From NCBI RefSeq assembly GCF_023148685.1, contig NZ_JAHXNL010000009.1, forward strand, positions 62,001 to 126,000: a stretch of 64,000 bases of DNA, read 5' to 3'. Position numbers and translations under genes: made by a program. The notes beneath the pieces were generated by a model. That model made no database searches and had not been told where the DNA came from. It was given only the letters and a program-made list of their open reading frames with translations. Shown here one piece after another: positions 1 to 64,000 of this stretch (position 1 is the stretch's first letter; the number at the start of each line of letters is the position of its first letter). Source of the DNA: Georgenia sp. EYE_87 (GTDB lineage: Bacteria; Actinomycetota; Actinomycetes; Actinomycetales; Actinomycetaceae).

Positions 1-889
1 CGGCCATGCGTGTGGCCTGGCCGGTGGTGAACATGACCATCGCGGCGTCGTCGGTGTAGTCCATGTAGTCCATGAACAGGTCGCCGTTCGCGCCGTTGCC
101 GCAGGACCGCTTCGGGAACGTGGGCACGCCGGTGTTCGGTCCGGCCTGGTTGGGGGTGTCGTCCACCTCGTCGCTCCCGTGGCAGCCGGTGCCGTCGTCG
201 CCCCAGATGTGGAACAGGTTGAGCCAGTGGCCGACCTCGTGGGTGGCGGTGCGGCCCAGGTTGAACGGCGCCCGCGCGGTGCCGGTGGTGCCGAAGCCCG
301 TGTAGGTGATCACGACGCCGTCGGTCGCGGCCTCGCCGCCCGGGAACTGGGCGTAGCCGAGCAGCCCGTCGCGCAGCGTGCAGACCCAGATGTTCAGGTA
401 CCTCTCGGCGGGCCAGGCGTCGGCGCCGCCGCTGTCGGTGAACTTCACGGCGTCGTCGGTGCTGAAGGACCGCACGGTCGTCATCCGGCGGGTGATGCCG
501 GTGGTCGGCTGGCCCGCGGGGTCCGTCGTCGCGAGGTAGAACTCCACGCGGGTGTCGGCGACCAGGTCCCGGAAGGCGTCGGGCACGTCGGCGACGTCCG
601 GGTTGGCGGCCCGGAAGTCCTGGTTGAGCACGTCGATCTGCGTGCGGATCTGCTCGTCCGAGACCTCGTCCTCGGGCGAGGACGAGACCACGTGGACGAC
701 GACGGGGATACGCGCGATCTCGCGGGCGTCGAGCACCAGGCTCGACTCCAGCTCGATGGTGAGGTTCTCGAGCTCGGACCGCGCGGCGCGGTACGCCTCG
801 GAGGTGGTGAGCAGGCGGCGGTGGACGTCCATGGCGCCGCAGGAGCGCCGGGTGGGCGGTTGCTGGAGGGTGGGGTCGGTGGAGGACAT
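1..889 (-). CDS. M43-family (pappalysin-like) zinc metalloprotease, 3' end outside window
   Basis: About 296 residues are visible, open to the window edge. The zinc-protease motif [11 protein letters not shown] lies at residues 217-227 (His217, Glu218, His221, His227), with a likely Met-turn (MDYMDY) near residues 273-278; both fit the M43 family, which cleaves peptide bonds using one zinc. No signal peptide is seen: the N-terminus is polar, so export, if any, is non-classical. The ATG at 889 sits 17 bases after the stop of the protease-nuclease gene, with a GAGG-type ribosome site, so the two form an operon. The substrate is unknown. The C-terminal end cannot be judged. Confidence 0.85.
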
Positions 890-906
890 GGGTCAGCCTC
901 GGTCGG

Positions 907-3282
907 TCACGGCGCGGTCAGGACGAGGTCGTCGGGGCGCAGGATCTCGCGCGGGAGGGGCACGGCCTCGAGCAGGTCGAGGGGGTCCCCGGCGACGTAG
1001 GGGTCCCAGCCGAGGCCGGTCAGGGCGGCGATCCGGCGGACGGGGACCTGGAAGGTGCGGTAGGCACCGAAGGAGAAGGCCTCGGCACCCTCGGCGACCT
1101 CGTCGAGGAGCGCGGCCTGGCTCAGCAGGTAGCCGGTGGCGGAGAGCCGCCCGGCGGTGGTGACCATGGCGACGACCTTCCAGAACTGCCGCGGGAGGCG
1201 GACGCCCCGGTAGGGCGGGTCGTCGGGGTCGAGCACCGGCCCGGTGACGACGCTGACCAGCAGGTCGGCGGTGTCGGTGTTGTGCAGGATGTAGTCCTCG
1301 AGGCCGAGCCAGAGGGTCTGCCCGGCGTTGAAGTCGTGGTGCTGCGGGGTGCAGTTCGTGAAGTGGAAGGTGTCGTCGTTGGCGGCCTTCGCGACCGGCC
1401 CCCACGCCGGGTCGAGGCGCCGCACGAGGTGGCCGCGGTCCAGCGGGTTGTCCCGGTAGACCTCCTCGCCGGCCTGCTCCTCGGCCGGCAGCCGCGGGTC
1501 GAGGTACCAGCGGTCGCGCTCGCGGCTCGGCCGCTGTGCGAGCTTGCCGTCGATGTTGACCGCGGTGAAGAGCGCGAGCCTGCGCGGCCGGTGCATCACG
1601 ACGCTGAAGTGGTGGTACCGCAGCTCCTGGGAGGCGACCGCGGCCAGGTCGGCGCCGACCACCGGCAGCGGCAGCTCGTGGCCCCCGCCCAGGAAGTGCG
1701 GGTCGTACCCGGCCCGAGAGGCGTAGTCCGGGTCGATGGCGATGGCCTCCGCGGACGCCGTCCCGGCGTCGCCGGTGATCGCCGGGGCGACGGCGGACGG
1801 CACGTCCGCGGGGGAGGGCGGGCCCGCCGTTGCTGCGCGGGCGGGCGTGGCGGGGGTGGGCGTGGCGGGGGCCGGCGGGGTCACGGCGGGCGCCGGGCCG
1901 AGCTCGACCGTGATGCGCAGCGGCACCTCGAACGTCACCGAGCCGGCGGCGCCGCCGGGCCCCGCGGCGGGGAGCGTGGCCGGAAGGCTCAGGGCCTGGG
2001 CCCCGGCGGCCCGCACCTGCGCCGCCACGGCGTCCGCCGAGCGGTCCGGCGGGGACTCGGCCGACCGTTCGGTCGCCTGCCCGGAGTCCGCCGTCGGGCC
2101 GTGGGTGGCGCGCGGCGTCCGCAGCGGCACCGGGCGGGGGGCGTCCGCCCTCTCGGCGTCGAGCACCGCCTGCGCCCTCGGTCGCCAGGGCGCCGGCAGG
2201 TCGGGCAGCCTGGACTCGAGGCAGCGCAGGATGCGGCTGATCCGGATGCCCTCGTTGAGGAACGTGTACGCGGGCACGTGCTGGGGCGTCCGCACGCTGG
2301 CGTGGTGGAGCGCGACGACCTCCCACTGGTCGTTGAACACCGGCGACCCGGACGAGCCGGGCTCGGTGTCGGCGGAGTAGTGCAGGACGAGCTCGGGGAT
2401 GTCGATGAGCCGGTTCTCGCGCAGCACGATCTGCTTCCGGCGGCCGCCGGGGTGCTGCACGATCGTCACGGACTCGCCGATGATGACCGTGCCCTGGGCG
2501 GCGATGAGCTTGTTGTACCCGAAGCGGGCGAGCACCTCCGGCGGTGCGTCGACCGCCACGAGCGCGAAGTCGAGGTCGCGGTCGGCGAGGAAGAAGGCCT
2601 CCGGGTCGAAGGGGAGGATCTCGGTGGGCAGGGGGAGCCCGTCGACGCCGTCCTGGTAGTTGAACTCCACGACGCCGGTGCGGGCGGCGTCCGCGTCGGG
2701 CAGGACGTGGTGGTTGGTCAGCAGCAGGGCCGGGGAGACGAGGAAGCCGGTGCCGTAGCCGTGGACCACCGCGCGGGCGTCGCGCATGTGCACCCGGCCG
2801 ATCGGGCGCTGCGCCTCGACGCCGGACTCGAGGTAGCGCACGCCGAGGAAGTCGGCGGTGTTGATGACCTTCTCGAGCAGCTCGGCCGTGGCCCGCTCGT
2901 CCTCCCTCACCCCGTTCGCGGTGGGCAGGGACTCCAGCGGGGACTCGGCCAGGGCGTCGGCGAGCGGGCTCTCCTCGGCGTTGGCGAAGTAGGTGCGCAG
3001 CCGGCCGAGCCGCTTCGCGATGCGATCAGGGTCGTCGGCCGCGGCCAGCCCGGCGGGGCCGCGGAGCTGCTGTTCGTGCTCGCTGCGCTCGCCGGACCGC
3101 TCCTCCATGCGCCGGACGGCGAGCTCGCGCTGGTGGTCGAGCTCCTCGGGGAAGGGGCCCTGCTCGGGTCCGCCGGCACGCCCGTCGGGGGCGGAGCCGT
3201 CGCCGGAGACCGCGCCCGAGGCGCCGGGCGGACCCTCTGCCTGGGTCCCGCGCGGATCGGTCGGAGGTGTCACGATGGCCAT
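907..3282 (-). CDS. trypsin/V8-like serine protease fused to a NUC1-type DNA/RNA non-specific endonuclease
   Basis: A protein of 791 residues from the ATG at 3282 (a GTG at 3294 is an alternative; neither has a clear ribosome site). Residues 1-145 are a polar helical lead. Residues about 150-355 are a chymotrypsin-fold protease: His191/192 in TNHHV, Asp238 in DRDLDF, Ser311 in GSSGSP. A long Pro/Ala/Thr-rich linker (about 365-515) leads to a nuclease of the endonuclease G family, with the DRGH motif at 615-618 and a metal-site Asn in FTNCTPQHHDFN at 641-652. No signal peptide. Combining a protease and a nuclease in one unexported chain suggests a conflict or cell-killing effector (inference). 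It heads an operon with the M43 protease. Confidence 0.88.
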   Translation of the reverse strand: MAIVTPPTDPRGTQAEGPPGASGAVSGDGSAPDGRAGGPEQGPFPEELDHQRELAVRRMEERSGERSEHEQQLRGPAGLAAADDPDRIAKRLGRLRTYFANAEESPLADALAESPLESLPTANGVREDERATAELLEKVINTADFLGVRYLESGVEAQRPIGRVHMRDARAVVHGYGTGFLVSPALLLTNHHVLPDADAARTGVVEFNYQDGVDGLPLPTEILPFDPEAFFLADRDLDFALVAVDAPPEVLARFGYNKLIAAQGTVIIGESVTIVQHPGGRRKQIVLRENRLIDIPELVLHYSADTEPGSSGSPVFNDQWEVVALHHASVRTPQHVPAYTFLNEGIRISRILRCLESRLPDLPAPWRPRAQAVLDAERADAPRPVPLRTPRATHGPTADSGQATERSAESPPDRSADAVAAQVRAAGAQALSLPATLPAAGPGGAAGSVTFEVPLRITVELGPAPAVTPPAPATPTPATPARAATAGPPSPADVPSAVAPAITGDAGTASAEAIAIDPDYASRAGYDPHFLGGGHELPLPVVGADLAAVASQELRYHHFSVVMHRPRRLALFTAVNIDGKLAQRPSRERDRWYLDPRLPAEEQAGEEVYRDNPLDRGHLVRRLDPAWGPVAKAANDDTFHFTNCTPQHHDFNAGQTLWLGLEDYILHNTDTADLLVSVVTGPVLDPDDPPYRGVRLPRQFWKVVAMVTTAGRLSATGYLLSQAALLDEVAEGAEAFSFGAYRTFQVPVRRIAALTGLGWDPYVAGDPLDLLEAVPLPREILRPDDLVLTAP

Positions 3283-3304
3283 GACCGCACCCACTTGCGT
3301 CGAC

Positions 3305-3350
3305 GTTGACGAGTGCTGCCTCTCAGTGTTGACGAGTGCTGCCTCTCAGT
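3305..3350. repeat. perfect 23-bp tandem duplication
   Basis: Two identical 23-base copies (3305-3327 and 3328-3350, each beginning gttgacgagtgctgcc) lie 23 bases upstream of the ATG of the protease-nuclease gene. GTCGAC flanks both sides (3299-3304 and 3351-3356). It could be a tandem operator or a recent slippage product. Confidence 0.9.
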
Positions 3351-3389
3351 GTCGACGTCGCCGGTCCCCGGGACAAGAGGTTGCCGCGA

Positions 3390-3408
3390 ATTGCGGACGA
3401 ATCGCAAT
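3390..3408. promoter_or_regulatory. inverted repeat, possible operator
   Basis: ATTGCG (3390-3395) and CGCAAT (3403-3408) are perfect inverted arms with a 7-base spacer, in a locally A/T-richer stretch between divergent genes. It is operator-like by position only; no regulator is identified. Confidence 0.3.
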
Positions 3409-3542
3409 CACCGCCGCACGCGCGGCTGCTCCACCGGGTCGCCGGCGACGGCGTGAGGCGGGCCTTCCGGCGGTCGGTGGCAGGAACCTGTCGTGACCGC
3501 CACTGCTCGCGGTCGCACGACCGTTGGGCCGCCGGTCCTCCC

Positions 3543-3613
3543 TACGCTGGGTTCACGGCCGGACAACGACGTCCGGCCGAGCCAACGGTGGCTCGATCTT
3601 GTCGGGGGACATC
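3543..3613 (+). promoter_or_regulatory. -10 box and hairpin leader (copy A of a repeated leader)
   Basis: TACGCT at 3543-3548 fits a -10 box. Eight bases later a perfect 9-bp inverted repeat begins: cggccggac (3556-3564), 6-base loop, gtccggccg (3571-3579). It is followed by GCCAAC, CGATC and a GGGGGA ribosome site before the ATG at 3614. The same order, spacing and much of the sequence recur at 55969-56039. The hairpin would sit at or near the transcript 5' end, so it may act as an operator or as an RNA element. Confidence 0.5.
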
Positions 3614-4387
3614 ATGTGCGACGGGTGCGGTGGTCAGCAGTCTCGATTCACGGGGCAGGCCGTTCCTGCGGGCCTCACGGGCCAGCCCTTCCCGGCGGGT
3701 GCTGTGAACGCGACCCGGCCGCCCGACGCTCCGGTGCAGCGGCCACCGCGGATGCCGCTGTCCATCGACGGCAGCGAGGAGGACCCGCGTTCGATCGTCG
3801 AGCTCAAGGACGTGCGCTTGCACTATGTCTTGGACGAGGACGCCGCCAGCGGCACGATGCTCAACGTCTTCACCCGCCAGGGCGACGCCGAGGAGTACTT
3901 CGCCGGGACCGTCAAGCGCGCGCTCATCCCGGAGCGCCGGCGCCGCGAGAAGCTCGCGGAGCCCGACGAGGCACCACCGGGCGTCACCACGGTCAACCCC
4001 AAGCTCTTCGCCCAGGGCGCGGCGTCGTACGCCGCGGCCGCCTCCTACCCGGGCGGCGTCCCGCCGGGCGGCGGCTACCTCGACTTCTACGAGCACATCG
4101 ACTGGGGCGGCTGCTCCTGGCGGATCCTGGAGTCCGGCAAGCTCACCTGGAACCTCAGCCAGCTCATGGCCTGCGGCTTCATGTGGTGGGGGTGGATCAG
4201 CGCGGACCGGAGGATCTCCTGCGTCGACGCGCTCCTGAGCGGTGAGAAGCCGATCTACATCCTGTGCGACCAGCAGAACCTCGGCGGGAACTGGTTCTGG
4301 CTGCCCGGCCGCTCCTTCGTCCCGAGCCTCGTGCCCTACGGCTGGAACGACCGGGCCCGCTCCTCGACGGTGATGTACTTCTCCTGA
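3614..4387 (+). CDS. beta/gamma-crystallin-like domain protein
   Basis: A protein of 257 residues. The ATG at 3614 is preferred over upstream starts because GGGGGAC lies 4 bases before it. The N-terminus has a CxxC (MCDGC) and a Pro-rich stretch without a signal peptide. A middle segment (about 60-125) is unassigned and ends in a basic run. From about residue 155 the sequence resembles crystallin-type Greek-key repeats: FYEHIDWGGCSW then ILCDQQNLGGNWFW, each followed by a DR/ND-type turn with serines. Such domains often bind calcium or surface ligands, but the canonical calcium motif is imperfect here. Its leader resembles that of the gene at 56040. Role unknown. Confidence 0.7.
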   Translation: MCDGCGGQQSRFTGQAVPAGLTGQPFPAGAVNATRPPDAPVQRPPRMPLSIDGSEEDPRSIVELKDVRLHYVLDEDAASGTMLNVFTRQGDAEEYFAGTVKRALIPERRRREKLAEPDEAPPGVTTVNPKLFAQGAASYAAAASYPGGVPPGGGYLDFYEHIDWGGCSWRILESGKLTWNLSQLMACGFMWWGWISADRRISCVDALLSGEKPIYILCDQQNLGGNWFWLPGRSFVPSLVPYGWNDRARSSTVMYFS

Positions 4388-4412
4388 CCAACGCGCGACC
4401 TATCGTGGGGTC

Positions 4413-7061
4413 GTGGATCTCCTCGAACGGCACGAGGAGCTCGCCGCACTGACACTGGCCCGCGACGACGCGGCCGGCGGGCGCGGCTCGGTGGTCCTCG
4501 TCTCGGGGGAGCCGGGGATCGGCAAGACCGCGCTCGTCACGCGATTCGTCCGCGACGCCGCGTCGGGCGCGCGGGTGCTGTGGGGCGCCTGCGACGACCT
4601 GCGCGTGCCCCGCCCGCTGGGGCCGCTGCGAGACGTCGCCGGCGACGTCGGCGCCCCGCTGAGGGACGCGCTGTCCGGGCAGGCGACCCAGGAGATCCAC
4701 TCGCTCGTGCTCGCCGAGCTGACCCGTCCACCCGGCCCCGTCGTGCTCGTGGTCGAGGACCTCCACTGGGCCGACGACGCCACGCTCGACCTCGTCGCCG
4801 TGATCGGGCGCCGGATCGCGACCCTGCCCGCCCTCCTCGTCCTCACGCTCCGCGCCGGGGAGGTCCCGCCCGGCCACCGCGTCCACGCCACGCTGGGCGC
4901 GGTCCCCGCCGGGAACCTCGTCCACCTGCGCCCCGCGCCGCTCTCGCCCGACGCCGTCGCAGCCCTGGCCGGGACCGACGCCGGCCGGGTGTACGCGCTC
5001 ACCGGCGGCAACCCGTTCTTCGTCACGGAGCTGGTCACGTCCGCGGGGGAGGAGCTGCCGCCGTCGGTCTCCAACGCCGTCCTCGGCCGTGCGGCGCGGC
5101 TGACGCCGGGCGCCCGGGAGCTGGTCGAGCTCGTCTCGGTGGTCCCGACCCGGCTGGCGACCGCGGTGCTGGACGACGTGCTGCCCGGGTGGGCCACGGC
5201 GGCCGAGGAGCCGGAGCGGTCGGGGCTGCTCACGGTCTCCGAGCGGGACGTCCGGTTCCGCCACGAGCTCGCCCGCGCGGCGGTGCGCTCCGCCCTGCCG
5301 GTCGCGCGCCGTCGCCTGCTGCACGCCCGGATCCTGGCGGCGCTCCGGCGCCGCGGGGCCGACCCGGCCGAGCTGGTCCACCACGCGGAGGCGGCGGGCG
5401 ACGTCGACGCCGTCGCCGAGCACGTGCTGACCGCGGCCCGCCGCGCCGCCGCCCTGGAGTCGAACCGCGAGGCGTACGCCCACTACCGCCGGGCCGCCGA
5501 CTTCGCCGACCGGCTGGCGACGGCGGAGCGGGCCGCCCTGTTCGAGGAGCTGGCCGGCGCCGCCTACGTCGCCGGGCACCTCGAGGACGCCCTCCCCGCG
5601 GTCCGCCGGGCTGCGGCGCTCTACCGGGAGCTGGGCCGGACGGCGGACGTGGGGCGCTGCACGCGGCTGCTGTCGCGGTACCACTGGTACGCCGGCGACG
5701 GCGCCGCCGCCGAGGAACGGGCCCGCGAGGCGGTGGCCATCCTCGAGCCGCTCGGCGACTCGGCCGAGCTGGCCCGCGCCTGCAGCGGGCTGTCCCAGCT
5801 CGCCATGCTCGCCGACCGGGCGGAGGAGGCGCTCGACTGGGGCGGGCGGGCCCTCGACCTCGCCGCCCGCATCGGCGACGAGTCCACCCGCGCGCACGCC
5901 CTCGTCAACATCGGCTCCGTCCGGATCGAGGCGGACCCGGCCGACACCAGCACGCTGGAGGAGGCGTTCCGGGTGGCCGACGCGGCCGGCGACCGGCACG
6001 AGGCGGTGCGCGCCCTCCTCAACCTCGGCTACTCCCTGCTGTGCTGGGCACGCCCGGCGCCGGCCCTGCGCGCGACCGAGCGTGCCGTCGCGTACGCGGA
6101 CGAGCACCAGGTCGACACCCTGCTCTCGTACTGCCGGGCCCTGCTGGCCTGGCTGCGGCTGAGGGCGGGGGAGTGGGACGAGGCGGAGCGGCTGGCGCGT
6201 GCCGAGCTCGCCACGGGGAGCAACGTCGCCGAGCTCCTCGCCCGCACCGTCCTGACCGAGCTGGCCGTGCGCCGGGGAGATCCGGAGGCCGCGGAGCTCC
6301 TGGCGGACCTGGCCCGGCGCACCGAGCCCACCGGCGAGCTCCAGCGCATCGAGCCGGTGCTCGAGCTCGAGGTCGAGTGGGCCCTGACCCGTGGCGGCCC
6401 GATGCCGCTGCACCGGCTGGACCGGGTGGTGGAGCTGCTCCGCGAGGCCGGGACGCCCGGGGGATGGGGCCGGGACCGGGTGGCCGCCTGGTCCGCGGTT
6501 GCCGCGGAGCCGTCGGAGATCACCGTCGCCAGGGAGCCGCCGGGGCCCGCCGCCGCCGAGGAGCCGCCCCGGCTCGCCGTCGGCGGCCAGCCGCCGGGTT
6601 CCGCCGGCGCGGGCCCGGAGCCGTTCGCGGCCATGGCGCGGGGAGACTGGGGCGCCGCCGCCGAGGCGTTCGGCGCCGTCGGGTGGCGCTACGACGAGGC
6701 CTTGATGCTGTCCCTGCTCGGGACGGAGGAGGCCCTGACCCGAGCGCTCGAGCTCGCCCGCACGCTGGGGGCCGAGCCCCTCGTGCGCCGGGTCGGCGAG
6801 CGGTTGCACGGTCTGGGCGTGCCGGTGCCCCGCGGGCCGAACGTGGCCACCCGCGCGAACCCGGCCGGGCTGACCGCACGCCAGCGCGAGATCGCCGCGC
6901 TGCTCGTCGAGGGCCTGGGCAACGCGGAGATCGCGGAGCGGCTGTTCCTGTCCCGGCGCACCGTCGAGCACCACGTGGCCGCGGTGCTGGCGAAGTTCGG
7001 GGCGCACGACCGCCGGGAGGCCGCGCGCCGCGCCCACGAGCTGCTCAGACCGGGCGGCTGA
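4413..7061 (+). CDS. large LuxR-family transcriptional regulator with AAA/STAND-type ATPase domain
   Basis: A protein of 882 residues of the LAL type. Walker A GEPGIGKT is at 32-39, Walker B VVLVVEDLHW at about 110-119, then a long helical TPR-like region, an Ala/Pro-rich linker near 690-730, and a C-terminal LuxR helix-turn-helix (about 818-880, LTARQREIAALL...RTVEHHV). A TATCGT box at 4401-4406, 6 bases before the GTG, suggests a leaderless transcript. LAL proteins are ATP-dependent activators responding to small molecules or proteins; the target is not evident, though the adjacent crystallin and protease genes are candidates. Confidence 0.92.
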   Translation: MDLLERHEELAALTLARDDAAGGRGSVVLVSGEPGIGKTALVTRFVRDAASGARVLWGACDDLRVPRPLGPLRDVAGDVGAPLRDALSGQATQEIHSLVLAELTRPPGPVVLVVEDLHWADDATLDLVAVIGRRIATLPALLVLTLRAGEVPPGHRVHATLGAVPAGNLVHLRPAPLSPDAVAALAGTDAGRVYALTGGNPFFVTELVTSAGEELPPSVSNAVLGRAARLTPGARELVELVSVVPTRLATAVLDDVLPGWATAAEEPERSGLLTVSERDVRFRHELARAAVRSALPVARRRLLHARILAALRRRGADPAELVHHAEAAGDVDAVAEHVLTAARRAAALESNREAYAHYRRAADFADRLATAERAALFEELAGAAYVAGHLEDALPAVRRAAALYRELGRTADVGRCTRLLSRYHWYAGDGAAAEERAREAVAILEPLGDSAELARACSGLSQLAMLADRAEEALDWGGRALDLAARIGDESTRAHALVNIGSVRIEADPADTSTLEEAFRVADAAGDRHEAVRALLNLGYSLLCWARPAPALRATERAVAYADEHQVDTLLSYCRALLAWLRLRAGEWDEAERLARAELATGSNVAELLARTVLTELAVRRGDPEAAELLADLARRTEPTGELQRIEPVLELEVEWALTRGGPMPLHRLDRVVELLREAGTPGGWGRDRVAAWSAVAAEPSEITVAREPPGPAAAEEPPRLAVGGQPPGSAGAGPEPFAAMARGDWGAAAEAFGAVGWRYDEALMLSLLGTEEALTRALELARTLGAEPLVRRVGERLHGLGVPVPRGPNVATRANPAGLTARQREIAALLVEGLGNAEIAERLFLSRRTVEHHVAAVLAKFGAHDRREAARRAHELLRPGG

Positions 7062-7091
7062 CGGACGCGGCTGCTCAGGCCGGACGGCTGA
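7040..7091. repeat. imperfect 23-bp direct repeat across a convergent gene boundary
   Basis: gctgctcagaccgggcggct at 7040 recurs at 7069 with three changes over 23 bases. The first copy encodes the C-terminus of the LuxR regulator and the second supplies the last codons and stop region of the leftward methyltransferase. Confidence 0.6.
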
Positions 7092-7860
7092 GGGGCCTGC
7101 GCGCCAGCACGGTCACGCTGCGCACCCCGTACCGACTGCTCGCCCGCTGCGCCCGCGCCGACACGAACCGGTAGGGGTTGTCCCGTCGCCGCTCCACCTG
7201 CAGGCCGGCGGCCTCGATCGCCCCGAGGTACTCCTCCACCTGCGCGGCGCCGCCGATGCACGCGGCCCACAGCTCGGCGTCGGCGGTGATGGCGTCACCG
7301 AGCGCGGTCTCGCTGACGATGTCCGCCAGCACCAGCCGGCCCCCGGGCCGCAGCACCCGGGCGGCCTCGGCGAACACCCGGGCCTTGTCCGGGGAGAGGT
7401 TGACCACGCCGTTGGAGATGACGGCGTCGAAGGAGGCGTCCGGGAACGGCAGGTCCTCGATCCGACCCTCGACCAGCTCGACCGCGAGCCCCGCTCCCGC
7501 GGCCAGCGTGGCGGCCTTGGCCAGCTGCGCCGTCGTCAGGTCGACCCCGACCACCCGGCCGGTCGGCCCGACCTGGGTGGCCGCGACGAAGGAGTCGGTG
7601 CCCGACCCCGAGCCGAGGTCCAGCACCGCCTCACCGAGGCGGAGGTCCGCCAGGTCGAAGAAGTAGCCGACGCCGGCGAACGAGTCGACCGCCGCGGCCG
7701 GGAGCCGGTCCAGCGTCTCGGCCGGGTAGCCGAGCCGCTCCGCGAGGGGGCGGCCCAGCTCGAAGTGGTAGGCGGCCTCCGGGTGCGTCGCGACCGCGCT
7801 GTACATCGCCTTGACCCGGGCCTCGAGGTCGACGACGTCGACGGCGGTGCGAAGGCTCAT
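7075..7860 (-). CDS. class I SAM methyltransferase, ArsM-like
   Basis: A protein of 261 residues starting at the ATG at 7860, whose bases overlap the stop of the OsmC gene (ATGA), showing coupling. Motif I VLDLGSGSGT is at residues 79-88. The layout (GRPLAERLGY, VVNLSPDK, ADIVSE, LWAACIGGA) follows arsenite methyltransferases, but the first cysteine expected before VVNL is Gly151; only Cys201 in CIGGA remains. True ArsM enzymes need several cysteines, so this is probably a relative with another substrate. The last codons derive from a duplicated repeat. Confidence 0.75.
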   Translation of the reverse strand: MSLRTAVDVVDLEARVKAMYSAVATHPEAAYHFELGRPLAERLGYPAETLDRLPAAAVDSFAGVGYFFDLADLRLGEAVLDLGSGSGTDSFVAATQVGPTGRVVGVDLTTAQLAKAATLAAGAGLAVELVEGRIEDLPFPDASFDAVISNGVVNLSPDKARVFAEAARVLRPGGRLVLADIVSETALGDAITADAELWAACIGGAAQVEEYLGAIEAAGLQVERRRDNPYRFVSARAQRASSRYGVRSVTVLARRPLSRPA

Positions 7861-8441
7861 GACCGCACCTCCGTCGTCGCCCGCCGGGCCTCCAGGGTGG
7901 TGGTGACCGGCACCGGGTTGGCGAGGATGTCGCGCACCGGCGAGGTCTCCTGGACGTACCGGCACAGCTCGGCGAGCTGGTCGTCGTCGGCGTTCGGGCT
8001 CGAGACCGTGAGGTGGGCGCGGACGGCGGAGAACCCCGCCCTCGGCCCGGCCAGGCCGAGGAACGCCCGAACGTCGATGTCGCCCTCGACCTCGTAGCGC
8101 ATCGAGCTGATCTCAATGCCCCGGGCGGCGGCGTTGGCCGCGAAGCCGACGGCGTAGCAGAAGCCCAGGGCCTGCAGCACGAGCTCGACGGCGTTCGGGC
8201 CGCGGTTGGCGCCGAGCAGGACGGGTGGCTCGTCGCCGTCGAGCGTGAACGGGGCCGCCCTGCTCTCGTCCGGCGCGCCGGCGTGGACGAAGTGCCCGAT
8301 CCGGCCGACGTTGTGGGTGCCGTCCACCCACGACGTCGTGGCCCGGAAGGTGAACATCGCGAGCTCCGGCTCGGCCTTGATCGCGTCGATCGTCGCCAGG
8401 AGCCGGTCGACGTCGATGCCGTTGGTGACTGTCGTGGACAT
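7857..8441 (-). CDS. OsmC family protein (organic hydroperoxide / redox protein)
   Basis: A protein of 194 residues with the ATG at 8441 preceded by a strong GAGGAGGA ribosome site. OsmC-fold enzymes reduce organic peroxides with a cysteine pair; here Cys95 (LGFCYAVG) and Cys160 (AELCRYV) are the expected peroxidatic and resolving residues. It is translationally coupled to the downstream methyltransferase, so both probably work on one stress or detoxification task. Confidence 0.85.
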   Translation of the reverse strand: MSTTVTNGIDVDRLLATIDAIKAEPELAMFTFRATTSWVDGTHNVGRIGHFVHAGAPDESRAAPFTLDGDEPPVLLGANRGPNAVELVLQALGFCYAVGFAANAAARGIEISSMRYEVEGDIDVRAFLGLAGPRAGFSAVRAHLTVSSPNADDDQLAELCRYVQETSPVRDILANPVPVTTTLEARRATTEVRS

Positions 8442-8738
8442 CGGGTCCTCCTCTGGTGGTCCGATGCCAGCGAAGGTAGGCCGCGCCCCTGTGCGGGGAC
8501 ATCGGTGCCGCCCGCCCAACTCTGCCGGCGCCCTACCCAGAAATGGGGGCGCCCGTGCGCGGCCCGGAACTCACGGCCAGAGGCTCCCGGAGCTCGGCCG
8601 GGCGCCGGAGCTCGGCCGGGCGCCGGAGCTCGGCCGAGCTCCGGTGCTCAGATGGCCGCCGGCGCTCACAGCCTCGTCACAGGCCCGTCCCCGGGCCGTC
8701 AGGCTGGACGGCCGGGTGGCCGCCGTCGTCGCCTCCCG
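8442..8738. other. intergenic region with 18-bp repeats
   Basis: A 297-base gap between the PPOX gene and OsmC, both leftward. It holds the OsmC ribosome site and the 18-bp tandem repeats at 8589-8642. Short reading frames crossing it are repeat-driven and not believed. No clear -35/-10 pair was identified. Confidence 0.6.
8589..8642. repeat. 18-bp tandem repeat, three copies
   Basis: Unit ggagctcggccgggcgcc occurs at 8589-8606 and 8607-8624, with a third diverged copy at 8625-8642 (ggagctcggccgagctcc). It is rich in SacI-like GAGCTC palindromes and lies upstream of the OsmC gene. Confidence 0.9.
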
Positions 8739-9224
8739 TCATGCCGGGGGCCCGGGCCGTCCTGGGACGGCGGACCAGGCCCGCCACGTGGTCACGGCGA
8801 CGCGGATGAGCGGCCCGGCCGGCGGGTCGGCGTACTGCGGGTACTTCGCCGCCAGCGCGGCGAGCGCCGCGTGCACCTCGGACGTCGCGTCCGCCGGCAC
8901 GACGCTCGCGGTCCCGTCGGCGCGCACCTCGCGCGAACCGTCCACCGGCACGACGCTCGCCGTCCCGTCGGCGCGCACCCACCACAGCGCCGACCAGTCC
9001 TCCTCGTAGTGGTCCACCAGGAGACTGACCGACGGGTGCGCGGCGACGTTGGCCAGCCGCTGCAGTCTGCGGGTCGACTTCGGCTTGGCGTCGACCGCCG
9101 TCCAGACGACGTCACCGACGAGGGCGAAGGCCACCGGCACGACGCGCGGGTCGCCTGCGGGGGTCACCGTCGCCAGCCGGCCGACCCGGGCCGCGGCGAA
9201 ACGGGCCCGTGCGGCGTCGTCCAT
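8739..9224 (-). CDS. PPOX-class (pyridoxamine oxidase fold) F420-dependent oxidoreductase-like protein
   Basis: A protein of 161 residues with its start at the ATG at 9224 (MDDAARARFAAARVGRLATV). The split-barrel fold opening, PRVVPVAFAL and the late WWVRADG segment resemble the mycobacterial Rv0121c-type PPOX subfamily, which binds F420 or FMN. The phrase RADGTASVVP occurs twice 17 residues apart because of an in-frame 51-base duplication (8894-8928 and 8945-8979); relatives I know of have a single copy. Divergent from the ammonia-lyase gene. Substrate unknown. Confidence 0.75.
   Translation of the reverse strand: MDDAARARFAAARVGRLATVTPAGDPRVVPVAFALVGDVVWTAVDAKPKSTRRLQRLANVAAHPSVSLLVDHYEEDWSALWWVRADGTASVVPVDGSREVRADGTASVVPADATSEVHAALAALAAKYPQYADPPAGPLIRVAVTTWRAWSAVPGRPGPPA
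8894..8979. repeat. in-frame direct repeat inside the PPOX gene
   Basis: A 35-base segment at 8894-8928 recurs at 8945-8979 with one mismatch, a 51-base (17-codon) period, so the reading frame is kept. It duplicates part of the C-terminal half of the protein. Confidence 0.9.
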
Positions 9225-9393
9225 CGCCCCACGGTAGGCGAGGGGCGCGGACCTGCCCGCCCGAGGTTGGTCGCGCGCGGTCTCCGTAAACCTTCTCCTC
9301 GATGGCGCGACGGTGGAGACTGGCGTCTCCCGGGGACCGCTCACGCTCGCCCCGTGGGCGGGTCGGCATGCGGGCTCTACCGGAGGGACAGCG

Positions 9394-10884
9394 ATGACCG
9401 TCGTGACGATCACGGAGTCACCGATGACGGTCGAGGAGCTGCTCGCCGTCGTCCGCGGCTCGCGGGTGGAGCTCGACGACGGCGCACGCCGACGGATCGC
9501 CGCGGGCCGGGCCGTCGTGGACCGGGTGCTGGACACCCGCGAGGCGGTCTACGGGCTGACCACCCAGGTGGGCCACGGCAAGGACACGCGGCTCACGGAG
9601 GAGGAGATCCGCGGCGAGCAGCTCTTCCTCGTCATGTCCCACAGCGGCGGGATCGGTGCGGCGCTGCCCACCGACGTCATCCGCGCGGCGCTCGCCGTGC
9701 GGCTGAACGGCATCGCGCGCGGCGGGTCGGGCGCCGGCGTTCCGGTCGCCGAGGTCCTGGTGGCGATGCTCAACGCGGGCGTCCATCCGGTGGTCCCGGA
9801 GATCTCCTCGGTCGGTGCGGGCGACCTCGGGCCGATGGCGAGCATGGCGCAGGTGGCCGTCGGCGCCGGCCGCGCCGAGTACCGCGGTGAGTTGCTGCCC
9901 GGCGGGGAGGCGCTGCGGCGGGCAGGCATCACGCCCCTCGTGCTCGGCGGCAAGGACGGTCTCGCGCTGATCTCGGCCAACGCCGTGTCCGTCGGCCAGG
10001 CAGCCCTCGTCGTCGACCGGGCCGACCGGGCCGCCGAGGCGGCGGACCTCGCCGCCGCGCTCTCGATGGAGGCGACCGGCGCCAACGTCTCGGTGCTCCA
10101 CCCCGCCGTGGCCCGGGCCAAGGGGATCGCCGGGCAGACCGCCGCCGCCGACCACCTCCGCGGCGTGCTCGCGGGAAGCGCGCTGACGGGACCGGGCGGC
10201 GCCCGTTCCGTCCAGGACGCGTTGTCGTTCCGCGTCGTCCCGCAGGTCCACGGCGCGCTGCGCGAGTACGTGGCGGCGGCCCGAAGCGCGGTGACCACCG
10301 AGCTCAACGCCGCCGCCGACAACCCACTCGTGTCGGTGGACGACGGCGTGCTCATCAGCAACGGGAACTTCCATCCCATGGTGCTCGCCATCGGGTTCGA
10401 CGCGGTGCGCGTCGCGCTCGCCCACGTGGGTCAGCTCAGCGAGCGTCGGATGGCCCACCTCTGGGAGGCGTTCTTCCGGCAGATGTCGGAGGGCACGCCG
10501 CGGCCGCCGTCGGAGGGCGCGCCGCCGCCGTCCCCGCCCTACGGCGTCCAGCTGCGGTACACCGCGGCGGCCCTGCTCCCCGAGCTCGTGCAGGCCGCAG
10601 CCCCCGCGACCCTGGACACCCCGCCCCTCGACCTCGGCGTCGAGGACCACGGCACCGGCGCCCCGCTCGCCGTCCGCCGCACGGACCAGGCGCTGGGCAT
10701 GCTCGAGGACCTACTCGCGATCGAGCTCCTCCTCGCCCACGACGTCATCGCCGGGTCCGCCGCCGCGGTCACGGGGGCCGGGACGGCGGAGATCCTGCGG
10801 ACGCTGGAGGACGCGGTCGCGGGTGCCGAGCCGTACGCCGATGCGGTGCACGCCGCGCTGCGGAGTCGATTCCCCGCCAGGTAG
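9394..10884 (+). CDS. histidine/aromatic ammonia-lyase family protein lacking the MIO serine
   Basis: A protein of 496 residues; the ATG at 9394 follows a GGAGGGA ribosome site. Family landmarks are present: a Tyr-Gly loop (VYGLTTQVGHG), MSHSGGIG, and the NAAADNPL...GNFH segment. Normal members build the MIO electrophile from Ala-Ser-Gly inside SVGASGDLAPL. Here residues 138-146 read SSVGAGDLG, so the serine is missing and Ala142 is followed directly by Gly143. Either the protein uses another chemistry, is a binding protein, or is inactive. No other hut genes are nearby. Confidence 0.85.
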   Translation: MTVVTITESPMTVEELLAVVRGSRVELDDGARRRIAAGRAVVDRVLDTREAVYGLTTQVGHGKDTRLTEEEIRGEQLFLVMSHSGGIGAALPTDVIRAALAVRLNGIARGGSGAGVPVAEVLVAMLNAGVHPVVPEISSVGAGDLGPMASMAQVAVGAGRAEYRGELLPGGEALRRAGITPLVLGGKDGLALISANAVSVGQAALVVDRADRAAEAADLAAALSMEATGANVSVLHPAVARAKGIAGQTAAADHLRGVLAGSALTGPGGARSVQDALSFRVVPQVHGALREYVAAARSAVTTELNAAADNPLVSVDDGVLISNGNFHPMVLAIGFDAVRVALAHVGQLSERRMAHLWEAFFRQMSEGTPRPPSEGAPPPSPPYGVQLRYTAAALLPELVQAAAPATLDTPPLDLGVEDHGTGAPLAVRRTDQALGMLEDLLAIELLLAHDVIAGSAAAVTGAGTAEILRTLEDAVAGAEPYADAVHAALRSRFPAR

Positions 10885-10986
10885 CCGACCGCTGATCAGC
10901 TCGGGCGTGCCCGAACGACCTCATGTCTTCTGGACGTGGCCCTTCCTCCACAGTGCAACGGGAGAGGACGGGAATCGGGTCCCGTT

Positions 10987-11002
10987 CGCCGGCGCGCCGG
11001 CG
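10987..11002. repeat. 16-bp perfect palindrome
   Basis: CGCCGGCGCGCCGGCG is both palindromic and a direct doubling of CGCCGGCG. It lies 103 bases after the ammonia-lyase stop and 48 bases before the next start. It may be chance in GC-rich DNA or part of a terminator. Confidence 0.4.
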
Positions 11003-11049
11003 CTCTCAGCCGGGACCATGTGGGTTCCTCCTCCTGGGACGGAGCGGCG

Positions 11050-11928
11050 ATGGTCACCGAAACCTTCCCGCGCACGAGGCGCGGCATGCGGACCGCCGGG
11101 GTGGTGGTCGGGGTCCTGCTTCGTGTCGCGGCGGTCCTGCTGCTGGGCGCGTCGGTCGCGCTGGGCTGGCAGGCGGCGTGGTCACGATTCGGCGTGTGCT
11201 TCGTGGGTGGGGATCCACCGCTGGCCGGGCTGCCCGAGGACAGCACCCTGGCGTGCTATGCGGTGCAGGACCACCTGTACGACTACGACGTACCCGCCGA
11301 CCCCTGGGTGCCGATCGCTGACGCGGCGCAACGGGAGGGGCTCAGCCTGATGGCCCTCGGGGTCGGCGTGGGGCTGGTCGCCCTGTCCGTGGCGGGTCGC
11401 TGGTACGTCCGGCTGCTCAGCGTGGTCGGCGGTGCGAACTTCGCCGCGGCGATGGTGGGGACGGGGGTGCCGGTCCTGCGGAGCGGGCTGGCCGGCGAGC
11501 CGGTCGGGTTCGGCGACTGGCTCGCCGCGAGCTCGCTGACGTTCCTCACGCCGCTGGCCACGCCCGCCCTGGCAGTGCTGGCCACGCCCGCCCTGGCGGT
11601 CCTGGCCTGGCACCGCGGCGGCCGCGACGGCCGGATCGTAGCGGTGTTCTGGGCGGCTGTGACGGTGGCGCAACCGTTCCCGGAGTTCATCATCAGCCTC
11701 TTCCTTTGGGGATCCCACGACACCTCGCCCCTCAACGGGTTGTTGCGCTGCGTCGCGGTCGCAGTGGCGGCGGTGGCCGTCGCGGTCACCCTGGTCCCTG
11801 TCGAGAGGCGATCGCAGATCGTGCCCCGACCGCTCAGATCGATCGGGCGGGCGACGGTGAGGGCCCTGGCGGCAGTGGCGGCCAAGATCGAAGAGCTGGA
11901 CGACCGGCTGTCCCCGAACAGGAGGTAG
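11050..11928 (+). CDS. hypothetical multi-pass membrane protein
   Basis: A protein of 292 residues; the ATG at 11050 is preceded by GGAG at a good distance. About six hydrophobic segments are visible (near residues 20-42, 100-122, 128-148, 160-184, 196-218, 226-246). The fourth contains an eight-residue tandem repeat, LATPALAV twice, from a 24-base duplication at 11554-11601. The C-terminus is basic and cytoplasmic in character. I do not recognise the family. Confidence 0.6.
   Translation: MVTETFPRTRRGMRTAGVVVGVLLRVAAVLLLGASVALGWQAAWSRFGVCFVGGDPPLAGLPEDSTLACYAVQDHLYDYDVPADPWVPIADAAQREGLSLMALGVGVGLVALSVAGRWYVRLLSVVGGANFAAAMVGTGVPVLRSGLAGEPVGFGDWLAASSLTFLTPLATPALAVLATPALAVLAWHRGGRDGRIVAVFWAAVTVAQPFPEFIISLFLWGSHDTSPLNGLLRCVAVAVAAVAVAVTLVPVERRSQIVPRPLRSIGRATVRALAAVAAKIEELDDRLSPNRR
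11554..11601. repeat. 24-bp in-frame tandem duplication
   Basis: Two near-identical 24-base copies (11554-11577, 11578-11601) encode LATPALAV twice within a membrane segment. Two bases differ. Confidence 0.85.
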
Positions 11929-12074
11929 GGGACAGGGACGGGCGGCGTCGCCGTCGGGCCAGACGTCACAATCCGGCGCCCTGCCTCGTCCTAGGGGGTG
12001 ACGCAAGAGCGTCCGGAGACCCCCACATCTGGGCAGCGGGACCCCGGCGCTCCCGACCCGGAGGGAGACGCGTC

Positions 12075-12476
12075 ATGGACGTGTTTCTGTGGATCGTCGC
12101 CGGCCTGCTTGCCGCCGTGTTCCTGCTCGGCGGGGGACTGAAGGTGGTCCTGCCGAAGGAGAGGATCCGGGCCGCCGGCCGGATCCGGGGGCGTGACCTG
12201 GCGGCGTGGACCGAGGACTTCGGCCCCGGCGCGATCAAGGCCATCGGCGTGCTGGAGGTGCTCGCCGCGATCGGGCTGGTCGTGCCGCCGCTCGTCGGCG
12301 TCGCCCCGGTCCTCGCGCCGCTGGCCGCCGTCGGCCTCGTGCTGCTGATGCTCGGCGCCGCCGTCGTCCACCTGCGCCGCGGTGAGCTGCCCAACATCGC
12401 CGGCAACGTCGTCTACCTCACGCTGGCGGCGGCCGTGGTCTGGGGTCGGCTCGTCGTCGAGCCGTTCACCGCCTGA
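12075..12476 (+). CDS. DoxX family small membrane protein
   Basis: A protein of 133 residues with four hydrophobic helices (about 5-22, 55-72, 76-97, 108-126). The helix pattern and the GGGLKVVLPKERI segment after helix 1 fit DoxX-like proteins, which are linked to redox or quinone-related functions but lack a firm reaction. The ATG at 12075 follows GGAGGGAGA. It stands alone. Confidence 0.75.
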   Translation: MDVFLWIVAGLLAAVFLLGGGLKVVLPKERIRAAGRIRGRDLAAWTEDFGPGAIKAIGVLEVLAAIGLVVPPLVGVAPVLAPLAAVGLVLLMLGAAVVHLRRGELPNIAGNVVYLTLAAAVVWGRLVVEPFTA

Positions 12477-12527
12477 TCGCGGGGCGGCGGCGGCCCGGCG
12501 GCCGGGGGCGCCCCTAGACTGCCGCGC

Positions 12528-13232
12528 GTGGACTTCTACGAGTTCATCGGGAACTACTGGTGGCTCGTCTTCCCGATCGGCGGGGCCCTCGGCGGCTCCG
12601 TCAGCGCGTTCATGCGCAACGCCCGCAAGTGGGACGAGCGGCGTCGCGAGGACAAGATCGAGCTGGCCCGGATCAAGTACGGCGCCCGCGCCGCCGCGGC
12701 CGAGCAGGCCCGGGTGACGCAGGGCGAGATCGAACGGACGCTCGCCCGGCACCGGGCGGTCAACAGGCGGTGGCTGGACTACGAGCTCGACGTCGCCAAG
12801 CTCATCGACTTCCCGCTGATGACCGACATGCGCGAGCCGCTCACGCTCGACTTCCACCGCGCCAAGCGGGACGCGGACGCGCTGCGCCCCGACGACGCCG
12901 CCGAGCTGGAGGATCCCGGCCGGCTCACCGAGTACCGCGACGCCGTGCGCCACTTCGAGACCACCTTCGACCTGGCCGAGCAGGAGGCGCGGCGGCGCCG
13001 CACGTCGGACTTCACCGTGGTGGAGCAGCAGGCGCTGACCCGCGCGAAGAAGTTCATCGCGCTCGCCGACGACCCGGCGGCCACCCACGCCGAGCGGCAG
13101 TCCGCCTACAAGCGGGCGATGCGGGAGCTCGAGGGGCTGGTGGTGCTGCCGACCGCCACCACCGACGCCTTCGAGCAGCGCATCGCCGGGGCGATCGACG
13201 CGCCCCCGCGGAAGGACCCCGATGGGCGCTAG
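12528..13232 (+). CDS. hypothetical membrane-anchored, helix-rich protein
   Basis: A protein of 234 residues beginning at GTG 12528, 7 bases after a TAGACT box (12515-12520), so probably leaderless. One N-terminal membrane segment (WWLVFPIGGALGGSVSAFM, about 10-28) is followed by a charged helical cytoplasmic part rich in Arg, Glu and Ala. I cannot name the family. It overlaps the start of the next gene by 11 bases. Confidence 0.65.
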   Translation: MDFYEFIGNYWWLVFPIGGALGGSVSAFMRNARKWDERRREDKIELARIKYGARAAAAEQARVTQGEIERTLARHRAVNRRWLDYELDVAKLIDFPLMTDMREPLTLDFHRAKRDADALRPDDAAELEDPGRLTEYRDAVRHFETTFDLAEQEARRRRTSDFTVVEQQALTRAKKFIALADDPAATHAERQSAYKRAMRELEGLVVLPTATTDAFEQRIAGAIDAPPRKDPDGR

Positions 13233-13842
13233 CCAGATCTGGGCCGTGGTTCACGCCGAGCGCGCGGCACTGGCCGAGGACCTCCGGAGGCTCCCGGCCG
13301 AGCGGTGGGCCACGCCGTCGTTGTGCCCCGGCTGGGACGTCCACGACGTGCTCGCCCACCTGGTCGACGACGCGAGGACCACCCGGCTGAGCTTCGTCCG
13401 CGGCCTCCTCGCCGCGGGCCTCGACTTCGACCGGCTCAACGCCCGGGGCGTCGCGCGGGAGCGTACCGCGGACCCGGGCCGCACGCTCGAGGCGTTCCGG
13501 GCCGTCAGCGGGCGCACCACCAGCGCGCCGGCGCCGCCTGCCACCCGCCTGGTGGAGGCGTTCGTGCACGGGGAGGACATCCGGCGCCCGCTGGGCATCC
13601 GCCGGGCCTACCCGGCCGACCACGTCGCCGTCGCGCTCCGGCACCAGCTGCGCACCAGCGTGAAGTACGGTGGCGGCCGGGAACGTGCGCAGGGGCTGCG
13701 CCTGGCGGCCACGGACACCGACCTCGTCTTGGGCGTGGGCGAGGAGGTACGCGGAACGGCGATCGCGCTGCTGCTGGCGGTGTCCGGGCGCCGTGTGAGC
13801 TCGAAGGAATTCACCGGCCAGGGCACCCTGCTCCGGGGGTGA
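13222..13842 (+). CDS. maleylpyruvate isomerase family mycothiol-dependent enzyme (DinB fold)
   Basis: A protein of 206 residues. The N-terminal half matches the MDMPI_N/DinB four-helix fold: LSLCPGWDVHDVLAHLVDD with the usual tryptophan-histidine metal-site region, and a later histidine in VEAFVHGEDIRRPLG. Family members use mycothiol in isomerisation or detoxification of actinobacterial metabolites. The start overlaps the preceding gene, implying coupling. Substrate not predictable. Confidence 0.8.
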   Translation: MGASQIWAVVHAERAALAEDLRRLPAERWATPSLCPGWDVHDVLAHLVDDARTTRLSFVRGLLAAGLDFDRLNARGVARERTADPGRTLEAFRAVSGRTTSAPAPPATRLVEAFVHGEDIRRPLGIRRAYPADHVAVALRHQLRTSVKYGGGRERAQGLRLAATDTDLVLGVGEEVRGTAIALLLAVSGRRVSSKEFTGQGTLLRG

Positions 13843-13872
13843 GCGGGCACGTCACGCTCGGGACGAACGGTG

Positions 13873-13912
13873 GGCGGCAGCACCCACGAGCCGTTCCGGG
13901 GGTGCTGCCGCC
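13873..13912. terminator. bidirectional intrinsic-type terminator
   Basis: A perfect 13-bp stem, ggcggcagcaccc (13873-13885) with gggtgctgccgcc (13900-13912), 14-base loop, lies between two converging genes. There is no T-tract, as is common in high-GC actinobacteria. Confidence 0.75.
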
Positions 13913-13944
13913 AGGCGTTCAGCGAGCTACCGGGCGTCCACGCC

Positions 13945-14424
13945 TCAGACCTCAGCGGGCAAAGTCGCTGCGAGCCAGGGGTAGCGCTCGGTGTCCCGTC
14001 CTGCGTAGTCCGGGTCGAGGTAGATGAAGACGCGCTGGACCAACCAGTCGCGGATCTCGAAGACGTCGCACCAGCGGCCGGCACCATGCTCGGGCACGCC
14101 CGCCCGCCAGGGCCCATCCTCATGCTCCCCATGGCTGGTTCCTTCCGCCACCAGCGTGTCAGAGCCGGAGAAGATCCAGTTGAAGTGCGAGTAGTGGTGG
14201 GTGATCGACTGCAGCGTGCCGCCGACGTCGCCGAACAGCTGGCCGATCTGCTCCTTGCCCGTGGCGATGCCCCACTTCGGGAAGTACACCTGGGCGTCAT
14301 CGGCGAAGAGGTCGAGGATGCTGCCGCCGTCGGAGGTGACGCCCCCGTTGTCGAACGCCTTAAGGTATTCGATGGCGACGGACTTGCGCTGTTCGTCGGT
14401 CATAGTGCTTCGGGTAAGGGCCAT
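13945..14424 (-). CDS. SnoaL/NTF2-like small protein
   Basis: A protein of 159 residues with the cone-shaped NTF2 fold pattern (AIEYLKAFDNGG, ILDLFADDAQVYFPKW, HFNWIFSGSDTLVAEG). Such proteins are ketosteroid-isomerase-like enzymes or subunits in catabolic pathways. The ATG at 14424 has GGAGA upstream; an in-frame ATG at 14403 is an alternative. It lies 22 bases after a ketosteroid-dehydrogenase-like flavoprotein, so it likely isomerises or hydrates that enzyme's substrate or product (inference). Confidence 0.75.
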   Translation of the reverse strand: MALTRSTMTDEQRKSVAIEYLKAFDNGGVTSDGGSILDLFADDAQVYFPKWGIATGKEQIGQLFGDVGGTLQSITHHYSHFNWIFSGSDTLVAEGTSHGEHEDGPWRAGVPEHGAGRWCDVFEIRDWLVQRVFIYLDPDYAGRDTERYPWLAATLPAEV

Positions 14425-14446
14425 GATTCTCTCCAGTGGTGGGGTT

Positions 14447-16141
14447 TCAGCGAGCTGTGACGGTGCTGGTCGCGAGGTCCCGGACAGGACGCGCGGCAGC
14501 TGCGCGGGCTGTGCGGTACGCCATCGCGATGATGGGGCCGAGGGTCGCTCCACCGGCCCAGTAGGCCCCGGCGGAGGCTGAGGCGACGCAGTTGCCCACA
14601 CCGAAGAGGCCGGGGATAGGCGACCCGACGTCGTCGAGCACCTCGCCGTCCGGGCTGGTCCGCGGCCCGCCCTTCGTGTCGAGCGTTCCGCCGGTGACCA
14701 TGGCGGCGTAGTAGGGGCCTGAGCCGCTGATCGGCCACATGGTGTCGTTCTTCCGGCCTGGTTCGTCCTTGACGACACCGTTGAAGACGAACTCCACCGG
14801 GGTCTCGCCGCGATGGAAGTCCTGGTCCACCCCGGCCTCGGCAAATCGGTTGAACCGCTCGATCGACGCCCGCAGGTTATCGGCGAAATCCTCGGACAGG
14901 GTCATCCCGCCGGTGACGTGGCGGTACTCGGCGAGGCGGTCGCCGATGGCCGCGGCAAGCTCGTCGAGGGTGTCGCCCTTGATGACGTGGTAGTCCGGCT
15001 CGCCGGGCGGCACGATCAACCGTCCGTACTCGTCGGAGGCCGAGTGGTCCTGGCTGCGCTGGTCCCAGATCTGGAACTGAACGAGCTTCGGATACGCCGC
15101 GTGCACCGGGTCCCACTCGTAGAAGAGCCTGCCCTGCTCGTTGTACGGCAGTTTCTCGTTTGTCGAGCGCCGGCCGGTCCGGTCCACCCATATCATCGAG
15201 TCGCCCGCCACAGAGAACATGCCGGACATGGTGGGATCGCGGCGGACGGCCTTCTCCAGCGGGATCGGGCACATCCACGCGTTCGACATGTTCCGCAGCT
15301 GGGCGCCGACCGCGGTGGAGATCTGCACGAAATCGCCCTCGTTCGTCATCGCGGCGCACCCGCCGTAGGCGGGGAACCCGAGGAAGTTGGCACGCAGGTC
15401 GCCGTCATGGGTGAACCCGCCGGAGGCGAAGACGACTGCCTTGCGCGCACCGACGCGAACGGTGGTGCCGTCGGGCGTGGTGGCCTCGACGCCGACCACC
15501 TCGGTGCCGTCGTGGATGACTCGTTGGACACGGTGCTCGAGCCGGATGTCGACGCCGTCGCGTCGCGCCGCCGCGGACATGGTGCCGATGCCGACTCTCC
15601 CGCCGTCGGACATGGACTCACGGGCGGCGCGGGGGAGCAGGATGCGGCCGGTCGGTGCGTTGTCCTCGGGCAGGTGGCTCCAGTAGTCGGGGACGTCGCC
15701 GCAGTGCCGGTACGGCAGCGCGTCACGCTCGGCGAGCAGTTCTGCGGCGTCCGAGGCGCTGTCGTAGATCGCGGCGCACATGTCGTACTCCCACTGCGTG
15801 AGCCCCATGGTCGGGCTGTCGGGGTCGTACTGATGCGGGCGGGTGAGCCGGGCGACATACCGGAGGTACCCGTCGCGGTCGTCCTGGACACCCGCTGCGC
15901 GCATTGCGGCGTTGTTGGGGATCCAGTACCAGAACGCGGCCTTGTTGGCAGTACCCCCGAGCTGCGACGCTTTCTCGAGGAGTATCACCTCGTTGCCCTG
16001 CCACCTGCTGAACAGGGCGGCCGGGAGGCCCCCTCCTCCTCCGCCGACGACGACGACATCGGCGACCGCGTCGAGGTCACCGAGCGAGGCGGGCCTTGCT
16101 GACTCGCGGGGAGCCGTCTGTGAGGTTGATGGTGCGTTCAT
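14447..16141 (-). CDS. FAD-dependent dehydrogenase, 3-ketosteroid-delta1-dehydrogenase/fumarate reductase-like
   Basis: A protein of 564 residues; the ATG at 16141 follows AAGGAG. The FAD-binding GGGGGGLPAALF motif is near residues 33-44 and LGGTANKAAFW follows, as in KstD-type enzymes; a C-terminal FGVGNCVASASAGAYWAGG stretch closes the FAD site. KstD-family enzymes introduce a C=C bond next to a ring ketone. It sits in the aromatic/alicyclic catabolic cluster with an NTF2-like partner. The exact substrate is unknown; a cyclic ketone is a reasonable guess. Confidence 0.82.
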   Translation of the reverse strand: MNAPSTSQTAPRESARPASLGDLDAVADVVVVGGGGGGLPAALFSRWQGNEVILLEKASQLGGTANKAAFWYWIPNNAAMRAAGVQDDRDGYLRYVARLTRPHQYDPDSPTMGLTQWEYDMCAAIYDSASDAAELLAERDALPYRHCGDVPDYWSHLPEDNAPTGRILLPRAARESMSDGGRVGIGTMSAAARRDGVDIRLEHRVQRVIHDGTEVVGVEATTPDGTTVRVGARKAVVFASGGFTHDGDLRANFLGFPAYGGCAAMTNEGDFVQISTAVGAQLRNMSNAWMCPIPLEKAVRRDPTMSGMFSVAGDSMIWVDRTGRRSTNEKLPYNEQGRLFYEWDPVHAAYPKLVQFQIWDQRSQDHSASDEYGRLIVPPGEPDYHVIKGDTLDELAAAIGDRLAEYRHVTGGMTLSEDFADNLRASIERFNRFAEAGVDQDFHRGETPVEFVFNGVVKDEPGRKNDTMWPISGSGPYYAAMVTGGTLDTKGGPRTSPDGEVLDDVGSPIPGLFGVGNCVASASAGAYWAGGATLGPIIAMAYRTARAAAARPVRDLATSTVTAR

Positions 16142-16230
16142 CCGTTCCACTCCTTCGTGGCGTGTCCCCGACCGATGGCATACCGCGGGTCGGCCAGCGT
16201 CGGGGACGATCGCTGGCACGACCCCTCGCC

Positions 16231-18114
16231 TCACACCTCGGCGAGCTGCTCCTGCCGCTCCGAAGAACCCGCGCCGTGCGTCCGGGGACGCGCGAGGACG
16301 GTGCGGAGGACGCGCTCCAGCTCCGCGGCGGTGTCGTCGACGAGCGAGACGGACCGCCACGCGACGTGCATGTCCGGCCGGACGAGCACCACGCCGGTCT
16401 CGTCGACCTCGCTGAGCCGGGCCCAGTCGTCGTAGAGGTCGGTGTGCTCCTGGCCGGGGCCGACGACGTACGCGGCGATGTCGAGGCCCAGGTCGGCGCC
16501 GACGGTCCGGGCGGCGTCCGCCCAGGCCTCGCCGCCGATGCCGGTGAGCACCGTGAACCGCCCCTTGCCGGCCAGGTCGTGCGTCGAGACCTTGTGGCCG
16601 TCCCGACCGAGCCAGGCGTGCGGGAGCCGCGCGCCGGGCCAGGTGGTGGGGTGGTAGTAGAGCTCGGGATCCCGCGTGTACTCCGGCTCCGCGGTGCCGT
16701 CGGGGACGACGGCGGAGGAGTCGTATCGCTGGCCGAGCTCGACGCCGTGGGCGTTGAACTCGTAGTTCTTCAGCTCCATCGCCTCGCGCAGCAGCTCGCG
16801 CTTGCGGGCCCCCTCGGACGTGCGGTCCTTGCGGGAGTCGATGGCGGCCTGCATCTGCTCGGCGTCCTGCGACTCGTCCACGCCCAGAGCCTGGAGGAAG
16901 GAGCCGAACTCCTCGATCGACTGGTTGGCGCGCAGGACGATCTGCCTGCCCACCGGCGCCCGCTCCGCGTGGTAGCTGTCGAGCAGCTCCTCGCCGGCGA
17001 GCCCCTTGAGGACGTGGGCGATCTTCCAGGCCAGGTTGTAGGAGTCGCCGATGGAGGTGTTGGAGCCCAGCCCGTTCGACGGCGGGTGCCGGTGGGCGGC
17101 GTCGCCGGCGATGAAGACGCGGCCCCGGGAGTACTGCGTGGCGTACATCTTGTTGTTGCCCCACAGCGACAGCGACCGGATCGTGACCGGGACGGTGTCG
17201 TCGCCGATGAGTCCGTGGACAATGTCGACGGCCATCTGCTCGTCGAGCTCGGGCGGCGGCTGGTTGATGTCGTAGCCCCAGGTGATGAGCCACTCGTTCC
17301 ACGGCCGGACCATTCGCACGAGGCCGAGGCCGATGCCGCCGATGGTGGCGCCGGGCTGGAGGACCCAGTAGAGCACCGAGGGGCGGTGGGCCACGTACTC
17401 GGACAGGTCCACGTGGCAGACGATGTTCATCGAGCCGGCGACGTCCATCTGTCCCTCGAAGGGCAGCTCGAGGTCCTTGGCCACCTGGGACCGGCCGCCG
17501 TCGGCGGCGATGACGTAGCGGGCGCGGATGTTGTACTCGTGGCCGGAGATCCGGTCACGGACCCGGACGGTGACCCCGGTGTCGTCCTGGGTGAGCGAGA
17601 GGTACTCGGTGTCGAACCGGAACCGGCTCCCGCGCGAGGCGGCGTTGCCCACCAGGATCGGCTCGAACAGCGTCTGCGGCAGGTCGCAGTTCAGCGACGG
17701 ACTCGCCTCGACGTAGTCCGCCTCGCGGCGCGGGTGGGTGCCCCAGGTCCGGATGCGGCCGATCTCGTCGCCGACGAGGGAGGAGCAGAAGACCGTGTCG
17801 CCCATCAGGTGGTGCGGCGTTGCCTGGGCCTGGAGCTGGTCCTCGATGCCCATGTCCCGCATGATCTCGACCGTGCGCTGGTTGGTGATGTGCGCCCGCG
17901 GGGTGTTCGCCGTCCAGCGGTACTTGGTGATCGCGATGTGGTCGACGCCGTAGGTCGAGAGGAACAGCGCCGCGGAGGCCCCGGCCGGTCCCGAGCCGAT
18001 GATCAGGACGTCGGTGTGCAGGTCCTCCGGCTGCTCGTCGTGGATCTCCTGCTGGGCGCCGGCGCTGAGGGCGATGGTCTCCTCCTCGAGCGGGCGGGGA
18101 TCGGTGCTGGTCAT
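16231..18114 (-). CDS. FAD-dependent aromatic hydroxylase (TfdB/resorcinol hydroxylase-like)
   Basis: A protein of 627 residues with GxGxxG (GSGPAG) at residues 40-45 and the second FAD motif GDAAHRHPPSNGLGSNTSIGD typical of group A flavin monooxygenases of the 2,4-dichlorophenol 6-monooxygenase type. A C-terminal thioredoxin-like domain is present. These enzymes use NAD(P)H and oxygen to ortho- or para-hydroxylate phenols. It starts 2 bases after the dioxygenase stop, so the two are coupled. With the hydroxyquinol dioxygenase and maleylacetate reductase, hydroxylation of a resorcinol-like substrate to hydroxyquinol is the likely step. Confidence 0.85.
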   Translation of the reverse strand: MTSTDPRPLEEETIALSAGAQQEIHDEQPEDLHTDVLIIGSGPAGASAALFLSTYGVDHIAITKYRWTANTPRAHITNQRTVEIMRDMGIEDQLQAQATPHHLMGDTVFCSSLVGDEIGRIRTWGTHPRREADYVEASPSLNCDLPQTLFEPILVGNAASRGSRFRFDTEYLSLTQDDTGVTVRVRDRISGHEYNIRARYVIAADGGRSQVAKDLELPFEGQMDVAGSMNIVCHVDLSEYVAHRPSVLYWVLQPGATIGGIGLGLVRMVRPWNEWLITWGYDINQPPPELDEQMAVDIVHGLIGDDTVPVTIRSLSLWGNNKMYATQYSRGRVFIAGDAAHRHPPSNGLGSNTSIGDSYNLAWKIAHVLKGLAGEELLDSYHAERAPVGRQIVLRANQSIEEFGSFLQALGVDESQDAEQMQAAIDSRKDRTSEGARKRELLREAMELKNYEFNAHGVELGQRYDSSAVVPDGTAEPEYTRDPELYYHPTTWPGARLPHAWLGRDGHKVSTHDLAGKGRFTVLTGIGGEAWADAARTVGADLGLDIAAYVVGPGQEHTDLYDDWARLSEVDETGVVLVRPDMHVAWRSVSLVDDTAAELERVLRTVLARPRTHGAGSSERQEQLAEV

Positions 18115-18116
18115 GC

Positions 18117-19043
18117 TCACGCCTCCGTGGTGGTGGTGGTGGCGTCCTCGCGGGGGAGGACGATGTCGAAGGTGGTCTGGCTCCACGTGCCCTCGACCCG
18201 GCGCCCGTCCGGGGTCGGGGTGCCGGGCCCGTGCTGGGTGAAGGTCTTCACCAGGGAGTCCTTGACGCCGAAGACGGCGTCGCTGGCGAGGAGCGGGTCG
18301 CCCTCGACGAAGATGTGGGTGACCAGGCGCCGGTAGCCGGGGGCGGTGACCATGAAGTGCAGGTGCGCCGCCCGCATGGGGGAGCGGCCGGTGGCCTCGA
18401 GCATCTTCCCGACCGGGCCGTCGTGCGGGATGGGGTAGGGCGTCGGGGTCACGCCCCAGAACCGGTAGGACCCGTCCTCGCCGGTGAACAGGTGCGCCCG
18501 GCCGGCGGTGCGGCCGTCGGTGTACTGGACGTCGTAGAAGCCGTCGTCGTCGGCCTCCCACACCTCGATCCGGGCGCCGGGGATCGGGCTGCCCTCGGTG
18601 TCGCGCACCGTACCGCTGACCCAGCAGGGCTCCCCGGCCGCACCCTGGGCGATGTCGCCGCCCAGCTCGACCCGTGGGGCGTCGTCGACGAAGAACGGCC
18701 CGAAGACGGTTGCCTCCGTCACGTCCCCCTCGGCCGGCTGGTTGACGCAGATCGTCTCCATGGAGATGCCCAGGACGTCGGAGAGCAGGATGAACTCCTG
18801 CCGGGTGTCGGTGGTGATGTCCCCGCACGCGCGCAGGAACTCGATCGCCGCCTCCCACTCCGCCTCGGTCAGCCGCACCTCGCGGATCAGCTCGTGGGCG
18901 TGGCGGGCCACCGCCTGGAGCACCTCCTTGAGCCGCTGGTCCGGGGAGCTCTCGAAGCTCGCCTCCACCTGCTCGGTGACGAGGCGCTCGCGGGCCTCCT
19001 GCTCGGACCCCCTCGGCGGGGCCGGCACGATCGTGATGGTCAC
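18117..19043 (-). CDS. intradiol dioxygenase, probable hydroxyquinol 1,2-dioxygenase
   Basis: A protein of 308 residues. Residues 25-100 are the catechol-dioxygenase N-terminal helical domain; the rest is the beta-sandwich. The four expected Fe(III) ligands are Tyr170, Tyr203, His227 and His229, each exactly six higher than in the known hydroxyquinol enzyme (164, 197, 221, 223). [13 protein letters not shown] favours hydroxyquinol over catechol. It opens the ring between two hydroxyls to give maleylacetate, the substrate of the next gene's product. Same operon as the hydroxylase. Confidence 0.9.
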
Positions 19044-19159
19044 GGGTTCTCCTTTCGTGGCGACGTCGGCGTCGCCATCTCTCCCCGGCCCCGGTCCTGG
19101 GTGGTTGGTGGTTGCCGCGGGGTCAGGGGTGGGTGGTGCGGGTCAGGGGTGGTGCCGGG

Positions 19160-20263
19160 TCAGGACAGCGGGACCTCCACCGCGTCGGCACCGGCCTGGG
19201 CCCGGCCGATGAGCTCGGCCAGCTGGGTCTCGGTGACGGGCCGCGGGTTGGACGGCGGGACCTTCTCCAGCGTCCGGCGCGCGGCCTCGTTCACCTGGTC
19301 GGCGCGCAGGCCGAGCTCACCCAGGCTGCGCGGAGCGCCCAGGGTGGCGTAGAGCGCGAGGAGCGCGGCCAGCGCATCCCCGCCGTCGCCGAAGCCTGCC
19401 CCGGCCAGCGCACCGGCGACGCGGTCCGCGGCCTCCGGGGCGGCCGGGGCGTTGAACCCGAGCACGTGGGGCAGGACGACGGCGTGCATGGCCGCGTGCT
19501 CGAGGTTGTACGCCCCGCCCAGGACGTGGCAGATCTTGTGGTGGATGCCCGAGCCGGCGGCGGCGAACGCGGCCGCGGCGAGATAGGTGCCGGACTGGCA
19601 GCGTTCCCGCGCCGTCAGGTCGGCCCCGTCGGCGAGCACCGCGGTCAGCCCCTGCGCGAGCAGCCGGAGGCCCTCGACGGCGAAGGCCGTCGAGGCCGGG
19701 CTGGCGGACGGTCCCCACAGCGAGTCCACGCAGTGCGCCACCGCGTTCAGCCCGGAGCTCACGGTGAGGTGCGGAGGAAGGGAGGTGGTCAGCTCGGGGT
19801 CGTAGAGCACCACGCGGGGCAGCACGACGGCGTCCGCACCGTTGGTCTTGCGCCCGGCCTCCGTCAGCCCCCAGACGTCGGTGGCCTCCGAGCCTGCGTA
19901 GGTCGTCGGGACGGCAACGATCGGCAGGCCCTGCGTGAGGGCGACGGCCTTGGCGGTGCCGGTGGTCGACCCGCCGCCGACGCTCACCAGCACCTCCGCG
20001 CCGGACGACCGTGCCAGCTCGCGGGCGGCCTCGGCCGCCTCCACCGGCACGTGCGGACGCACCCCACTGAACGTCGCGACCACGTCGAGCTTCTCGGTCA
20101 ACAGCTCGGCGACGGCGAGCTCGGCCTCGCCCGCGACGAGCATGACGCGCGAGACTCCGAGCCCGGTCAGCTCCTCGGGCAGCGCGCGGGCGGCGCCGCG
20201 CCCGCTCACGACCCGCTGCGGACGGGTCTCGTACACCGTCACGTCCGTCGATGTCTCGATCAC
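19160..20263 (-). CDS. maleylacetate reductase (iron-alcohol dehydrogenase superfamily)
   Basis: A protein of 367 residues starting at GTG 20263 behind AAGGAG. The nucleotide-site SVGGGSTTGTAKAVA, AVPTTYAGSEAT and the histidines in GSGIHHKICHVLGG fit maleylacetate reductases, which reduce maleylacetate to 3-oxoadipate with NAD(P)H. It is first in the leftward operon and divergent from a LysR gene. The 116-base gap to the dioxygenase may allow a second promoter. Confidence 0.9.
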   Translation of the reverse strand: MIETSTDVTVYETRPQRVVSGRGAARALPEELTGLGVSRVMLVAGEAELAVAELLTEKLDVVATFSGVRPHVPVEAAEAARELARSSGAEVLVSVGGGSTTGTAKAVALTQGLPIVAVPTTYAGSEATDVWGLTEAGRKTNGADAVVLPRVVLYDPELTTSLPPHLTVSSGLNAVAHCVDSLWGPSASPASTAFAVEGLRLLAQGLTAVLADGADLTARERCQSGTYLAAAAFAAAGSGIHHKICHVLGGAYNLEHAAMHAVVLPHVLGFNAPAAPEAADRVAGALAGAGFGDGGDALAALLALYATLGAPRSLGELGLRADQVNEAARRTLEKVPPSNPRPVTETQLAELIGRAQAGADAVEVPLS

Positions 20264-20339
20264 GTCAGCTCCTTCGCCGTGCGCCGGGTCCACGTCGACC
20301 GCCGCCCTGTCTGCCCCGCCAGCCTGGCCCGCGCCGAGA

Positions 20340-20388
20340 CATACGTCCAGTTCCCACTTCATTGCCCTGCCATATGCTCCGCGTATGG
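20340..20388. promoter_or_regulatory. LysR-type operator region and leaderless promoter
   Basis: In the divergent gap, CATACG (20340-20345) mirrors CGTATG (20382-20387), and CCATA (20370-20374) pairs with TATGG (20384-20388). TATGCT at 20373-20378 is a -10-like box 6 bases before the LysR ATG at 20385, so the message is probably leaderless and the palindrome overlaps -10 and the start. This fits autorepression by a LysR protein that also activates the catabolic operon. Confidence 0.5.
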
Positions 20389-21377
20389 AACTACGGCAGC
20401 TCCAGTACTTCGTCACCGTCGTCGACGAACGGTCGGTGTCCCAGGCCGCCGTTCGGCTGCACATGACGCAGCCGCCGCTCTCGACCTCGATGCGCCAGCT
20501 CGAGAAGGAGATCGGCGTGCCCCTGCTCCGGCGGCACGCGCGCGGCGTGGAACCCACGGACGCCGGCCTGTTCCTCGCGGAGGAGGCGCGGCGGCTCCTC
20601 AGGCACCTCGACGACGTCCAGGTGCGGGCCCGCGCGGTGGGTGCCGGCCGGCTCGGCCGCCTCGGGATCGCCACGGTCACCGCCGGCTCGTGGCACCTGC
20701 TGCCCTCGATCCTCAGGGCCTTCCACCGCCGCGCGCCGGACGTCGACCTCGACGTCGAGGACGTGCTCCCCGACGAGGTCGTCGAGCGGGTGCGCGACCG
20801 GCGCGCGGGCGTGGGGCTGGTGTACTGCGCCGACACGCAGACGCTGGCCCGGTCGGCGGCCGCCGGCCTGGAGACCGCCGTCGCCCGGCGAGAGCCGTTG
20901 GTCGCCGTCGTGCCGCGGGACCACCCCGCCGCCAGCGCGAGCGTCATCGACCTGCGCGACCTCGCCGACGAGCCCTGGATCGTCCCCTCGGCCCGTGCCT
21001 CGTTCGCGGGGCTGCCGGAGATCCTCCGCCGGGCATGGCAGGAGGCCGGGGTTGCCCCGCGTCACCAACGCTCCAGCGCCACCCCGACGACGGCGCTCGC
21101 CCTCGTCGTCGGCGGTCAGGGCGTGACCGTCCTGCCGAGCTCGGTCAACGCGGTCGCCGGGCCCGAGGTGCGCGTGGCCCCGCTGCAGCAGCCGGTCCCG
21201 CCGCTCGAGGCGGCGGTCGTCTGGCCGGCGGGGGCGCCGTCGCCGGTGCTCTCCGCGTTCCTCGCCGCCGCACTGGCGACGCCGGAGCCGGACCAGCTCG
21301 GTCAGGGCCTGGTGCGACGCCGGGCCGGCCTCGACGACGAGCCCGGTCCCGACGTGCCGCCCTGGCGGACGGGGTGA
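20385..21377 (+). CDS. LysR-family transcriptional regulator of the hydroxyquinol operon
   Basis: A protein of 330 residues. The N-terminal winged helix (MELRQLQYFVTVVDERSVSQAAVRLHM-type, residues 1-60) is canonical, followed by the periplasmic-binding-like effector domain (about 90-300); the C-terminal tail of about 35 residues is longer than usual. It is divergent from the maleylacetate reductase operon, the standard arrangement for a LysR activator sensing a pathway metabolite. Confidence 0.92.
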   Translation: MELRQLQYFVTVVDERSVSQAAVRLHMTQPPLSTSMRQLEKEIGVPLLRRHARGVEPTDAGLFLAEEARRLLRHLDDVQVRARAVGAGRLGRLGIATVTAGSWHLLPSILRAFHRRAPDVDLDVEDVLPDEVVERVRDRRAGVGLVYCADTQTLARSAAAGLETAVARREPLVAVVPRDHPAASASVIDLRDLADEPWIVPSARASFAGLPEILRRAWQEAGVAPRHQRSSATPTTALALVVGGQGVTVLPSSVNAVAGPEVRVAPLQQPVPPLEAAVVWPAGAPSPVLSAFLAAALATPEPDQLGQGLVRRRAGLDDEPGPDVPPWRTG

Positions 21378-21431
21378 GGGACGGGAGCAACCACGGAGCG
21401 GGTGTCCCCGATCCGTCAGCCGCCGCTGTTC

Positions 21432-22238
21432 TCAGACCTCCAGCCCGGCCGCACTGATCTCGAGGTCCATGTCCGCCTGAGCCTCCCTGGCCATGGCGAG
21501 CGTCGTCGGGTCGTCGAGCACCGCGGACCGCGAGGACGGCACGAGCACGGCGAAGGCGGCCAGGGGGCCGCCTCCGGCGTCGTGGAGCGCCATGCCGAGC
21601 ACGTGCACGCCGGGCTCGGTCTCCTCGTGGTTGAGGGCGTACCCCCGCTGGCGCGTCTCCTCCAGCGTGCGCGTCAGCCGCCCGAACTCGGCATCGCCGA
21701 GGTACGTGCCGGCGAACCGCGCCGACTGGCTGCGGAAGAGCCGTTCGAGGAACGCGGGGTCGAGATCGGCGAGGATCGCCTTGCCGCCCGCGGCGAGCCG
21801 GGCGTCCTGCACCAGGCCCGTCCGGTCGCCGACCCGCAGCAGCTGGCCGCCCTCCACGGTCATCAGCACCCGGACCCGCGTGCCGGTGCGGAACATCAGG
21901 CTGACCGTCTCGTCCAGCCTGGCGGCCAGCAGGTCGAGGTGCGGGCCGAGCAGCTGCTTGAGGCGCCGCGTCCACGGGAAGGGGGAGGGGGCCGCGCCCA
22001 TCGACGGGCCGGGGACGTACGCGCGGGACTCGTCCTGGATGGCGAAGTCCCGGTACACCAGCATGGCCAGCAGCCGGTGCGCCGTCGAGGGTGAGACGTC
22101 CAGCTCGCGGGCGATGTCCGACAGCCGCGCCCCGCCGGTGTCCCGGAGGATCTGGATGATCCGCAGCGCGTGGTCGACGGAGCTCAGCGCGTACCGCGGC
22201 CGCTCGTAGACCTGCTTCTTCTCGGTGGGCACGGACAC
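21432..22238 (-). CDS. IclR-family transcriptional regulator
   Basis: A protein of 268 residues from GTG 22238 (a second GTG lies at 22232), with an AGGAAGG ribosome site upstream. The helix-turn-helix (SSVDHALRIIQILRDTGGARLSDIARELDVS) occupies about 15-75 and the IclR effector domain about 95-255. IclR proteins commonly regulate aromatic catabolism. It lies 117 bases after the MHS transporter in the same direction and likely controls it and the adjacent flavoprotein operon. Confidence 0.9.
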   Translation of the reverse strand: MSVPTEKKQVYERPRYALSSVDHALRIIQILRDTGGARLSDIARELDVSPSTAHRLLAMLVYRDFAIQDESRAYVPGPSMGAAPSPFPWTRRLKQLLGPHLDLLAARLDETVSLMFRTGTRVRVLMTVEGGQLLRVGDRTGLVQDARLAAGGKAILADLDPAFLERLFRSQSARFAGTYLGDAEFGRLTRTLEETRQRGYALNHEETEPGVHVLGMALHDAGGGPLAAFAVLVPSSRSAVLDDPTTLAMAREAQADMDLEISAAGLEV

Positions 22239-22355
22239 AGGGAACCGCCTTCCTGTCCGCGGGGCCAAGTCGGCCCCGTGGTGGTCATGTCCTGGCAGCC
22301 GTGCGAGGCCCCCGCGCACGGGTGTGCGTGGAGGCCTCGCAGGCGGGGCGGACGG

Positions 22356-23687
22356 TCAGCCGATCTCGTTCAGCTCGGCCCGGTGGTTCTCGCGGACCCA
22401 CCGGACGAACACCAGCGAGAGGAGCAGGACGCCGACGTTGACGGCGGCGATCGCCCAGAAGTTGCCGGTGCTGGCGAGCGCGGCGGCGATCATCGGCGCC
22501 GGCGCGGAGAACAGGAGCTGGGAGAAGGACAGCGAGAGCGCCGACCCCGAGAAGCGCATGTTCGTCGGGAACTCCTCCGCGTACAACGCGGGCTGCGAGC
22601 CGAACTCGAACTGCACGCCGCTGATGGCGACCGCCACGGTGGCGGTGACGAGGAGGACGTTGCCGGTGGCCGCCGCCGGGAAGAAGCAGACCACGGCGAG
22701 AATCTGGGCGAAGATCGCGGTCACGAGCACCGGCCGGCGGCCGATGCGGTCGCTCACGCGACCGCCGAGCAGACCGAAGAGCACCGAGACGCCGTTGGCG
22801 ACCAGCACGATGACGAAAGCCTGCGACTGGGCGAAGCCGGCGCTGGTGGTGAGGTAGTTCAGGCCGTAGACGGCCATCGTGTAGAACGTGACGTTCGAGC
22901 CGGCGCGCACCAGCATGAGCTTGGCGATGGTCCCCGGCCGGGACCTGAGCACCTGGAGACCGCTGACGGACTTCGTCGAGACTGCCTTGTGCTCGACGAA
23001 GACCGGGGTCTCCTCGAGCCGGAGCCGGATGAAGATTCCGACGAGGACGAGGAGGATGCTCATCAGGAAGGGCACCCGCCAGCCCCAGGACATGAAGGCC
23101 GTCTCGCTCAGCGAGCTGCTCAGGACGACCAGCGTGACGTTGGCGAGGACCTGGCTCAGCGGCGAGCCGATGTTGATGAACGCCCCGAGGAACCCGCGCT
23201 GGTTGGCGTTGGCGTGCTCCAGGATCATCAGCTGGGCGCCGGTGGCCTCGCCCCCGAGCGAGAACCCCTGCAGGAACCGCAGCGCGACCAGCACGGCGGC
23301 GATCGTGACGCCCTGGTTGGCCGGCAGCGCGCCGATCGCCAGCGAGCTGACGCCCATGAGGATGAACGTGCCGAGCAGCACGGGCCGACGGCCGTACTTG
23401 TCGCCGAGGTGACCGCAGACGACGGCGCCGAGGGGGCGTGCGAAGAACCCGACGCCGAAGGTGGCGAAGGAGGCGATGAGCCCGCCGGCGGCCCCGAGGT
23501 CGGAGAAGAAGAGCGCGGGGAAGATCGTTGCCGACAGTGCGCCGTACACGGCGAAGTCGAACCATTCGAGCGCCGAGCCGATGGCGCCGCTGACCACGGC
23601 GGTCCTCTTCTGCGTGCTCCGGCCGGGCGTCCTCGCGTCGTTGCGGTCCTGCGGCGGAGCGGCGACTGCCAGTGTCTCCTGCGTCAT
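22356..23687 (-). CDS. MFS transporter, metabolite:H+ symporter (shikimate/KgtP-like) family
   Basis: A protein of 443 residues with about 12 membrane helices. The MHS signature SALEWFDFAVYG near residue 40 and the loop motif GHLGDKYGRRPVLLG, repeated as GGRVSDRIGRRPVLV in the second half, are clear. Such proteins import organic acids with protons. The ATG at 23687 has GGAAGG upstream. Between two aromatic-catabolism operons, it probably takes up an aromatic or alicyclic acid. Confidence 0.88.
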   Translation of the reverse strand: MTQETLAVAAPPQDRNDARTPGRSTQKRTAVVSGAIGSALEWFDFAVYGALSATIFPALFFSDLGAAGGLIASFATFGVGFFARPLGAVVCGHLGDKYGRRPVLLGTFILMGVSSLAIGALPANQGVTIAAVLVALRFLQGFSLGGEATGAQLMILEHANANQRGFLGAFINIGSPLSQVLANVTLVVLSSSLSETAFMSWGWRVPFLMSILLVLVGIFIRLRLEETPVFVEHKAVSTKSVSGLQVLRSRPGTIAKLMLVRAGSNVTFYTMAVYGLNYLTTSAGFAQSQAFVIVLVANGVSVLFGLLGGRVSDRIGRRPVLVTAIFAQILAVVCFFPAAATGNVLLVTATVAVAISGVQFEFGSQPALYAEEFPTNMRFSGSALSLSFSQLLFSAPAPMIAAALASTGNFWAIAAVNVGVLLLSLVFVRWVRENHRAELNEIG

Positions 23688-23979
23688 GTTCCGGGCCTTC
23701 CGTGTTGTGGGCCGCGGCGGGCCCAATCTCGCCTTCGAGCGGGGCCGAACGTAACCGGGACCAAGGTCCTCGTCAACGCGGTGTTCTGCTATCTGGAAAC
23801 GACGAACCACTTCGTTCGTGAGATGGCCCCGTATCTTGAGGGGGCCCTCGGTTCCGTACTCAGGTCTGGGACACTCCGCTTTCTGTCATGTGGAAAGCCG
23901 TGTGCGCCTCGGCGCGCTGCCCGCTTATGTTGTGGCGCCGCAGGGATGCGGAGCCGCAGACACAGCGAGGAGGCGTGGG
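23688..23979. promoter_or_regulatory. divergent regulatory region between MHS transporter and flavoprotein operon
   Basis: This 292-base gap must hold promoters for both directions. AACGA (23798-23802) and TCGTT (23812-23816) form an inverted repeat in a locally A/T-richer stretch and could be an IclR site. No confident -35/-10 pair was found. Confidence 0.35.
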
Positions 23980-25389
23980 ATGGCTCTGGTGGATGATTCG
24001 TCGTGGGACGTGGTCGTGCTGGGCGGTGGCCTGGCGGGACTGCGCGCGGCGTCCGTCGCCGCCGCGGCCGGCGCGAGCGTCCTGCTGCTGGAGAAGCTGG
24101 ACCGGCTCGGCGGGTCGTCGGCGCTCTCGGCAGGCATGTTCTGGACCGCACCGGACCTGGCCGCCTACCGGCAGCGCGTCCCGCACGGCGACGTCGAGCT
24201 CGCCGCCCGGCTGATCGCGCAGTACGAGGGCGACCTGGCCGCGATCCGCGAGAGCGGGGTCCACGTCGACGCAGAGCCGACGCTCGGCGTGATGGGCGAC
24301 TTCGGCCGCGGCTACTCCTTCGACGTCCGGTCCTATCTCGACGTCCTGACGGCACGGCTGTACGCGTGCGGCGGCACGGTGCGCACCGGCGTCAGCACGC
24401 TCGAGATCGAGCGCACAGGCGGGCACCGGTTCCTGGTCCGGACCGAGACGGCGGCCGGCCCGGCGGAGATCCGCGCATCCGCCGTCGTCCTCGCCACGGG
24501 TGGCTTCCAGGCCTCGCCGGAGCTCCGCGCCGCACACATGCCGGCGGTCGGCGCGGACATCGCCCTGCGCTCGAACCGCGGCAGCGAGGGCGACGGGCTG
24601 AGGCTCGCGTCGTCCCTGGGCGCCGGGCTGGCCGGGGACCTCGGCACGTTCTACGGGCACCTCGTCCCGCACCCCGTCGCGGGCTTCACCCCCGAGAAGT
24701 ACATGGTGTTCTCGCAGTACTACTCCAGCCACGGCATCCTCGTCGCGGCCGACGGCCGACGTTTCGCCGACGAGTCACGCGGCGACGAGATCCTCAACCA
24801 GGACCTCGCCGAGGTCGACGGCATGACCGCGTTCCTCCTCTTCGACGAGGAGGTGCGCTCGACCTACGGCGTCGCGGAGCCCTTCGCCAACTTCGGGCGG
24901 GTCGACCGGTTCGAGTTCGCGGTGGCCGGGGGAGCCCGGCACGCGACGGCGGACACCCTCGACGAGCTCGTGCGGCGGCTCGGCGCTCTGGGCGTCGACG
25001 CGGACCAGCTGACGCGGACGCTCGCGGGCGACGTCGAGCCCTCGCACCTGGCCCGGCGGGTCTCCCGTGCCGCCCCTCCCACCACGCGGCAGCTGGCGAA
25101 GCTGCGGCGGGGCCCGTTCCACGCGCTCGAGGTCCAGCCCGCGATCACCTTCACCCTCGGCGGCATCGCCGTCGACGCCGACCTCTCGGTGCGGGGTCAG
25201 GCGGGGGAGCGGATCGACGGGCTCTACGCCGTCGGGGCCGACATCGGTGGGTTCAACAACTACGGCTACGCCGGCGGCCTCGCGCCCGCCCACCTCACCG
25301 GCAGCATCGCCGGCCGGGCGGCGGCGCGGCGGACCCTCGGCGCGCCAGCGGTCGCCCTGGCCGGGGCCCGCGAGGGGGAAGCATGCTGA
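23980..25389 (+). CDS. FAD-dependent dehydrogenase (ketosteroid dehydrogenase/fumarate reductase-like)
   Basis: A protein of 469 residues with the ATG at 23980 after a GAGGAGG ribosome site. GGGLAGLRAA (about 16-25) and EKLDRLGGSSALSAGMFW form the FAD site; the C-terminal GADIGGFNNYGYAGGLAPA completes it. Second enzyme of this type in the catabolic region. It is somewhat short for KstD. Its end overlaps the start of the EthD-type gene, so both are coupled and probably act in the same pathway step. Confidence 0.82.
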   Translation: MALVDDSSWDVVVLGGGLAGLRAASVAAAAGASVLLLEKLDRLGGSSALSAGMFWTAPDLAAYRQRVPHGDVELAARLIAQYEGDLAAIRESGVHVDAEPTLGVMGDFGRGYSFDVRSYLDVLTARLYACGGTVRTGVSTLEIERTGGHRFLVRTETAAGPAEIRASAVVLATGGFQASPELRAAHMPAVGADIALRSNRGSEGDGLRLASSLGAGLAGDLGTFYGHLVPHPVAGFTPEKYMVFSQYYSSHGILVAADGRRFADESRGDEILNQDLAEVDGMTAFLLFDEEVRSTYGVAEPFANFGRVDRFEFAVAGGARHATADTLDELVRRLGALGVDADQLTRTLAGDVEPSHLARRVSRAAPPTTRQLAKLRRGPFHALEVQPAITFTLGGIAVDADLSVRGQAGERIDGLYAVGADIGGFNNYGYAGGLAPAHLTGSIAGRAAARRTLGAPAVALAGAREGEAC

Positions 25390-25985
25390 GAAAACGCGTC
25401 GCGCTCCTGCAACGCCGGTCCGACCTGTCCTTCGCCGAGTTCGACGAGCACTGGGCGGTCCCGCACGCGGCGATCATCGCCGACCTGCCGGGTCTCGACG
25501 AGTACGTGCAGAACTCGGTCCGGTCGTTCTGGACGAACGGCGAGCCGGAGCGGACCGTCGACGGCATCGTCGAGGTGTGGTTCGACGACGGGGTCGTCGC
25601 GTCGCCGCAGGCGCACACGTCGGCGGCCCAGCAGGACGACGAGGTCCGGTTCATCCGCACCCTCACCGCGTTCACGGTCACGAACCGGCAGAGCTACGAC
25701 GCCGAGGCCAAGGTCTGGGTGCTCTCGCCCGAGCCGTTCGACCTGGCGTCGCTCGCCGGGAGCGTCGCGGTGGAGCCGATGGTCGCCCAGCCCGACGCCG
25801 ACGCCGTGCTCATGGAGCGGCCGCGGCTCCGCCGGGAGGCCGCTGCGCCGGCGTGCATCGCCGTGTTCCCCACGGGCGAGGACGGCGCGGAGGACCTGTT
25901 CGAGGCCGTCGTCGACGGCTTCGCCGTCGGGCCGGCCCCGAGCGGGGTGAGGGTGGTGCGGACGGCGTCGCGGCGCGTCCGCTGA
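25383..25985 (+). CDS. EthD-domain protein
   Basis: A protein of 200 residues whose ATG (25383) overlaps the stop of the preceding flavoprotein. The ferredoxin-like dimeric EthD fold is recognisable in residues 1-100 (LLQRRSDLSFAEFDEHWAVPHA...). EthD proteins accompany ether, aromatic and alkyl-substituted ring degradation and may act as isomerases or decyclases. The second half (100-200) looks like a degenerate second copy of the fold. Role uncertain. Confidence 0.75.
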   Translation: MLRKRVALLQRRSDLSFAEFDEHWAVPHAAIIADLPGLDEYVQNSVRSFWTNGEPERTVDGIVEVWFDDGVVASPQAHTSAAQQDDEVRFIRTLTAFTVTNRQSYDAEAKVWVLSPEPFDLASLAGSVAVEPMVAQPDADAVLMERPRLRREAAAPACIAVFPTGEDGAEDLFEAVVDGFAVGPAPSGVRVVRTASRRVR

Positions 25986-26043
25986 GCTGCTCCTCGTCCG
26001 CAGCACAGCACACGTCCGCCGCCCGCGACGTGGAGGCGTGTGC

Positions 26044-27219
26044 TCACTGGCCCTTGACGTTAAGGAGCTGGTGGAGGGTGTGGTCGACGGAGACCAGGTC
26101 CGCGGCGTCGGCCATGACGGCGTCGATGTCCTTGTAGGCGTCGGGGATCTCGTCGACGAAGTCCGGCAGGTCGCGGTACTCGATCCCGCTCATGCGCCGT
26201 CGCAGGTCGTCCTGCGTGAAGGTCCTGCGAGCTTTCGTGCGTGAGTAGGCCCGGCCCGCGCCGTGCGGGGCCGAGCGCAGCGCCATCTCGTTGCCCTTGC
26301 CGGTGACCACGTAGGAGGCGGTGCCCATCGAGCCGGGGATGAGGCCCGGCACGCCCTCGTGGGCGTCGATGGCGCCCTTGCGGGAAAGGAGCACCTGCTT
26401 GCCGAAGTGCTCCTCGCGGGCGGTGTAGTTGTGGTGAGCGTTGACCTCCTCGACACGTTCGACCTCCGCGCCCATGAAGCGACCCAGCTGGTCGATCACC
26501 CATTCCTTCATCACCTCGCGGTTGAGACGGGCGAACTCCTGCGCCCAGTGCAGGTGCGCCAGGTAGTCGTGAAAGGCGGCGTCGTCGTCGGTGAGGTAGG
26601 CGAGGTCCCGGTGAGGCAGGGCGATCGGGCGAGCCGACGTCCGACGCTTCGCCGTCTCGATGAAGTGGCGGGCGATCCTGTTGCCCACCCCGCGACTGCC
26701 GGAGTGCAGAAACACCCACACGTCGCCCTGCTCGTCGGCGCTGATCTCGATGAAGTGGTTGCCCCCGCCGAGGGAGCCGAGCTGGCGCCGCCAGTGCTTG
26801 GCGAACGCGGCGGGACGGACGCCGTCGTCCTCGGCCAGCGCCTCGAGGCGGGCGACGGCTGCCGCTGCGGCGCCCGAGACCATCCGGTTGTGCTGGCCCG
26901 GGCTGAGGGGGACCGCTCGCTCGATCTGCTCGCGCAGCTGCGCCAGCCGGCGGCCGGAGCCGCGCAGCCGCTCCTCGCTGAACTGCGTGCGCACCGCCAC
27001 CATGCCGCAGCCGATGTCCACGCCGACGGTGGCCGGCATCACGGCGCCCACGGTCGGGATCACCGAGCCGACCGTCGCACCGATGCCCTGGTGCGCGTCG
27101 GGCATCAGCGCCACGTGCGGGTCGACGAACGGCATAGCGGCGCTGCGCCTGGCCTGCTCCAGCGTCTCCTCGTCCACGAGCGAGGCCCAGGAGTAGAGCT
27201 TGTCGGTGATCTGCTCCAT
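26044..27219 (-). CDS. rtcB: RtcB-type 3'-phosphate RNA ligase
   Basis: A protein of 391 residues with the RtcB landmarks: ATVGVDIGCGMVAV (metal-binding Asp/Cys), LGGGNHFIEI, HSGSRGVG, and APHGAGRAYSR containing the histidine that is guanylylated. RtcB joins 2',3'-cyclic phosphate or 3'-phosphate RNA ends to 5'-OH using GTP and Mn. No rtcA, rtcR or archease gene is adjacent. It converges with the EthD gene; a 7-bp inverted repeat at 26008-26043 in the 58-base gap may help termination. Confidence 0.93.
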   Translation of the reverse strand: MEQITDKLYSWASLVDEETLEQARRSAAMPFVDPHVALMPDAHQGIGATVGSVIPTVGAVMPATVGVDIGCGMVAVRTQFSEERLRGSGRRLAQLREQIERAVPLSPGQHNRMVSGAAAAAVARLEALAEDDGVRPAAFAKHWRRQLGSLGGGNHFIEISADEQGDVWVFLHSGSRGVGNRIARHFIETAKRRTSARPIALPHRDLAYLTDDDAAFHDYLAHLHWAQEFARLNREVMKEWVIDQLGRFMGAEVERVEEVNAHHNYTAREEHFGKQVLLSRKGAIDAHEGVPGLIPGSMGTASYVVTGKGNEMALRSAPHGAGRAYSRTKARRTFTQDDLRRRMSGIEYRDLPDFVDEIPDAYKDIDAVMADAADLVSVDHTLHQLLNVKGQ

Positions 27220-27296
27220 GACGGACAGCGTCCCAGCCGTCCTTGCCGCGGGCACGCCGCCGGTTCCGGTCGTCGGGACCCGCCGGGCGCCCTTCT

Positions 27297-27961
27297 TCAG
27301 CTCTCCAGCGGCGTGATCTCGAGGCGGCTCAGCCGTTCCGGGGCCGCGATGACGTCGATGGCGGTGATGCGCTCGCCGTCGATCGCGAAGGCGAGCACCA
27401 CGGACGGCTGGCCCACCGCTGCCATGACGATCCCGACCGAGCCGTCCACCAGGGCGAGCTCGGAGACCAGCGCGCGGACGGCCGCGGCGGCCGCGCTCTG
27501 GGCCACCACCTCGGCGCCGCGCAGCACCACCGGCCGGCCGCCGGGCACGGCCTGACCGTCCGCCCGAAGGACGACGTCGGGGTCGAGGATGCGGATCAGC
27601 GCCACGAGGTCACCGGTCCAGGCCGCAGCGAGGAATGCCTCGACGAGCCGGCGCCGCCGGGCCGGGTCGCCCTCCGGCGGCTGCGAGCCGCGGACCCGTC
27701 GGCGGGGCCGGCTGGCGAGCTGCCGGGCCGCCGCCGGCGTCCGCGGAGCATGTTCAGGCACACCCGCGCCACGACCGTCGTCAGCCAGGCGCGCAGGTCC
27801 TCGACGTCCTCGGTGCCCGCCCGGCTGACCCGCAGCCAGGCGTCCTGGACGGCGTCGTCGGCCTCGCTCGCCGAGCCGAGCATCCGGTAGGCCACCGCCC
27901 GCAGGTGCGGGCGGTGCTCCTCGAAACGCTCGGACGACGCGTCGTCCGTCCGCCCACGCTC
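27297..27961 (-). pseudogene. ECF41/SigJ-type sigma factor with internal deletion and frameshift
   Basis: Region 2 is intact in one frame (AYRMLGSASEADDAVQDAWLR ... TTVVARVCLNMLRGR, about 27740-27900). At about 27730 the sequence jumps into another frame that reads TPAAARQLASRPRRRVRG, the end of region 4, followed by the normal SnoaL-like C-terminal domain to 27297. About 60-70 residues joining regions 2 and 4 are missing. No in-frame ATG/GTG exists upstream of AYRMLG; an ACG where a start is expected suggests start loss too. Not functional as read. Confidence 0.75.
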
Positions 27962-28310
27962 TCAGGACACCGCCCCGACCGCCAAGGAACCGACGACCGG
28001 CGCCAGGTACAGCAGGCGGGTACGGGACGTGGGTGTACGCGCGGGCGCGCAGCACGGTGACGACGGCGCCGGTGAAGTACAGGATCAGGCCGATCCCGGC
28101 GGCGACCCCGACGGCCGGCACGATCAGGCCGGCAAGCAGGCCGAGCGCGCCGGCGGCCTTGGCGACGCCCAGCCACGGCCACCAGCCGCGTGGCACGCCG
28201 TACTGCGTCAGCGAGTCGGTCACCCAGGTCGCAGCTCTGAGGAGGGAGACGGCGGAGAAGCCGACCCACAGGGCGGCGAAGACGGTGACGACGACGTACG
28301 CGGTCGACAT
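27962..28310 (-). pseudogene. DoxX-like membrane protein with a one-base frameshift near the 3' end
   Basis: From ATG 28310 the frame encodes four helices (MSTAYVVVTVFAALWVG ... GAVVTVLRARAYTHVPYP). At about 28013 one extra C shifts it; removing it restores LLYLAPVVGSLAVGAVS and a TGA at 27962-27964. Only the last helix is affected. ECF41 sigma genes are often next to DoxX genes, so this was probably the sigma factor's partner. A sequencing error is possible. Confidence 0.7.
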
Positions 28311-28320
28311 CGCGCACGCG

Positions 28321-28876
28321 TCAGCGCCTCGGGCGGCCCTGGCGCCGCAGCACGAGCACCGCGCTGTCGTCGCGCGGCGCGGGAACGAACGCGCCGGCGG
28401 GCACGTGCCGACCCACCTCGGCGTGGAACCCGCGGGGCGGGCGGGCCGCATAGCGACGGGCCATCCATCGGGGGACCACGAGGTCGGCGCGCACCATCGA
28501 GGAGCGGCGGTCGGTCAGGCGTCGTACCAGCTCCGCGCAGATCGCGTACGGCGGATTCGCGACCACGCGGAACGGTCTGCGCGGCAGCGGGACGTCGAGA
28601 ACGTCGTCGACGACCACGGTGACGGCGGGGTACCGGCGCACCGCCTCACCCAGGCGCGCCGCGCGGCCCGGGTGCAGCTCCACCGCGATCACCCGCGCCC
28701 CACGCGCGGCGAGGGGGCGGGTCAGGGCGCCGGTCCCGGAGCCCAGGTCGAGCACGAGGTCGGTTCTGGCGACCCCGGCTCCGGCGACGATCCTGTCAGC
28801 CCAGGGCCCCGTGAGCCGGTGCCACCCCCAGCGTGGCCCGGGCCCGGCCACGACGCACCGCCCAGAAGACGCTCAT
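28321..28876 (-). pseudogene. Erm-like 23S rRNA (adenine) methyltransferase with an N-terminal frameshift
   Basis: The main frame gives LVLDLGSGTGALTRPLAARG, VIAVELHP and the NPPY catalytic motif (VANPPYAIC), as in Erm/KsgA methylases that dimethylate rRNA adenine and can give macrolide resistance. The natural start appears to be ATG 28876 (MSVFWAVRRGRARATL), 7 bases after a TACCGT box (28884-28889), leaderless. A run of five G at about 28827-28831 breaks the frame before GWHRLTGPW; four would restore it. A shorter product from GTG 28851 is possible. Confidence 0.7.
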
Positions 28877-29063
28877 GGGACCGACGGTAGGCGGGTGCCC
28901 CGGGCCCGGCCCAGCTCTTATCTCGCTCGCCGGCGGCCCGGGACACCGCCGCCCTGGCGGGATGGCCTCACCGACCTGGCGTGCACGGCGGCCACCGGCT
29001 CGTCTCGTCGTGGATCTCGTCGCACCCTGGACACCCGGTCGGCGCGGTGCTTCGCTTGACGGC

Positions 29064-30449
29064 GTGGCCCGAGCCGTGAAGGCCGACTACCTCGTCGTGG
29101 GGGCGGGGGCCAGCGGCATGGCCTTCACCGACGCGCTGACCGACCACGCCGACGTGCGGGTCGCCGTCGTCGACCGCCGCTTCGGCGTCGGCGGGCACTG
29201 GCTCGACGACTATCCCTTCGTCCGCCTGCACCAGGCCTCGGCGTTCTACGGGGTCGCCTCCACCCTGCTCGGCGGCGGACGGGTCCAGGACCACGGGCCC
29301 GAGACCGGCCTGCAGGAGCGGGCCACCGAGCCAGAGATCTGCGCCTACTTCGCCCGCGTCGCCGACCGGCTGCTCGAGACGGGCAAGGTCGACCTCTTCC
29401 CGAACTGCGAGTACCTGGGCGAGCGCCAGTTCGTCTCGTGCGTCTCCGGCGAGCGGTTCGAGGTGGGGCCGGGGTGCCGGGTGGTCGACGCGCGGTACCT
29501 CGCCCCGGACATCCCCGCCACCACGCCCGCGCCGTTCGAGGTCGCGGACGGGGCCCGGGTGCTGCCGGTGAACGACCTCGCCCGCCTGACGGACGCGCCC
29601 AGCCAGTACGTGATCGTCGGCTCCGGCAAGACGGCCACGGACGCCTGCGTCTGGCTCCTCGCGCGCGGCGTGGACTCCGGGGCGATCGTGTGGGTCCGGC
29701 CCCGCGACCCGTGGATGTTCAACCGGGCGGTGGTCCAGCCCGACCCGGCGGTCTTCATCGGCATGGTGGCCGACGTGATGGCGGCAGCCGAGACGGCCAC
29801 CTCGCCCGAGGACCTGTTCCTCCGGCTGGAGGACGCCGGCATCATGCTGCGCATCGACCCCTCGGTGACCCCGACGATGGCGAAGACCCCGACCCTGGCC
29901 ACGTGGGAGCTCGACAAGCTCCGCACCATCGAGCACGTCGTCCGGCTGGGCCACGTCCGGCGCGTGGAGCCGGGCCGCGTCGTCCTGGACCGGGGCGAGG
30001 TGACGACGGCGAGGGACGCCCTCGTCGTGCACTGCGCGGCCTCCGGCCTGAAGTACTCCCCGCTCGTGCCGATCTGGGCGCCGGCGGCGATCACGCTGCA
30101 GCCGATCCGCACCGGCTTCCCGTGCTTCGGCGCGGCCCTGGCTGGGTACGTCGAGGCCACCCGGGAGGACGACGCCGAGAAGAACCGGCTGTGCCCGCCC
30201 ACGCCGTACTCGAACACGCTCACCGAGTGGGCCTGGATGAACGTCCTGGGCGCCCGGGCGGCGGCGTCGTTCAACTCCGCGCCGGACGTCAAGGCATGGG
30301 CCAACGGCGTCACGCTCAACCCGGCGCGCATCCCGCCCCGGTACGACCGCCCCGCCGCGCTGGACGACGCGCTCGGCCGGCTGCACGCGCACGCGGCCGG
30401 CGGGATCGCGAAGCTCGAGCAGCTGGGTGGGATGCCCGCCGCCGCGTGA
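29064..30449 (+). CDS. FAD/NAD(P)-binding oxidoreductase, monooxygenase-like
   Basis: A protein of 461 residues from GTG 29064 (GTG 29076 is an alternative). An N-terminal FAD motif GAGASGMAF follows YLVV, and a second nucleotide motif IVGSGKTATDACVWLL near residue 190 would bind NAD(P)H, as in flavin-containing monooxygenase-type proteins. VGGHWLDDYPFVRLHQ is conserved in this group. Substrate unknown; it stands alone. Confidence 0.75.
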   Translation: MARAVKADYLVVGAGASGMAFTDALTDHADVRVAVVDRRFGVGGHWLDDYPFVRLHQASAFYGVASTLLGGGRVQDHGPETGLQERATEPEICAYFARVADRLLETGKVDLFPNCEYLGERQFVSCVSGERFEVGPGCRVVDARYLAPDIPATTPAPFEVADGARVLPVNDLARLTDAPSQYVIVGSGKTATDACVWLLARGVDSGAIVWVRPRDPWMFNRAVVQPDPAVFIGMVADVMAAAETATSPEDLFLRLEDAGIMLRIDPSVTPTMAKTPTLATWELDKLRTIEHVVRLGHVRRVEPGRVVLDRGEVTTARDALVVHCAASGLKYSPLVPIWAPAAITLQPIRTGFPCFGAALAGYVEATREDDAEKNRLCPPTPYSNTLTEWAWMNVLGARAAASFNSAPDVKAWANGVTLNPARIPPRYDRPAALDDALGRLHAHAAGGIAKLEQLGGMPAAA

Positions 30450-30492
30450 GCTCCGCGGCCGAGGGCCGCCACCGGTGGGTCGCTGCGCCCCG

Positions 30493-31386
30493 TCAGAGGT
30501 CGACGGCCCGGTTCAGCCAGACCTGGGTGACCTCCATCCCGACCTTCTCGTACAGGGCGAGCGCCCCGGTCCGGGAGTCGGTGGACAGCTCGGCCCGGCC
30601 GGCGCCGTGCGCCCGCGAGTGGGAGAAGGCGTCCACGAGGAGCGCCCGGGCGAGGCCCCGTCCGCGCTGGTCGGCCCGGACCGCGAGCTTGTCGACGTAG
30701 CCGACGTCCCCGGCGCGGACGACGAACGCGGCGCCCACGACCTGCCGGTCGGGGGCGACGGCGACCCGCAGGTTCCACGGCTCGAAGCCCGGCCGGTCCA
30801 TCACCCGGGCGGCGAAGTCCTCGTACGACGACCGCGCTCGGTCGGACCACTCCAGGAACGCGTCCTCGACCGTCGTCCACACCGCCCGGTGGTCCGCCGG
30901 TGTCGCCTCGCGGACGGTGTACCCCGCGGGCACGGGCTGCGGGACGATCTCGCGGCCGGCCGGCAGGGCGAGCACCCAGGACGTCCAGCGCACCCGGTAG
31001 CCCAGCGACCCGAGCAGCCGGTCCCCGGGGGAGCCCGCGAACACCGGCATGCCGACCGTGCGCGCGCCCGCGGCGCGCGCCCGGTCCCGGATCCAGCCGG
31101 CGAGCGCGGTGCCGATGCCGCGGCCGTGGTGGTCCGGGTGCACGGCGGCGTCGCTGCGGTCCTCCCCGGAGTACTCGGCGAAGGCGACGAGCCGGTCGCC
31201 GTCGAGCACGCCGAGGGTGCCCGAGGCGACGTCGAAGCTCGGCCGCTGCCAGTCGGCGACGACGTCCGCCACCTCGATCGCGACCTCGCCCGTGCTGCGC
31301 AGCTCCTCGGCCGCGACGACGTCGACCACCGCGGCGGCGTCGGCGAGGGAGAGCGGGCGGGTCGTGAACCCGGGAAGGTCGATCAC
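30493..31386 (-). CDS. tandem GNAT N-acetyltransferase
   Basis: A protein of 297 residues with two GNAT domains: residues 1-145 (acetyl-CoA loop HHGRGIGTALAGW) and 155-297 (ADQRGRGLARALLVDAF). The length and double domain resemble mycothiol synthase MshD, but key similarity is not convincing. GTG 31386 is the start. It lies 12 bases downstream of the hydrolase gene and is probably co-transcribed. Confidence 0.82.
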   Translation of the reverse strand: MIDLPGFTTRPLSLADAAAVVDVVAAEELRSTGEVAIEVADVVADWQRPSFDVASGTLGVLDGDRLVAFAEYSGEDRSDAAVHPDHHGRGIGTALAGWIRDRARAAGARTVGMPVFAGSPGDRLLGSLGYRVRWTSWVLALPAGREIVPQPVPAGYTVREATPADHRAVWTTVEDAFLEWSDRARSSYEDFAARVMDRPGFEPWNLRVAVAPDRQVVGAAFVVRAGDVGYVDKLAVRADQRGRGLARALLVDAFSHSRAHGAGRAELSTDSRTGALALYEKVGMEVTQVWLNRAVDL

Positions 31387-31398
31387 CGGAGCCTCACC

Positions 31399-33069
31399 TC
31401 AGGCCGCCGGCAGGTGGAGCCGGGAACCGGTCACCTCGACGGTGTGGCGCGCCGGGACAACCCGGGTGCCCGTGGCGTGGTCGGGGGTGCCGAGGTTGCG
31501 GTTGCGCCAGGGGAAGGAGCCCCCGGCGACGAGCAGGCGGATGCGGTGCCCGGCGGCGAAGCGGTGCGCGACCGCATCCAGCTCGACCCGGACGATCCGC
31601 GGGGTCGGCGACGCGCCCTGGAGGCGGAGGAAGCCGTCCGAGACGTTGCGGGAGCGGCCACGAGCGTCGACGTCGCTGATCCTGAGGAACAGGTCGGCGT
31701 GCGGGTTGTCGCTGGCGTGGCTCAGCTCGACCGTCGGGACGCCGACCACCTCCAGGGCGGCGTCGAGGACGGGCCCGGTGAACGCCAGGACGTCCGATCG
31801 CCTCGCGAGGGCGTCGTCCCGGCGGTAGCCCGCCTTGCTGCCGGTGAGCATCCGCCCTCCGAGGGACGGCGTGGGCTCCGCGGGGTCGTAGGTGAAGGAT
31901 GCTGCGGGCAGGCCGGTGGCGGCCGGCCGCGGGCCGAGCCTGCCGTGGGGCAGCAGGTGGAGGACGGTGTCGCGGGCCGGGGGCGGCCAGGAGGCCAGGG
32001 AGCGCCACTGGCCGGAACCGGCGCCGGCGCCGGTGACGTGGATCCGGACCGGGGCCGGTCGCTCGCTGTGTCGCGTGCCGGCCAGATGCTCGTCCAGCCA
32101 CTCCAGCGTCTCGCGGTAGATCGTCGACCTGCCGGCGACGTCGAAGGAGGAGTGGGTCCACGGCCCGACCGTCAGCGCGACGTCCACGCCGCGGCGGTGC
32201 AGCTGCCGGTACTGCTCGAGAGTCTGCGTGAGGAGGAGGTCCTGCCACCCGGTCTGCAGCAGGACCGGCACCTCGGCGCGCTCGAGCGCCGCCCCCAGCT
32301 GGGCACGGGACCAGAACGGGTCGTCCGGGTCGTCGTGGGTCGCGTACTCGCGGAACCAGGGCGCCCGGTCGCCGACGAGTCGCTCCGCGGCCTCGGCCAC
32401 CGGCAGATGTGCCAGGGCGCCCCGCTGCCGCCGGACGGCCGTGAGCTCGCGCCAGTACATCGCGCCGACCGAGGGGTTCTCGGCGACGAGCTCGGCGAAC
32501 GTCAGCCAGGCCTCGAGGGCGATGGCTCCCTCGGGGTGGAACGCCCGGCTGAAGTCGTGCAGGCTCACCTGGACCACGGCGGCGGCGAGCTCCGGCGGCG
32601 GGTCCGTCAGCAGCGCCCACTGGGTGAAGGAGAGGTAGGAACCGCCGTAGGTGGCGAAGCGGCCAGCGAACCACGGCTGCACACGGAGCCAGCGCACGGT
32701 GTCCGCGGCGTCGTCGACCTCGGTCATGAAGGGCTCGAACGTCCCGCCGGAGCCGAACCGGCCCCGGCACTGGACCAGGACCACGTGGTACCCCCGCGGC
32801 GCGAACGGCGCCACGAGAAGGGCCCGGCTGACCAGGTCCGCGCCGTAGGGCGTGCGGACGAGAACCGTGCCGACGGCCGGGCCGGTCGGGGCGAAGTGGT
32901 CGGCGAGCAGGTGGACGCCGTCGCGCATCGGCACCCGGAGCCGCTGCGTCACCGTGTAGTCGGTCCTCGGGCGCGGCAGGTCGAAGAGGCGCGTCGTCGC
33001 GGCGTCGATGGCACGTTCCAGCCGCGAGCGTCTGCGCGGGCCCGGGGGAGCCTGCGTCGTTGCCGGCAC
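31399..33069 (-). CDS. CocE/NonD family hydrolase
   Basis: A protein of 556 residues from GTG 33069 behind AGGAGGA. An alpha/beta-hydrolase domain (about 40-330) carries the nucleophile motif GGSYLS and QCRGRFGSGG; a C-terminal jelly-roll X-Pro dipeptidyl-peptidase domain (about 355-556) follows. Relatives hydrolyse esters such as cocaine, glutaryl-ACA or peptides. No signal peptide. Substrate cannot be predicted. Confidence 0.87.
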   Translation of the reverse strand: MPATTQAPPGPRRRSRLERAIDAATTRLFDLPRPRTDYTVTQRLRVPMRDGVHLLADHFAPTGPAVGTVLVRTPYGADLVSRALLVAPFAPRGYHVVLVQCRGRFGSGGTFEPFMTEVDDAADTVRWLRVQPWFAGRFATYGGSYLSFTQWALLTDPPPELAAAVVQVSLHDFSRAFHPEGAIALEAWLTFAELVAENPSVGAMYWRELTAVRRQRGALAHLPVAEAAERLVGDRAPWFREYATHDDPDDPFWSRAQLGAALERAEVPVLLQTGWQDLLLTQTLEQYRQLHRRGVDVALTVGPWTHSSFDVAGRSTIYRETLEWLDEHLAGTRHSERPAPVRIHVTGAGAGSGQWRSLASWPPPARDTVLHLLPHGRLGPRPAATGLPAASFTYDPAEPTPSLGGRMLTGSKAGYRRDDALARRSDVLAFTGPVLDAALEVVGVPTVELSHASDNPHADLFLRISDVDARGRSRNVSDGFLRLQGASPTPRIVRVELDAVAHRFAAGHRIRLLVAGGSFPWRNRNLGTPDHATGTRVVPARHTVEVTGSRLHLPAA

Positions 33070-33100
33070 GGGGCGGTCCTCCTGTGCGGAGCTAGGCCGG

Positions 33101-34084
33101 TCAGCGGCAGAAGGGTTCCACGCCGGCCGCCGAGAGGACGCCGCCGACGACGTGCTCGCGGAAGTTCTCCTCGCCGGGCATCTCGTCGGCGGTGAAGTTG
33201 GCGTCGTCGTGCCCGAGCGAGGTGATCCAGGCACGGCCGCCGTCGTAGTACTGGCACCACGAGACCGGGTGGTTCTCGGGGTGGCCTGGGTGCCCGTAGA
33301 AGCCGGTGTTGTCCTCGGACGATCCGGGCTCGAGGACGGCGAGCTGGCGCACCTGCGTGGGGAACGGCACGAGGTTGTAGAACTCGTCGCGGTAGTCCCA
33401 GGTGCGCGGAACGTCCTCGGTGGATGCGTCCCTCCGGCTGACCGTGCGGACCGTGCCGTCACGGTTGGGCCCGTGGTCGTAGAAGTTGGCCCCGCCGAGC
33501 AGGCCCTGGAAGTAGTCCCAGTTGTACTCCGCGCCGAGCGTGTTGTGGATGCTCACGAACCCGCCGCCGGAGCGGAGGTACTGCATGAGCGAGGTCTGGG
33601 CGGCGTCGTCGAGGATGTCGCGCGAGGTGCTGAAGAAGATCACGGCGTCGTAGCCCATGAGATCGGCGGGCGAGGCCAGCTCGGCGACGTCCTCGGTCCA
33701 GTCGACCTCCAGGCCCGCCCCCCGCAGCCAGTCGACGAGCGCGCGCTGACCGACGTTCTCCTCGCCCAGCTCCGGGTTCATCCCCGGCCCGAGGACCGGG
33801 CCCAGGTAGGAGTGGCGGGAGACACCCGTGCGGCTGTAGACCAGCACGCGGTTCCTGCCGTCCGTCCGGTGCTCGGACTCCCAGGCGTTGTAGCAGTCCG
33901 GGTCGGTGCCACGGCACACGCCGTAGTCCGCGACGCGGTCGTCGTACCGGGCGACGGAGCTGGGCCGATCGGCCTGGGTCGTCGTGGTCGAGACCAGGAC
34001 GGCGGTACCCGCCAGTGCCGCACCGGCGGCGCCGACGAGGGCGGTGCGGAGGATGGTCCGGCGCGGGCGGTCGTGGTGCTCCAT
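33101..34084 (-). CDS. exported ThuA-domain protein
   Basis: A protein of 327 residues. The N-terminus has RPRRTILR before a hydrophobic stretch (GAAGAALAGTAVLVST), a probable Tat signal. The ThuA-like (glutamine-amidotransferase fold) domain spans about 75-320 with SYLGPVLGPG, YDAVIFFS, GGGFVSIHN, HPENHPVSW and RAWITSLGHDD. ThuA domains occur in sugar-metabolism and carbohydrate-binding secreted proteins. It is divergent from the PTS operon. Confidence 0.85.
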   Translation of the reverse strand: MEHHDRPRRTILRTALVGAAGAALAGTAVLVSTTTTQADRPSSVARYDDRVADYGVCRGTDPDCYNAWESEHRTDGRNRVLVYSRTGVSRHSYLGPVLGPGMNPELGEENVGQRALVDWLRGAGLEVDWTEDVAELASPADLMGYDAVIFFSTSRDILDDAAQTSLMQYLRSGGGFVSIHNTLGAEYNWDYFQGLLGGANFYDHGPNRDGTVRTVSRRDASTEDVPRTWDYRDEFYNLVPFPTQVRQLAVLEPGSSEDNTGFYGHPGHPENHPVSWCQYYDGGRAWITSLGHDDANFTADEMPGEENFREHVVGGVLSAAGVEPFCR

Positions 34085-34232
34085 CGTCGTGCTCCCATGG
34101 CTGTCGGCCCGGGCGGCCACGTGGCGTCGTCGCCTCGGGCACCCCGCCGAGGCGGGGCCTCGACGAGCATCCGCCACGCTGCCCCGGACGGGCAAGAGGA
34201 CGACGGTCGGCGAGCAGTGCCAGGCTCGGCTC

Positions 34233-34285
34233 TTGACCCCTCATCGATCGGGCAACTACCTTCTCCCGCAGTGGCATATACCACT
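34233..34285 (+). promoter_or_regulatory. promoter with overlapping GntR-type operator for the PTS operon
   Basis: TTGACC (34233-34238), 18-base spacer, TACCTT (34257-34262) form a good housekeeping promoter. Immediately downstream AGTGG-CATATA-CCACT (34270-34285) is a near-perfect 16-bp palindrome in the style of HutC-subfamily GntR sites such as DasR boxes. It covers the expected transcription start, so repression by the GntR protein encoded at 37423-38169 is likely. About 120 bases of leader follow before GTG 34404. The rest of the gap (34085-34403) shows nothing clear. Confidence 0.6.
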
Positions 34286-34403
34286 CCCGTTGTCCGAGGT
34301 TGCTATGGCCTGCACGGGACCACGGACGGCGACGCAGGCGCAGAATGCTGTCACCGCATCGGGGGAGAGGTGGAGCACCAGGACTCGGCCAAGGGGGGCC
34401 ACC

Positions 34404-35969
34404 GTGGAACTCTTGCAGGACATCCTCACCGGCATCGCCAACAACATCTTCAACCAGGTCCCGATCCTCATCGGGCTCATCGCTCTCGCCGGCCTGCTCC
34501 TGCAGCGCAAGCCGGTCGAGGCCGTCGTCGGCGGCACGATCCGGGCCGTCGTCGGCGTCGTCATCCTCATGCTCGGCGTGGAGATCTTCGTCGGCGGACT
34601 GGTCGCCTTCCAGGCCATCGTCGCCAGCGCCGTCGGGCTGGACCCGCCCGCGGCGAGCAGCACCCTCAACGACTTCCTCGGCGGGCAGGGTTCGGCGGTC
34701 CCGCTCATCATCGCGGTCGGCTTCGCGGTCCATCTGCTGCTCGTGCGCGTTTTCCGAGCAGCCCGGTACGTGTACCTCACCGGTCACCTGATGTTCTGGA
34801 TGAGCATCGTGATCGCCGCTTCGCTGGTCGAGGTCTTCACCGACATCCCGCAGACCACGCTGGTGGTGGCCGGCGCGGTCATCATCGCGTGCTACTGGAC
34901 GTTGCAGCCGCTGTGGGTGGCGCCGCTCATGAAGCGGCTCATGGGGCACGACCAGTTCGGCCTCGGTCACACCACGTCCACGGTCGCCCTCATCGCCGGG
35001 TACGGCTCGAAGGCGCTGCGGCTGGGTGACGCCGAGCGTCACGACTCGGAGAAGCTCAAGCTGCCCCGGCAGGTCTCCTTCTTCAAGGACATCAACGTCT
35101 CGACGGCGTTGATCATCGCCGTGATCATGCTCGTGGCCATCGCCTTCGCCGACTCCGCTGTCGTCCAGGAGCAGATGGCGGGCTCCGAGCTGCTGCCCTG
35201 GGCGTGGGGGCTGACGCAGGCGCTGCGCTTCGCCGCCGGTATCGCGATCCTGCTCTTCGGCGTGCGCATGTTCCTCGCCGAGATCGTCCCCGCCTTCAAG
35301 GGCATCTCGGACAAGGTCCTGCCCGGCACCCGGCCGGCGCTCGACATCCCCGTCGTCTTCCCCAAGGCCCCGACCGCGGTGATGATCGGCTTCCTCTCGT
35401 CCACCGTGGTCTTTCTCGTCCTCATGGGCATCTTCGCCGCCGCCGGCTGGTTCGTGCTCGTGCCGCCGATGATCATGCTGTTCTTCGGCGGGGGCTCCGG
35501 CGGCGTGTTCGGCAACGCCGTCGCCGGCTGGCGCGGCGCCGTCTTCGGCGGTCTGGTCAACGGCATCCTGCTCGCCTTCGGCCAGTGGATCGGCTGGGGT
35601 CTGTACGACAACACCGCCCCCGAGCTCGCCACCCTCGCCGACCCCGACTGGTACGCCGTCGGCTGGCTCCTCATCGGCGCCGCGAACCTGCTCGAGCCGC
35701 TCGGCACGGCGGCCGTCTGGGTCGTCGCGGCGGCGGTGCTGCTCGCGACCGTCGCGATCCTCATGATGCTCTCGCGGCGGAGGACGACGGCGGACGTCGC
35801 GCCGACGGCGACCGCGACCTCCACCCCGGCGGCCGGTTCCGCCGACGCCACCACCGCTGGCGCAGGTGCGGGCCCCGCCTCGGCCGGCACCACGAGCACC
35901 AAGTCCGGCACCTCCGCCGGTTCCGGACCGTCCACCCGTCAGCAGCGCAACGTCGAGGAGACACGATGA
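34404..35969 (+). CDS. ulaA: PTS ascorbate-type transporter subunit EIIC
   Basis: A protein of 521 residues, from GTG 34404 with AAGGGGGG upstream. About 11-12 membrane helices and the UlaA/SgaT phrases (FNQVPILIGLIALAGLLLQRK, GLGHTTSTVALIAGYG, GGGSGGVFGNAVAGWRG) identify the family. It imports a sugar acid such as L-ascorbate with phosphorylation. The final 60 residues are a Thr/Ala/Gly/Ser-rich tail absent from typical UlaA (about 465 residues). Coupled to EIIB by an ATGA overlap. Confidence 0.88.
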   Translation: MELLQDILTGIANNIFNQVPILIGLIALAGLLLQRKPVEAVVGGTIRAVVGVVILMLGVEIFVGGLVAFQAIVASAVGLDPPAASSTLNDFLGGQGSAVPLIIAVGFAVHLLLVRVFRAARYVYLTGHLMFWMSIVIAASLVEVFTDIPQTTLVVAGAVIIACYWTLQPLWVAPLMKRLMGHDQFGLGHTTSTVALIAGYGSKALRLGDAERHDSEKLKLPRQVSFFKDINVSTALIIAVIMLVAIAFADSAVVQEQMAGSELLPWAWGLTQALRFAAGIAILLFGVRMFLAEIVPAFKGISDKVLPGTRPALDIPVVFPKAPTAVMIGFLSSTVVFLVLMGIFAAAGWFVLVPPMIMLFFGGGSGGVFGNAVAGWRGAVFGGLVNGILLAFGQWIGWGLYDNTAPELATLADPDWYAVGWLLIGAANLLEPLGTAAVWVVAAAVLLATVAILMMLSRRRTTADVAPTATATSTPAAGSADATTAGAGAGPASAGTTSTKSGTSAGSGPSTRQQRNVEETR

Positions 35970-36268
35970 CCGAACGTCCCGACCCGATGAAGGTGCTCGC
36001 CGTGTGCGGGCTCGGCATGGGGACCAGCCTCATCCTCCGCATGACCACGGAGACGGTGTTCCAGCGCCTCGGCATCCGTGCCGACGTGGAGAACACCGAC
36101 ATCTCCGCGGCCCGCAGCACCCCGGCCGACGTCATCATCGGGCAGGGCATGCACACCAGCGAGCTCGAAGGCGCCGCACCGGTGACCGTGACCGTCGACG
36201 ACTTCGTCGACGACGCCGCGCTGGAGTCCCGGCTCCGGCCGGCCCTGCAGGAGGTGGGCTGGCTGTGA
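35966..36268 (+). CDS. ulaB: PTS lactate/ascorbate-type EIIB
   Basis: A protein of 100 residues. The phospho-accepting cysteine is Cys14 in AVCGLGMGTSLIL, the standard EIIB loop. It relays phosphate from EIIA to the substrate during transport through EIIC. Start overlaps the EIIC stop; stop overlaps the EIIA GTG. Confidence 0.9.
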   Translation: MTERPDPMKVLAVCGLGMGTSLILRMTTETVFQRLGIRADVENTDISAARSTPADVIIGQGMHTSELEGAAPVTVTVDDFVDDAALESRLRPALQEVGWL

Positions 36269-36714
36269 CGGAGGAGGGTGCCGGGATCCCGGTGCGTGCC
36301 GCCTTCCTGGACGGCGCGGACGACTGGCGCGACGGCGTGCGCGCCGCCGCCGGCCTGCTCGTGGAGCTGGGCACCGCGGACCAGCGGTACGTGGACGCCT
36401 GCGTGTCCAGCGTCGAGGAGCACGGCCCGTACATCGTCCTCACCCCGGGCGTCGCCCTGGCGCACGCCCAGGCCGAGACCGGGACGACGACGGAGGGGCT
36501 CGCCGCGCTCCGGCTCACCCGGCCGGTCACGTTCGGGCATCCCACGAACGACCCGGTCGACGTCGTCCTCGCGTTCTCCTCCGGCGGCTCTCACATGGAG
36601 ATGATCAAGGCGATGGGGAAGGCCCTCACCGGCGGGCTCGCCGACCGGCTGCGCGGCGCCGACGACGTCGACGAGGCCGAGCAGCTTCTCGCCGAGGCGG
36701 TCGGCCATGGCTGA
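36265..36714 (+). CDS. ulaC: PTS ascorbate-type EIIA
   Basis: A protein of 149 residues from GTG 36265, overlapping the EIIB stop. Mannitol/fructose-type EIIA fold with the phosphohistidine His67 in PGVALAHAQ. It accepts phosphate from HPr and passes it to EIIB. Its 3' end overlaps the SIS gene by 8 bases. Confidence 0.9.
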   Translation: MTEEGAGIPVRAAFLDGADDWRDGVRAAAGLLVELGTADQRYVDACVSSVEEHGPYIVLTPGVALAHAQAETGTTTEGLAALRLTRPVTFGHPTNDPVDVVLAFSSGGSHMEMIKAMGKALTGGLADRLRGADDVDEAEQLLAEAVGHG

Positions 36715-37426
36715 CGAGACGGTTCTCGAGCGGTTCGGCCGCGCGACGACCGACCACCTCGCCGCGGTCCTAGAGGCCAACGCCGAGTCGCTCGAGCGGG
36801 CGGCGGAGATCATCACGACGTCCTGGCGGACCGAGCGCCTCGTCTACGCCGCAGGGTCCGGGCACTCCCTGGCGAGTGTCCTGGAGACGTTCTACCGCGC
36901 CGGCGGGCTGCCCTTCGTCAGGCCGCTGTGGGACCCGAACCTGCTGCCGCTCAACGGTTCGGACCTCTCCACCGCGGCCGAACGCCGGCCTGGTCTGGGA
37001 CGCCGGATCGTCGACGAGGCCGGCGTGGGCAAGGGGGACGTCGTCGTCGTCTTCTCGAACTCCGGCATCAACCACGTGCCGCTCGAGATCGCCGGGTCGG
37101 CGCGTGCGGCCGGCGCGGCGGTCATCGCGGTGACGTCGGTTGCCGCCTCGGACGCGGCACCGCTGCGCGCGGGACGCCGGCTCCACGAGGTGGCCGACGT
37201 CGTCGTCGACACCCGGGTGCCCCCCGGGGACGCGAGCTGGCCGCCCGAGTCCCCGCGGACGGCGCCGCTGTCGTCGCTGTCCAACGCGATCGTGTGGAAC
37301 GCGATCCTCGTGCTCTGCGCGGAGACCGAGCCGGGGACGCCGTTCTGGCGCAGCGCGAACACCACCGGGCCGACCAACGACGAGCTGGCCGACCGGTACC
37401 GGGCCGTCGTCCCGGAGCTGCGCTAG
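36707..37426 (+). CDS. SIS-domain sugar-phosphate binding protein
   Basis: A protein of 239 residues. The SIS (sugar isomerase) fold is shown by RLVYAAGSGHSLA near 45-57 and VVVFSNSGINHVPLEIA near 112-128. Such proteins isomerise or bind phosphosugars. As the last gene of the PTS operon it may process the phosphorylated import product; classical ula operons use other enzymes, so the substrate may not be ascorbate. It converges with the GntR gene, sharing bases of both TAG stops (37423-37426, ctag). Confidence 0.83.
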   Translation: MADETVLERFGRATTDHLAAVLEANAESLERAAEIITTSWRTERLVYAAGSGHSLASVLETFYRAGGLPFVRPLWDPNLLPLNGSDLSTAAERRPGLGRRIVDEAGVGKGDVVVVFSNSGINHVPLEIAGSARAAGAAVIAVTSVAASDAAPLRAGRRLHEVADVVVDTRVPPGDASWPPESPRTAPLSSLSNAIVWNAILVLCAETEPGTPFWRSANTTGPTNDELADRYRAVVPELR

Positions 37427-38169
37427 ATCGCGGTCGAGAGCTCGTACCGGTCGCCGCGGTAGGAGGAGACCGTGTACTCCACGGGCCTGCCGCGCCAGGT
37501 GGAGGTACGGGTGAGGTGCAGCACCGCCGCGTGCGCCGGCACGTGGAGCAGACGCGCCTCCTCGGCCGTGGCGTTGCGGGCTCGGACGGTCTCCTCCCCA
37601 CCGTCGAAGACGATGCCGCGCTCGCCCAGCAGCGTGTACAGCGACCCGTCCTCCAGGTCTGCGGCGCTGAGGTCGGGTGCCAGCGCCGCGGTGAGGGTGA
37701 CCGTCTCGATGGCCATGGGCACGCCGTCGGCGGTGCGCAGCCGGCGGATCACGTGAGCCCGTTCGCCCGGACCGAGGTCGAGCACGGCGGACGCCTCTCC
37801 CTCCGGCGGCGTGGTGGTGAACGAGAGGGTGTGCGCACCCGGAGTGAACCCCCGCACGCGCATGTCCTCCGTGAAGGACGACAGGCGGATCGGCATCCGG
37901 ATCCGCGGGGCGGAGACGAAGGTGCCACGACCGACGGTCCGCTCCACCCGGCCCTCGTCCATCAGGGCGGCGAGCGCACGTCGGGCGGTCATGCGAGAGA
38001 CGTCCAGGGAGTCGGCGAGCTCACGCTCGGAGGGGACGGGGTCCCCGACGCGGAGGTTGGCGTCGATATGGTCCAGCAGGACCCGCCTGAGCCACAGGTA
38101 CTTGGGCTCGTCGGCAGGACGGTCGCGTGCGGCGGCCAGCGGTGGCACGCCCGAGTCGCCCCCAGTCAC
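37423..38169 (-). CDS. GntR-family regulator, HutC subfamily (UTRA domain)
   Basis: A protein of 248 residues from GTG 38169. The winged helix (about 22-90: SERELADSLDVSRMTARRALAAL) and C-terminal UTRA effector domain (about 105-240) are clear. UTRA domains bind phosphosugars or related ligands. It faces the PTS operon and a matching palindrome lies at the PTS promoter (34270-34285), so it probably represses that operon until the imported sugar phosphate appears. Confidence 0.9.
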   Translation of the reverse strand: MTGGDSGVPPLAAARDRPADEPKYLWLRRVLLDHIDANLRVGDPVPSERELADSLDVSRMTARRALAALMDEGRVERTVGRGTFVSAPRIRMPIRLSSFTEDMRVRGFTPGAHTLSFTTTPPEGEASAVLDLGPGERAHVIRRLRTADGVPMAIETVTLTAALAPDLSAADLEDGSLYTLLGERGIVFDGGEETVRARNATAEEARLLHVPAHAAVLHLTRTSTWRGRPVEYTVSSYRGDRYELSTAI

Positions 38170-38247
38170 GTCCGGAGCATAACCGGCCGCCGTCCAGCGG
38201 CGGGCCGGTGCGCCGCTGACGCCATCGGGCTCGGCGGCTGCCCCGGC

Positions 38248-39759
38248 TCAGTACCCGAACGCGAGCGTGGGGTCCGCCGCCGTCTCCACCCACACCGAGC
38301 GGGGCTGGCTGTACTCCAAGAGGCCGTCGAGCCCGCTCGAGCGCCCGTACCCGGAGTTCTTGAACCCGCCGAACGGGGACATGACGTTGATGGTCTTGTA
38401 GGAGTTGACCCAGACGGTGCCGGCCTCGAGGCGGCCGGCCACGCGGTGCGCGCGGGCCACGTCCGAGGTCCACACCGCGCCGGCGAGGCCGAACGCCGAG
38501 TCGTTGGCCAGCGCGACGGCCTCGTCCTCGTCGTCGAACGGGATGGCCGCCACGACGGGGCCGAAGACCTCCTGCTGGGCGATCGCGTCCGAGTTCGCCA
38601 CGTCGCGCAGCACGGTGGGCCGGTAGAAGAACCCACCCTCCGCCGCGCCCTCCGCGCCGCGCCCGCCGGTGGTCAGGGTCGCCCCGGCGCCGACGGCGGC
38701 GGTCACCATCTGGTCGATGCGCTCGAGCTGCGGCCGGTTCTGGACCGGCCCGATCTGCGTGCGCTCGTCCAGCGGGTCGCCCACGCGCAGGCCGGCGGCG
38801 AAGGCGGAGAAGGACTCCAGCAGCTCGTCGTACGCGCGGCGCTGGACGAGCAGGCGCGAGCCGGCCACGCAGCTCTGCCCGGCGCCCGAGAAGATCGCGG
38901 CGGCCGCGCCGCCGACCGCCCGGCGCAGGTCGGCGTCGGAGAAGACGATGTTCGCGGACTTCCCGCCCAGCTCGAGCACGCACGGCTTGAGGTTCTCGGC
39001 GGCGGCCACGGAGATGAGCCGGCCGGTGGCGGGGGAGCCCACGAACACCACCTTGCGGACCTGCTCGTCCCGCACGAGCGCGTCGCCGGTGGTCCGGCCG
39101 AGCCCCGCGACCACGTTGAACGCGCCCGGCGGCAGCCCCGCGTCGACGGCGAGCAGCGCGAGCATCGCGGACGTGATCGGCGTCAGCTCGGACGGCTTGA
39201 GGACGATCGCGTTGCCCGCCGCGAGCGCCGGCGCCACCTGCCAGCCGCCGGTGAAGGCCGGCGCGTTCCACGGCGTGATCGCCAGGACGACGCCGTAGGG
39301 CACCCGCTGCGTGTAGTTCAGGTGGCTGGTGGGCACGGGGATGACCTCGCCGTGCTGCTTGTCCGCCCACCCGGCGTAGTACTCGAACATCTCCGCCACC
39401 TTGGTCACCTCGGCGGTGGCGTCGCGCAGCGGCTTGCCGGCGCTCGCGGCCTCGACGAGCGCCAGGTCGTCCAGGGAGGCGCGCACGGCGGCGCCGACGG
39501 CGGTGAGGACGCGCCCGCGCCCCGAGGCGGTCAGGGCCTGCCAAGCGCGGGCGCCCTCGGCCGCGGACGTCGTCGCCTCGGCGGCCACCTCCGCGCCGGC
39601 GTCGCGGTAGGTCAGCAGCACGGAGCCGTCGGCCGGGTTCTCCAGCAGGACCTCCGGGCCGGTGCCCTGGCGCAGCCGCCCGTGCACGACGTTGACGGCC
39701 GGGACCTCCCCGAGCCGGGCACGGATGACGGAGATGACGGCGTCGTGGGAGGTGCTCAC
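38248..39759 (-). CDS. NAD(P)-dependent aldehyde dehydrogenase
   Basis: A protein of 503 residues. Catalytic Glu263 (LELGGK) and Cys297 (GAGQSCVAGS) are in place, with the NAD-binding ITPWNAP and FVGSPATGR motifs. It oxidises an aldehyde to an acid. GTG 39759 overlaps the stop of the hydroxyacid dehydrogenase (GTGA), so they are coupled and likely successive in one pathway. Confidence 0.92.
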   Translation of the reverse strand: MSTSHDAVISVIRARLGEVPAVNVVHGRLRQGTGPEVLLENPADGSVLLTYRDAGAEVAAEATTSAAEGARAWQALTASGRGRVLTAVGAAVRASLDDLALVEAASAGKPLRDATAEVTKVAEMFEYYAGWADKQHGEVIPVPTSHLNYTQRVPYGVVLAITPWNAPAFTGGWQVAPALAAGNAIVLKPSELTPITSAMLALLAVDAGLPPGAFNVVAGLGRTTGDALVRDEQVRKVVFVGSPATGRLISVAAAENLKPCVLELGGKSANIVFSDADLRRAVGGAAAAIFSGAGQSCVAGSRLLVQRRAYDELLESFSAFAAGLRVGDPLDERTQIGPVQNRPQLERIDQMVTAAVGAGATLTTGGRGAEGAAEGGFFYRPTVLRDVANSDAIAQQEVFGPVVAAIPFDDEDEAVALANDSAFGLAGAVWTSDVARAHRVAGRLEAGTVWVNSYKTINVMSPFGGFKNSGYGRSSGLDGLLEYSQPRSVWVETAADPTLAFGY

Positions 39760-40682
39760 TTCGAGGTGCCTGCTTCCTGCTCTCGGTCGGTGACTCGCTC
39801 TCGGTCGGCCGCGCGTCCGCGTTCGGCGACGCGGTCCCGGTCGGCCATGCGGTTGAAGTCGGCGGCGGCGTCCTCGTCCCGGAGCTCGCGCCACGCCGCG
39901 GCGGACCCGGCGGCCAGCGGCAGGTCGACGCCGAGCCCCGCGGCGGTGCTGACCGCCAGCTCGACGTCGCGGGTCATCAGGCCGACGGGGAAGCCGCTGT
40001 CGAAGCTGCCGGAGAGCACCCACCGCGGCAGGTTGACCTCCGTGACCGCGCTGCGCCCGGACGCCCCGTTGACCGCCTCCAGCAGGCGGGCGGGGTCGAG
40101 GCCCGCGGCGCGGCCCAGGTCGAGGGCCTCGCCCGCGGCCTGCAGGTGGACGGCGCACAGCATGTTGTTGACCAGCTTGGCGACGTTCCCGGCCCCGGGC
40201 CCGCCGACGTGCGTGACCCGGCCGGCGAGGACCTGGAGGACCGGAGCCGCCTCGGCGACGGCGTCGTCCTCGCCGCCGAGGAAGACGGTCAGGGTGCCGG
40301 ACTCGGCGCCCGCGGGACCGCCGCTCACCGGGGCGTCGACGAGGGCGTGGCCCGCGGCCGCCGTCGCCGCCGCGAGCCGGCGGGTGGCGAGCGGGTCGGA
40401 GGTGGAGGTGTCGACCACGAGCCGGTGGTCGACGCCCGGACCCAGCAGCCCGGCCTCGCCGAGCACCTGCTCGACGACGGCGGAGCCGGGGAGCGAGAGG
40501 ACGAGGGTCCCGGCCCGGCGGACGGCCTCCGCCAGCGCGACCACCTCGAGCCCGCCGTCGAACCGCTCCGCGACCCCCGGCACGGGGTCGACCCCGAGCG
40601 TGGGGACGCCGGCGCGCAGCAGCGTCCGCGCCATCCCGCCGCCCATGTTGCCCAGCCCGACGACGGCGACCGTGCCGACCAT
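39756..40682 (-). CDS. 3-hydroxyisobutyrate dehydrogenase-family oxidoreductase
   Basis: A protein of 308 residues with the NAD motif GLGNMGGGM (residues 9-17), the substrate-site DAPVSGGPAGAESGTL (117-130) and catalytic Lys169 in NVAKLVNN. The family oxidises or reduces beta-hydroxyacids such as 3-hydroxyisobutyrate or tartronate semialdehyde. Residues about 280-303 are an added charged tail made of a degenerate six-residue repeat (ADRDRV, AERGRA, ADRERV, TDREQE), unusual for the family. Coupled on both sides by ATGA/GTGA overlaps. Confidence 0.87.
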   Translation of the reverse strand: MVGTVAVVGLGNMGGGMARTLLRAGVPTLGVDPVPGVAERFDGGLEVVALAEAVRRAGTLVLSLPGSAVVEQVLGEAGLLGPGVDHRLVVDTSTSDPLATRRLAAATAAAGHALVDAPVSGGPAGAESGTLTVFLGGEDDAVAEAAPVLQVLAGRVTHVGGPGAGNVAKLVNNMLCAVHLQAAGEALDLGRAAGLDPARLLEAVNGASGRSAVTEVNLPRWVLSGSFDSGFPVGLMTRDVELAVSTAAGLGVDLPLAAGSAAAWRELRDEDAAADFNRMADRDRVAERGRAADRERVTDREQEAGTSK

Positions 40683-41176
40683 CAGCCACCGATCCGGAGG
40701 GTGAAGTGGGCGATCACGGCGGAGGCGAGGAACGTGCCGATGAGGACGAACACGCCGACGATGAGCAGCTTCCACCCGGAGTGCCGGGCGATGGCGATCT
40801 CCCGCTGCGAGATGGCCAGGCCGGCGAACGCCAGGCACGGCACGCTCAGCGCCAGGAAGTCGATGTCCCCGACCAGGCCCACGACGAACTCGCCCCACGG
40901 CAGGGCCGGGATGGAGGCGACGATGCCCACGATCGACACCCACGCGACGCTGGGCAGCCGCAGGAACGCGGTGGCGCGGGTGATGAGGATGCCGATCACC
41001 GCGATGACGCCGAGGGCGATCATCCCCGTCGCGGCGTCGCCGGCGGTGAGGTCGGTGGCGATGAGCTGGGCGATCCAGCCGATCGGCAGGACCACGAGCA
41101 GGGCCACCAGCTCCACGCCCAGCGGCAGCTTCTCGACCTCCTCGTCGCGGATGTCGGCGGTCTCGGCGGTGCTCAT
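40682..41176 (-). CDS. small membrane protein, partner of DUF3100 protein
   Basis: A protein of 164 residues with about five hydrophobic segments. Its ATG overlaps the DUF3100 stop. I do not recognise a named family, but the tight coupling and membrane nature suggest a two-subunit transporter with the DUF3100 protein. Confidence 0.65.
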   Translation of the reverse strand: MSTAETADIRDEEVEKLPLGVELVALLVVLPIGWIAQLIATDLTAGDAATGMIALGVIAVIGILITRATAFLRLPSVAWVSIVGIVASIPALPWGEFVVGLVGDIDFLALSVPCLAFAGLAISQREIAIARHSGWKLLIVGVFVLIGTFLASAVIAHFTLRIGG

Positions 41177-42000
41177 CGCTTCCCTCCGGTCGTCGGGGCG
41201 GTCTCGTCGCGGTGCGCCCGGCGGTACATCCACTCCACCAGCGGCAGCGCCACGAACAGCGAGACGTACATGCCGGTGGCGTACGTGAGCAGGTTGCTCG
41301 AGCCGGCGAACGCCAGGATGGTGTCCTCCATCTCGGGCCTCGCGGCGGCGAGCGCGCCGCTGCACGCGGCCATCATCGAGCCGCTGCCCACCCCGCAGGC
41401 CATGGCCATCGCCCGCACGTCGAGGATGTCGAGCGAGGCGAGGAAGGAGACCATCACCGAGTACAGGATGGTGCCGAACAGCGTGCCGACGACGTAGACG
41501 GCGAGCACCCCGGTGCCCTCCGGCCCCTTGAGGCCGTACCGCTCGGCCACGATGGCGATGCTCGGCTCGCGGGCGACGGAGAACGTCGCGCCGACGGCCT
41601 CCCGGCCCATCTTCAGCACCCACACCGCGATGGGGAACGCGAGCGCGATGGTGCCGAGGTTGCCGATCTCCTGCAGGATCAGCGCCGGTCCCGCCGCGAT
41701 GATCTCCTCGATGTCCGGGCCGATCGTCGTCCCGAACTTGGCGATGAACGGCATGATCGCGACGACGATCATGGGGGAGGCGACCCGCACGTCGTGCGCA
41801 CGGAGCACCTTCCCGACGCGGCCGGTCACGTTGGGGTTGAGCAGGAGCCCGAACACGAAGGCGTACAGCAGCGGCAGGAAGAGGATCGTCCCCACCCCGA
41901 CGTCGATCTGCCGGATGCCTATGAGCTGGGCGCCCACCACGATGAGCAGGGCGACGACGTAGAGCCGCCACGCTCCCATCACGTCGCTGACGGTCTGCAT
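41173..42000 (-). CDS. DUF3100 multi-pass membrane protein
   Basis: A protein of 275 residues with about eight membrane helices; the ATG at 42000 follows GGAGG. The sequence (VGTILFLPLLYAFVFGLLLNPNV, FGTTIGPDIEEII, GSGSMMAACSGAL) fits DUF3100 proteins, which are often found near M20 amidohydrolases. Divergent from such a gene here, so it likely transports a peptide-like or N-acyl amino acid compound (inference). Confidence 0.75.
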   Translation of the reverse strand: MQTVSDVMGAWRLYVVALLIVVGAQLIGIRQIDVGVGTILFLPLLYAFVFGLLLNPNVTGRVGKVLRAHDVRVASPMIVVAIMPFIAKFGTTIGPDIEEIIAAGPALILQEIGNLGTIALAFPIAVWVLKMGREAVGATFSVAREPSIAIVAERYGLKGPEGTGVLAVYVVGTLFGTILYSVMVSFLASLDILDVRAMAMACGVGSGSMMAACSGALAAARPEMEDTILAFAGSSNLLTYATGMYVSLFVALPLVEWMYRRAHRDETAPTTGGKR

Positions 42001-42154
42001 CTGGGCCTCCACGGTCTGTCGGACTCGTCCGTCGCAGGGGTGTGGCCGGTGTGAGGGCGGCCACTCCTCGGGCTTGGCGGGGAACGTACCATCAGTGCCG
42101 GGCCTCGCCGACAGGGTGTCCGGCCCGGAACCCGCCGACCGGATCGGAGCCGCC

Positions 42155-43366
42155 ATGGACCTCGCCCGACTTGCCGCGGACACCACCGGCGTGCGCTCGC
42201 GGATCGCCGCGGCCGTGGCGGCGCGGGCGGACGACGTCGTCGCGCTGGGCCGGGCCGTCCACGCCGACCCCGAGCTCTCCTTCGCCGAGCACCGGGCCGC
42301 GCGCGCCGTCGCGGAGCTGCTGCGCGCTGACGGCTTCGCCGTCGAGGCCGGGGTCGGCGGGCTCGAGACCGCGTTCACCGCGACGGCGGGCACCGGCCCG
42401 CTGACCGTCGCGCTGTGCGTCGAGTACGACGCGCTGCCGGACGTCGGCCACGCGTGCGGGCACAACCTCATCGCCGGGGCGGGAGTGGCCGCCGCGGTGG
42501 GGCTGCGCCCCCTGGTCGACGAGCTCGGCCTCACCCTCAAGGTGATCGGCACGCCGGCCGAGGAGCACGGCGGCGGCAAGACGGTGCTGCTCGACCGGGG
42601 CGTGTTCGACGACGTCGCGATGGCGCTGATGGTCCATCCGCTCCAGGAGGGGCTGAGCTACGACCCCGTGGGGACCACGTCGCAGGCGGTGGGCCGGTAC
42701 CGCGCGACCTTCCGGGGACGGGCGGCGCACGCCGCGGCCGCGCCCCACCTGGCCGTCAACGCGGCGGACGCCGCCGTCGTCGCCCAGGTCGCCGTGGGGC
42801 TGCTGCGCCAGCAGCTGCCGTCCGACCACCGGGTCGCGCTCTTCGTCTCCGAGGCCGGGCACGCGACGAACATCATCCCGGACCGCGCCGTCGTCGACTT
42901 CGAGTGCCGCGCCTTCACCCTGCCGGAGTACGAGGCGCTGCTCGTGCGGGTCCGCCGGTGCTTCGAGGCCGGAGCCCTCGCCACCGGTGCCGAGCTCGAG
43001 ATCACCGCGACCGAGCCGCTGTACGAGCCGCTCGAGCACGACCCTGGCCTGTGCGCCCGCTGGAGCGACGCCATCTCCTTCTTCGGTCACGACGTCGAGC
43101 CCGGCGCCGGGCTGGCGGGCGGGTCGACGGACATGGGCAACGTCTCCCGCCGGATCCCGAGCATCCACCCCTGGATCGGGGTGCCGGGCTGCGCCGCGCC
43201 CATCCACTCGCACGACTTCGCGGCGGTCGCCGACTCGCCCGCCGCGTACGACCTGATGCTCGAGGCCGGGGTGGCCATGGCATGGACGGTCGCCGCGGTG
43301 AGCGCCGACGAGGACGAGGTCCGGCGGCTGCTCGACGCCGCCGCGTCCCGCCGCGTGCGCGCCTGA
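42155..43366 (+). CDS. M20D amidohydrolase (AbgB/aminoacylase-like)
   Basis: A protein of 403 residues; ATG 42155 with GGAG is preferred over an upstream TTG. The metal-site residues Cys101 and His103 (HACGHN), Glu136/137 and His138 (PAEEHGGGK) are present. The family hydrolyses N-acyl amino acids or aminobenzoyl-glutamate. Divergent from the DUF3100 pair; transport and hydrolysis may be linked. Confidence 0.87.
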   Translation: MDLARLAADTTGVRSRIAAAVAARADDVVALGRAVHADPELSFAEHRAARAVAELLRADGFAVEAGVGGLETAFTATAGTGPLTVALCVEYDALPDVGHACGHNLIAGAGVAAAVGLRPLVDELGLTLKVIGTPAEEHGGGKTVLLDRGVFDDVAMALMVHPLQEGLSYDPVGTTSQAVGRYRATFRGRAAHAAAAPHLAVNAADAAVVAQVAVGLLRQQLPSDHRVALFVSEAGHATNIIPDRAVVDFECRAFTLPEYEALLVRVRRCFEAGALATGAELEITATEPLYEPLEHDPGLCARWSDAISFFGHDVEPGAGLAGGSTDMGNVSRRIPSIHPWIGVPGCAAPIHSHDFAAVADSPAAYDLMLEAGVAMAWTVAAVSADEDEVRRLLDAAASRRVRA

Positions 43367-43383
43367 GTCGAGAGGCCGCCGGT

Positions 43384-44226
43384 TCAAGGGGTGCCGAGGA
43401 CCGCCGTCGCCGCCGTCCCACGGTCGAGGAGGGCCTTGCGGTTGACGACGGCGACCACGACCGCCGTCGCGACGAAGAGCCACATGTCCCACGGCTGGGC
43501 GTCGGGCCAGGTCGGGTTGTTCATCTGGGCGTGGAAGAGGAAGGCGACGAGCAGCGAGCCGCGGGCGGCGTTGAACATCGGGGTGAGGATCACGCTGATC
43601 GCGATGACGCCGAAGAAGAACGGCCAGAAGTCCCAGGCCGACTGCTTGGTGCCGCTGAGCAGGAACGACGGCGTGTGCCACAGCGCGATGACGACGCCGA
43701 GCACGAGGCTCGCCCACAGCGGGGCGAGGCGCCGCTGGAGGAGCGGCAGCGCGACCCCGCGCCAGCCGAGCTCCTCGATGGGGCCGATGAGGAACATCGG
43801 CAGCAGGGCTGGCAGAACCGTGTACCAGGGCGAGAACGGGAACGGGTCGCCCAGGTTCCCGGTGATCGCGGCGCCGGCGTAGAACACCGCGGGCATGCCC
43901 ACGAGGAGCACGAGCCACCAGGCGAGCGACATCCGCCGGAGCGCGAACCGACGGAAGAACGCCCCGAGCCCGGCCGGCCCGTGGTGACGGGCCACCAGGA
44001 GCACGCCGACGATGCCGGGCGTGTAGACCATGAAGATGAAGACCGGGTTCGTGTAGCCCATCGGCCCGAGGACGGTGTCGAGCCGCTCCTGGAAGAACAC
44101 ATAGAGGATGCCCGCGCCCCAGGAGAGACCGAAGGTGGCGAGGAAGAAGGTGCGGAGCGAGCGGACGGTGAGTCCCGTCGTCGCCGGCTCGGTGCTCGGG
44201 CGGCGCGTGGGTGTGCGGGCGGACAT
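43384..44226 (-). CDS. CPBP-family intramembrane metalloprotease
   Basis: A protein of 280 residues with about eight helices. The catalytic motifs EELGWRG (EExxxR) and ALWHTPSF plus FHAQMNN (metal-binding histidines and asparagine) are intact. Such proteases cleave or process membrane proteins and peptides. Start ATG 44226 has AGAGGGG upstream. No obvious substrate nearby. Confidence 0.88.
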   Translation of the reverse strand: MSARTPTRRPSTEPATTGLTVRSLRTFFLATFGLSWGAGILYVFFQERLDTVLGPMGYTNPVFIFMVYTPGIVGVLLVARHHGPAGLGAFFRRFALRRMSLAWWLVLLVGMPAVFYAGAAITGNLGDPFPFSPWYTVLPALLPMFLIGPIEELGWRGVALPLLQRRLAPLWASLVLGVVIALWHTPSFLLSGTKQSAWDFWPFFFGVIAISVILTPMFNAARGSLLVAFLFHAQMNNPTWPDAQPWDMWLFVATAVVVAVVNRKALLDRGTAATAVLGTP

Positions 44227-44362
44227 GGTGACCCCTCTGGATCGAATCGGACGTGGGCGGCCGGAAGGCCGTTGAAACCGTCTCAGCACGGGCCGGCGCG
44301 GCGGTATCGGGGTCTGCCCTGGTCCGACCCTGGCCCGCCCCTGACCTCCGGCCGTCATGGAA

Positions 44363-45136
44363 TCAGCGGTGCACGACGTCGTCGACGGCCAGGCGGATGA
44401 ACGCTCCCTGGCCCGCGTAGTCGTCTCCGTACCCGGCGACCACCCGGGTCGGGACGGTGAAACCGCCGAAGGTGCCCTCCGCGAGCGTGCGCGCGCCGAA
44501 CGTGTGCCACTGCCACGGTCCGCCGTCGAGCCGGGCCCAGCGGCGCGTGGTGCAGCTGCGAAGGACGCCGCCGTCGTCGATCCGCAGCGTGCACTCCCGG
44601 ACCTCGCCGGCGACCGGCACGAGCGCCACCACCTCGGTGTCCGAGACGTCGCGCCAGCGGACCGACGGGTCCAGCGCCGTCGCGGGGGACCAGCAGATCT
44701 CGCTCGCCGCGCGGGCGCCGGCGCTGCGCGCGAGGTCCGCGCCGGACGCCCGCACCACGGGGACCAGCCCGAGCAGGCGGTGCGTCATCTCCGCGCGCTC
44801 GCCGTGGAGGCGGTCGACGCCCACCAGCGGCACGCCGAGCAGGCTGGTCCGCACCGGCCACACGTAGCCCCGCAGCGGGTCCAGGGCCTGGCGGGACCGG
44901 ATCGGCCACCACCTGCCGCCCAGCCGGATCTGTCCGTGCTGGCGCATCTCGACCCGACGGCGCAGCGGCGTCCCGGGGGCGACGGCGTGGTCGAGCCAGC
45001 GGCGGGCCGGGGCCGGCAGGCCCAGGGCCATGGCGGGGTCGTACGGCTCCGGGTCGGGCGTGGGGGTGAGGAGGTCGTCCCAGTCGGACCGGGCGGCGCG
45101 CGGCACGGCCGGGAGAGACCTGGTCGCCGTCGTCAT
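44363..45136 (-). CDS. conserved hypothetical protein (DUF6544/DUF6920-like)
   Basis: A protein of 257 residues. Features such as RQHGQIRLGGRWWPIRSRQAL and TFGGFTVPTRVVAGYG resemble uncharacterised domains sometimes labelled DUF6544 or DUF6920; I am not certain which. No membrane segments or catalytic motif. Stands alone; the 195-base gap to the HxlR gene shows no feature. Confidence 0.6.
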   Translation of the reverse strand: MTTATRSLPAVPRAARSDWDDLLTPTPDPEPYDPAMALGLPAPARRWLDHAVAPGTPLRRRVEMRQHGQIRLGGRWWPIRSRQALDPLRGYVWPVRTSLLGVPLVGVDRLHGERAEMTHRLLGLVPVVRASGADLARSAGARAASEICWSPATALDPSVRWRDVSDTEVVALVPVAGEVRECTLRIDDGGVLRSCTTRRWARLDGGPWQWHTFGARTLAEGTFGGFTVPTRVVAGYGDDYAGQGAFIRLAVDDVVHR

Positions 45137-45331
45137 CGCGCGTTCGCACCTCCGTCGTCTCCCACTGTCCTCGGACGGCGACCGGGCGCCACGGACGAAC
45201 GTCCCCGGCGTGGGCGTCCGGCCCGAGCGGTCTGCGGCCAGGAGCGTCCAGCCCCGGGGCGGGACCGGGCCGCCTCCATGCGGCGAGCCCATCGGCGAGA
45301 CCGCGGGCGCATCACCGTTCCGGCGGCGGGG

Positions 45332-46018
45332 TCAACGCCGCAGGTCGGCGCCCGCCGGAGCGGACCCGTGCGGGGCGAACCAGGACGGCAGCAGGCGGCG
45401 AAGGTCCGCGACACCGGCCGTGGTGAGCGACCCGTCCGCGAGCGCGTCCGGCCAGTCCTGCCGCCCGCGCGCCAGCGCCAGCAGCGTCGCGAGGGAGCAC
45501 CGCAGGTAGACGTACCGGCCGGCGTCCAGCAACGGATCGGTCAGGCACGCGTACGGCGGAACACCCTCCTGCAGCACCAGCCAGTAACGCCGATCGTGCT
45601 CGAGCGGCCAGAGCTCCAGCACCACGGGTTCGGCGGGCAGGTGCCCCGTGCGCACCCGCTGGGCCAGCCATCCGAGCACGACGTCGGGGTCGCGCTCCAC
45701 CATGGCGGGGTCGTCGGGTAGCCAGGTCTCGGCCCAGTCGCGCAGGGCGAAGAGCACGGGCATCAGCCCGCCACCGACATCGGTCAGGCGATAGCCGGCG
45801 GCCCCGTCCCGCGAGACGAGCCCCAGCGTCTCGAGCCGCCGGAGCCGCTCGGCGAGCACCGAGCGGGAGATGTGGCCCGGCAGGGAACGGATCAGCTCGT
45901 TGAAGCCCAGGGGCCCGAACACCCCGAGCTGGCGCACGACGAGGAGGCTCCAACGGTCACCGAGGTGGTCGATGGCCTTGGTGAAGGAGCAGTAGCCGGG
46001 TAGCTCCCGCGCGCCCAC
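45332..46018 (-). CDS. HxlR-family transcriptional regulator
   Basis: A protein of 228 residues from GTG 46018. The winged helix with an N-terminal cysteine (LPGYCSFTKAIDHLGDRWSLLVVRQL) is canonical; a C-terminal extension (about 110-228) may sense a ligand. HxlR proteins respond to aldehydes, quinones or redox. It is divergent from the alpha/beta-hydrolase with a palindrome between them. Confidence 0.87.
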   Translation of the reverse strand: MGARELPGYCSFTKAIDHLGDRWSLLVVRQLGVFGPLGFNELIRSLPGHISRSVLAERLRRLETLGLVSRDGAAGYRLTDVGGGLMPVLFALRDWAETWLPDDPAMVERDPDVVLGWLAQRVRTGHLPAEPVVLELWPLEHDRRYWLVLQEGVPPYACLTDPLLDAGRYVYLRCSLATLLALARGRQDWPDALADGSLTTAGVADLRRLLPSWFAPHGSAPAGADLRR

Positions 46019-46039
46019 CGTCCCAGTCTCCCACCGGCG

Positions 46040-46054
46040 GTTCGAAACGCGAAC
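46040..46054. promoter_or_regulatory. palindrome between HxlR and hydrolase genes
   Basis: GTTCG (46040-46044) and CGAAC (46050-46054) are perfect inverted arms with a 5-base spacer, 22 bases from the HxlR start, in the divergent gap. A likely HxlR operator, judged by position. Confidence 0.4.
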
Positions 46055-46089
46055 TATGCGCACCCTGCCGCCGGACCGATGGTGGGTGC

Positions 46090-47028
46090 ATGGACGTGCT
46101 CCACCACCGCGCGGCGGCGTCGCGGCACACCCCCGCGACGGAGGAGGTCTACCGCCGGATGCTGGACGCTGCCGGCGTGGACGGGCGGTTCGTCGCACGT
46201 CCGTCGGGGCGCCTCGTGCACGTGGTGGCGGCCGGCGACGGACCTCCGGTGGTGCATCTGCACGGCACCAACACCTCGTCGCTCTCCCACCTGATGCTCG
46301 TGGGCCGGATGCCCGCCCTGCGCTCCTACCTCGTCGACCGGCCCGGGTGCGGCCTCAGCGATGCGGACCCGTTCCGGCCGGGGCGCTTTCGTGAGTACGG
46401 CGTCGGCTTCGTCGGCGACGTGATGGACGCCCTGGACCTCGACGCCGCGGTCCTCGTGGGCGCCTCGGGCGGGGGCATCTGGGCCACCTGGTACGCCCTT
46501 GCCCACCCGGAGCGGGTCCGCGGAATGGTCATGCTGGGCTCCGTGCCGACCCTGCCCGGTGGCCGGCCGCCCCGCACGATGCGGCTGGCCGCGACCCCGG
46601 GCATCGGCGACCTCATGGTCCGAGCGGTGCGGCCCGGCCGTCGGACGATGCTGCAGATCATGACCTCGATGGGCGAGGCCGAGACCATCGGGCGGCACCC
46701 CGACCTGTTCGACTCCCTCGTCGCCGGCGCCCGCGACCCCGTCGCGACCCGGGCCAACCTGGCTGAGCTGCGGGCGCTGATCTCCCCGCGCGGCATCCTG
46801 CCCAGCATGCGGTTCACCCGCGAGGACCTCCGGCGGCTGGCCGTGCCGACCCTCATGATCTGGGGTGATCGCGATCCGGTTGTGCCGCTCGCGCGGGCGC
46901 GCGCGGCCGCCACCGAGATCCCCGACGCCCGCCTCGAGGTGCTGCCGGCCGGGCACGTGCCCCAGCTGGGCAACCCGGACCGGGTGGCCGCGCTGCTGGA
47001 GGAGTTCGCAATGACGGCATGGGAGTGA
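46090..47028 (+). CDS. alpha/beta-hydrolase
   Basis: A protein of 312 residues. Nucleophile elbow GASGGG, HGTNTSS oxyanion region, DRPGCGLSD and the C-terminal WGDRDPVVPL plus GHVPQ supply the Ser-Asp-His triad. Probably an esterase, C-C hydrolase or similar. Likely controlled by the divergent HxlR regulator. Its 3' end abuts the toxin-antitoxin relic. Confidence 0.87.
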   Translation: MDVLHHRAAASRHTPATEEVYRRMLDAAGVDGRFVARPSGRLVHVVAAGDGPPVVHLHGTNTSSLSHLMLVGRMPALRSYLVDRPGCGLSDADPFRPGRFREYGVGFVGDVMDALDLDAAVLVGASGGGIWATWYALAHPERVRGMVMLGSVPTLPGGRPPRTMRLAATPGIGDLMVRAVRPGRRTMLQIMTSMGEAETIGRHPDLFDSLVAGARDPVATRANLAELRALISPRGILPSMRFTREDLRRLAVPTLMIWGDRDPVVPLARARAAATEIPDARLEVLPAGHVPQLGNPDRVAALLEEFAMTAWE

Positions 47029-47029
47029 C

Positions 47030-47409
47030 CTGCGCGCAGCACCAGGACCACCAGCCTGTCGTCCTCGATCTCGTAGCTGACGCGGTAGTCGCCGGTCCGC
47101 GCCCGCCACTCACCCGCCCCGCCGGCGAGCCGGATGGCCGCGGGGGGACGTCTGCCTTGACCTCGTCCCACGGGACGGGCGCCTCCGCCGTCGTGCGCAT
47201 CTCCTCGCGGGCGGCCTCGGCCGCGAGGATGTCCTCCATGCCCTCCGCCAGCTCGGTGAGGCGGTCCAGCTCCTCGGCGTCGACGTCGCCGCGACACGCT
47301 TCCCGCGACGCATGACGTAGACGGGGCGATGGCTGCTCGTCGCGTGCTCGAGGACGCCGGCAAGGCGCTCCCGTGCCTGGGAGACACTCAGCTCCTCCGG
47401 CTCTTTCAT
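47030..47409 (-). pseudogene. relic of a RelB/Phd antitoxin-RelE toxin pair
   Basis: ATG 47409 begins a Phd/RelB-like antitoxin (LSVSQARERLAGVLEHA, VYVMRRGKRVAA). At about 47288 one base is missing; the next frame continues with VDAEELDRLTELAEGMEDIL and WDEVKADV. It then runs directly into the middle of a RelE-type toxin (RLAGGAGEWRARTGDYRVSYEIEDDRL) without the toxin's N-terminal half, and the usual C-terminus and stop are lost. A decayed, probably non-functional module. Confidence 0.65.
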
Positions 47410-47483
47410 GTACGTCTCGTAGGCGTCGTGGAAGTACAGCAGCGTCGCGGCCTGCGACCTCGCACCGGCTTCCTCCGGGACCG

Positions 47484-47512
47484 TTGACGCGCCTCGAAGC
47501 CGTGAGGAGACT
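47484..47512 (+). promoter_or_regulatory. putative promoter of the tectonin-protease gene
   Basis: TTGACG (47484-47489), 17-base spacer, GAGACT (47507-47512). The spacing is ideal and the -35 is good; the -10 is weak. A 45-base leader with AGGGGG leads to GTG 47558. Confidence 0.35.
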
Positions 47513-47557
47513 GATTGCCGTCCCGGGGTTCGCCCATCGAGCGCTAGGGGGCACGCC

Positions 47558-49876
47558 GTGTCTCGGGAGATGCTGGTCTACGCACGCGACACCGCCGCCG
47601 CGAGGACGGAGGTCGCCGAGGCGGGCGGGCGCACGTTGCTGGAGGCAGCGCCGCACCTGCTGGTCATCTCGGTGCCGGACGAGGTGAGCGTCGGCTCGAT
47701 CGCCGCCGTCACGGAGGACCTCTCTGGGCTGGACGAGGACGAGCAGCTGGTCGCCGACGCGTGGCACACCCGGTTCGGCGCCGTGTCCCGCCCGGAGGAA
47801 CGGCAGGCCCGCGCGGCCCGGCAACGGGTGGTCCCCTGGGACGCGCCGGGCCGCACCCCGCCGCAGCACCTCCAGGAGGAGGCGGCACAAGAACGCTCGG
47901 TCACTCTGCCGCCGTCGACCGCGGAGAGCCGCGGCGACACTGCTCGCTCCACCGACACCCCTACCAGCGTGGTGCTCACCGGTTCGGTGGCCGTGGGCCT
48001 CGTGGTGGTCTCCGGGCCGGCCACGCCGCCCTACTGGCTCCCGCTGCACGGGGCGCTCAAGCATGTCTCCGTCAGCGCCTCCGGCGAGGTCTGGGGCGTC
48101 AACGCGAACGACCAGATCTACCGCCTGAACGCGTCCAGCCTCACGTGGGAGCAGATGCCGGGAGCACTGGCACAGGTCTCGTCCGGTTCCGAGGTCTGGG
48201 GGGTCAACGCCGAGGACGAGATCTACCGGTGGAACGGCAGCTCCTGGACGCAGGTCTCCGGTGCGCTCAAGCACGTCTCGGTGGGCGACGACGGCACTGT
48301 CTGGGGCGTCAACGCCGAGGACGAGATCTACCGGTGGAACGGCAGCTCCTGGACGCAGGTCTCCGGTGCGCTCAAGCAGATCTCGGTCGCCGACACCAGC
48401 ACGGTGTGGGGCGTCAACGCCGAGGATGAGATCTACCGGTGGAACGGCAGCTCCTGGACGCAGGTCTCAGGTGCGCTCAAGCACGTCTCGGTCGCCGCGG
48501 ACGGGTCGGTCGTCGGTGTGAACGCCGACGACAAGATCTACCGCTACCTCGGCGACAGCCAGTGGGAGCAGCTCCCCGGCAGCCTCAAGCAGGTCTCGGC
48601 CAGCTCCGCGGCCGTGCAGTGGGGCGTCAACCACGAGGACGAGATCTTCAGGCACGACCCGTCGCTGAGCCTCACGTTCAGCAGCAGCGAGCGGTCACTC
48701 GTCGTGTCGGAGGTACTCGAGGCCCTGACGTACCTGGCTACGGAGGGCGCGAGCCAGAACGTCACCTTCACCCTGGACTGGCACTTCCCCACCGTCGACG
48801 TCGCCACCGGGAACGGACACGACTACGAGCCGATGGAGGCGCCCTGGCGGGACGCCGCGCTGCAGCAGCTCGGCTTCCCCGGCTCGCGTGCCGGGTCTCG
48901 GCAGTTCGTGCAGTCTCTGCGGTCCGGGCTCGGCACCGACTGGGCCTACGCGGCGTACTTCACCAGGTACCCCCTGCACCACTTCGCCTACGCCGGCCAG
49001 GAGCGGCTGGTGATGGAGTACCTGAACGACGGGTGGGGACCCAACGAGATCAACAAGGTGTTCGCGCACGAGACCGGCCACATCTTCGGCGCCGCCGACG
49101 AGTACGGCACCTGCGGCTGCGGTGCCTCCGGGCACAATCAGATCCCCAACAACAACTGCAAGAACTGCACGTCCAACCAGGTCGCGTGCCTGATGAACGC
49201 CAATACGCTCACCCTGTGCCCATGGACCCGAGGCCAGCTGGGCTGGCCCCTGTGGGACTCGGTCGCGGGCGCCCTCAAGCACGTCTCCGTCGGCGCGGAC
49301 GGGACGGTGTGGGGCGTGAACGCCAGCGACAAGATCTACCGCCGCGACGGCAACGCCTGGACGCAGGTCTCCGGCGCCCTGAAGCAGATCTCGGTCGGCA
49401 ACGCGGCGAACGTCTGGGGCGTCAACAAGGACGACAAGATCTACCGGCGCACCGGTGACACCTGGACCCGGGTGCCCGGAGCGCTCAAGCACGTCTCCGT
49501 CGCCGCGGACGGGACCGTCTGGGGCGTGAACGCCAGCGACAACATCTACCGCCGCGACGGCAACGCATGGACGCAGGTGCCCGGGGCGCTGCGACAGATC
49601 TCGTCGGGGAATGCGGCCGCAGTGTGGGGCGTGAACGCCGGAGGGAACATCTACCGGCGCACCGGAAGTTCGTGGACGCAGGTTCCCGGATCGCTCAAGC
49701 ACGTCTCGGTGGCAGCCGACGGCACGATCTGGGGCGTGAACTCCGCGGACAGGATCTACCGGTGGACGGGCGCCGCGTGGGAGCAGTTCCCCGGTGCACT
49801 GAAGCAGGTGTCGGTGGGGGCGTGGGGGCTCGTCTGGGGCGTGAACGCCTCCGACAAGATCTACCGGCTCATCTAG
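47558..49876 (+). CDS. tectonin-repeat (TECPR) protein with an embedded zinc metalloprotease domain
   Basis: A protein of 772 residues from GTG 47558. Residues 1-160 are an unassigned N-terminal region with a hydrophobic patch at about 140-160 and no clear signal. About 163-370 hold six tectonin repeats of about 35 residues (GALKHVSV..GTVWGVN..D.IYR..). Residues about 371-568 are a separate domain with HETGHIFGAADEYG (His504, Glu505, His508) and several Cys, the layout of a metzincin-like zinc protease, with CLMN as a possible Met-turn. Residues about 570-772 are six more repeats. Tectonin repeats form six-bladed propellers that bind glycans or lipids, so this looks like a protease carried between two lectin-like propellers. 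Confidence 0.82.
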   Translation: MSREMLVYARDTAAARTEVAEAGGRTLLEAAPHLLVISVPDEVSVGSIAAVTEDLSGLDEDEQLVADAWHTRFGAVSRPEERQARAARQRVVPWDAPGRTPPQHLQEEAAQERSVTLPPSTAESRGDTARSTDTPTSVVLTGSVAVGLVVVSGPATPPYWLPLHGALKHVSVSASGEVWGVNANDQIYRLNASSLTWEQMPGALAQVSSGSEVWGVNAEDEIYRWNGSSWTQVSGALKHVSVGDDGTVWGVNAEDEIYRWNGSSWTQVSGALKQISVADTSTVWGVNAEDEIYRWNGSSWTQVSGALKHVSVAADGSVVGVNADDKIYRYLGDSQWEQLPGSLKQVSASSAAVQWGVNHEDEIFRHDPSLSLTFSSSERSLVVSEVLEALTYLATEGASQNVTFTLDWHFPTVDVATGNGHDYEPMEAPWRDAALQQLGFPGSRAGSRQFVQSLRSGLGTDWAYAAYFTRYPLHHFAYAGQERLVMEYLNDGWGPNEINKVFAHETGHIFGAADEYGTCGCGASGHNQIPNNNCKNCTSNQVACLMNANTLTLCPWTRGQLGWPLWDSVAGALKHVSVGADGTVWGVNASDKIYRRDGNAWTQVSGALKQISVGNAANVWGVNKDDKIYRRTGDTWTRVPGALKHVSVAADGTVWGVNASDNIYRRDGNAWTQVPGALRQISSGNAAAVWGVNAGGNIYRRTGSSWTQVPGSLKHVSVAADGTIWGVNSADRIYRWTGAAWEQFPGALKQVSVGAWGLVWGVNASDKIYRLI

Positions 49877-49970
49877 TGCGGCCGCCGCGTCGTCGCTGTG
49901 CTGGCGTGGCTGCGGGGACAGCGCGGCGCCCGGGCTGCGTGGACCGGTGCCCCGCCGCAGCGGTCACGCC

Positions 49971-49987
49971 CGGGACGGAGCGTCCCG
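49971..49987 (+). terminator. possible terminator of the tectonin gene
   Basis: A 7-bp perfect stem cgggacg/cgtcccg with loop gag, 95 bases after the stop, no T-tract. The surrounding 264-base gap (49877-50140) is otherwise featureless apart from GC-rich inverted segments. Confidence 0.35.
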
Positions 49988-50140
49988 GCCGCAGGCGCCG
50001 GTACCCGCCGCCGGGCGGCACCCTCCCGGCGCCGGAAGTGTGACGCATCTCCGGCCCGGGCGGTGCCGGGCGGGCGCGCTCCCGCCGTCGTTTTCCGATA
50101 TACCGGTAGAAGACTCCCACCGCCGTCGAAGGACCAGACG

Positions 50141-50413
50141 ATGACCGACCCCACCGCGACCATGCACGTGCACACCACACCCGACGGTCACCACTACCTC
50201 GTCGAGGGGCCCGAGGAGACGTGCCCCGCGGCCGAGCACGTCCGGGTCGGCGCCGACACGTCGACGCGGGACGGGCGGCGCACGGGGACGGACCGCGGCC
50301 GACGGCGCACCCCCGCCGTCGTGCAGATCGCCACGATCGCGCTGGTCACCTACGCCGTCGCGCTCGGGCTCGTCCGCGTCGGTACGGCAGTGCTCGGCGG
50401 CAAGAACCGCTGA
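50141..50413 (+). CDS. small C-terminally anchored membrane protein
   Basis: A protein of 90 residues; ATG 50141 with AAGGA upstream. A polar, His-rich N-terminus (HVHTTPDGHHYLVEG) and an Arg-rich middle precede one membrane helix (about 61-82, VVQIATIALVTYAVALGLVRVG). Family not recognised. Confidence 0.55.
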   Translation: MTDPTATMHVHTTPDGHHYLVEGPEETCPAAEHVRVGADTSTRDGRRTGTDRGRRRTPAVVQIATIALVTYAVALGLVRVGTAVLGGKNR

Positions 50414-50509
50414 CGACCGCCAGCCGGCAGCACGCCTCCGCCGAGCAGCACGCGTCGCCGAGTTCGAGCGGCTCAACCGCCGTGCGGGTCAGCGCGCACA
50501 CCGAGACGA

Positions 50510-50567
50510 ACGAGATCGAGGGTTTGGCTCGAAATCGTCGATGCACGAACCAGAACCTCGATCTCGT
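50510..50567. terminator. hairpin terminator between converging genes
   Basis: A perfect 12-bp inverted repeat, acgagatcgagg (50510-50521) and cctcgatctcgt (50556-50567), with a 34-base loop. It lies between the small membrane protein and the SDR gene and can serve both. Confidence 0.5.
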
Positions 50568-50587
50568 GGCGGTTCGGTCCTCCGCAG

Positions 50588-50655
50588 GCGTGAGGCTGCC
50601 ACTGTTCGCCAGCCCGCGCGCGTGAGGCTGCCCGTCGGTGCGCGCTGAGGCTGCC
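50588..50655. repeat. short direct repeats (tgaggctgcc)
   Basis: gcgtgaggctgcc occurs at 50588-50600 and 50620-50632, with a shorter match ending at 50655. They lie in the 294-base non-coding gap 50414-50707, which otherwise shows only the hairpin above. Confidence 0.6.
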
Positions 50656-50707
50656 GCGCCCCGCCCGTCGGCGCAGTGGGCCGCTCGCTCGCGGTCCGGC
50701 CGGGCGC

Positions 50708-51601
50708 TCAGCGCCGCAGGCGCGCCACCGCCGACCAGAACACCATCTTGGCCACTGCCGCCGGGCTGTAGCGGACCCCGTTCTCGTATGGCCCCTCGCC
50801 GCGGAGGACCGCGTCGGCGCCGCCGTCGACGAAGAGCACCTGCCCCGTCATGAAGGCGTTCTCCTCCGCCAGCGTCCAGGCGATCGCGCTCGCGACCGCT
50901 CGGACGGGTCCGGGAATACCTAGCGGCTGGGGCAGCGCCTCGGCGAGGACTCGCGCCTGTGCGGCGTTGCCGAGCACCGTGCGCCGGGCGGTCTGGGTGT
51001 CGACGACGCCCGGTGCCACCGCGTTCAGCGTGATCCCCGCGCCGGCCCACCGTGCATCCGCGGCCTGACGGCGGACCCAGCGGTTCAGCGCGATCTTCGT
51101 CGAACGGTAGATGACCCCGCCGCGCCCCTGCCCGGCCGCACCCCCGGCGGCCGCCCGCGCCACGGCCTCATCCCCGGCCAGGCAGGCCTCGACGATGCTG
51201 AGGTCGCCGGCCGAGAGCGCCGAGGCGGAGGTGACCACGGTCGCGCGGGGGGCGGGCCGGCGGGCCAGCAGGGGACGGAGCCCCTCGAGGACCGCGGTCG
51301 TGCCGAAGTAGTTCACCGAGACGGTGGCCGGACCTCGGTCGTCGATCCCGGCGACCAGGGCGACGCCGTCGACCCCGCCGGGAGCCAGCCGCTCCACCGC
51401 CGCCACGAGCGCGGTGCGTCCGCTCCTCGTGACCAGGTCGGCGCGCACGTCGACCGCGTCCCCGAGCCCGCAGGTGATCACCCGGTCACCGGCGGCCCGC
51501 AGCAGGCCGACCAGCTCGGCGCCGATGCCGGAGTCGGCGCCGGTGACGACGTGCGTGCGCCGGGTCGGGGTGGGGGTCTGCGGGACGGCGTCCTGGGTCA
51601 C
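50708..51601 (-). CDS. short-chain dehydrogenase/reductase (hydroxysteroid dehydrogenase-like)
   Basis: A protein of 297 residues from GTG 51601. The nucleotide motif TGADSGIGAEL (about 20-30) and the active-site YRSTK (Tyr and Lys) are present, with PGVVDTQT and FMTGQVLFVDGG near the end. SDR enzymes use NAD(P)H on alcohols or ketones. It starts 4 bases after the broken methyltransferase. Confidence 0.87.
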   Translation of the reverse strand: MTQDAVPQTPTPTRRTHVVTGADSGIGAELVGLLRAAGDRVITCGLGDAVDVRADLVTRSGRTALVAAVERLAPGGVDGVALVAGIDDRGPATVSVNYFGTTAVLEGLRPLLARRPAPRATVVTSASALSAGDLSIVEACLAGDEAVARAAAGGAAGQGRGGVIYRSTKIALNRWVRRQAADARWAGAGITLNAVAPGVVDTQTARRTVLGNAAQARVLAEALPQPLGIPGPVRAVASAIAWTLAEENAFMTGQVLFVDGGADAVLRGEGPYENGVRYSPAAVAKMVFWSAVARLRR

Positions 51602-51605
51602 GGGC

Positions 51606-52129
51606 TCACCCTTCCAGAGTCCGGCGGGAGGTCACCACCAGCAGACCGTCCTCGGTGCGCACCGCGGTCCGCAGGCCGGGGACGTCGAGGGAGCGGGCCA
51701 CGCGGTCGGCCACGCCGTCGTGCGGCCGCCCGTGCGGCAGCTCGTGGACGAGGCAGAGGCGCCCGCCCGGCCGTAGGTGGAAGGCGAGCGCGGCGGCCTC
51801 GCGCACCGCGAGCCGGGTCCAGAAGACGTTGACGTTGACGGCCAGCGCGAGGTCGAAGACGGCGGCCGCGCCGAGGGCGGCCGTCAGGTCGGCGACGTCC
51901 CCCTCCACGACGGTCAGCCGCCCCGCCTCGACGAACCGGGCGTTGCGCCGGTCGGGTCCGGTCGACCGCACGGGCGGACCGGTCGACGGCGGTGCAGACC
52001 AAGTGTGTAGGTGCCGAGGAGCAATTCGATCGCCGCCCCGGTGCCGCTGCCGATCTCGAGGACCCGCTCGTCGCCGGCGGGGGCGAGGTGCCGGACCGCG
52101 GCGCGGATCCGGGTCGGCACGCGAGCCAC
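51606..52129 (-). pseudogene. class I SAM methyltransferase with two frameshifts
   Basis: From GTG 52129 the frame gives VPTRIRAAVRHLAPAGDERVLEIGSGTG, then loses register near 52010. A second frame supplies VCTAVDRSARAVDRTR, and after a second shift near 51945 a third frame supplies NARFVEAGRLTVVEGDVADL to the stop at 51606. Joined, these make a standard methyltransferase of about 170 residues. Either two real mutations or two sequencing errors in GC-rich DNA. Confidence 0.7.
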
Positions 52130-52332
52130 GGCACCACCTTCTCGTCGTCCGGGCCGGCGAGCCGGCGTCTCGCGCGACCGCCGGATCGGTCGGTACGCAG
52201 AGAGCGTGCCCCTCCCGGCCGGGCGGGGGCACGGCATTTTCGAGCGACGGCGTGCGGCCGGCGTCTCGCGCGTCCGTCGTGGCCGGCGCCAGACCGGTTG
52301 ACCCGCGGGCCGGGCGCCAGGAGCATGCCGCC

Positions 52333-52644
52333 GTGACCTACGAGTTCGACGCCGAGCTGTGGCTGTGGGACGCCCGGCAGATGGACACCTGGACGTTCGT
52401 CTCGCTGCCCGCGGAGATGGCGGACGAGATCCTCGAGCTGTCCGCCCCGTACGAGCGCGGGTTCGGCTCGGTGCGGGTGGAGGTCGCCGTCGGGAGGACG
52501 GTGTGGCGGACGTCGGTCTTCCCCGACAGCGGCCGGCGCACGTACGTGCTTCCGATCAAGAAGGCGGTGCGGAAGGCGGAGGGGCTCGAGGCGGGGGACA
52601 CGGCGCGGGTCCGGCTGACGCTGCTCGACGTCGGAGCCGGCTGA
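52333..52644 (+). CDS. DUF1905 domain protein
   Basis: A protein of 103 residues from GTG 52333 with AGGAG upstream. YEFDAELWLWD, WTFVSLPAEMADEI, GSVRVEVAVG and YVLPIKKAVRKAEGLEAGDT match the small DUF1905 beta-barrel, of unknown function. 12 bases before the next gene; probably co-transcribed. Confidence 0.82.
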   Translation: MTYEFDAELWLWDARQMDTWTFVSLPAEMADEILELSAPYERGFGSVRVEVAVGRTVWRTSVFPDSGRRTYVLPIKKAVRKAEGLEAGDTARVRLTLLDVGAG

Positions 52645-52656
52645 GAGGATGCGGCC

Positions 52657-53706
52657 ATGACGACGGACGGCGGGACCCACCGCAAGCGCATCGGCTTCCT
52701 CTCGTTCGGGCACTGGCAGCCGGTGCCCGGCTCCCAGACCCGCACGGCCGCCGACGCCCTGCTGCAGACCATCGAGCTCGCCGTCGCCGCGGAGGAGCTG
52801 GGCATCGACGGCGCGTACGTGCGCGTCCACCACTTCGCCCGCCAGCTCGCCTCGCCCTTCCCGCTGCTCTCCGCCGTCGCCGCACGCACCTCCCGCATCG
52901 AGATCGGCACCGGCGTGATCGACATGCGCTACGAGCACCCGCTCTACATGGCCGAGGAGGCGGCGGCCGCCGACCTCATCAGCGGCGGGCGCCTCCAGCT
53001 CGGCGTCAGTCGCGGCTCGCCCGAGACGGCGCTGCGCGGGTACGAGTCCTTCGGGTACGTCCCGGCGGAGGGCCAGAGCGACGCCGACATGGCCCGCGCG
53101 CACACCGAGCTCTTCCGCGCCGCGATCGACGGCGCGGCGGTGGCGCGCGCGAACCCGCGGATGACGGGGAGCGAGGCGCCGCTCGCGATTCAGCCGCTCT
53201 CGCCGGGCCTGCCCGACCGGATCTGGTGGGGCTCGGGGACCCGGGCCACCGCCCGGTGGACGGCGGAGCAGGGGATGAACCTGATGAGCTCGACGCTGCT
53301 GAGCGAGGACACCGGCGTGCCGTTCGACGAGCTGCAGGCGGAGCAGATCGAGCACTACCGCCAGGCCTGGCGCGAGGCGGGGTGGGAGCGCGAGCCGCGC
53401 GTCTCGGTCAGCCGCAGCGTCATCCCGCTCGTCACCGACCTGGACCGGGCCTACTTCGGCGGCCGGGAGGACGAGCGGCACGACCAGGTCGGCATGCTCG
53501 AGGGCGTGCGGGCACGGTTCGGCAAGAGCTACACCGGCGAGCCGGACGTCATCGCGGAGGAGCTGAGCAATGACGCGGCCGTGGCGGCGGCGGACACGGT
53601 GCTGCTCACGGTGCCGAACCAGCTGGGGGTGGACTACAACGCCCAGCTGTTGGAGAACATCGCCCGGCACGTGGCGCCGGCGTTCGGGTGGTCGCCGGCC
53701 GGGTGA
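52657..53706 (+). CDS. LLM-class (luciferase-like) flavin-dependent oxidoreductase
   Basis: A protein of 349 residues with the TIM-barrel luciferase-like pattern: ELGIDGAYVRVHHF, RIEIGTGVIDMRYEHPLYMAEEAA, LISGGRLQLGVSRGSP. It uses FMN or F420 with an unknown substrate. ATG 52657 follows AGAGGA. Ends about 130 bases before the glycine riboswitch. Confidence 0.87.
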   Translation: MTTDGGTHRKRIGFLSFGHWQPVPGSQTRTAADALLQTIELAVAAEELGIDGAYVRVHHFARQLASPFPLLSAVAARTSRIEIGTGVIDMRYEHPLYMAEEAAAADLISGGRLQLGVSRGSPETALRGYESFGYVPAEGQSDADMARAHTELFRAAIDGAAVARANPRMTGSEAPLAIQPLSPGLPDRIWWGSGTRATARWTAEQGMNLMSSTLLSEDTGVPFDELQAEQIEHYRQAWREAGWEREPRVSVSRSVIPLVTDLDRAYFGGREDERHDQVGMLEGVRARFGKSYTGEPDVIAEELSNDAAVAAADTVLLTVPNQLGVDYNAQLLENIARHVAPAFGWSPAG

Positions 53707-53834
53707 GCCCGCCGCGGGGGACCGGGGGCGCCGCGGCTGGGTGACCCGGGTGGCCAGCCTCACGCGTGCGCTCCGCGTCCGACGCCGTCCGATGGGAGAT
53801 ACTTGAGTCTCGACAACTGAACATGCCACCGAAC

Positions 53835-54012
53835 CGCGGCGGGAGAGTCCCGCTGTTGCGGGCGCCGAAGGAGCAACCTCCCCGGGAATCTCTCAGGCCC
53901 CCAAGACCGCCGCCGGCGAGGCTCCTCTGGAAAGCAACCCCCGCGGGGGTTCACCGACGGTGTAACCGGGCCACGGCCCGCGAAAGCTCTCAGGTCCGAT
54001 GACAGAGCGGGG
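53835..54012 (+). promoter_or_regulatory. tandem glycine riboswitch
   Basis: Two glycine-type aptamers in series. Aptamer 1 (about 53836-53905) has gcgggagagtcccgc, GCGCCGAAGGAGCAA (53862-53876) and CTCTCAGG. Aptamer 2 (about 53915-54011) has gaggctcctctggaaagc, CACCGACGGTGTAA and GAAAGCTCTCAGGTCCGATGA. The short linker between them is typical. It lies 50 bases before GTG 54063 of an EamA transporter, which it presumably turns on or off in response to glycine. Usual targets are glycine-cleavage genes; none is here. Confidence 0.93.
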
Positions 54013-54062
54013 AACGACCCACCCGCCGCGCGCCTCCGCGCGCACCTGTCCTGAGGAGTTCT

Positions 54063-55112
54063 GTGGCACTGTCGGCCGACGCGCCCGCGCGCGTCCACGA
54101 GATCACCCGTCCCGGCGCCGCGCCGGCTCACCCCACAGCCGCGCAGCCCGTACCGGCTCACGCCGCAGCCGGGCCCACCCGCCCGGCCCCGGCCGGCGAC
54201 CCGGCCCGCAACCGCCGTCTCGGCGTCGTCGCGATCGTCGTCTCCGCCACCGCCATGGGCACCGCCGGCGTGTTCGGCCGCCTGGCCACCCCGTCCGGCG
54301 CGCTGATCGGCGAGGCGCTGACGATGGGCCGCATGCTGGTCGGCGCCGTCGGGATGCTGGTCATCCTCGCCGTCGGCCGCCGCCTCGGCGTCCTGCGCCG
54401 CACGCGCCTGTCCTGGTCCGTCGCGCTCGGCGGCGTCTTCCTCGGGCTGTCGCTGGCGACGCTGCTCTCCGCGACGGTGCTCATCGACCTCGCCCTCGCC
54501 GTGGCGCTGCACTACCTCGGGCCGGTCCTCTCCGCGTCCCTGGCCTGGGTGCTGCTCAAGGAGTCGATGACCCGCGTCGAGGTCGTCTCCCTCGTCATCA
54601 GCTTCGCGGGGATGACCCTGGCGGCCGGTCTCGTCGGCGGCGACCCGGCCGTGGCGTCCGGCCAGGAGGCCCTGGGTCTGGGGCTGGGCGTGGCCTCCGG
54701 GATCTTCTACGGGGCGGCGCTGCTGTGCTACCGGTACCGCACGGACATGCCGGCGGACGTGCGCAGCTTCTGGAACTTCGCCTTCGGCGCCCTGGGGACC
54801 GCGGCCCTGGTGGCCGTGGTGCGGCCCGACCTGTCCGGGATGACGGCGACCCACTGGGCGTGGGCCGCCGCGTTCTTCCTCGTCTGCGGGCTCCTCGCCC
54901 TGGGCCTGCTGGTCGTGGCCGGCAAGCACCTGCGCGCCGCCGAGCTCTCCGGCCTGTCCTACTGGGAGGTCGTGGTGGCGCTGCTGCTCGGTGCCGCCCT
55001 GTTCGGCGAGGGCGTCTCGGCGCTCGCCGCCGCCGGGGCCGGGCTCATCGTCATCGCGGGCGTCGTCCCGCTCCTTGGTCCTGCACGAGCCTCATCGACA
55101 CGAGCTCGGTGA
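54063..55112 (+). CDS. EamA/DMT-family transporter under glycine riboswitch control
   Basis: A protein of 349 residues from GTG 54063 with GAGGAG upstream. After a Pro/Ala-rich 50-residue N-terminus come ten membrane helices in two EamA repeats (GVVAIVVSATAMGTAGVFGRL...; GLGLGVASGIFYGAALLCYRY...). EamA carriers export amino acids and other metabolites; the riboswitch suggests glycine or a related compound. The 3' end overlaps the converging GNAT gene by 62 bases. Confidence 0.87.
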   Translation: MALSADAPARVHEITRPGAAPAHPTAAQPVPAHAAAGPTRPAPAGDPARNRRLGVVAIVVSATAMGTAGVFGRLATPSGALIGEALTMGRMLVGAVGMLVILAVGRRLGVLRRTRLSWSVALGGVFLGLSLATLLSATVLIDLALAVALHYLGPVLSASLAWVLLKESMTRVEVVSLVISFAGMTLAAGLVGGDPAVASGQEALGLGLGVASGIFYGAALLCYRYRTDMPADVRSFWNFAFGALGTAALVAVVRPDLSGMTATHWAWAAAFFLVCGLLALGLLVVAGKHLRAAELSGLSYWEVVVALLLGAALFGEGVSALAAAGAGLIVIAGVVPLLGPARASSTRAR

Positions 55113-55665
55113 ATCCGGCGCGCCGGGCGAAGCGCACCTTCCGGCGCTTGTGCACCGTGAAGCCGAGCCTGGCGTAGAGCCCGAGGGCGGGGGCGTTGGT
55201 GTCCTTGATGTCCTCGAGCACGTACTCGCGGTAGCCGGGCAGCGCCACCAGGTGACGCAGCAACGCGGTGGCGACCCCGCGACCCTGGTGGGCCGGCTCG
55301 GTGGCGACGAACCCGATCTCGGCGAGCCCCGGCCGGGCGCCGGCGGACGCGCGCATGAACCAGCCCCGGATCACGACGTAGGCGAGCAGCCCCCGTGCGA
55401 GCCCGAGGTGACGCCGGATCTCCCGCCATCGCGGCGCGAACAGCGACTGGCCGCCCTCGGTGAGCGAGGCGAGGCCGGCGGGCTCGCCGTCCACGAGGGC
55501 GACGTAGAACCGGTCGAGCAGCAGCATGTGCTCGAAGGCGTCGGCCAGCCGGCCGGTGTCGCGCGAGAACGCGACGAAGTCCTCCGCGAAGCTGCGCACG
55601 TAGACCTCGGTGATGCGGCGCCGGTATCCCTCGCCGAGCTCGTCCCCCCGCTCGACGACGACCAT
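55051..55665 (-). CDS. GNAT-family N-acetyltransferase
   Basis: A protein of 204 residues from ATG 55665. The acetyl-CoA loop HQGRGVATALLRHL, GLYARLGF and flanking strands mark the GNAT fold. A 9-bp repeat immediately upstream encodes Val-Asp-Glu units in frame, so GTG codons within it could act as alternative starts and would lengthen the protein. Substrate unknown. Confidence 0.83.
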   Translation of the reverse strand: MVVVERGDELGEGYRRRITEVYVRSFAEDFVAFSRDTGRLADAFEHMLLLDRFYVALVDGEPAGLASLTEGGQSLFAPRWREIRRHLGLARGLLAYVVIRGWFMRASAGARPGLAEIGFVATEPAHQGRGVATALLRHLVALPGYREYVLEDIKDTNAPALGLYARLGFTVHKRRKVRFARRAGFTELVSMRLVQDQGAGRRPR

Positions 55666-55968
55666 CGTCCCGTCCACCTCGTCCACCTCGTCCACCTCGT
55701 CCACCTCGTCCACCCGTCCATCCCGCCGTCGCGCGGACCTCACGGGCTTGGATCCGACCGGCTCCGCTCCTGCGAGATGCCCTGCGTGGGCACCACCGAA
55801 CGCGTCGCGCTCGGACCCATCTGAGTACGGGACCGGCAGGACCGCCAACCTTTTTCGGCCGGTCCTCGGATGCGAGCGCGCGTCGCCGGCGTCGCCCGCA
55901 CCGTGGCAGGTACCGGCCGTGGCCACAACCGCTCACCCCCCGTTCATCACCGAGCCATATCCCCTCGC
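55666..55968. other. intergenic stretch upstream of GNAT and glycosidase genes
   Basis: A 303-base gap between divergent genes that holds the 9-bp repeat. Small reading frames here lack ribosome sites and are not believed. The promoter of the GNAT gene was not identified. Confidence 0.5.
55672..55716. repeat. 9-bp microsatellite at the GNAT start
   Basis: Five tandem copies of gtccacctc (55672-55716; the last is gtccacccg). On the coding strand each reads GTGGACGAG, i.e. a GTG plus a GAGG-like ribosome site. Copy-number change would keep frame and alter start choice or initiation strength. Confidence 0.92.
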
Positions 55969-56039
55969 TACGGTCGGAAACCGCGGCCGGACGACGACGT
56001 CCGGGCCGCGCCAACCAGAACCGATCACCCGGGGGAACC
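55969..56039 (+). promoter_or_regulatory. -10 box and hairpin leader (copy B of the repeated leader)
   Basis: TACGGT (55969-55974), then exactly eight bases later a hairpin: cgcggccggac (55982-55992), loop gacgac, gtccgggccgcg (55999-56010; one bulged G). It is followed by CCAAC, CGATC and GGGGGA before GTG 56040. Order and spacing match copy A at 3543-3613. Confidence 0.5.
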
Positions 56040-59000
56040 GTGCACCTGCCCGCCCGAAGACTGACCGCCGCGCTCGCCGGCGCCGGCCTCTGCCTCACCG
56101 CCGTCGGCGCGCTGCCGGCGCTGGCCGGCACCGAGCCGGAGGCCGAGACCCTCGCCGAGCTCGTGACCGTCGGCGACGCCGGCGGCCTCGACCTCGACGC
56201 CGACGGCTCCGTGCTCCACGAGGTCTCCACCCAGGCGGTCGCGCCGGGGCTGGACCTGACCAGCTTCCAGCGCCTGGAGGAGAAGGGCTGGACGTCGGGC
56301 AACATCCTCAAGGCCGACCTCACCGAGCCGACCCTGAGCATGAAGGTCCTCGACTCCGGCGCCACCACCGCGCCGGCCACCGTGCTCGATCAGGTCCGGG
56401 GCACCGGGGCGGTCGCCGCCGTCAACGGCAACCACTTCGACATGAACTTCACCAACGCCCCGATCTTCACCACGATCAGCGACGGCGAGATCATCAACGG
56501 CTACAGCCAGGCCTACCCGGCGTTCACCCTCACCGACGGCGTCGCCGCCATCGAGTACCTCTCCGCCTCCGGCACCCTCACCGCCGGCGACGCCACCCAC
56601 GAGCTCGCCGGCCTGAACCGCGCGACCGTTCCGGCCAACTCGATCGGCGTCTACAACGAGCGGTGGGGGAGCGCCTCCCTCGACCGCCCCGCCGGCGTGC
56701 CCGGCGAGACCGACGTCGCGACCGCCGTCGTCTCCGGCGGCACCGTCACCGCTGTGTCTGCCGGGGCCGGCGTGCCCGCGTTCCCCACAGGCGGTCAGGT
56801 CCTGCTGGGCCGCGGGACCGGTGCGGCCGCCCTGCGCGCCCTCGAGGTCGGCCAGGCCGTGGAGGTCACGGTCTCCCCGAGCTCCGACGTCGACCTGGGC
56901 ATCGGCGGCAACGTCCCGCTGGTCCTGGACGGCGCGCTCGCGGACTTCCCGGACGAGCCCGTCGCCGCCCGCACCGTCCTCGGACTGACCGAGGACGGCT
57001 CCGAGCTGCTCGTCGCCACGGTCGACGGGCGCAGCGCCACCGCCCGCGGCCTGACCCGCGTGGAGATGGCCGAGCTGATGATCGACCTCGGCGCCCACAA
57101 CGCCGTCAACATCGACGGCGGCGGCTCCACCACCATGGTCGCCCGCCCCGCAGGCGGCACCGAGCCCGAGCTGGTCAACGTCCCCTCCGACGGCTCCCAG
57201 CGCGTGGTGGCCAACTCCCTGGCGTTCTTCTCCTCCGCCGACACCGAGGAGCTGACCGACGTCGCCGTGCGCCCCGTGCTGGACGGCGAGGACGCCCACC
57301 ACGTCATCCCCGGCCTGCACCGCACCGTCGAGGGCGTCGGTCTGTCCGACCAGCTCGCCGGCACCGACGCCGAGGGCCGGTTCACCGTCACCTCGCCGGG
57401 CTCGCTGCCGAACGGCGCCGACGCCAACGCGGTCATCACCGGGCAGACGAAGACCGGTGCCGTCCTCGAGGGCGTCACGCCCGGCCCGGCCACCGTCACC
57501 TACAAGGCGTCCGGCCTGACCGGCGCCACGAACCTCACCGTGCTCGGGCCCCTCGACCACGTCACCGCCTCGACGTCGCAGATCGCCATGGAGGGCGAGG
57601 GCGACACCGCCACCATCTCCCTCACCGGTCACGACGCCGACGGCTTCTCCGCGCCGATCGAGGTCTCCGACGTCGAGGCCTCCGTCGCCGAGGGCTTCAC
57701 CATCGAGCCGGCCGGCCCGGGCGCCTTCACCATCACCGCGACCACGGGCTCCGGCTCCGCGCTCGCCCAGCTCGAGGTGGCCGGGACCGTGGTCCAGGTC
57801 CCCGTGACCGTGGGCCTGACCACCAGGCCCGTCACCGACCTGGCCGACGGCGCCGCCTGGCGCTTCGAGCAGGCGCGAGCCACCGGCACGCTCACCGTGG
57901 CGGAGGGCCCGGCGGGCCAGCCGGCGCTGCGGCTGACGCACGACTTCACGACGTCGACGGCGACGCGCGGCTCCTACGCCGTCGCGCCCGCGCCCATCCC
58001 CGTGCCCGGGCAGCCGCAGGCGATCACGATGCTGATCGACGGCGACGCCACCGGCGCCTGGCCGCGCCTGCAGGTGCGCGACGGCGACGGGGTGGTCAAG
58101 CAGCTCGACGGCCCGATGGTCACGTGGGAGGGCTGGAAGGAGACCACCTTCCCCGTCCCGGCGGGGACCGCGTTCCCCCTCACGCTCGAGCGCGTGCGGA
58201 TCATGGAGACCCGGTCCACCGCGAGCTACCGGGGCGACGTCGCGTTCACGGACATCGCCGCGGTCGTCGCTCCCGACGTCGAGCAGCCGGTGGTCGCGCC
58301 CGTGCACGACCCGGTGATCGTCACCGACGGGACCGTGGACGGGTACGCCCAGCGGATCGCGGTGATGTCCGACGCGCAGTTCGTCGGGCGGGCGCCCGAC
58401 TCCGACACCGTCGCGGCCGCCCGTCGCACGCTGCGGGAGATCGTCGCCGAGGACCCGGACCTGCTCGTCGTCAACGGCGACCTGGTCGACGAGGGCGCCC
58501 CCGTCGACCTCGACCTCGCCCGGCGGGTGCTCGAGGAGGAGGTCGGCGACGCCGTCCCGTACCTGTACGTGCCCGGCAACCACGAGATCATGGGCGGCTC
58601 GATCGGGGCCTTCGAGGCGGCCTTCGGGCCGGCGCAGAACGTGGTGGACGTGGCCGGCACGCGGGTCATCACGCTCGACACCTCCGCCGGGTCCCTCCGG
58701 GCCGGCGGGCTGGACCAGATCCGGCTGCTGGAGGACTCCCTCGCCTCGGCGGCCACCGACCCCGCGGTCACCGGCGTGGTGGTGTTCTTCCACCACCCGA
58801 CCGAGGACCCGCTGCCCGACGACGCCTCGCAGCTCTCCGACCGGTACGAGGCCGCGGCGGTCGACACCCTGCTCGGCGGCTTCCGGGCGTCGGCCGGGAA
58901 GTCCGTCGCCGCGGTCAACGCCCACGTCGGCGCTTTCCACGCCCGCAGCTTCGACGGCGTCTCCAACGTCATCAACGGCAACTCGGGCAAGTCCCCGGCC

Positions 59001-59558
59001 TCCACGCCCGAGAACGGCGGGTTCACCGGGTGGACGCTGCTCGGCATCGACCCGGCCGACGGCGTGGTCGGCGAGAACCCGGCACCCGTGGCCGACCGGC
59101 TGGACTGGATGCGGGCGGAGGTCCGCGCCCGGGTGGACGCGCTCGCGCTCGACGTGCCGGTCGAGCTCACGCTCGGGGAGACCGCCGTCGTCCGCGGGAC
59201 GGTCACGCAGGACGGCACTCGCGCGGTGCCGGTGGCCTGGCCGATGAGCGCCGACTGGGCGGGGGAGGGCGTGACCGTCGCCGCCGCGTCCGGTGCCGAG
59301 CTCGAGGGCGAGGCGGCGGTGCTGCGCCTCAACCCGGCCACCGGTGAGCTGACCGCCGTCGGGTCGGGCACCGCCACGGTGCGGCTGACCGTCAACGGGG
59401 TCACCGAGGAGGTCACCGTCACCGTGCCCGCGGTGGAGGCGCCCGCGTGCGAGACGCCCGGCTCGGCCCCGACCGGGGCGCCCGGCGGCGCGGGCGAGAA
59501 CACCCAGGCGCTCGAGCGTGGCCTGGGCAAGCCGCCGTGGGGCCGCTGCGGGGAGTGA
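56040..59558 (+). CDS. secreted phosphodiester glycosidase (NAGPA-like) fused to a metallophosphoesterase
   Basis: A protein of 1172 residues from GTG 56040. Residues 1-30 are a Sec signal (RRLTAALAGAGLCLTAVGALPALAGT). About 75-400 are a NAGPA/DUF2233 domain (VAAVNGNHFDMNF, VNIDGGGSTTMVARPAGG, RVVANSLAFF) that removes sugars from phosphodiesters. Beta-sandwich segments fill 400-760. About 770-1020 are a calcineurin-type phosphoesterase (MSDAQF, NGDLVD, GNHE, FFHHP, NAHVGAFH metal ligands). A Big2-like repeat and a Cys-containing tail end the protein. Likely acts on teichoic-acid-like or other extracellular phosphoglycans (inference). Confidence 0.87.
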   Translation: MHLPARRLTAALAGAGLCLTAVGALPALAGTEPEAETLAELVTVGDAGGLDLDADGSVLHEVSTQAVAPGLDLTSFQRLEEKGWTSGNILKADLTEPTLSMKVLDSGATTAPATVLDQVRGTGAVAAVNGNHFDMNFTNAPIFTTISDGEIINGYSQAYPAFTLTDGVAAIEYLSASGTLTAGDATHELAGLNRATVPANSIGVYNERWGSASLDRPAGVPGETDVATAVVSGGTVTAVSAGAGVPAFPTGGQVLLGRGTGAAALRALEVGQAVEVTVSPSSDVDLGIGGNVPLVLDGALADFPDEPVAARTVLGLTEDGSELLVATVDGRSATARGLTRVEMAELMIDLGAHNAVNIDGGGSTTMVARPAGGTEPELVNVPSDGSQRVVANSLAFFSSADTEELTDVAVRPVLDGEDAHHVIPGLHRTVEGVGLSDQLAGTDAEGRFTVTSPGSLPNGADANAVITGQTKTGAVLEGVTPGPATVTYKASGLTGATNLTVLGPLDHVTASTSQIAMEGEGDTATISLTGHDADGFSAPIEVSDVEASVAEGFTIEPAGPGAFTITATTGSGSALAQLEVAGTVVQVPVTVGLTTRPVTDLADGAAWRFEQARATGTLTVAEGPAGQPALRLTHDFTTSTATRGSYAVAPAPIPVPGQPQAITMLIDGDATGAWPRLQVRDGDGVVKQLDGPMVTWEGWKETTFPVPAGTAFPLTLERVRIMETRSTASYRGDVAFTDIAAVVAPDVEQPVVAPVHDPVIVTDGTVDGYAQRIAVMSDAQFVGRAPDSDTVAAARRTLREIVAEDPDLLVVNGDLVDEGAPVDLDLARRVLEEEVGDAVPYLYVPGNHEIMGGSIGAFEAAFGPAQNVVDVAGTRVITLDTSAGSLRAGGLDQIRLLEDSLASAATDPAVTGVVVFFHHPTEDPLPDDASQLSDRYEAAAVDTLLGGFRASAGKSVAAVNAHVGAFHARSFDGVSNVINGNSGKSPASTPENGGFTGWTLLGIDPADGVVGENPAPVADRLDWMRAEVRARVDALALDVPVELTLGETAVVRGTVTQDGTRAVPVAWPMSADWAGEGVTVAAASGAELEGEAAVLRLNPATGELTAVGSGTATVRLTVNGVTEEVTVTVPAVEAPACETPGSAPTGAPGGAGENTQALERGLGKPPWGRCGE

Positions 59559-59586
59559 TCCCGCCCGGCCCAGCGGCCGGGTGATC

Positions 59587-59632
59587 GAGAAGCGGGGCCG
59601 TCCTCCCGGGGGAGAGGACGGCCCCGATTCTC
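59587..59632. terminator. strong bidirectional terminator
   Basis: A 19-bp stem with one mismatch (left arm 59587-59605, right arm 59614-59632; core ggggccgtcctc/gaggacggcccc), 8-base loop, between converging genes. No T-tract. Confidence 0.85.
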
Positions 59633-59698
59633 ATGGTCAGCCCGGCGGAGGCCCCGCTTCTCGTCAGCCGGGCGGAGGGTAGCCTCGCCGCCCGGCGC

Positions 59699-60559
59699 CT
59701 ACCCGTGCTGCGACACCGCCGCCTCGATCCGGCCCCTCAGCTCCGCGTCCACGGCGGGCAGGGCCATCCGGCTGGCCCACGCGGCGCCGGTGCGGGCGGC
59801 CATCGCGGTCTTGAGGCGGGGGATGGTCGGGCCCGTCAGGCCGACCACCTCCTTGACGCTGGCCTGGGCACGCTCCGCGGCCTCGCCGTCGCCGGCGTCC
59901 AGCGCGCGGGCGAGCGTGGAGAACGTCTCCGGGAAGGCCGAGGAGACGCCGGAGACGACGCCGGTCCCGCCCTGCTCGAGCACCCACGGCAGGGTGGCGT
60001 CGTCACCGGAGTAGAGCTCCTGGCCGTCCTGGAGCGCGGCGGCGTACTCGGTGAGCCGCGCCGCGGCCCCGCCGGACAGCTTCACGCCCACCATGCCCGG
60101 CAGCGCCAGGACGCGGCGCAGCACCTCCACCGGGACGTCCATGCCGGTGCGCTCGGGGAAGAGGTAGGCGTACACGTCGGCCTGGGGGAACGCCTCGGTC
60201 AGCGCCCGGAAGAACGCCACCACGCCGTCGTCGTCGGTGGGCAGGTAGTACGGCGAGAGCAGCGCGAACCGGCTGATGCCGAGGTCCGCCGTCGCCGCGG
60301 CGAGGCGGAGCACCTGGCGGGTGCTGCCGTGGCCGAGGTGGGCCACCACCCGCGCGGCGCCGAGCACCTCGGCGGCCACGCGGAAGAGCTCGACCCGCTC
60401 GTCGTCGTCCAGCGCGGGGAACTCCCCGGTGGTGCCGGCGACGAGCACGCCGTCGACGTGCGGGTCGATCGTGCGCAGGACGCTCTCGAACTCGGTGAGG
60501 TCGAGCGACCCGTCCTCGGTGAAGGGCACGGGGACGGCGCTGATGATCTGGGCGGGCAT
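59699..60559 (-). CDS. DapA/NanA-family aldolase (possible N-acetylneuraminate lyase)
   Basis: A protein of 286 residues; ATG 60559 behind AAAGGAAG. The Schiff-base Lys160 (VGVKLSGG), Tyr132 and the GTTGE loop (42-46) are present. The family includes dihydrodipicolinate synthase and sialic acid lyase. Its place after a sialidase-like gene and a tripartite transporter favours a sugar-acid lyase, but the usual YNPP/YNIP segment reads YLFPE, so substrate remains open. Confidence 0.85.
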   Translation of the reverse strand: MPAQIISAVPVPFTEDGSLDLTEFESVLRTIDPHVDGVLVAGTTGEFPALDDDERVELFRVAAEVLGAARVVAHLGHGSTRQVLRLAAATADLGISRFALLSPYYLPTDDDGVVAFFRALTEAFPQADVYAYLFPERTGMDVPVEVLRRVLALPGMVGVKLSGGAAARLTEYAAALQDGQELYSGDDATLPWVLEQGGTGVVSGVSSAFPETFSTLARALDAGDGEAAERAQASVKEVVGLTGPTIPRLKTAMAARTGAAWASRMALPAVDAELRGRIEAAVSQHG

Positions 60560-60569
60560 GGGCTTCCTT

Positions 60570-61646
60570 TCAGTGGAGCAGGCTGAGGGGGACGCGCGCC
60601 TCGACGATGCCGCGGCGCTGCCAGGTGTAGGTGATGACGAGGTCGGCGCCGGCGACGACGGCGGCCGGGTAGGAGTACTCGCCGACGCCGCTCGTCTCCA
60701 CGCCGGCGTCGGCGGGGGAGAAGGACCACGGCGGCGGCAGGGCGGGGCGGCGGCCGGGGTCGTCGTCGACCGGGGTGAGCCCGTCCTCGACGACGACGGC
60801 GGCCTCGCGCCAGGTGTCGCCGTCGTCCGGGGAGACGGAGACGACCAGGGGGCAGCGGGCGCCCCAGTCCTGCGCCACCGGGTTGTGCACGCAGGCGACG
60901 GTGCCGTCGTCGAGAGCGACGGCCGCCAGCCCCGAGTTGCTGTTGGCCAGCGCCGTCGGCTCGGCGGGTGACCAGGTGCGCCCGGCGTCGTCCGAGCGGG
61001 AGCGGTACGCCGAGCCCTCCGTGCTGCGCAGGAGGGCGTGGACGGTCGGGCCGCTGCGCCAGAGCGCGGGCTGGATGACGCCGGCGCCGCGCAGGCCCCG
61101 GTGGTCCAGCGGCACGGGGGCCGGGGTCCAGGTGCGGCCGCCGTCGGCGGACCGGTCGACGAACGCGTCCCAGGACGCGTCGCCGTCCCACCGCTCGTGG
61201 GAGCCGGGGGCGAGCCAGGCCCCGTCCGGCAGCAGCAGGGGCGGGTTCCGCACCGGCCCCCGGCCTCCGGCGTCGCCCGGCACGAGCTCGGCCGGCTCCG
61301 TCCACGTCGCGCCGCCGTCGCCGGACCGGCGGAACCACGTGGCCCACCGGGAGATCAGCGGGCCGCGCTTGTAGAAGAGCCACACCGCGCCGTCCGGGCC
61401 GTGCGCCAGGACGGGGTTCCAGTGCGCCTCGCCCCCTTCCGCGACGACGGACGGCTCGCCCCAGGCGGCGGAGCCGGCGGGGCGGCGCGCGAGCCAGATG
61501 CGGTTGTCCGGCGTGCCCTCGCGGGTGCCGCCGAACCACGCAGCCACCAGGGCGCCGTCGACCGCGAGCACGCTCGAGGCGTGCGCCTGGCGCCAGCCAG
61601 GGTGGTCGACGGCGACCCAGCGCCGCGTCACGGACGGATGGATCAT
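60570..61646 (-). CDS. sialidase-like BNR-repeat protein
   Basis: A protein of 358 residues. Four Asp-box motifs are visible (SGDGGATW, SADGGRTW, SDDAGRTW, SPDDGDTW), giving a six-bladed sialidase fold. No signal peptide, so it probably acts inside the cell on imported material. ATG 61646 overlaps the TctA stop. Could cleave sialic acid glycosides or related sugar acids. Confidence 0.82.
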   Translation of the reverse strand: MIHPSVTRRWVAVDHPGWRQAHASSVLAVDGALVAAWFGGTREGTPDNRIWLARRPAGSAAWGEPSVVAEGGEAHWNPVLAHGPDGAVWLFYKRGPLISRWATWFRRSGDGGATWTEPAELVPGDAGGRGPVRNPPLLLPDGAWLAPGSHERWDGDASWDAFVDRSADGGRTWTPAPVPLDHRGLRGAGVIQPALWRSGPTVHALLRSTEGSAYRSRSDDAGRTWSPAEPTALANSNSGLAAVALDDGTVACVHNPVAQDWGARCPLVVSVSPDDGDTWREAAVVVEDGLTPVDDDPGRRPALPPPWSFSPADAGVETSGVGEYSYPAAVVAGADLVITYTWQRRGIVEARVPLSLLH

Positions 61647-63160
61647 CGGGTCAGGGCCGGCTCGTCGGTGCTCGCGCCGGCGTCCCGCCCGCGGCGGGCC
61701 TTGCGGGCCCGTCCGATCAGGGGCAGCGCGAGGCTGAGCGCGGCGAGGGCGAGCAGCGCCGCGGAGATGGGCTGGGTGACCAGGATCGAGGGGCCGTCGA
61801 TGATCAGGGCCCGGCGCAGGTTGGACTCCGCCAGGGGCCCGAGCAGCAGGCCCAGGACCACCGGACCCGGCGGGAAGCCGGTGCGCTTCATGACGAGCCC
61901 GGCCACGCCGGACGCGAGCATGACCCAGACCGTGTAGAGGTTGTTGGTGGTGGTGTAGGTGCCCACGACGCAGAAGATGAGGATGCCCACCCACAGGTAG
62001 TGGTTCGGCAGGTCCAGCAGCTTCACCATGCCGCGCATGCGCACGAGGCTGATGACCAGGGACAGCAGGGTCGCGACGATCATGATGCCGGCGATGCTGA
62101 TCATCAGGTCCGGGCTGTTGGTGAACAGCGACGGGCCGGGCTGCAGGCCCCAGATGATCATCGAGCCGAGCATGACGGCCATGACCGAGTCGCCGGGGAT
62201 GCCCAGCGCCATGGTCGTCGTCAGCGAGCCGCCGAGAGTGGCGCTGGAGGCGGTGTCCGCCGCCGTGAGGCCCTCGAGGGAGCCCTTGCCGAACTTCTCC
62301 GGGTGCTTGGACATGCGCTTGGCGCGGTCCCACCCGATGAGGCCGGCGATGTCGCCGCCGGCGGCCGGGACCACACCGACGACCATGCCGATGACGCTGC
62401 TGACCCCGAACGGCCTGGCCATCTGCCGGTACTCGGACCGGGTCGGCCACCACCGTCCGAGGCTGGAGATCGGCTTGACGTGATGCGCGCGGTGGGTGAG
62501 GAGCTGGTCGAAGAGCTCGGCGATGCCGAACAGGCCGATGATCACCGCGATGAACGGCAGGCCCGAGTTGAGGTCGTTGACGCCGAAGACGAACCGCGAG
62601 TCCCCGGTGATGGGGTCGCGCCCGACGGTGGCGATGGCCAGGCCGGCGATGCCCGCGAGCACGCCCTTGACCACCGACTTCGAGGAGATCGAGATCATGA
62701 TGGTCAGGCCGAAGACCACCAGGGCGAACATCTCAGCCGGGCCGAACTCGAGGGCGATGCTGGCCACCGGCCGCGCCGCCACGAGGAACAGCGCCATCGA
62801 GAGCAGGATGCCGCCGGTCGTCACCATGGACGAGCTCACCAGGGCGAGGCCGGCCTTGCCCTGCTTCGCGAGCGGATAGCCGTCCAGGGTGGTCGCGATG
62901 GCGGCCGGTGTCCCCGGCGTGTTGACCAGGATGGACGGGATCCGGTCGCCGTAGTTGGCGCCCACGTAGATGGTGAGGAGGACCGCGAGCCCCTGCACGG
63001 GCTCCAGCGTGAGCGTGAAGCCGGAGGCGAGCGCCACGGCCATCGACCCGGTCACGCCGGGGAACGCGCCGACCAGCGTCCCCACCATGAGGCCGATGAG
63101 CAGGCAGACGGCGACGGTCGGGTCGAGCAGGGCGCCCAGGCCCTCGGCGACGGCGTTCAC
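61643..63160 (-). CDS. tctA: tripartite tricarboxylate transporter, large permease TctA
   Basis: A protein of 505 residues with about 11-12 helices. The TctA signatures (GALLDPT...GTLVGAFPGVTGSMAVALASGFT; YGDRIPSILVNTPGTPAAIATTLDGYPLAK; GLIGWDRAKRMSK) are clear. It moves a carboxylate delivered by TctC using an ion gradient. GTG 63160 overlaps the TctB stop. Confidence 0.92.
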   Translation of the reverse strand: MNAVAEGLGALLDPTVAVCLLIGLMVGTLVGAFPGVTGSMAVALASGFTLTLEPVQGLAVLLTIYVGANYGDRIPSILVNTPGTPAAIATTLDGYPLAKQGKAGLALVSSSMVTTGGILLSMALFLVAARPVASIALEFGPAEMFALVVFGLTIMISISSKSVVKGVLAGIAGLAIATVGRDPITGDSRFVFGVNDLNSGLPFIAVIIGLFGIAELFDQLLTHRAHHVKPISSLGRWWPTRSEYRQMARPFGVSSVIGMVVGVVPAAGGDIAGLIGWDRAKRMSKHPEKFGKGSLEGLTAADTASSATLGGSLTTTMALGIPGDSVMAVMLGSMIIWGLQPGPSLFTNSPDLMISIAGIMIVATLLSLVISLVRMRGMVKLLDLPNHYLWVGILIFCVVGTYTTTNNLYTVWVMLASGVAGLVMKRTGFPPGPVVLGLLLGPLAESNLRRALIIDGPSILVTQPISAALLALAALSLALPLIGRARKARRGRDAGASTDEPALTR

Positions 63161-63774
63161 AGCGGCACCTTCAGGAGTGTGTGGAAGAGCAGGTAGATGA
63201 ACCCCGTCATGACCACGGGGAAGAGGATGAGCGTCTTCCAGCCGCGGCCACCGAAGAGGTAGGTCGCGGCGACGAGGAAGATCGGCGTCACGACCAGGAA
63301 GCCGAGCGCGGGCCAGAGCAGCACGAAGACGACGGAGAGCACGACGGCGAGCCCGACACGGACCCAGCCCTGCCGCGTGGCCGCCTCGAGGTCGTCACGG
63401 TCGAACGGCGGACGGACGACGGCGACCACGAGCAGGAGCACCCCCAGGGCGAGGCCCGCGAGGCCGAGCAGCTCGGGCCACCAGCGCGGGTCGATGCCGT
63501 CCGTCTCGGTGCGGACCTTGATGGCGCGGGCCAGCACGACGAGGGCGCCGGACCCGACGACCGCGATGGCCGCGCAGACGATCTCCAGGCGGCGGGACGG
63601 CCGGGCGAGCGGGGCGTGGTCCGCCTCGCCGGCCGCCTCGACGGCGTCGGCGGCGTCGTGCGCGAGCAGCTCCTCGGCCGGCGGCACGCGATCGACGTGC
63701 GGGCCGGGCACCGGGGCTGCCCCGTCCGGCTGAGCGGACGGGGCAGCCGGCGTGCCCTTGCGGGAACGGATCAT
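63157..63774 (-). CDS. tctB: tripartite tricarboxylate transporter, small subunit TctB
   Basis: A protein of 205 residues with a 55-residue polar lead and four membrane helices (about 62-82, 98-118, 140-160, 168-200). Length and position match TctB. Its ATG overlaps the TctC stop by one base. Confidence 0.88.
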   Translation of the reverse strand: MIRSRKGTPAAPSAQPDGAAPVPGPHVDRVPPAEELLAHDAADAVEAAGEADHAPLARPSRRLEIVCAAIAVVGSGALVVLARAIKVRTETDGIDPRWWPELLGLAGLALGVLLLVVAVVRPPFDRDDLEAATRQGWVRVGLAVVLSVVFVLLWPALGFLVVTPIFLVAATYLFGGRGWKTLILFPVVMTGFIYLLFHTLLKVPL

Positions 63775-64000
63775 CAGCGGGCTCCGAGGATCTCTCCGAA
63801 GCGCTCGTACTCGGAGTTCACGAAGTCGGTGAACTCGGCCGAGTCGCGGTAGACGGGCAGGTTGCCGGCCGTGGTGATGGTCTCGATGAAGCCGTCCGAG
63901 TTGGCGGCCTCCTCGATGGCGGACTCGAGGGTCGAACGGACGTCGTCCGGCAGACCGGCCGGCGCGTAGATGCCGCCCCAGCCGCCGAACTCGAGGTCGT
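63774..64000 (-). CDS. tctC: tripartite tricarboxylate transporter substrate-binding protein TctC (C-terminal part)
   Basis: The last 75 codons are visible, the start lies beyond 64000. The sequence GWGGIYAPAGLPDDVRSTLESAIEEA...FGEIL fits the closing helices of TctC solute-binding proteins. It would bring the substrate to TctBA. Confidence 0.8.
   Translation of the reverse strand, partial: DLEFGGWGGIYAPAGLPDDVRSTLESAIEEAANSDGFIETITTAGNLPVYRDSAEFTDFVNSEYERFGEILGAR

Follow-up and report, generated by a model that had tools for sequence, protein, structure and literature searches.

The window, a 64,000-nucleotide stretch from Georgenia sp. EYE_87, carries at positions 47558-49876 (+) a single open reading frame of 772 aa, which begins with GTG and is free of internal stops. 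A ribosome-binding-like AGGGGG (47546-47551, +) lies 6 nt 5′ of the GTG, whose position matches the start of the relative L002 in alignment, and DNA repeats with a period of 105 bases make up two arrays within the frame (Table 1). The gene is accessory: a search of 8 other genomes of the genus gave no match, and a congener comparison covering 9 genomes, in which G002 was the one examined in detail, showed a G002 site that is otherwise syntenic but without the gene. The neighboring genes that were scanned are those of ordinary metabolism and regulation. A phage or defense gene was considered and rejected (no phage match, no PADLOC family, and PHROG matches that are short, weak, and located within the repeats). 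No plasmid-borne homologue was found for the protease alone or for the protein of L002; the full-length sequence hit 11 Streptomyces plasmids, each match starting no earlier than residue 158 and thus lying in the propellers.

Table 1. Features of the 772-aa protein gene and its surroundings (window coordinates)
Feature	Position	Strand	Basis or remark
Accessory segment with the gene, 4.8 kb	45208..50037		66 bp in its place in same-genus G002
N-terminal region, aa 1-136	47558..47965	+	Common to L002 by alignment
First strand of protease domain (predicted), aa 137-153, SVVLTGSVAVGLVVVSG	47966..48016	+	Aligned with relatives
Tectonin propeller 1, inserted, aa ~154-368, six blades	48017..48661	+	Modeled strands 160-366
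Remaining protease domain, aa ~369-563, begins with SSSERSLVVSEV	48662..49246	+	Alignments; snapalysin profile match
Zinc motif HETGHIFGAADEY, aa 504-516	49067..49105	+	Residue conservation
Cysteine-rich stretch (C519, C521, C534, C537, C544, C554)	49112..49219	+	Holds Met-turn candidate C544-L-M546
Tectonin propeller 2, aa 564-772, six blades, up to the C terminus	49247..49873	+	24 modeled strands

A tectonin propeller nested in a probable protease domain

An earlier note had read the frame as exactly six tectonin repeats, a metalloprotease, and exactly six further repeats. The repeat counts hold, with six GVN blade cores between residues 179 and 355 and another six between 585 and 760, and AlphaFold2 bears out the proposal of two complete six-bladed propellers, giving 24 strands, or six four-stranded blades, in each. 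The arrangement needs revision: alignment with relatives that lack the insert rules out a protease simply lying between two propellers, since it places propeller 1 inside the protease domain and leaves only propeller 2 outside. The stretch between the propellers is only a part of that domain, and the N-terminal ~153 residues had gone undescribed.

Twenty-one relatives were compared: L002, L005, and 19 from among the 28 genomes of bacterial family f106 that gave a match. In all 21, the strand GSVAVGLVVVSG and the helix SSSERSLVVSEV, which precede and follow propeller 1 in the 772-aa protein, lie within 20 residues of each other; here, they span 234 residues, 214 more than in any of these relatives. 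None of the 21 contains a tectonin WGVN core, and the residues bordering the insert are kept on both sides in the alignments. Going by these alignments, propeller 1 is nested in the protease domain, where it separates the first strand from the helix that follows, and only propeller 2 forms a tail. The architecture had been called unfamiliar, and indeed it is absent from all other retrieved sequences: the searches, with one scan of genome contigs among them, turned up no further protein with such nesting, and among the titles and abstract openings covered, nothing was recognized as this combination of propeller and protease.

Matches to the protease family itself occur in 28 of the 35 genomes of family f106, and what occupies the place of propeller 2 differs among its members: BTRD1 repeats in L005, a module of 307-314 aa in 19 f106 proteins, and, judged by eye, three repeat units in L002. 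Viral contigs yielded one distant relative (L008), and a second scan of them found none. Two further candidates were discarded: L006 from G330 (34% over 54 residues, E 7e-4) is missing from the matches of the phylum profile search, and neither it nor L003 (21%) contains HExxHxx[G/N]xx[D/H] in any of six frames.

The N-terminal region (aa 1-136) is a possible prodomain, for which Pfam returned no family at E up to 1 and the N-terminal profile no significant PDB match. An I9-type prodomain, suspected from the pattern, is unsupported, the sole PDB match of this profile having an E of 0.16. No signal peptide had been apparent, and none is obvious by hydropathy; export, if it occurs, is unexplained, as neither this protein nor any of the 20 close relatives readable at the N terminus has a hydrophobic start. 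Three distant relatives have signal-peptide-like starts.

The tectonin propellers

The protein matches the Pfam Tectonin model PF19193 at 448.6 bits (E 3.9e-135; cut-off, 30). By sequence, both propellers match tectonin 2 in the PDB (E 2.3e-45 for propeller 1 and 9e-58 for propeller 2), which is also the top Foldseek PDB match of the model (5fsb; TM 0.88, target-normalised; rmsd 1.7). Within the propellers, 10-residue block means range from 58 to 96 pLDDT and are mostly about 90. For the whole protein, the mean pLDDT is 60.5 and the pTM 0.37, so the model does not tell how the domains are positioned with respect to one another. The two propellers share 60.6% of their amino acids and are each other's nearest among those compared, four stand-alone tectonins reaching 38-51%. 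The idea that propeller 1 is a blade-by-blade copy of propeller 2 was rejected, as no particular pairing of blades is favored: the in-register value is also attained in 942 of 5000 shuffles.

Human hTectonin (TECPR1) is not known to have a protease part. Its 11 tectonin domains are said to fold into a pair of propellers within a single polypeptide (PMC2707011). The systems closest to the propellers themselves are tectonin 2 of Laccaria bicolor (5fsb, 5fsc) and the fish-egg lectin (4ruq), both grouped under PF19193 and sharing six four-stranded blades with both propellers here. Tectonin 2 is classed among the hololectins, with no enzyme attached (PMC6272156), whereas here two propellers are fused to a protease and one of them is nested in it.

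In the published account of tectonin 2, Ser200, Asn216, and Tyr222 hydrogen-bond the sugar, and Trp3 and Tyr222 stack against it (PMC6359319). When these positions are mapped onto the 12 blades, Trp and Asn are kept in all of them and Tyr in 11, the remaining blade having Phe (F364); the position of Ser200 is occupied by Ala or Ser. Judged by these residues, the propellers probably bind sugar.

The probable protease domain and its possible affiliations

The zinc motif that had been proposed, HExxHxxGxxDE, is HETGHIFGAADEY at residues 504-516 and is of metzincin type: its first 11 residues, HETGHIFGAAD (aa 504-514), fit HExxHxxG/NxxH/D as defined in PMC12237041. Here, H504, H508, and D514 would hold the catalytic zinc, E505 would act as the base, M546 would be the Met-turn methionine, and Y516 could serve as a tyrosine switch. 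The H, E, H, D, E, and Y of the motif are identical in all 22 close family proteins, and all of these but the second E are invariant in 12 sequences that include distant ones. Also identical in 22 of 22 are C521, C534, C537, C544, M546, and C554. The C519 column is shared in 2 of 22 as aligned, yet each of the proteins has at least six cysteines in this stretch and a CxC pair. The column of M546 is nearly invariant in the 12 sequences, and 32 residues separate Asp514 from this methionine.

The fold of the protease part was modeled at pLDDT below 50 by AlphaFold2, with two sequences usable in the alignment, and the L002 protein, modeled alone, reached a mean pLDDT of 32. Neither Pfam nor NCBIfam has a model that scores above its cut-off against this part. 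The highest Pfam scores, around the zinc motif, are those of the reprolysin-like models PF13688 (21.7; cut-off, 27) and PF13583 (20.0; cut-off, 22). A third reprolysin-like model, PF13574, scores 19.0 (cut-off, 27), snapalysin PF02031 16.9 bits (cut-off, 25), and igalysin PF09471 12.1 (cut-off, 26); the NCBIfam snapalysin model NF033628 scores 17.2 (cut-off, 300). Against the PDB, the family profile finds snapalysin first (E 5e-4), with an IgA protease next at E 1.3, which is not significant by itself. With all model scores below their cut-offs and those of the reprolysin-like M12 models above those of snapalysin M7, the scores do not single out a nearest family.

The reprolysin-like M12 enzymes (PF13688 and PF13583), which supply the top Pfam scores, albeit below cut-offs, usually have His as the third zinc ligand; in the protein here, it is Asp. 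Snapalysin M7 (1c7k, 4hx3), which the family profile hits first in the PDB, shares HExxHxxGxxD. Its PDB chain has 132 aa, as opposed to ~212 aa for the protease here; the conserved cysteines, the N-terminal region, and the propellers go beyond what snapalysin has, and the methionine stands 32 residues after the Asp ligand rather than about ten, as described for snapalysins (PMC3890501). The same source characterizes the Asp-zincins, MA(D), by HEXXHXXGXXD and the lack of a Met-turn; here, the motif fits, and a conserved methionine is present that may or may not form such a turn.

As described in PMC12237041, the igalysins of family M64 (exemplified by IgAse of Thomasclavelia ramosa) likewise have Asp as the third ligand, followed by Glu-Tyr, and C606 and C616 of IgAse resemble the first cysteine of the candidate CxM Met-turn here and the cysteine ten residues on. 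The IgAse motif, HExxHxxxGxxD, is one residue longer than that here (PMC12237041). The structural zinc of igalysins is held by Glu and three Cys; of these, E515, C544, and C554 have corresponding positions, and C619 of IgAse corresponds to T557. C544, C554, and E515 may bind a structural zinc in the manner of igalysins, the other cysteines being additional ligands or forming disulfides.

In overall layout, the protein resembles MMP-2 and MMP-9, in which binding modules are inserted into a metzincin catalytic domain and a propeller follows at the C terminus, the modules being described as three fibronectin-like inserts and a hemopexin-like domain (PMC7290392). The protein here differs in having Asp in place of the third His of HExxHxxGxxH, in the kind and place of its insert, and in the lack of a signal sequence. 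The likeness is one of layout and is presumably convergent.

Function and alternative readings

We consider it moderately probable that the protein is a zinc endopeptidase directed to glycans, its lectin modules anchoring it to decorated surfaces. One tectonin propeller would have entered the protease domain after the first strand, ahead of the helix that follows, and a second would have been fused C-terminally. Because the propellers keep the positions at which tectonin 2 contacts O-methylated sugar, they could jointly attach the enzyme at many points to a surface coated with glycans, be it that of another microbe, of a eukaryote, or of the cell's own envelope. The nested propeller would hold the cleft near that surface, where adjacent (glyco)proteins would be cut.

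An alternative that we regard as unlikely is that the propellers have as their ligands not foreign sugars but proteins or the wall of the producer itself and that the enzyme is a wall-associated protease for housekeeping or signaling. For the tectonin domains of a human protein, an interaction with ficolin is reported, as is LPS binding by peptides derived from these domains (PMC2707011), and the ordinary metabolic and regulatory neighborhood would suit such a role. The sugar-contact positions argue against it, Trp and Asn being retained in every one of the 12 blades and Tyr in 11, as does the accessory nature of the gene, for which none of the 8 other genomes of the genus gave a match and which is missing from the syntenic site in one.

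Less probable still is a role of the nested propeller as a lid or switch that would leave the protease inactive until sugar is bound. The location of the insert within the catalytic domain is compatible with such glycan-gated activation, and the missing signal peptide would suit a protein that is harmless until it meets its target. However, the insertion (aa 154-368) is distant in sequence from the zinc site (from aa 504), and a reach of the insert to the cleft, in a protease part modeled at pLDDT below 50, would be conjectural. Slightly further down in likelihood comes the idea that the insertion destroyed the protease and that the protein is now just a two-propeller lectin. This would fit with the protein being the sole one found with an insertion and with the 8 other searched genomes of the genus being without the gene, but the zinc ligands, the catalytic Glu, the Met-turn methionine, and the conserved cysteines are intact, the residues on either side of the insert are retained, and the frame is open.

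Finally, an assembly or frame artefact is very improbable. In its favor, the gene is repeat-rich, the assembly comprises 38 contigs, an exact repeat of 71 bases (the longest) lies within propeller 1, and GC content is 0.743 in the first 153 codons versus 0.67-0.69 in both propellers and in the later portion of the protease. Against it, propellers 1 and 2 have no exact word of more than 21 bases in common, which makes a mis-join of reads unlikely; each array has six blades, the number required for closure of a propeller; and a single open frame, with GC3 of 0.91-0.95, runs across all four parts.

Beyond the reading of a surface-docked endopeptidase, we tentatively raise a bolder possibility, doubtful as it is: the proteins might constitute an unnamed metzincin family, with a snapalysin-type zinc motif, igalysin-like structural elements, and sugar- or protein-binding repeats swapped between lineages, and in the member here, sugar binding by the propeller grafted into the catalytic domain would position or gate the protease. 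If true, the protein would be a bacterial counterpart of the gelatinase layout, made of unrelated parts.

Overall, the analysis brings out a metalloprotease family for which no model scores above its cut-off, and secretome surveys that select by signal peptide might miss its f106 members. Relatives without the insert show the other state of the domain, so the effect of a lectin within a protease is testable by comparing natural proteins. If the propellers bind O-methylated glycans, glycan recognition and proteolysis would be united in one bacterial polypeptide.

Arrangement of the propellers and the protease domain

The two sets of six tectonin repeats described in the earlier note are borne out: GVN blade cores occur six times in residues 179 to 355 and six times in residues 585 to 760, the DNA carries two arrays with a 105-base period, and the Pfam Tectonin model scores 448.6 bits (cut-off, 30). 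Structure prediction (AlphaFold2, from an alignment of two sequences) gives 24 strands in each propeller, with confidence averaging 58 to 96 over 10-residue blocks (mostly ~90), within a whole model of mean pLDDT 60.5 and pTM 0.37. The top PDB match in Foldseek is the Laccaria tectonin 2 (TM 0.88 on target, rmsd 1.7).

The protease had been placed between the propellers; both propellers are real, but the first is inserted in the protease domain. In each of the 21 relatives examined (the proteins of loci L002 and L005, plus L010 to L028 from 19 of the 28 matching genomes of f106, a family in the window's class), a GSVAVGLILVEGP-like stretch passes within a few residues into a SAAERTKVVAEV-like stretch; in the window protein, an entire propeller separates the two. 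From first to second motif, all 21 relatives (21 of 21) have a span of 20 residues, versus 234 in the window protein, and therefore 214 residues, one propeller, have been inserted. A tectonin core was found in none of these 21 relatives. Judged from these alignments, propeller 1 is nested within the protease domain and propeller 2 is a C-terminal module; the stretches flanking propeller 1 probably form the strand and the helix of a single sheet-and-helix unit. The protein described in the earlier note is real; it is more interesting in one respect, nesting, and less certain in its protease fold and export.

The 772-residue ORF has a GTG start, supported by an AGGGGG six bases 5′ of it and by the aligned start of the L002 protein. 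GC3 is 0.91 to 0.95 across all four gene parts; overall GC stands at 0.743 over codons 1 to 153 and at 0.67 to 0.69 in the remainder (window, 0.735), an unevenness that amino-acid make-up or foreign origin could explain. The longest exact word common to both propellers does not exceed 21 bases, which argues against an assembly artefact. Within propeller 1, there is a 71-base exact repeat (codons 216 and 251), perhaps a trace of recent blade copying.

The propellers are 60.6% identical to each other, versus 38 to 51% to four stand-alone tectonins (three from genomes of the window's class, one from a Streptomyces plasmid), and their blade orders show no signal when compared. Tectonin is rare in the class, with matches in 6 of 335 genomes, including the window's own (five above cut-off). 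Four Streptomyces plasmid proteins annotated as RNase A-like or nuclease-domain have weak tectonin-like matches (25 to 28% identity); they resemble toxins that contain repeats, H8 being the one inspected.

In tectonin 2, the sixth site forms hydrogen bonds via Ser200, Asn216, and Tyr222 and stacks via Trp3 and Tyr222 (PMC6359319). When these residues were transferred onto the window blades via PDB alignments, the sugar-contact positions held Trp in 12/12 blades, Asn in 12/12, and Tyr in 11/12 (blade 6 has Phe), with Ala or Ser at the Ser200 position. The window propellers may therefore bind sugars of the tectonin 2 type, whose described ligands are 2-O-methyl-fucose and 3-O-methyl-mannose; tectonin 2 is also described as agglutinating certain E. 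coli (PMC6272156, PMC5238581).

Protease motif and family

The close family proteins, 22 of 22, all share H504, E505, H508, D514, E515, Y516, and M546. When distant members are brought in (12 aligned rows), H, E, H, D, and Y remain invariant, and the Met and the Glu following the Asp nearly so. Six cysteines follow the zinc motif: five (C521, C534, C537, C544, and C554) occur in all 22 of the close family proteins, and in the C519 column, as aligned, only one other protein has Cys, but every close family protein has at least six cysteines and a CxC pair in this region.

All Pfam and NCBIfam protease matches fall below cut-off (in bits, with cut-off): for a 200-residue protease stretch, Reprolysin_5 21.7 (27), Reprolysin_4 20.0 (22), Reprolysin_2 19.0 (27), Peptidase_M7 16.9 (25), and Peptidase_M64 12.1 (26); in NCBIfam, snapalysin 17.2 (300). 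The L002 and L018 proteins match protease models similarly weakly, and the L005 protease matches Reprolysin_5 alone. A family profile of 12 sequences searched against PDB gives snapalysin at E 5e-4 and IgA protease (IgAse) at E 1.3, the latter not significant on its own. Residues 1 to 159 and 368 to 564 have pLDDT <50 nearly throughout the AlphaFold2 model from two aligned sequences.

The metzincin motif is given as HExxHxxG/NxxH/D, and IgAse is described as having HExxHxxxGxxD followed by Glu and by what may be a tyrosine switch, together with a CIM Met-turn and structural zinc ligands E551, C606, C616, and C619 (PMC12237041). The window protein resembles this igalysin in its Glu-Tyr after the Asp, its CLM, and a Cys ten residues beyond the first, but its motif is the shorter HExxHxxGxxD, and Thr (T557) corresponds to C619. 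HEXXHXXGXXD is described as the motif of Asp-zincins, characterized there as lacking a Met-turn, with the snapalysin methionine ~ten residues past the third ligand (PMC3890501); this spacing is 32 in the window protein, compared with 58 in IgAse by its own reported numbering. We infer a metzincin-like family, with a putative metzincin fold, that shares snapalysin and igalysin features and, by the tests made, belongs to neither; the reprolysin-like scores make reprolysin-like peptidases a further candidate for its nearest family.

C-terminal modules, possible export, and genomic setting

Among relatives, other modules occupy the place of propeller 2: BTRD1 repeats in L005, from the window's phylum; three repeat units, by eye, in the 534-aa Phycisphaerales MAG protein of L002; and a module of 307 to 314 aa in the 19 f106 proteins. 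The f106 module, taken from the single protein L018, is similar to the C-terminal part of a Paenibacillus sonchi plasmid metalloprotease annotated as matrixin-family, and hence the pairing of metalloprotease and such a module seems to have arisen more than once.

The earlier note saw no signal peptide, in agreement with a hydropathy peak of 1.57 at residue 28 (Kyte-Doolittle, as distinct from a signal-peptide predictor). Peaks are 1.21 in L002 and 0.4 to 1.4 in the 19 f106 proteins, which are un-nested, lack a hydrophobic start, and were taken from a common MAGD (L005 is cut by a contig end). Distant relatives L032 to L034, from the phylum of L002, have strongly hydrophobic starts (2.4 to 3.3 over 12 residues). 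Three WXG100 matches in the window genome would be compatible with a possible type VII export route.

The gene matched none of 98 other genomes among relatives, eight of the same genus included. A phylum profile search matched 2 of 396 genomes (the window's own and G391); the f106 set accounts for 28 of the 394 genomes of the class, with the window's own not counted, and is matched in 28 of the 35 f106 genomes, and the phylum of L002 in 4 of 294 genomes, its own among them. The congener G002 has syntenic DNA on both sides of a 4,830-base segment, replaced there by 66 bases, which places the gene in an accessory segment. Other genes in this segment encode an alpha/beta hydrolase and a regulator of the HxlR type, and it also contains an antitoxin-like ORF with similar DNA in G004 and G005.

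Locations of features in the window and at loci elsewhere
Feature	Location	Strand	Remarks
Window protein ORF	47558-49876	+	
Accessory segment	45208-50037		
Phd/YefM-like antitoxin ORF	47025-47421	-	PF02604, 23.7 bits, below cut-off 29.8
NAGPA phosphodiester glycosidase and calcineurin-like phosphoesterase domains	56040-59558	+	1172-aa protein
C-terminal BTRD1 repeats on relative of window protease	L005:280-1500	-	PF17660, polyglycine hydrolase-like structural repeat
Paenibacillus sonchi plasmid matrixin family metalloprotease gene	L049:1706-3424		L018-like C-terminal repeats, different protease
Tectonin-like Streptomyces plasmid proteins	L031:2740-5892		given together with plasmid hits H8-H11

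Probable mode of action

MMP-2 and MMP-9 are described as likewise combining catalytic-domain inserts with a C-terminal propeller (PMC7290392), but the window protein is built from other parts. Surface docking by the propellers with cutting of nearby proteins is most likely, and is preferred over gating because nothing puts the insert close to the cleft. In such docking, the propellers would anchor the enzyme to a surface coated with glycans, where its protease would cleave nearby proteins, and the inserted propeller would set the geometry of the cleft relative to that surface.
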